This document shows, in pieces, positions 1 to 15,622 of a stretch of 15,622 nt of DNA. Position 1 is the first letter of the stretch. The number at the start of each line of letters is the position of its first letter. A model generated the notes under the pieces. It had not been told where the DNA came from. It did no database searches and saw nothing but the letters and a program-made list of their open reading frames with translations. Origin of the DNA: Acidobacteriota bacterium (GTDB lineage: Bacteria; Acidobacteriota; Terriglobia; Terriglobales; Acidobacteriaceae). Location: NCBI GenBank assembly GCA_021841795.1, contig JAKCDN010000019.1, positions 1 through 15,622 on the forward strand, written 5' to 3'. The position numbers were made by a program, and so were the translations under genes.

Positions 1-114
1 CTGGATCAGCAGCATGGGCGCGTCGCCGGCGGCGAGCGCGGCCGCGGTGGCGGCGTGAGCCTGGCGGGCGTTGCCGTTGAGAATTGCATCGTAGAGTTGC
101 TGGTTCAGCATCAT
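1..114 (-). CDS. Corrinoid (B12-binding) protein, N-terminal fragment
   Basis: Only the first 38 codons are inside the window; the gene continues past the left edge. The peptide begins MMLNQQLYDAILNGNARQAH and continues with an alanine-rich helix and an AAGDAP turn. This is the pattern of the helical cap (B12-binding_2) that precedes the cobalamin-binding Rossmann domain in MtbC/MttC-type corrinoid proteins, which shuttle methyl groups between methyltransferases. The start is the ATG at 114, with a GAGGG ribosome binding site 6 bases upstream; a second ATG follows directly. The cobalamin-binding DxHxxG motif would lie outside the window, so the family call rests on the cap alone. It could also be the cap of another B12-dependent protein, such as a regulator or methionine synthase-like domain. 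Confidence 0.5.
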   Translation of the reverse strand, partial: MMLNQQLYDAILNGNARQAHAATAAALAAGDAPMLLIQ

Positions 115-776
115 CGAAATCCCTCGACACTCCGCGCAGAGGACAGAATGCGCTTGAGCCGGTGCGGTACGGGCAACTCACAAGCGAGGGCACGCGCCAG
201 GACTTTGCGCACATGAACCCGTGCCGGCTACGGCTTTCTTCAGAATCGGATTGATGATTCAAGATAATGCGATTCCGGTGCGGCTGGCAAACCAGCGCGA
301 AGGATGGGTTCCGGTGCGCGGAATTCTGAAGGGGCGCAGGCGGGCCTGGCCGTGGGGCTGAAGCAGGGTTGCGGCGGTTGGCGGCGGCGTGGCGGGAGGT
401 TGCAACGAGCGCGGACGAAGCGGGCGGTTTGCGGGGCGATTTGCACTGGGAGTAGTGCAAAAGCGAGCGATTCTGCACTGCATCCGATGCAAACCGGAGG
501 CTTTTGCACGGGAAAAAATGTTTTGGATAGATCCTGCAAAGAAGTTATTTATTTTCAGCGGTTTGCGCGAAGGAAAATGAGCTAAAACACTTGTTTTCTG
601 TGGCTTGTGGCCAGAATCTAGACAGCAAAGGAGTTACGGGCGGCGGGCGGTGAGACGCGGGCCGGATTTGCTGCTGACTGGTTCTATTGTGCGCCGGATG
701 GGGGAAATGATCGGCAAGGTTTTGAGGATTTTTTGCGGGGTGATGGTGGCTGGTGGGCTTGGGTGGGTGAGATCAA
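115..776. other. Gene-poor intergenic region
   Basis: I see no convincing gene here. Open frames on both strands are short, have no ribosome binding site and give low-complexity arginine/alanine/proline-rich translations. The region is GC-rich up to about 440. A more AT-rich segment follows (about 505-600) that contains a cluster of TGCA-centred inverted repeats and would suit a promoter or operator. From about 640 it becomes G-rich on the plus strand and runs into the structured repeat at 777. Confidence 0.5.
441..509. repeat. Nested inverted repeats with TGCA core
   Basis: TTGCACT at 441-447 pairs with AGTGCAA at 454-460 around a 6-base spacer. The right part of the second arm also begins a longer pair: GTGCAAAAGC at 455-464 is the exact reverse complement of GCTTTTGCAC at 500-509. 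Related TGCA motifs lie at 474-483, 487-492 and 534-540. The middle arm can therefore pair either left or right, which would suit a regulator operator or a switching RNA hairpin. No regulator gene is adjacent, so the role is unknown. Confidence 0.45.
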
Positions 777-874
777 GGGACGGGGAGATTTGAACTGCCG
801 AATGGCTCGGCTTGGCCTCGCTCCCCCTCGCAGGCCAGACTGATGCGCTTGCGCTGCGCTCCAGCGCAGGTTGG
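777..874 (-). repeat. Structured dispersed repeat, copy A (degenerate tRNA-Pro 3' end)
   Basis: This copy matches copy B (5170-5267) at 63 of 65 aligned positions over 777-841, and the two match again at the far end (GGTTGG). Positions 777-801 match 24 of 25 bases of the 3' end of tRNA-Pro at 5341-5365. Read on the minus strand, it offers a hairpin TGCGCT...AGCGCA (plus 844-849 with 863-868), a second TGGCCT...AGGCCA, and a third GCCGA...TCGGC next to the tRNA-like T-arm. The T-arm itself is damaged here, while the other hairpins are intact. The CCA end is lost. Confidence 0.7.
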
Positions 875-1027
875 AAGACGGGAAGCCTTCGGGGAATACC
901 CGCGGCGTTCTGCGCCTTGAAAGAATGCCAGCGCACAGGACTAGAATGGCCAGCAAAGCAACAAGAGTCCAATTTGGCGGCTTGAAAGTGCGGTCAGGGC
1001 CGCAAGTCCATCGAAAGGGCTATGGGG

Positions 1028-1402
1028 ATGGGATACTTTCGCCTTTTTCGTCGCGTGCATGTTGCGCCCGGTATGACGATCAATCTTGCAAAGTCCGGGC
1101 CATCGCTCAGCCTTGGCGCGCGTGGAGCGCATGTGACACTCAGCAGTACCGGCGTCCGCAAGACAATCGGACTGCCCGGCTCCGGCTGCTTTTACACCTC
1201 AAAGCAGGGCTGGCATAGCGGCGTGCACACGGCCCCGCAGTTCACCAGCGCAACCGCCGCGCCGCCGGTTCAGCGCTCCGGCTGGCAGACGGTGGGACAC
1301 GCTCTGCTGGTGCTCCTGGAGGCCGTTGGAATCGCGGTGGTGACTGTGATGGGTGTTCTGCTCGTGCTACTCAGCGTGGCGGGAGGCTCAAAGCGGCGAT
1401 AG
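1028..1402 (+). CDS. DUF4236 domain protein with C-terminal membrane segment
   Basis: The protein has 124 residues if it begins at the ATG at 1028. That start has GAAAGGG 8 bases upstream and reproduces the usual family opening (MGYFRLFRR followed by APGMTINLAKSG). An in-frame ATG at 1022 would add two residues and sits too close to the Shine-Dalgarno sequence. Residues 1-58 form the DUF4236 module, with NLAKSGPSLSLGARGA and TGVRKTIGLPGSG matching the glycine/serine-rich family core. A linker of about 30 residues follows. Residues about 90-117 are one strongly hydrophobic helix, and the basic tail SKRR suggests a cytoplasmic C-terminus. The function of DUF4236 is unknown. The gene stands alone upstream of the low-GC cassette, and its base composition is closer to the host than to the cassette. 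Confidence 0.8.
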   Translation: MGYFRLFRRVHVAPGMTINLAKSGPSLSLGARGAHVTLSSTGVRKTIGLPGSGCFYTSKQGWHSGVHTAPQFTSATAAPPVQRSGWQTVGHALLVLLEAVGIAVVTVMGVLLVLLSVAGGSKRR

Positions 1403-1435
1403 ATGCGATGGGTTTTGTCTGGTTTGATCGTCGCA

Positions 1436-1618
1436 CTATGGGTCTTTTTCAGGTGGGAACGCCAGTTGTTCGCAACGCTCCACGCGCGCCGGGCCGTCCA
1501 ATAGCAGCGCCTTTCGTGCTGCCTTGGCAATCGCGGCCTGTTCCACCGCGTGGGCTTCGATCAAGTCTTGTCCATGCTCGATAAGGCATTGCCCTTGCGA
1601 AGAAAGCAGGCGTGATAG
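1436..1618 (-). pseudogene. Possible ORF relic between DUF4236 and the DGQHR gene
   Basis: Between stops at 1619-1621 and 1436-1438 the minus strand is open for about 60 codons. It reads like real protein (QCLIEHGQDLIEAHAVEQ, then RKALLLDGPARVERCEQLAF). There is no ATG, and no GTG or TTG with a ribosome binding site, so as it stands it looks like a decapitated gene or a chance frame. The family is not recognised. The rest of the 1403-1774 gap contains only the promoter of the next gene. Confidence 0.2.
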
Positions 1619-1660
1619 TCACTGCACGTCGTCATTGGCCGAGCCGCTGGCAACTTTGCA

Positions 1661-1688
1661 TTGAGTTCTGAGCTAATGCGCCTATAAT
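1661..1688 (+). promoter_or_regulatory. Sigma70-like promoter of the DGQHR/Dam cassette
   Basis: A perfect TATAAT lies at 1683-1688. TTGAGT at 1661-1666 (four of six consensus bases) lies 16 bases upstream. The expected start point near 1695 leaves a leader of about 80 bases. In that leader, ATG at 1755 opens a seven-codon frame (MTHHGVP) whose TGA at 1776-1778 overlaps the ATG of the main gene. Translational coupling is possible, but the mini-frame has no good ribosome binding site. Confidence 0.6.
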
Positions 1689-1774
1689 TAACGAGATTCA
1701 AGCGAATCCTTCGCGTTCACTCTCTACTGGGCCATGCGCTTGATGCGGGCGCTGATGACCCATCATGGAGTTCC

Positions 1775-4135
1775 ATGAAACGGGATACGGACACTATCGG
1801 ACTATTCGGGCCTCTCCTCATAGAGCCATCCAAAATCAAGCGGGAAGCCGTTCGACGGCGCAAACTGTTTGATGAGCAGCCAGTAAGTGGGGCGGAAATC
1901 GCTGCTTACGAAGCCGACGGCTGGCAGGTTGATCGAAAGCTGAAACGGTCGATTCGGATGAAGCGACCAAAGGCAATCGATGAACGCCTTGAGAATCGAT
2001 TTTGGCTGTTTCTTGCGCGTTTGGGATACCCGGAAATCAACGCTGGCAGAAAGTTCACCATCGTGATTGATCGCAAGGGCGCGGAGCAGTTGCGTAAACA
2101 GGTTGACGTATTTGCCAAAGATGATGAAACCGTAGTGGTGGCCGAGTGTAAGGCTTCAGGTTCATATGTGAAGCGGAGCCTACAAAAAGACCTTGAGGAG
2201 TTCGCAAATCTCAAGAAACCGATCGCCCAAGCAGTTCATAAGCATTATGGAGAAGACAAAAAGCTCAAAATCATTTGGCTGTTCGTTACCGAAAACATCA
2301 TCTGGTCTTCGCCAGACAAGGAAAGAGCGAAGGGCGAAAACATTCGAATCATCACGGAAAGAGAACTGCGGTACTACAGCCAGATTGCCGACCACATTGG
2401 CAAGGCGGCACGCTATCAATTCTTAGCCGAATTCCTAAAAGATCAGTCCATTCCCGAGCTAAGCGGGAAGGCCATTCCAGCCGTCAGAGGCAAACTTGGT
2501 GGGAGGCGGTTCTACTCTTTCGTTACGACTCCTCGGCACTTACTCAAAATCTCGTTCGTCAATCATCGATCTTTGAATGACCCCGAAGGTGCGCCTACCT
2601 ATCAACGGTTGGTTAGTCGAACACGAATGCGGGAACTTGGCGAATTCATTAAAGCAGGTGGATTCTTTCCAAACAATTTGCTTATCAACTTTGTTCGGCC
2701 CGTCCGATTCGACAAGTCGGCTAGCGATGATTCAGCGGACATTCAGTTCGGACAACTATTCTTGCCAGATAAGTACCGGTCCGCATGGATTATCGACGGT
2801 CAGCACCGGCTTTACGGGTTTGCTCCGATTGATGACAAGTTTGCCGATCAAAACATAATCGTGGTCGCATTTGAGCAACTATCTAAGGTGGAGGAAGCTA
2901 ATCTTTTCGTCACGATAAACCACGAACAGAAATCGGTTCCCAAGAACTTGCTAGACGACCTCGCTGGGGATCTCGAATGGGGATCTGAAATCCCAAGTAG
3001 AAAAATCGGAGCAATCAGTGCGCGCCTTATCAATCTGCTGAACAGCGACGTGGGGGAACCATTCTTCAATCGCATAGCCCAACAAGGTATGGCTGCGACG
3101 GGCAAAACGAATCTGACATTACCGGCCCTCAAAGATGCCCTTCGTAGGTCCGGCTTGCTCGGACGTGCAATGCTCAACAACAAGGTTTACGATCATGGCT
3201 CTCTTTGTGGCGCTACGGATTCGGAAACTTTGGATCGGGCCAGAACCGCTCTGAATGAGTTTTTTGCGCTCGTAAGGAATGCGAACATGGCGGAGTGGGA
3301 CAGCGGGCGAGATGGATTCATTTGTACGAACGTCGCTGTGCAAGCCTACATTATGCTCTTTGGGGCCGTCATCAAGTACTGGGAGGCGGATACGGCCTCC
3401 AATGCGCGCGAGATGGATGCGGAAGAAATCATAATGGGGATTGAGGAGTATTTCGGTCCGGTCCGTGAATTCTTGGAGTCCAGCAGTCAGGCAAAGATTA
3501 AAGAGGAGTTCCAAGTTCAATTCGGAGCTGGTGGCCCGCCTGAGTATTTCTTCAGACTTTGCAAGCTAGTGAAGGCCAAATATGCAGACTTTCAGCCCGA
3601 GGGGCTAGCTGAGTGGGAAGCCGAGCAGTCAGAGGAACGAATTGATGAAGCAGATGCTCAGTTGAAAGCCCTCGTTTCTGAGATGAGGGATTACATATTC
3701 AGTGTTTTTCGCACACTCTACGGCGAAAAGAGCAATGCCTATTGGGAAAAGGGCGTAACCGATAGTGCAGTGAAAACCGCTGCATACACACGCTCACAGG
3801 ATTACCCACTCGAAGAGCGTCTACCACTCGAAACTTATCTTGAAGTCGTCGAGATGAAGAAAATCGTCGAGGCTAAGAAAGTCTGGCCTTTGTTCAAGTC
3901 TGTATTCGACATTCCAGAATTCGGAGTGAAAGGCCAAGCAAAAAACCTCAAGTGGATGCTGCTTATTAACGAATTGCGGCGCATCCCAGGCCACCCCGCG
4001 AAAGAGCGAAAGTATAAGCTGGACGACTTCGAATACATTGACTACATTCACGGCGAATTCATGACGCGACTAGAACGCGCGAAGAAGGAGCCAACCCCAG
4101 ACCCCGTTTTGGCTGTTGGAGAGGATGATGATTGA
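1775..4135 (+). CDS. DGQHR-domain protein with PD-(D/E)XK-like and HEPN-like ends
   Basis: This 786-residue protein starts at ATG 1775, with GGAG 4 bases upstream. Its centre is a DGQHR domain: SAWIIDGQHRLYGF at residues 337-349, then the family signature FVTINHEQKSV (378-388) and the late motif FGAGGPPEYFFRLCKLVKAK (583-602). DndB, the regulator of DNA phosphorothioation, and DpdB-like proteins share this ParB-like family, but no dnd or dpd genes are present here. Residues about 65-215 look like a restriction-endonuclease fold: QVDVFA (D111), then VVVAECKA (E124, K126), as in PD-(D/E)XK enzymes. Residues about 625-770 resemble a Swt1-type HEPN domain; LINELRRIPGHP gives R735-X4-H740. Low GC and the overlapping Dam methylase gene suggest a modification or defence cassette. 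The DGQHR call is firm, the two terminal domains are inferred from motifs, and no activity can be assigned. Confidence 0.88.
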   Translation: MKRDTDTIGLFGPLLIEPSKIKREAVRRRKLFDEQPVSGAEIAAYEADGWQVDRKLKRSIRMKRPKAIDERLENRFWLFLARLGYPEINAGRKFTIVIDRKGAEQLRKQVDVFAKDDETVVVAECKASGSYVKRSLQKDLEEFANLKKPIAQAVHKHYGEDKKLKIIWLFVTENIIWSSPDKERAKGENIRIITERELRYYSQIADHIGKAARYQFLAEFLKDQSIPELSGKAIPAVRGKLGGRRFYSFVTTPRHLLKISFVNHRSLNDPEGAPTYQRLVSRTRMRELGEFIKAGGFFPNNLLINFVRPVRFDKSASDDSADIQFGQLFLPDKYRSAWIIDGQHRLYGFAPIDDKFADQNIIVVAFEQLSKVEEANLFVTINHEQKSVPKNLLDDLAGDLEWGSEIPSRKIGAISARLINLLNSDVGEPFFNRIAQQGMAATGKTNLTLPALKDALRRSGLLGRAMLNNKVYDHGSLCGATDSETLDRARTALNEFFALVRNANMAEWDSGRDGFICTNVAVQAYIMLFGAVIKYWEADTASNAREMDAEEIIMGIEEYFGPVREFLESSSQAKIKEEFQVQFGAGGPPEYFFRLCKLVKAKYADFQPEGLAEWEAEQSEERIDEADAQLKALVSEMRDYIFSVFRTLYGEKSNAYWEKGVTDSAVKTAAYTRSQDYPLEERLPLETYLEVVEMKKIVEAKKVWPLFKSVFDIPEFGVKGQAKNLKWMLLINELRRIPGHPAKERKYKLDDFEYIDYIHGEFMTRLERAKKEPTPDPVLAVGEDDD

Positions 4136-4925
4136 ACCTTTCTTGAAATGGCCCGGCGGAAAGCGTTGGCTAGTTAGCCGTTACAGTGAACTATTTCCTC
4201 AAAAATACAAGCGATATTTTGAGCCTTTTCTGGGTGGCGGAGCGGTGTTCTTTTCACTACTACCCAAACAAGGGTGTTTGTCAGACTCCAACGCTGAACT
4301 CATAAATGCGTACCACTGTCTAAAGACGCGCTATACGGAAATTGAACGTGGCTTGGCTCGCTATCATGAACGCCATTGCTCAGATTTTTATTACAAAGTG
4401 AGAGAGGAGCAATCCCATGATCCGCTCAAGAGAGCAATTCGCTTCCTTTATTTGAACCGAACATGCTTCAACGGGATTTATCGAGTGAATTTGAACGGCG
4501 TTTTCAATGTTCCAATTGGAACAAAAACTGCTGTGCGTTTTGAAGAAGGCTATCTGAAAACGGTTGCGGCGGCATTGAAGCGGACGACAATTAGAGTGCG
4601 TGACTTTGAAGACTCCATCAACGACGCCAAAAGGGGTGATTTTGTGTATGTGGACCCTCCCTATACGGTCATGCACAACAACAACGGATTCGTTAAATAT
4701 AATGCGAAGCTCTTTTCTTGGCCCGACCAATCGCGCTTAGCGAGGGCGCTTAAATCTGCGGATGCGCGCGGTGTTCTCATCATGCTTTCAAACGCGGATC
4801 ACCCAAGTGTGCGGGCGCTCTATGATGGATTCGGAACGCCCAAAATGCTCTCAAGGCATAGCGTCTTATCTGCCGATTCGAGCTTCCGCCGAAGTGCAAC
4901 CGAACTACTGATTACCAACTATTGA
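4128..4925 (+). CDS. dam: Dam-family DNA adenine N6-methyltransferase
   Basis: The 265-residue protein carries the alpha-class (D12) motif order: motif X FLKWPGGKRWL (residues 5-15), the SAM-binding motif FEPFLGGGAVFF (31-42), LSDSNAELINAY (52-63) and the catalytic DPPY (176-179) in FVYVDPPYTV. Length and order match Dam, DpnM and MboI-type methylases, which methylate adenine in short sites. GATC is the common target, but specificity cannot be read here. I chose ATG 4128, which has GGAG 6 bases upstream and gives the typical MIEPFLKW opening. ATG 4125 and TTG 4116 are in-frame alternatives. The gene overlaps the end of the DGQHR gene by 8 bases, so the two are surely co-transcribed and probably translationally coupled. 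Its GC is as low as its partner's. It may protect host DNA against a nuclease activity of the neighbour, as in restriction-modification. Confidence 0.92.
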   Translation: MIEPFLKWPGGKRWLVSRYSELFPQKYKRYFEPFLGGGAVFFSLLPKQGCLSDSNAELINAYHCLKTRYTEIERGLARYHERHCSDFYYKVREEQSHDPLKRAIRFLYLNRTCFNGIYRVNLNGVFNVPIGTKTAVRFEEGYLKTVAAALKRTTIRVRDFEDSINDAKRGDFVYVDPPYTVMHNNNGFVKYNAKLFSWPDQSRLARALKSADARGVLIMLSNADHPSVRALYDGFGTPKMLSRHSVLSADSSFRRSATELLITNY

Positions 4926-5164
4926 TTGGCGTGGTCGTGCTACCGGAACTTAAGTAAGCCCATTCACCTAAATCTTCACCGTCGCAAGGTCTGACCAAGC
5001 CCAAGATAACGTACGATATTTTTCGCAAAACCTCTCTCACGACCTCTGGACTGCGGACTGCGGTTTGTGAAAGAGAAGAAGGCGAAAATTCTTGCAAGAA
5101 ATAGACCCCTCGCTCAGGATATTTCCCAAGGAGTCAACATTCTGTAACTTATTGATTTTAAAGA

Positions 5165-5267
5165 TGGTCGGGACGGGCAGATTTGAACTGCCGAATGGCT
5201 CGGCTTGGCCTCGCTCCCCTCGCAGGCCAGACTCGGGCGTCTTCGCTGCGCTGCGACGCCGGGTTGG
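5165..5267 (-). repeat. Structured dispersed repeat, copy B (tRNA-Pro 3' end with CCA)
   Basis: Positions 5165-5194 are identical for 30 bases to the 3' end of tRNA-Pro at 5336-5365: CCA, discriminator, acceptor 3' strand and whole T-arm. There is no tRNA 5' half. Beyond the tRNA part the sequence continues as in copy A. On the minus strand it can form GGCGTC...GACGCC (plus 5236-5241 with 5255-5260, 13-base loop), then TGGCCT...AGGCCA, then GCCGA...TCGGC, the last competing with the T-arm. Two more perfect small hairpins lie just outside (5278-5294 and 5297-5308), towards the real tRNA. Between the Dam gene and this repeat (4926-5164) I see no gene. Confidence 0.75.
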
Positions 5268-5335
5268 GGCGCTCGCGGTCGGCAGTCCGCCGACAGGTGT
5301 GCCGACACGGACAGAGTGCATGAAGGGAAATTAAT

Positions 5336-5412
5336 TGGTCGGGACGGGCAGATTTGAACTGCCGACCCCTCGCACCCCAAGCGAGTGCTCTACCAGGCTG
5401 AGCCACGTCCCG
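5336..5412 (-). tRNA. tRNA-Pro (GGG anticodon)
   Basis: A complete 77-base cloverleaf with encoded CCA. The acceptor CGGGACG/CGTCCCG is at plus 5406-5412 and 5340-5346. The D-arm is GCTC...GAGC, the anticodon arm is CTCGC-TTGGGGT-GCGAG with anticodon GGG, the variable loop is GGGTC, and the T-arm is GGCAG-TTCAAAT-CTGCC. The discriminator is A. All stems pair without mismatch. Its 3' end is duplicated in copies B and A of the neighbouring repeat, the usual picture at a tRNA integration site. Confidence 0.97.
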
Positions 5413-5421
5413 ACATAAGGC

Positions 5422-5444
5422 AGCCGGCTCGTCGGGAGCCGGCT
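5422..5444. repeat. Inverted repeat upstream of tRNA-Pro
   Basis: AGCCGGCT occurs at 5422-5429 and again at 5437-5444 around a 7-base spacer. The octamer is its own complement, so the two copies form an 8-bp hairpin. It lies 10 bases before the 5' end of the tRNA, in the leader of the tRNA transcript. Its role is unknown; it could affect 5' processing or be a relic repeat. Confidence 0.35.
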
Positions 5445-5600
5445 CTGGGGTCTGTGATTAGTTTACACCGGCGCAAGGGCCGCGAGCGTGCCGGCGGCGC
5501 GCGGAATGTTGGAAAAAGCGACGGGATCTTCGGAGCGGAGTTGCAGAGAAGCGGCGGCCAGGGATTGCCGGTCTGCGATACTACTGCCGGGAAGCGACGC

Positions 5601-6440
5601 GTGAGCAATGCACACGGAGAACGCGGCGAGGCGGAGACGGCAGGGGTGATTGCGCTGCAAGACGGGCGCAGGGCGTTCGGCGCCGATCCGGAGAGCTACG
5701 AGCGCGCACGGCCGGACTATCCGCCCGAGGTGCTGGAGTGGCTGCGCGCGGCGGCGCCGCGGACGGGCGGAGAGTTTTTCGAGGTTGGGCCGGGCACGGG
5801 CGCCGCGACGGAGTTGCTGCTGCGCCTGGCGCCGGCGCGGATCACGGCGCTGGAACCGGACGCGCGCATGTCCGGCTATCTGCGGCGGAGGTTCCGCGAG
5901 ACGGGCAATGTGGAGGTGGTGGAGGCGAGCTTTGAGGAAGCGGAGCTGCCGGAGGCGGCCTTCGACCTTGGCGCGGCGGCGACGTGCTTCCACTGGCTGG
6001 AGCAGGAGACGGCCCTGGCGAAGGCCTTTGCGCGGCTGCGGCGGGGCGGCTGGTGGTGCATGTGGTGGAACGTGTTCGGGAGCATCGATGATCCGGACGC
6101 GTTCGAGGAGGCGACCACGCCGCTGTTCCGGGAGCTGACGCCATCGCCCTCGTGGACGCAGGACGGGCGCTCGCGCTTTGCGCTGGATGAGCCCGAGCGG
6201 CGGGCGCAACTGGCGGCGGCGGGATTCCGGCCGATCGAGTTCCACCGGCTGCGGTGGACGGCAACGATGGATACGGCGCGGGCAGTGGCGCTGACGGCAA
6301 CCTTTGCGCAGGTGAGCCTGGCGGAGCCGGCGCGGCGGGCGCGGTTTCTGGAGGCGCTGACCGAACTGCTGGACCGCCAGTTCGGCGGGCGCGTGGAAAG
6401 GCGCTTCTGCACGGGATTTTACGCGGCGCAGAGGCCGTAG
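5601..6440 (+). CDS. Class I SAM-dependent methyltransferase
   Basis: A 279-residue protein if it starts at GTG 5601, which has GGGAAG about 6 bases upstream. The frame is open further upstream, but that part reads as noncoding. After a 30-residue lead comes the common family opening FGADPESYERARPDYP (26-41). Motif I FFEVGPGTGAATELL (59-73) binds SAM, with the acidic ribose ligand in ALEPD (83-87). FDLGAAATCFHWLE (121-134) is the motif IV region, and RRGGWWCMWWNVFG (147-160) is the post-core strand. The profile is that of Methyltransf_11 small-molecule methyltransferases; the substrate is unknown. It converges on the Fe(2+)-trafficking gene with an 18-base gap and no obvious terminator. It is GC-rich like the host genome. 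Confidence 0.82.
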   Translation: MSNAHGERGEAETAGVIALQDGRRAFGADPESYERARPDYPPEVLEWLRAAAPRTGGEFFEVGPGTGAATELLLRLAPARITALEPDARMSGYLRRRFRETGNVEVVEASFEEAELPEAAFDLGAAATCFHWLEQETALAKAFARLRRGGWWCMWWNVFGSIDDPDAFEEATTPLFRELTPSPSWTQDGRSRFALDEPERRAQLAAAGFRPIEFHRLRWTATMDTARAVALTATFAQVSLAEPARRARFLEALTELLDRQFGGRVERRFCTGFYAAQRP

Positions 6441-6458
6441 GCCGCGCGTGCGCTGCCG

Positions 6459-6731
6459 CTATTGCGCGGGGGGCACGTACTCAGAGGGCAGAGCGGAACC
6501 GGCGCCGAAGAAGAACTCCTCCATCTGCTCGACGAGGAACTGCTGGGCCTGGGGCAGCCAGGGCTGGAGGCGGTACTCGTTGAGCAGCATCTTCTGACGG
6601 TCAACCCACTCGGCCCATGCCGCCTTGGAGACGTTCTTGAAGATCTTCTGACCGAATTCGGAGTCGAAGGGCGGCTCGTCGAGGCCCTCCATCTCCTTTT
6701 TAAAACGAACGCAAAAAACCATGTGCGCCAT
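6459..6731 (-). CDS. Probable Fe(2+)-trafficking protein (YggX family)
   Basis: The 90-residue protein matches the YggX family in length and layout. MAHMVFCVRFKKEMEGLDEP keeps the conserved cysteine near the N-terminus (C7). FGQKIFKNVSKAAWAEW (26-42), then QKMLLNEYRL (46-55) and the FLVEQMEEFFFG (65-76) helix follow the family pattern. YggX is a small cytoplasmic protein linked to iron handling and protection of Fe-S clusters from oxidation. ATG 6731 is chosen because it gives the family N-terminus and has GGGAG 10 bases upstream; the frame remains open to 6803. It lies 72 bases after RNase R on the same strand and may be transcribed with it. Confidence 0.88.
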   Translation of the reverse strand: MAHMVFCVRFKKEMEGLDEPPFDSEFGQKIFKNVSKAAWAEWVDRQKMLLNEYRLQPWLPQAQQFLVEQMEEFFFGAGSALPSEYVPPAQ

Positions 6732-6803
6732 GCGATGAATGCTCCCATAAATATTGTAAGGGGTGGGGCAAACGGAGGCGGGATCGCCGGCAGGAAAGCG
6801 CAT

Positions 6804-9428
6804 TTACCGGCGGCCGCGATGCCTGGGCGGCCCGGATTTGCGGCGGACGGCGGCTTTTCTGGCGCGTTTTACGGCTTTGGGCGAGGGCCGAGGCGACTTG
6901 CGGCCGGAGAGCGGGAGCTCGTCTTCAACGAGGGCGAACTGGAGCTTGCGCTCCTGGGCGAGGATGCGGTCGAGGATGACCTGGACGCGGTCACCGGCGC
7001 GGAGACGGCGGCCGGTGCGCTCACCGATGATTTCGTGGGTGTTTTCGCGCCAGGTGTAGCGGTCGCCGCGGAGGGTATCAATGGGGACAAGCCCTTCAAC
7101 GAAGAGGTCAGTGAGCTCGACGAAGAGGCCGTACTTTGCGGGGTTGAGGATGAGGGCGGGAAACTCGTCGCCGACCTTGTCCTGCATGAAGCGGACCTTC
7201 TTCCACTCGACGAGCTCGCGTTCGGCATCGGCGGCACGGCGCTCGGCGGTGCTGGACTCGTCGGCGATGGCGGCGAGCTCGGACTCGGGGATGGGGTGGG
7301 GGATCTCCCGTGACTGGCTGGGGGAGTTGCTGTCCCCGGCTGCAAAAAGCGAGGGAGCGGGGGCACCTAATATTTTTGCCTGGCCATCGTGAGGGTGGGA
7401 CCAGGGTGAGGCGAGGCGCGCGGGCGCAAGCGACCTGCGGCCGGAGACGCCGTCGCGGAGCAGCGACTTGACGATGCGGTGGACGATGAGGTCAGGATAG
7501 CGGCGGATAGGGGATGTGAAGTGCGTGTAGGTGGGCGCGGCCAGGGCAAAGTGGCCCTGGTTGGTCTCAGAGTAGCGGGCCTGGCTGAGAGAGCGCAGCA
7601 TGAGGTAACTGAGGATGCGTTCTTCCGGCTTGCCCTCAATGCGCGCGGCGAGCGTCTGGTACATGCGGGGAGTGACGGCGATGTCTTCAGGGATCTGGTG
7701 ACGGCGGGGATTGCGGCCCTGGCCGCGGGACTCACGCCGCTCGCCGCGGGTCTGGACCTGCTTGACGGGGAGTGGTCCGAGGCCAAGAGAAAAGCCGAAA
7801 CCGACGGCGAGCTCCTCAAACTGGACGACGCGCCGAGGCTCGGGCTTTTCGTGAATGCGGTAGAGGGAGGGCACGCGGAGATCTTCAAGCCAGACGGCGA
7901 CGCACTCGTTGGCGGCAAGCATGAACTCTTCAATGAGGCGGTTGGCCCAGGTGCGCTCGGCGCGGGTAATGCCGCGCATCTGGCCGTGGTCGTCAAATTC
8001 GATGACGGGCTCGGGCAGATCGAAGTCGATGGAGCCGCGCTCTTCGCGACGGCGGTTCATGAGGACGGCGAGTTTTTTCATGCGCAGGAAGCGCGCGCAC
8101 GCCTCGGGGTCGTGGACGAGTTCGCCGGGCTGATCGAGAATCGCGGTGACCGCGGTGTAGGTCATGCGGGCGGCGGAGCGAATCACGCCTTCAAGAATTT
8201 CAAAGCTCTCGATGCGGCCGTCCGGATCGAGTTGCATGATGCAACTGAGGACGAGGCGGTCTTCGTGCGGGCGGAGGCTGCAGATATCGGTGGAGAGCTC
8301 CTGGGGCAGCATGGGGATGGCGCGGTCGGGGAAGTAGACGCTGGTGCCGCGGAGGCGGGCTTCGAGGTCGAGGGCGGAGTCGGGCAGGACGTACTCGGCG
8401 ACATCGGCGATGTGGACCTGGAGCTCGTAGCCGCCGTCGGCGCGATCGGTGACGAGGACGGCGTCGTCGAAGTCGCGGGCGGTTTCGCCGTCGATGGTGA
8501 CGATGGGCAGGTTGCGGAAGTCAGCGCGGCGGGCGGCGCTATCAGGATCGAAGCGGGCGACGGCACGGGCCTCATCGAGTACGTGCTCGGGAAAGACGCG
8601 CGGCAACTGGTGTTTGCGGATCATGATCTCGACGTCGACGCCGAAGTCATCGGGAGAGCCAAGCACCTCAATCAAGCGGCCGATGGGAGGACGGGTGGGG
8701 GTGGGCCAACTGGTGATCTCAACATCGACGATGAGGCCGTCGATGTCATCCGGGGTTGCGCCGGCGGGAAGCGCGAGGCCGTTAACCGGAGTGGGCGGCG
8801 GGGTGCGGGAGCGCCGGGACCGGATTGCCTCCTGGCCGAGGACGCGATGGGGCGTGGAGGATTCGGCGGGGGGAATCTCAGCGCCGGGAGGGATGACGAT
8901 GGGCTGGGAGATGCGGTCATCGAAGGGAAGGACCACATTCTGACTGAGGCCGCGGCCGGGATTGGCGCGGCGGAAGGTTCCGACGACGGTAGGGTTGCGG
9001 CGCTCGAGAACGCGCGCGATGCGGCCGGAGCGGCGGCCATCGGATTTGGGGGCATCAAGAGCGACGAGCACCTGATCGCCCTGCATGGCGCCGGCGATTT
9101 CACCGGGAGGAATGAAAATATCGTCCATCTCGGCGGCGCGCGGGGCTGCGACGCCGCGGTTGGGACGCACGAAGCCGTATCCGTCGCGATGCAGGTCGAG
9201 GCGGCCCGCGACGAGCCGGTCGCCGGAGGTGGGTACGGTGTCGGGCAGGGTCCAGTGCTCACGATCGAGCTGAACGAGCTGACGGCGCAGGGTGAGGCGG
9301 GCAAGCTGCTCGAGAAGAAGACGGCGCTCGCGTCCGCCGCCGAGGCCCAGCTCGCGGACCAACTGTTTGTAGGCAGCCTTGCGTCCGGCCGAGGCGGCGA
9401 TGCGGGCCAGGAGTTCGCGATCGGTCAT
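6804..9428 (-). CDS. rnr: Ribonuclease R
   Basis: This 874-residue 3'-5' exoribonuclease degrades structured RNA. Order of parts: winged-helix N-terminus (about 1-65), cold-shock domains (about 75-270), RNB catalytic domain (about 300-655), S1 domain (about 752-835) and a basic tail (841-874, rich in Arg/Lys/Pro). The catalytic aspartates are in IDGETARDFDDAV (D313, D319, D321, D322), and HFTSPIRRYPDLIVHR (636-651) is the second RNB signature. Two low-complexity insertions stand out: 183-225 between the RNA-binding and RNB domains, and 661-711 between RNB and the WKKVRFM segment (see the separate repeat entry). The start is ATG 9428; its ribosome binding site is weak. The long plus-strand open frame across this gene is a GC-driven shadow. 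Confidence 0.95.
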   Translation of the reverse strand: MTDRELLARIAASAGRKAAYKQLVRELGLGGGRERRLLLEQLARLTLRRQLVQLDREHWTLPDTVPTSGDRLVAGRLDLHRDGYGFVRPNRGVAAPRAAEMDDIFIPPGEIAGAMQGDQVLVALDAPKSDGRRSGRIARVLERRNPTVVGTFRRANPGRGLSQNVVLPFDDRISQPIVIPPGAEIPPAESSTPHRVLGQEAIRSRRSRTPPPTPVNGLALPAGATPDDIDGLIVDVEITSWPTPTRPPIGRLIEVLGSPDDFGVDVEIMIRKHQLPRVFPEHVLDEARAVARFDPDSAARRADFRNLPIVTIDGETARDFDDAVLVTDRADGGYELQVHIADVAEYVLPDSALDLEARLRGTSVYFPDRAIPMLPQELSTDICSLRPHEDRLVLSCIMQLDPDGRIESFEILEGVIRSAARMTYTAVTAILDQPGELVHDPEACARFLRMKKLAVLMNRRREERGSIDFDLPEPVIEFDDHGQMRGITRAERTWANRLIEEFMLAANECVAVWLEDLRVPSLYRIHEKPEPRRVVQFEELAVGFGFSLGLGPLPVKQVQTRGERRESRGQGRNPRRHQIPEDIAVTPRMYQTLAARIEGKPEERILSYLMLRSLSQARYSETNQGHFALAAPTYTHFTSPIRRYPDLIVHRIVKSLLRDGVSGRRSLAPARLASPWSHPHDGQAKILGAPAPSLFAAGDSNSPSQSREIPHPIPESELAAIADESSTAERRAADAERELVEWKKVRFMQDKVGDEFPALILNPAKYGLFVELTDLFVEGLVPIDTLRGDRYTWRENTHEIIGERTGRRLRAGDRVQVILDRILAQERKLQFALVEDELPLSGRKSPRPSPKAVKRARKAAVRRKSGPPRHRGRR
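7293..7448 (-). repeat. In-frame inserted segment in rnr (possible protein-coding repeat)
   Basis: The segment encodes residues 661-712 of RNase R, between the end of the RNB domain (HRIVKSLLRDG) and the conserved stretch beginning PESELAAIADESSTAERRA. Other RNase R proteins have only a short loop at this place. The insert reads SHPHDGQAKILGAPAPSLF and is rich in Ser, Pro and Ala. Its DNA includes an AT-rich core (around 7368-7377) unlike the rest of the gene, and a hairpin-capable GGGGA...TCCCC (plus 7321-7338). It resembles dispersed repeats that enter genes in frame, but a second copy is not present in the window. Confidence 0.4.
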
Positions 9429-9954
9429 ACGCTCAGATTAGCGCCGAAGGCTCAGGATGCGGATGGAGATTGCCTGCGGACAGGCGGCAAAAACGACAGA
9501 GCGCGGAGAAGCGGAGGGTAAAAGTGGTTCCGTTGCAGGCGGGGCAGACGAGATGCCGCTGGAGCAAGGGCCTTGCCTGCGATCTTTTGCGCACGATGAG
9601 GAGAGCGGGAGCGCAGGGGGGAGCCATGGTGGCGGAGCGGGATGCGCGCAGGCGGTCGAGGGCGGAAGCCGGCGATGCGCAGGAGCGCACGGACCGGGAG
9701 AGACGGCAGCCGCCCAGGCAACCGAATAGACAACAGATATGCGCCGGATGGGGCGCAGGAACGCGGGCTTTGCCGTAGAATGTGGTTGACAGAAGACCCC
9801 AGCAGAGACGAAAAGCCCCGCAGCCTGGGCTTTTCGAGAACTGAGGATTGTCGCGCAGGTTGCAGCGCGGCCAAGGAAGATTTGATTTTGGGCTTATGCC
9901 AATGGCGTTGCCTCGGCATCCCCCCGTCCTCATCGGACAGAAAAGGAACCCATC
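9429..9954. other. Intergenic region between rnr and bactofilin
   Basis: No gene is supported. The longest minus-strand frame (9433-10032) runs into bactofilin in antisense and has no ribosome binding site. The region should hold the divergent promoters of rnr and the bactofilin gene. A perfect TTGACA lies at 9786-9791, but no matching -10 box follows at the right distance. It also contains the hairpin at 9809-9836. Confidence 0.5.
9809..9836. terminator. Intrinsic terminator-like hairpin, both strands
   Basis: CGAAAAGCCC (9809-9818) and GGGCTTTTCG (9827-9836) form a perfect 10-bp stem with an 8-base loop. The AAAA/TTTT inside the outer stem gives a T-run after GGGC on the plus strand, and likewise on the minus strand. 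No gene ends here, so it would end a transcript that starts within 9429-9808, or act as an attenuator before bactofilin. Confidence 0.5.
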
Positions 9955-10485
9955 TTGAGCGCAATGTGGAAACCCAGCCAGACTGAACCAGTACGTCCTA
10001 ACATCAACCCCGAGCCGCAGGCTCCGGCACATACGACGCCGAGTATCGTTGAATCCCCCAACCGCTCCGGGAGCCCGGCGAGCGACCAGGCCCAGTCAGT
10101 GATCAGCAAGGGGTTGTTTGTCAAAGGCGAGATCTCAGGCACGGAGTCGCTGTTCATCGACGGCAAGGTGGAAGGGTCGATCAATCTTCCGGGCAACCGC
10201 GTGACCATCGGCCGCAACGGGCAGGTGGGAGCGAACGTGACGGCGCGCGAAGTGGTGGTGATGGGCAAGGTGCGCGGGAACGTGTCGGCATCGGACCGGG
10301 TGGACATTCGCGCGGAGGGCGCGTTGAGCGGCGATGTGGCGGCGGCGCGGATCAGCATCGAGGACGGCGCATTCTTCAAGGGCGGAATCGATATCCGCAA
10401 GGCCGACGGCAAGCCCGCGCAAGCGGCAGCCTCCCAGCCGGCGGCGCAACTGTCGATGGCGGCGGAGAGCTCAAAGACCAGCTAA
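9955..10485 (+). CDS. Bactofilin (polymer-forming cytoskeletal protein)
   Basis: The protein has 176 residues. The bactofilin core (DUF583) spans about 48-150 and consists of repeating short beta strands with glycine turns: GLFVKGEISGTESLFIDGKV, GSINLPGNRVTIG, GNVSASDRVDI and ARISIEDGAFFKGGIDI. This is the right-handed beta-helix that polymerises without nucleotide. A proline-rich disordered N-terminus (1-47) and an Ala/Gln/Ser tail flank it, as in most family members. Bactofilins form membrane-associated filaments for cell shape and for positioning envelope enzymes. The start codon is TTG 9955: AAAAGGA ends 7 bases before it, whereas ATG 9964 lies 16 bases away. It converges on murJ, a peptidoglycan gene. 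Confidence 0.93.
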   Translation: MSAMWKPSQTEPVRPNINPEPQAPAHTTPSIVESPNRSGSPASDQAQSVISKGLFVKGEISGTESLFIDGKVEGSINLPGNRVTIGRNGQVGANVTAREVVVMGKVRGNVSASDRVDIRAEGALSGDVAAARISIEDGAFFKGGIDIRKADGKPAQAAASQPAAQLSMAAESSKTS

Positions 10486-10510
10486 TTCCAACTGAAATTC
10501 CGTATCGGCC

Positions 10511-10543
10511 AAAAGCGCCTTTGTAGGTCAAAAAGGCGCTTTT
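10511..10543. terminator. Bidirectional intrinsic terminator between bactofilin and murJ
   Basis: AAAAGCGCCTTT (10511-10522) and AAAGGCGCTTTT (10532-10543) form a perfect 12-bp stem with a 9-base loop. The stem is T-tailed on both strands, and a further TTTT follows at 10547-10550 on the plus strand. It lies 25 bases after the bactofilin stop and 34 bases after the murJ stop on the other strand, so it can serve both convergent genes. Confidence 0.88.
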
Positions 10544-10577
10544 GCGTTTTTGCGCAGGAAGGCGGCGGGGCGGGTTT

Positions 10578-12269
10578 TCAGGCCAGTCCGAGCTTGCGCA
10601 GGGCGACGCGGGGCAGAGCGGAGCCGGATTTCTCGAGCGTCCATTTGGCGATGAGGGTCCAGGCGGCGACGCAGGCGGCGAGAATGGCCCCGTCGATCCA
10701 GGAGTGCGCGTGATGCCGCGTGGCCGCGAGCGGCAGATGGCGCACAAGCAGGTCAAGACTCCATGCCAGCATGCCCGCGACGCCGCCGGCGGCGAGAGCG
10801 GCCATGAGGCAGCGGCCCATCTCGGCGTAGTCCAGGCCGGCGAGCGAGACCATACGCCGCTGATGGAGCAACACGCCGAGCGTCGCGGCCTGGAGCACAA
10901 TGCCGAAGTCGGAGGCAAGCGCCAATCCCGCGGCGCCCCAGGCGTTGTAGCCAAGGCCGTAGAGCGGAAAGGCGACCACGAGAATCACCGTGCTGGCCAG
11001 CATGGGCAGCCAGGTGATGCCTGCGGCATAGAAGGCGCGGGCATAGATGGCCTGGGCGGACCAGGCGAAAAGAGCCAGCGTGTAGAGGGCGAAGAACAAA
11101 GCCGTCAGATTCACGTCAGCGAGCGTGAAATGGCCGCCGCCGAAGACCAGGTCGACGATGGCGTGGGAGAGCGCGATCATGAGCGAAGAGGCGAGGAAGC
11201 CCAATGCAATTACACGGGAGACGGAGTTAGCGACTCCGGTGGCGAACTCGTAGCGCTTCTGCGCCGCCCATAACTGCGCGAAGAAGGGCATGGAGGCGAC
11301 GCCCGCGGCGAGAGCCAGCATGGACATGGGCGCAGAAAAAAGCTGTTTGGCGTTTGCCAGGCGCGTGATATCGCCGGCGCCGCGCGAGGCGTAAAAGCCG
11401 GCAAAATATTGGTCGAGAAAGGGCAGGGTGAAGCCAAACATGAGCGGGAGCGTCATGTAGAGCCACATGCGAATACCCGGATGACGGAGATCGATGCTCC
11501 AGCGATAGCGTATGCCCGCGTGGGCGGCGCCCCACGCATTGATGATGAAAGAACCGAAGAAGAACCCGGCGGTAGCACCGATGGCCAGGGCAGAGATGCC
11601 CAGCCGGCGGTGCAGCATGACGCCGAAGAGAATAATCGACAGGTTGTAAAGGATCGGCGTCGCGGCCTGATAGGCGAACTGCTTGCGCACCAACAAAGGC
11701 GCTCCAAGCACGCTGCCGGCAAAGAGGAAGATCTGCGCGGGCAGCAGAATACGCGTCATGTGGGCGCAGAGAGCAACCTGATCCGGAGAGAAACCCGGAT
11801 TGGTCCAGCGCACGAAGGGCGCGGCGAGAAACATGAGCACGAGCGACGCGATGGCAAGCACGGCGACCATGAGATTGAAGACGATGAAGAGGACGCGCTC
11901 GCCTTCGCCTTCTTCGCCGCGTTCACGGTAGCGGTTGAGGATGGTAACGAATGTGATGCTGACCGCCCCGCCGACGAGGAAGTTGTTCATCAGGTCAGGC
12001 AGGCGAAATGCGGCCATGTAGGCGTCGGTATGCGGACCTGCGCCGAAGATCCAGGCAATGTATTTGCCGCGAGCCAGGCCAACAAGGGCGGAGGCCACGG
12101 AGGATGCCGCGAGCAGAACCGATGCGGAGAACGCGGAGTGCGCACGCGCGGGATGAAGCGCGCCGAGAAGACGGTCCCAGCGGGAGCGCGGGCGGGACGG
12201 ATGCTGAGTTTGATCCCCATCGGCGCGGATCGGGGGATGGGGATTCGGGTTCGGAGATGAACTGGCCAC
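10578..12269 (-). CDS. murJ: Lipid II flippase MurJ
   Basis: An integral membrane protein of the MOP superfamily that flips lipid II across the cytoplasmic membrane for peptidoglycan synthesis. From GTG 12269 it has 563 residues. The family core begins near residue 45 with SASVLLAASSVASALVGLAR, KYIAWIFGAGPHTDAYMAAF and RLPDLMNNFLVGGAVS. About 14 hydrophobic helices follow (for example VLFIVFNLMVAVLAIASLVL and MSMLALAAGVASMPFFAQLW). The aspartate of TDAY corresponds to the important Asp39 of E. coli MurJ, while the E. coli EGAFSQAF stretch is GGAVSITF here. The start is uncertain: there is no ATG before the first helix, the open frame extends to 12596, and the 40-residue hydrophilic lead is not typical. 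It is convergent with bactofilin and divergent from the EAL gene. Confidence 0.92.
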   Translation of the reverse strand: MASSSPNPNPHPPIRADGDQTQHPSRPRSRWDRLLGALHPARAHSAFSASVLLAASSVASALVGLARGKYIAWIFGAGPHTDAYMAAFRLPDLMNNFLVGGAVSITFVTILNRYRERGEEGEGERVLFIVFNLMVAVLAIASLVLMFLAAPFVRWTNPGFSPDQVALCAHMTRILLPAQIFLFAGSVLGAPLLVRKQFAYQAATPILYNLSIILFGVMLHRRLGISALAIGATAGFFFGSFIINAWGAAHAGIRYRWSIDLRHPGIRMWLYMTLPLMFGFTLPFLDQYFAGFYASRGAGDITRLANAKQLFSAPMSMLALAAGVASMPFFAQLWAAQKRYEFATGVANSVSRVIALGFLASSLMIALSHAIVDLVFGGGHFTLADVNLTALFFALYTLALFAWSAQAIYARAFYAAGITWLPMLASTVILVVAFPLYGLGYNAWGAAGLALASDFGIVLQAATLGVLLHQRRMVSLAGLDYAEMGRCLMAALAAGGVAGMLAWSLDLLVRHLPLAATRHHAHSWIDGAILAACVAAWTLIAKWTLEKSGSALPRVALRKLGLA

Positions 12270-12622
12270 TGCTGACGATTTTACCGGGAGCGCACAGCGG
12301 GACGGATCCGTTCGGGGTTCTTTGGACGGAAACGGGACAGGCCGGGAAACGCAAGTCACCGCGCGGGCGGAGCGGGTGGGGCGTAACCCCGCGGCCCATG
12401 AACTTGCGTAATCTGATGTGCCCCTGAACGCAATCCGATAGGGGGAGTACGGAACCCGCAGCGAGGGCCGGAGCCGGCGGTCGGGGGGCGGATGAGCCGC
12501 CGGGCGCCGGCGAGCGAGCCGCGTTGTAACGGCGCAGAGGGATCGATCGGCAGCCGGCAAAAGAGGCGCAGCGGCTCCGGCGGAGCCGCCGGGCAACGGT
12601 TCCGCGGGCCCTGGAGACGAGA
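12270..12622. other. Divergent intergenic region murJ / GAF-EAL
   Basis: No gene is supported. The murJ frame stays open through most of it, but the translation is Pro/Arg/Ser-rich and lacks a start with a ribosome binding site. The region must carry promoters for both divergent genes. I see no clear -35/-10 pair. A strong hairpin lies at 12571-12589. Confidence 0.45.
12571..12589 (+). promoter_or_regulatory. Hairpin in the leader of the EAL gene
   Basis: GCGGCTCC (12571-12578) and GGAGCCGC (12582-12589) pair perfectly around a 3-base loop, 33 bases before the start codon of the GAF-EAL gene. No T-run follows, so it is not a normal terminator. It may stabilise the 5' end of the mRNA or be a protein-binding palindrome. 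Confidence 0.35.
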
Positions 12623-14023
12623 ATGGCGCGGATAGAGCGTGAGAACGGCAGAGTGGAATGGAGGCAGGAGAAGGCGAGGCAGGCGGCGCTGGACGCGAGC
12701 GGAATACTGGACACGGGCCCGGAACCGATCTTTGACGCCATCACGCGGCTGGCGGCGGACTACTTCAAGGCCGACACGGTGCTGCTGGGCTTTGCGGACG
12801 CGAGCCGGGTATGGATCAAGTCCTACTGGGGCGAGCCGGTGCAGGAGCTGCCGCGGAAGGGCTCGATCTTTGAGCGCGTGCTGGCGGAGGACGGTCCGGT
12901 GGTGGTCACGAACATCAATGACGATGCGGAGCTGCGCGTGCGGCGGCTGCCGTTGCGGCGGCTGGATGCGCTCTCGTTTGCCAGCGCGCCGGTGCGCGGC
13001 GGCGATGGAAGGATTCTGGGCAACCTGACGGTTTTCTGCAGCCAGCCGCGCCGCCCCATGGCAACGACCGAGATGCACATGCTGGAGAGCCTGGCGGAGA
13101 TTGCGGCCGGACAGGTGGAGCTGCGGCGGATGCGCGCGGCGGGGAGCGGAGCGCAGGAGCGCGCGCAGGAACCTGAAACCGGAGACTGGCCGAGCAGGGC
13201 GGAGCTGCGGCAGGCGCTGGAGCGGAAGCAGTTTGTGCTGTATTACCAGCCGGAGATCGAGCTGGCGACGCGGCGGATCGTCGGCCTGGAGGCGCTGATT
13301 CGCTGGCAGCATCCGGAGCGGGGCCTGATTGCGCCGCTGGAGTTCATTCCGGCGGCGGAGGAGACGGGACTGATCCTGCCGATCGGCGATTGGGGGTTGT
13401 CGGAGGCGTGTCATCAGATCATGCAGTGGCACGCGGAGGAAGCGGGCGGGATGGTGCCGCGGGTGTGCGTGAATCTGTCGGCGCGGCAGTTCACGCGCCA
13501 GGGACTTGCGGATCATGTGGAGGCGCTGCTGCGGCAGACCGGGGTGGCGAGCGCGCAGCTTGGCCTGGAGATGACGGAGTCGAGCCTGGTTCCCGATCCC
13601 GGGACGGCGCTGGAGGTTCTGGTGAGCCTGCGCCGGCTGGGGGTGTCGCTGCTGATGGACGACTTCGGCACCGGCTACAGCTCGCTGAACCATCTGCATG
13701 CGCTGCCATTCGACGTGCTGAAGATCGACCGCTCGTTTGTGACGCGCATGACGGAAGGCGAGCAGCCGCTGCAGATTGTGCGCACCATTGTGGAGCTGGC
13801 GCGGGCGATGGGCATGGAGGTGGTGGCGGAAGGGATCGAGACCAGCGAGCAGGGGGCGATGCTGCGGCAACTGGGCTGCCGCTATGGGCAGGGCTTCCTG
13901 TACTCGCGGCCGGTGCCGGCGGAGACGGTGAGCGCGATGCTGCGGCTGCCGGGGCGGGTTTTGCCGGAGGCGGCGGATGTGCCGGGATGGGAATGGCGCG
14001 GAGCTTTCTCCAAAACGGAATGA
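12623..14023 (+). CDS. GAF-EAL cyclic-di-GMP phosphodiesterase
   Basis: The protein has 466 residues. Residues about 28-168 are a GAF-like sensor (FDAITRLAADYFKADTVLLG, then VTNINDDAELRVR and SAPVRGGDGRILGNLTVF). Residues about 190-445 are an EAL domain with the metal-binding and catalytic residues present: E223 in LEALIRW, N284 in NLSARQF, E316 in EMTES, D346-D347 in DDFGTGYSS, K367 in KIDRSF, E403 in EGIET and Q423. It should therefore hydrolyse c-di-GMP to pGpG in response to whatever the GAF domain senses. There is no GGDEF domain and no membrane segment, so it is cytoplasmic. The start is ATG 12623, with GGAG 6 bases upstream. The next gene follows after about 50 bases on the same strand. 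Confidence 0.95.
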   Translation: MARIERENGRVEWRQEKARQAALDASGILDTGPEPIFDAITRLAADYFKADTVLLGFADASRVWIKSYWGEPVQELPRKGSIFERVLAEDGPVVVTNINDDAELRVRRLPLRRLDALSFASAPVRGGDGRILGNLTVFCSQPRRPMATTEMHMLESLAEIAAGQVELRRMRAAGSGAQERAQEPETGDWPSRAELRQALERKQFVLYYQPEIELATRRIVGLEALIRWQHPERGLIAPLEFIPAAEETGLILPIGDWGLSEACHQIMQWHAEEAGGMVPRVCVNLSARQFTRQGLADHVEALLRQTGVASAQLGLEMTESSLVPDPGTALEVLVSLRRLGVSLLMDDFGTGYSSLNHLHALPFDVLKIDRSFVTRMTEGEQPLQIVRTIVELARAMGMEVVAEGIETSEQGAMLRQLGCRYGQGFLYSRPVPAETVSAMLRLPGRVLPEAADVPGWEWRGAFSKTE

Positions 14024-14074
14024 GGCGCGGCATTGGATTGAGGGATTCCGACACACGAAGTGGCGGCGCGCACT

Positions 14075-14740
14075 ATGCTGCGAATCATGCAGGAGTCCGC
14101 GGCAGGGCAAGCGTCGTCGATGTCGTCCGATTTTGCGGGATTGCTGGCGGCGTTGACGGCGTCGAAGGCGGCCGATCGACCGGACGCGCGGCCGTGGAGC
14201 GGAAGCGATCTGGATGAGGACGTGGTCAGCCTGAGCGAGGCGCGCGCTTTGCGGGCCCGGGCGCAGTATCTTGGCGGAGAAGCCGGCAGCGAGGGCGACA
14301 GATGGCATGGCGACGGGGCCGGGGGTGGTGTGGCGGCCGCGGAGGAGCTGCGCGCCGGTACGGGCGCAGGGGCAGCGCGGGACCGAGCGGGGGTTGACGC
14401 GGCGACGGGGGCGGGGCGGGCTGCTGAGGCGGATTGCGACCGGCGGACGTCAAGCATCACGATTCGCCTGAGCCAGGCGGAGTGTGCGCAGATCCACCGG
14501 CGCGCGGCGGAAGCGGGACTGACGGTTTCATCGTTTCTGCGCTCATGCGTGCTGGAGGCCGAAGCCTTGCGCGCACAGGTGAAACAGGCGCTGGCGGAGC
14601 TGAAGGCAGAAAGCGCGGGAGGGAGACAGCACGAGAGCGCGCAGGCAGGCCGGAGCGTGAGCGAGGGCATCAGGCTGCGGCGGGTGCTGGCGCGCATCGG
14701 CAGGCTTTGGGTTGGGATTGCCTCAGGCGATGCGGGGTGA
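14075..14740 (+). CDS. Protein with ribbon-helix-helix / MobC-like segment
   Basis: The family is not firmly recognised. From ATG 14075 it has 221 residues. GTG 14060 and ATG 14087 are in-frame alternatives, and none has a good ribosome binding site. The first 120 residues are low-complexity Ala/Gly/Asp-rich, with one likely helix (DEDVVSLSEARALRARAQYL). Residues about 125-165 (SSITIRLSQAECAQIHRRAA, then GLTVSSFLRSCVLE) match the strand-helix-helix of CopG-like or MobC mobilisation-type RHH proteins. A helical stretch ALRAQVKQALAELKAE follows, and the C-terminus is basic (IRLRRVLARIGRLWVG). RHH proteins bind DNA as dimers. No relaxase is nearby, so a chromosomal DNA-binding role is more likely than mobilisation. 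It may be co-transcribed with the EAL gene. Confidence 0.65.
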   Translation: MLRIMQESAAGQASSMSSDFAGLLAALTASKAADRPDARPWSGSDLDEDVVSLSEARALRARAQYLGGEAGSEGDRWHGDGAGGGVAAAEELRAGTGAGAARDRAGVDAATGAGRAAEADCDRRTSSITIRLSQAECAQIHRRAAEAGLTVSSFLRSCVLEAEALRAQVKQALAELKAESAGGRQHESAQAGRSVSEGIRLRRVLARIGRLWVGIASGDAG

Positions 14741-14832
14741 AGGAACGGGGCCGCCGGGGTGCAGTTGAAGTTTGCCCAGGGCGGGAGCAGTCAGGCTGAA
14801 TTTTGCGGAGCGCGGCCGGCCGCGATGCGCGA

Positions 14833-15622
14833 TCACTCGGCTTCGAGGACAAGGCACTTGAGATACTCGGTTTCGGGCAGGTTGAGCACGACGGGGTGAT
14901 CGGGAGCGGGGCCGCGGCGCTCGAGGAGCCGGACACGGCGTCCGGCATCGGCGGCAGCGGCGGCTACGGCAGCTTCAAGATCGGCCCAGCCCACGTGATG
15001 GGAGCAGGAGCAGGTGACGAGCAGACCGCCGGGGCGGAGCATTTTGAGGGCACGGAGGTTGAGCTCCTTGTAGCCGCGGAGCGCGCCTTCAACGGCGCGC
15101 ATGGATTTGGCGAAGGCGGGCGGGTCAAGGACGATGGCGTCGAAGAGTTCGCCGGCCTGGGACCAGTCGCGGAGGATGGCAAAGGCGTCGGCCTCGATCC
15201 AGTCGACCTCAGCCCATTCGGTTTTGGAGCCGCCGGCGGCGCGGTTGGCCTGGAGATTGCGCTCCGCGACTTCGAGCGAGGCGCGCGAGGCGTCAATGCC
15301 GGTGACGTGGCGACAGACCTGGGCAAGGTGGAGAGCAAAACCACCTTGATAGCAGCAGACGTCGAGGGCGCGGCCGCGCAGGCCAGCATGCGCGGCGGCA
15401 AGACGCTGGGCCCAGTGGCGCGCGGCGGCGTAGTTGGCTCTCTGATCGAGAAACGCGCCGGTTTTTTGGCCGGCATTGACATCGTAGTGAAAGCTGAGGC
15501 CGTTGATGAGGAAGCGGGCGGCGGAGGCGGGTTGCGCGGGATCGGCGAGCCAGAGCGGCGCGGAGTCCGGCGCGGGCAGGCCCTCCAGCTCGCGCATGCG
15601 GGGATCGGGGCGCTCGTAGATG
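14833..15622 (-). CDS. RlmI-like 23S rRNA (cytosine-C5) methyltransferase, 5' end outside
   Basis: The C-terminal 263 residues are in the window. The frame is open to the right edge, where IYERPDPRMRELEGL matches the linker before the catalytic domain in RlmI/YccW-type proteins, so the N-terminal PUA domain lies outside. Visible motifs are FHYDVNAGQKTGAFLDQR, the SAM-binding LDVCCYQGGFALHLA, VTGIDASRASLEVAERN, the catalytic IVLDPPAFAKS and LLVTCSCSHHV with its conserved cysteines. The RlmI family makes m5C at position 1962 of 23S rRNA in E. coli. The end LPETEYLKCLVLE is the usual family terminus. An internal Met at 15597 is not the real start. It faces the RHH gene with a 92-base gap in which I see no terminator. 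Confidence 0.88.
   Translation of the reverse strand, partial: IYERPDPRMRELEGLPAPDSAPLWLADPAQPASAARFLINGLSFHYDVNAGQKTGAFLDQRANYAAARHWAQRLAAAHAGLRGRALDVCCYQGGFALHLAQVCRHVTGIDASRASLEVAERNLQANRAAGGSKTEWAEVDWIEADAFAILRDWSQAGELFDAIVLDPPAFAKSMRAVEGALRGYKELNLRALKMLRPGGLLVTCSCSHHVGWADLEAAVAAAAADAGRRVRLLERRGPAPDHPVVLNLPETEYLKCLVLEAE

Follow-up and report, generated by a model that had tools for sequence, protein, structure and literature searches.

A Dam-type methylase adjacent to a nuclease-DGQHR-HEPN-like protein: a predicted two-gene restriction-modification-like defense system

Introduction

The locus studied here raises the question of whether a three-part DGQHR-domain protein (the effector) and the Dam-type methylase encoded immediately after it belong together and, if so, what the two might do. 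The original prediction described them as a compact modification/defense unit in which a nuclease-bearing ParB-like protein is paired with its own adenine methylase. After analyzing the 15,622-nucleotide stretch of DNA that carries the locus (the window) together with relatives of both proteins, we put the probability at roughly 60% that the pair is a self-contained two-gene restriction-modification-like defense system, combining methylation-gated cutting with a suicide RNase arm. The domain make-up, the conserved catalytic residues, the recurrent pairing and the correlated distances of the two proteins all support the proposed unit.

The gene pair in the window

Both genes had been described as low in GC, and the computed values bear this out: the effector gene has 0.498 and the methylase gene 0.471, and GC in the six other genes of the window for which it was calculated is 0.638-0.72. 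The effector reading frame was confirmed as a 786-residue DGQHR protein, and the expected 8-base overlap with the methylase gene is obtained if the latter starts at ATG 4128, the other start candidates being ATG 4125 or TTG 4116. Within the assembled genome, which is about 71% complete, the effector gene is the sole match of its kind, and no D12 methylase other than that of the window was found. The proposed promoter fared less well. Its TATAAT hexamer is present, but the region 1400-5340 contains 3 promoter-like sites versus 3.3 +/- 1.8 in shuffled sequences, and since this number equals the shuffled expectation, the promoter is unsupported by the site scan. The features of the locus are collected in Table 1.

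Table 1. Features of the locus (positions within the window; residues of the effector)
Feature	Position	Strand	Remarks
Promoter-like site TTGAGT-16 nt-TATAAT	1661..1688	+	TATAAT at 1683-1688; weak
DGQHR protein (effector)	1775..4135	+	Intact ORF, 786 aa; putative restriction/effector subunit
PD-(D/E)XK nuclease domain	1796..2437, residues 8-221	+	Predicted fold and motif
Nuclease motif D111...E124-C-K126	2105..2152	+	Alignment of relatives
DGQHR/ParB-CTPase fold (DndB-type)	2483..2935, residues 237-387	+	Predicted fold
D341-G-Q-H-R345 motif, presumed NTP pocket	2795..2809	+	Invariant in 52/52 aligned rows
HEPN-like domain	3617..4090, residues 615-772	+	Moderate support: relatives and VIA-align
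R735-x4-H740, HEPN RNase-type motif	3977..3994	+	In 51/52 aligned rows
Dam/D12-class adenine-N6 DNA methyltransferase	4128..4925	+	TIGR00571 1e-73, PF02086 5e-51; 8-base overlap with effector gene
Target-recognition hairpin LNRTCFNGIYRVNLNGVFNVPIGTK of methylase	4452..4526	+	Aligns with equivalent stretch of DpnM and Dam
Catalytic DPPYT motif of methylase	4653..4667	+	Motif in methylase alignment
Direct repeat, left copy	777..870	.	Starts with 3' end of tRNA-Pro; versus right copy, first 50 nt 98% and next 47 nt 79% identical
Direct repeat, right copy	5170..5262	.	About 93 bp
Intact tRNA-Pro(GGG)	5336..5412	-	23-30 bp in common with repeats

Domain organization of the effector

The effector consists of a PD-(D/E)XK nuclease domain, a DGQHR/ParB fold, a helical middle part and a HEPN-like domain, which agrees with the three-part protein first proposed and gives its third part an assignment. 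The TIGR03187 DGQHR model matches it with an E value of 5e-43 (147.8 bits against a cut-off of 58.85), the Pfam DndB model matches above its cut-off (E 2.9e-11), and both the ParB-CTPase fold and the arginine of the DGQHR motif are present (predicted fold, alignment). On the basis of the PD-(D/E)XK fold and motif, the protein is predicted to be a candidate sequence-specific endonuclease.

The DGQHR region matches the DndB and DpdB models, which brings up an alternative in which the effector, like these proteins, is an NTP-dependent regulator or partner of a modifying enzyme and has no restriction role; DndB is said to be an ATP-dependent negative regulator in a passage of PMC10853773. However, the DndB and DpdB profiles are just 352-370 positions long, and such a role would account neither for the HEPN-like domain nor for an N-terminal PD-(D/E)XK domain whose catalytic residues are conserved. 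We regard a purely regulatory pair as quite improbable and return to the restriction-modification-like system as the preferred reading.

The assignment of the third part as a HEPN-like domain, the kind of domain carried by HepT and Csm6, is of moderate strength. Pfam gave no HEPN match on the window effector's own C-terminus, and the assignment therefore leans on relatives and VIA-align; a Foldseek search with the separate C-terminus returned nothing useful. DUF1524, a C-terminal HNH nuclease, had no match among 20 members at E values up to 1.

The methylase

The DPPYT motif and the D12 family scores identify the second protein as the Dam-type enzyme that had been predicted. Its closest solved relative is DpnM (2dpm), followed by Dam structures, and PADLOC labels it MTase_II. 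A PDB sequence search with alignment A1 gave one weak, irrelevant match only.

The residues of the hairpin listed in Table 1 are presumably those that recognize the target. Among 36 chosen methylases, including 15 database proteins picked because their source contig has the same size as that of an effector and 4 proteins that belong to other DGQHR systems, the mean majority fraction was 0.84 in the hairpin versus 0.62 over the whole protein, and only 3 of 240 windows of hairpin width scored as high. This near-constant hairpin suggests that the methylase family has one common target. E. coli Dam and DpnM are GATC enzymes, and the site of the window methylase is probably GATC or has a GAT core.

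A near-constant hairpin would be less expected of a diversifying restriction site than of a mark under guard, and this bears on an alternative in which methylated host sites, or the methylase itself, hold the effector inactive until a phage disturbs the methylation or the methylase, whereupon the HEPN RNase (together with the DNase) kills the cell. The conserved Rx4H of the HEPN-like domain is consistent with such an abortive system, and a passage of PMC3710099 interprets HEPN domains as suicidal back-ups where they are joined to restriction DNases. However, the PD-(D/E)XK motif is no less conserved than the HEPN motif, and Rx4H is gone from L062 (the one exception in the 52 aligned rows) and from L101, yet both have kept the nuclease motif. 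These two observations point to DNA cutting as the core activity. We consider a methylation-guard system unlikely and favor methylation-gated cutting.

Recurrence of the pairing

A D12 methylase lies directly adjacent to the effector gene in 18 of 24 distinct effector-family loci, that is, in 18 of the 21 that are decidable (the window, L002, L003, L004, L048, L049, L050, L052, L056-L062, L101, L142 and L143). The methylase is missing from L005, L006 and L144, and L047, L145 and L146 are cut by contig ends, with no methylase on the side still covered. The pair recurs in unrelated genomes, namely Luteimonas, Stenotrophomonas and Aquisalinus (proteobacteria), genomes of the window's phylum and IMG/VR viral contigs; the expectation that homologues of the long protein have a methylase as neighbor holds for these 18 loci and fails for three. 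The 24 loci leave out duplicate-place rows (L007-L010, L036, L044 and L134-L139), parts of the window (e.g., L001, L091-L094 and L135), other records of L005 and L006 (L053 and L149), rows on the same contigs as L056-L062 (L095-L100 and L102), L051, which is probably the other half of the L050 gene, rows with other architectures (L054, L055, L147 and L148) and all DGQHR-only matches.

The spacing of the two reading frames ranges from a 50-nt overlap to a gap of 49 nt (17 pairs computed). Gene order varies, with the effector first, the methylase first or the two genes convergent (L049), and order or strand differs even between sister branches (L048 versus L058; L049 versus L143). Two loci are damaged in one partner: the L052 effector is split in two frames, and the L101 methylase has an internal stop. 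The distance matrices of effector and methylase correlate with an r of 0.70 over 15 of the 18 pairs (L050, L052 and L101 were left out), and none of 10,000 permutations was as high, although related loci make this test generous. Moreover, the best 120 effector and best 120 methylase matches have 22 exact source-contig sizes in common, compared with 0.69 on average and 4 at most when the sizes were shifted. Chance adjacency is ruled out by the recurrence, the changes of order and strand and the correlated distances.

These data also bear on the possibility that the effector is modification dependent (type IV-like) and cuts foreign-modified DNA as GmrSD and BrxU do, the Dam enzyme being encoded by a separate gene with an epigenetic or anti-restriction role. 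The related NTPases of GmrSD, BrxU, SspE and DndI, which have a ParB fold (DUF262), act with modified DNA according to passages of PMC10952713, PMC11662687 and PMC4619093. However, the methylase has been retained despite the changes of order and strand and co-varies with the effector, and it is therefore no casual neighbor. A type IV-like effector seems to us very doubtful, and the preferred reading remains a restriction-modification-like system with the methylase as its partner.

The effector family is large. Of 7,992 scored candidates, 2,633 match at E <= 0.001, relatives with other architectures among them, and they are listed solely under the names "DGQHR domain-containing protein" and "DNA sulfur modification protein DndB". 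With the window's own genome included each time, 40 of 396 genomes of its phylum match at E <= 0.001 (most through short DGQHR-only matches), as do 12 of 200 genomes of its order, and 8 of 399 genomes of its class match at E <= 1e-30. If the pair is active, many genomes would acquire a candidate defense gene pair. Plasmid and phage searches with distant members gave no new full-length locus.

The preferred reading is also favored by other DGQHR proteins, 565-616 aa in length, with matches that extend into the nuclease part: they adjoin beta-class DNA methylases at L147, at L148 and in phage Chantilly (L055).

A clade without the methylase

In a tree of 19 full-length loci and 9 database proteins, the methylase-free loci L005 (identical in three plasmid records), L006 and L144 form one clade with support of 100/100. 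Radical-SAM and GHKL-type ATPase genes lie next door at all three, and a second, short DGQHR gene is also present at L005 and L006. HATPase_c_3 scores above the Pfam cut-off, and the Radical_SAM scores of L005 and L144 are under it (24.5 and 20.3 of 29.5 bits). The Saro_3948 protein considered below may be the L006 protein, to judge by its species prefix, which we take to be the tag of Novosphingobium aromaticivorans.

The nuclease motif of this clade reads ECT (L005 and L144) or ECR (L006), versus ECK in 18 of 18 methylase-linked loci, all of which have the full D-E-C-K set. The contrast would fit an intact nuclease that needs the methylase, and it hints faintly that the methylase may shield self DNA from the putative cutting. 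We give it little weight because it represents a single evolutionary event and because the database protein P0070, whose source contig has the same size as that of methylase P0196 and which is probably methylase-linked, also reads ECR. The Dam-less clade offers a natural comparison for asking which partner controls the effector.

Comparison with known systems

The pair resembles type II restriction-modification of the DpnII/DpnM type in placing a nuclease beside a D12 adenine methylase related to DpnM. However, the nuclease subunit is here fused to ParB-fold DGQHR and HEPN-like domains, and none of the PADLOC type II REase models matches the effector among the matches listed. Similar to the effector, DndI, SspE, GmrSD and BrxU fuse a ParB-like fold with D-G-Q-[HQ]-R to a nuclease, but theirs is a C-terminal HNH domain joined to DUF262, whereas ours is an N-terminal PD-(D/E)XK domain joined to a domain of the DndB/TIGR03187 type, and the mark is predicted to be 6mA instead of phosphorothioate. 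Membership in the GmrSD/DndI group is rejected, as no HNH (DUF1524) domain was matched in 20 members at E values up to 1 and the C-terminus is HEPN-like.

By analogy, DndI is the nearest mechanistic model for the effector. In passages of PMC11662687, host modification stimulates the ATPase of DndI, which is proposed to free the nuclease from marked host DNA, and the arginine of its DGQQR motif is needed for ATPase activity and full phage defense. According to a passage of PMC12704722, the NTP bound by ParB folds varies, and both ATP and GTP were bound by one DndB-like protein.

The effector has the DGQHR domain in common with DndB and DpdB and differs from them in its extra nuclease and HEPN-like domains. 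Its partial matches lie far below the equivalog cut-offs (DpdB, 76.8 of 300 bits; DndB, 22.5 of 328 bits), which rules out Dnd/Dpd membership. The usual Dnd, Dpd, BREX and DISARM partners had been reported as absent, and our scans concur: Pfam revealed no Dnd/Dpd operon partner among seven window proteins, on a contig that ends 1.8 kb upstream of the pair, and no BREX or DISARM partner was recognized by Pfam on the pair and five other window proteins or by PADLOC on the pair only.

Two entries in Table 1 of the 2013 HEPN survey by Anantharaman et al. (PMC3710099) come close to the pair. Saro_3948 is a ParB fusion to a Swt1-like HEPN and resembles the effector in having ParB and HEPN in one protein, and the entry "MAE_28990 HEPN in operon with a ParB nuclease and DNA methylase" describes a family that resembles our locus in having all three in one operon. 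The survey passages on Saro_3948 mention neither a PD-(D/E)XK domain nor a Dam partner (PMC3710099). A passage of a 2012 paper (PMC3506569) connects restriction-modification loci with ParB, REase and HEPN toxin domains. ParB-HEPN fusions and ParB/HEPN/methylase operons are thus already known, and the Dam-paired three-part protein is a variant of them; we found no description of this variant in the open-licence PMC literature searched. Likewise, no named system fits the pair in full by the PADLOC and NCBIfam scans, the PADLOC, NCBIfam and Pfam labels being partial. The view that the pair is not a described system stands in this sense, with the ParB-HEPN fusions catalogued in 2013.

Two further candidates were considered. 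The short profiles (147-192 positions) of the PADLOC candidate PDC-M34B match the HEPN-like region in 6 of 20 members (L049 residues 602-735, E 6e-12), but they cover the HEPN part only, and the window effector is unmatched at E 0.01. PD-lambda-5, which also has a methyltransferase domain, is likened in a passage of Vassallo et al. (2022, PMC9519451) to an RM+Abi system in compacted prophage form. Identity with PD-lambda-5 is ruled out, as the methylase matches PD-Lambda-5_B (4e-14) far more weakly than MTase_II (1e-94) and the effector has no PD-Lambda-5 match at E 0.01.

Putative mechanism

We propose that the Dam-type enzyme would methylate adenine in a short site and so mark the host DNA, and that the N-terminal PD-(D/E)XK domain of the effector would cut DNA without the mark. 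The DGQHR/ParB-fold domain would bind an NTP and serve as a switch or clamp that couples the methylation state to cutting, and the C-terminal HEPN-like domain may act on RNA, or dimerize, as a suicide or back-up arm. These putative activities would amount to a phage defense. If active, the pair would unite self-marking, DNA restriction and a suicide RNase in a very compact form and would add immunity gated by adenine methylation to the functions of the ParB/CTPase fold.

More tentatively, and with less confidence than we place in the system as a whole, we speculate that the pair represents a distinct restriction-modification class in which a single polypeptide combines a DNase and an RNase with a nucleotide switch or clamp of the ParB type. 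Methylation would then be read via the NTP cycle, perhaps with ParB-like sliding, instead of by direct site recognition, and the effector of one clade, with its changed lysine, would work with another partner module (radical SAM and GHKL ATPase, accompanied in some cases by a second DGQHR protein).

Origin and mobility of the cassette

The low GC and the flanking tRNA-Pro repeats indicate that the cassette was imported, and it is probably mobile. The gene pair sits between the two copies of the direct repeat, and the tRNA-Pro(GGG) gene follows the right copy; the assembled genome has just these two long copies and the tRNA. The Pfam scan of seven window proteins revealed no integrase. A search for an empty site with the neighboring SAM-methyltransferase gave no such site: 15 of 26 genomes matched, the window's own included, and the best other match was only 28% identical. 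IMG/VR viral contigs carry relatives as well, seven in one scan and an eighth (L101) in another.

Genomic setting of the cassette and its relatives

The cassette, which encodes the DGQHR effector and its Dam methylase, is flanked by direct repeats that derive from the tRNA-Pro 3′ end and resemble attachment sites. No integrase was seen among the window proteins scanned with Pfam. A DUF4236 protein (2e-14) is also encoded inside the repeat-bounded segment, and the GC content of its gene (0.638) is host-like.

P0070, a full-length relative from the database search, carries the nuclease motif ECR, not ECK, and is an exception to the nuclease-lysine pattern. The contigs of P0070 and of the methylase match P0196 are equally long.

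Beside the effectors of the Dam-less clade (L005, L006 and L144), we observed a recurrent module of a radical SAM protein (approximately 540 aa) and a GHKL/HATPase_c_3 protein (approximately 510-525 aa), which also includes a short DGQHR protein at two of these three loci. For L144, neither the radical SAM protein nor the ATPase matched a PADLOC model at E 0.001. Two methylase-linked effector loci on viral contigs (L060 and L061) are each followed downstream by another DGQHR-like gene, which is shorter and is encoded on the opposite strand.

Other DGQHR proteins associated with DNA methylases

On further viral contigs, three-gene operons combine a Dam methylase gene with genes for a different, approximately 500-aa DGQHR protein and for an unknown protein whose length is 424-447 aa; a Pfam search with two copies of the unknown protein (L081 and L086) gave no match. 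At L082, a Dam methylase, a small, hydrophobic-looking protein and a 380-aa DGQHR protein are encoded in a row, and the adjoining ORF resembles an integrase (both likenesses judged by eye). Methylases of the N6_N4 type adjoin other DGQHR proteins of 565-616 aa, whose matches extend into the nuclease part; in one such case, Akkermansia phage Chantilly (L055), the two genes are convergent.

Coordinates of the features described
Feature	Locus	Position
Direct repeats	window	777-870, 5170-5262
DUF4236 gene	window	1022-1402
Radical SAM-GHKL module	L005	7371-11594
Radical SAM-GHKL module	L006	7248-11388
Radical SAM-GHKL module	L144	8232-11429
Second DGQHR-like gene	L060	9158-10309
Second DGQHR-like gene	L061	10558-11688
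Three-gene operon	L081	5692-9384
Three-gene operon	L086	4837-8464
Three-gene operon	L090	4689-8396
Dam methylase-DGQHR row	L082	1689-4160
N6_N4 methylase-DGQHR	L147	4050-7151
N6_N4 methylase-DGQHR	L148	3715-6620
N6_N4 methylase-DGQHR	L055	1519-4625
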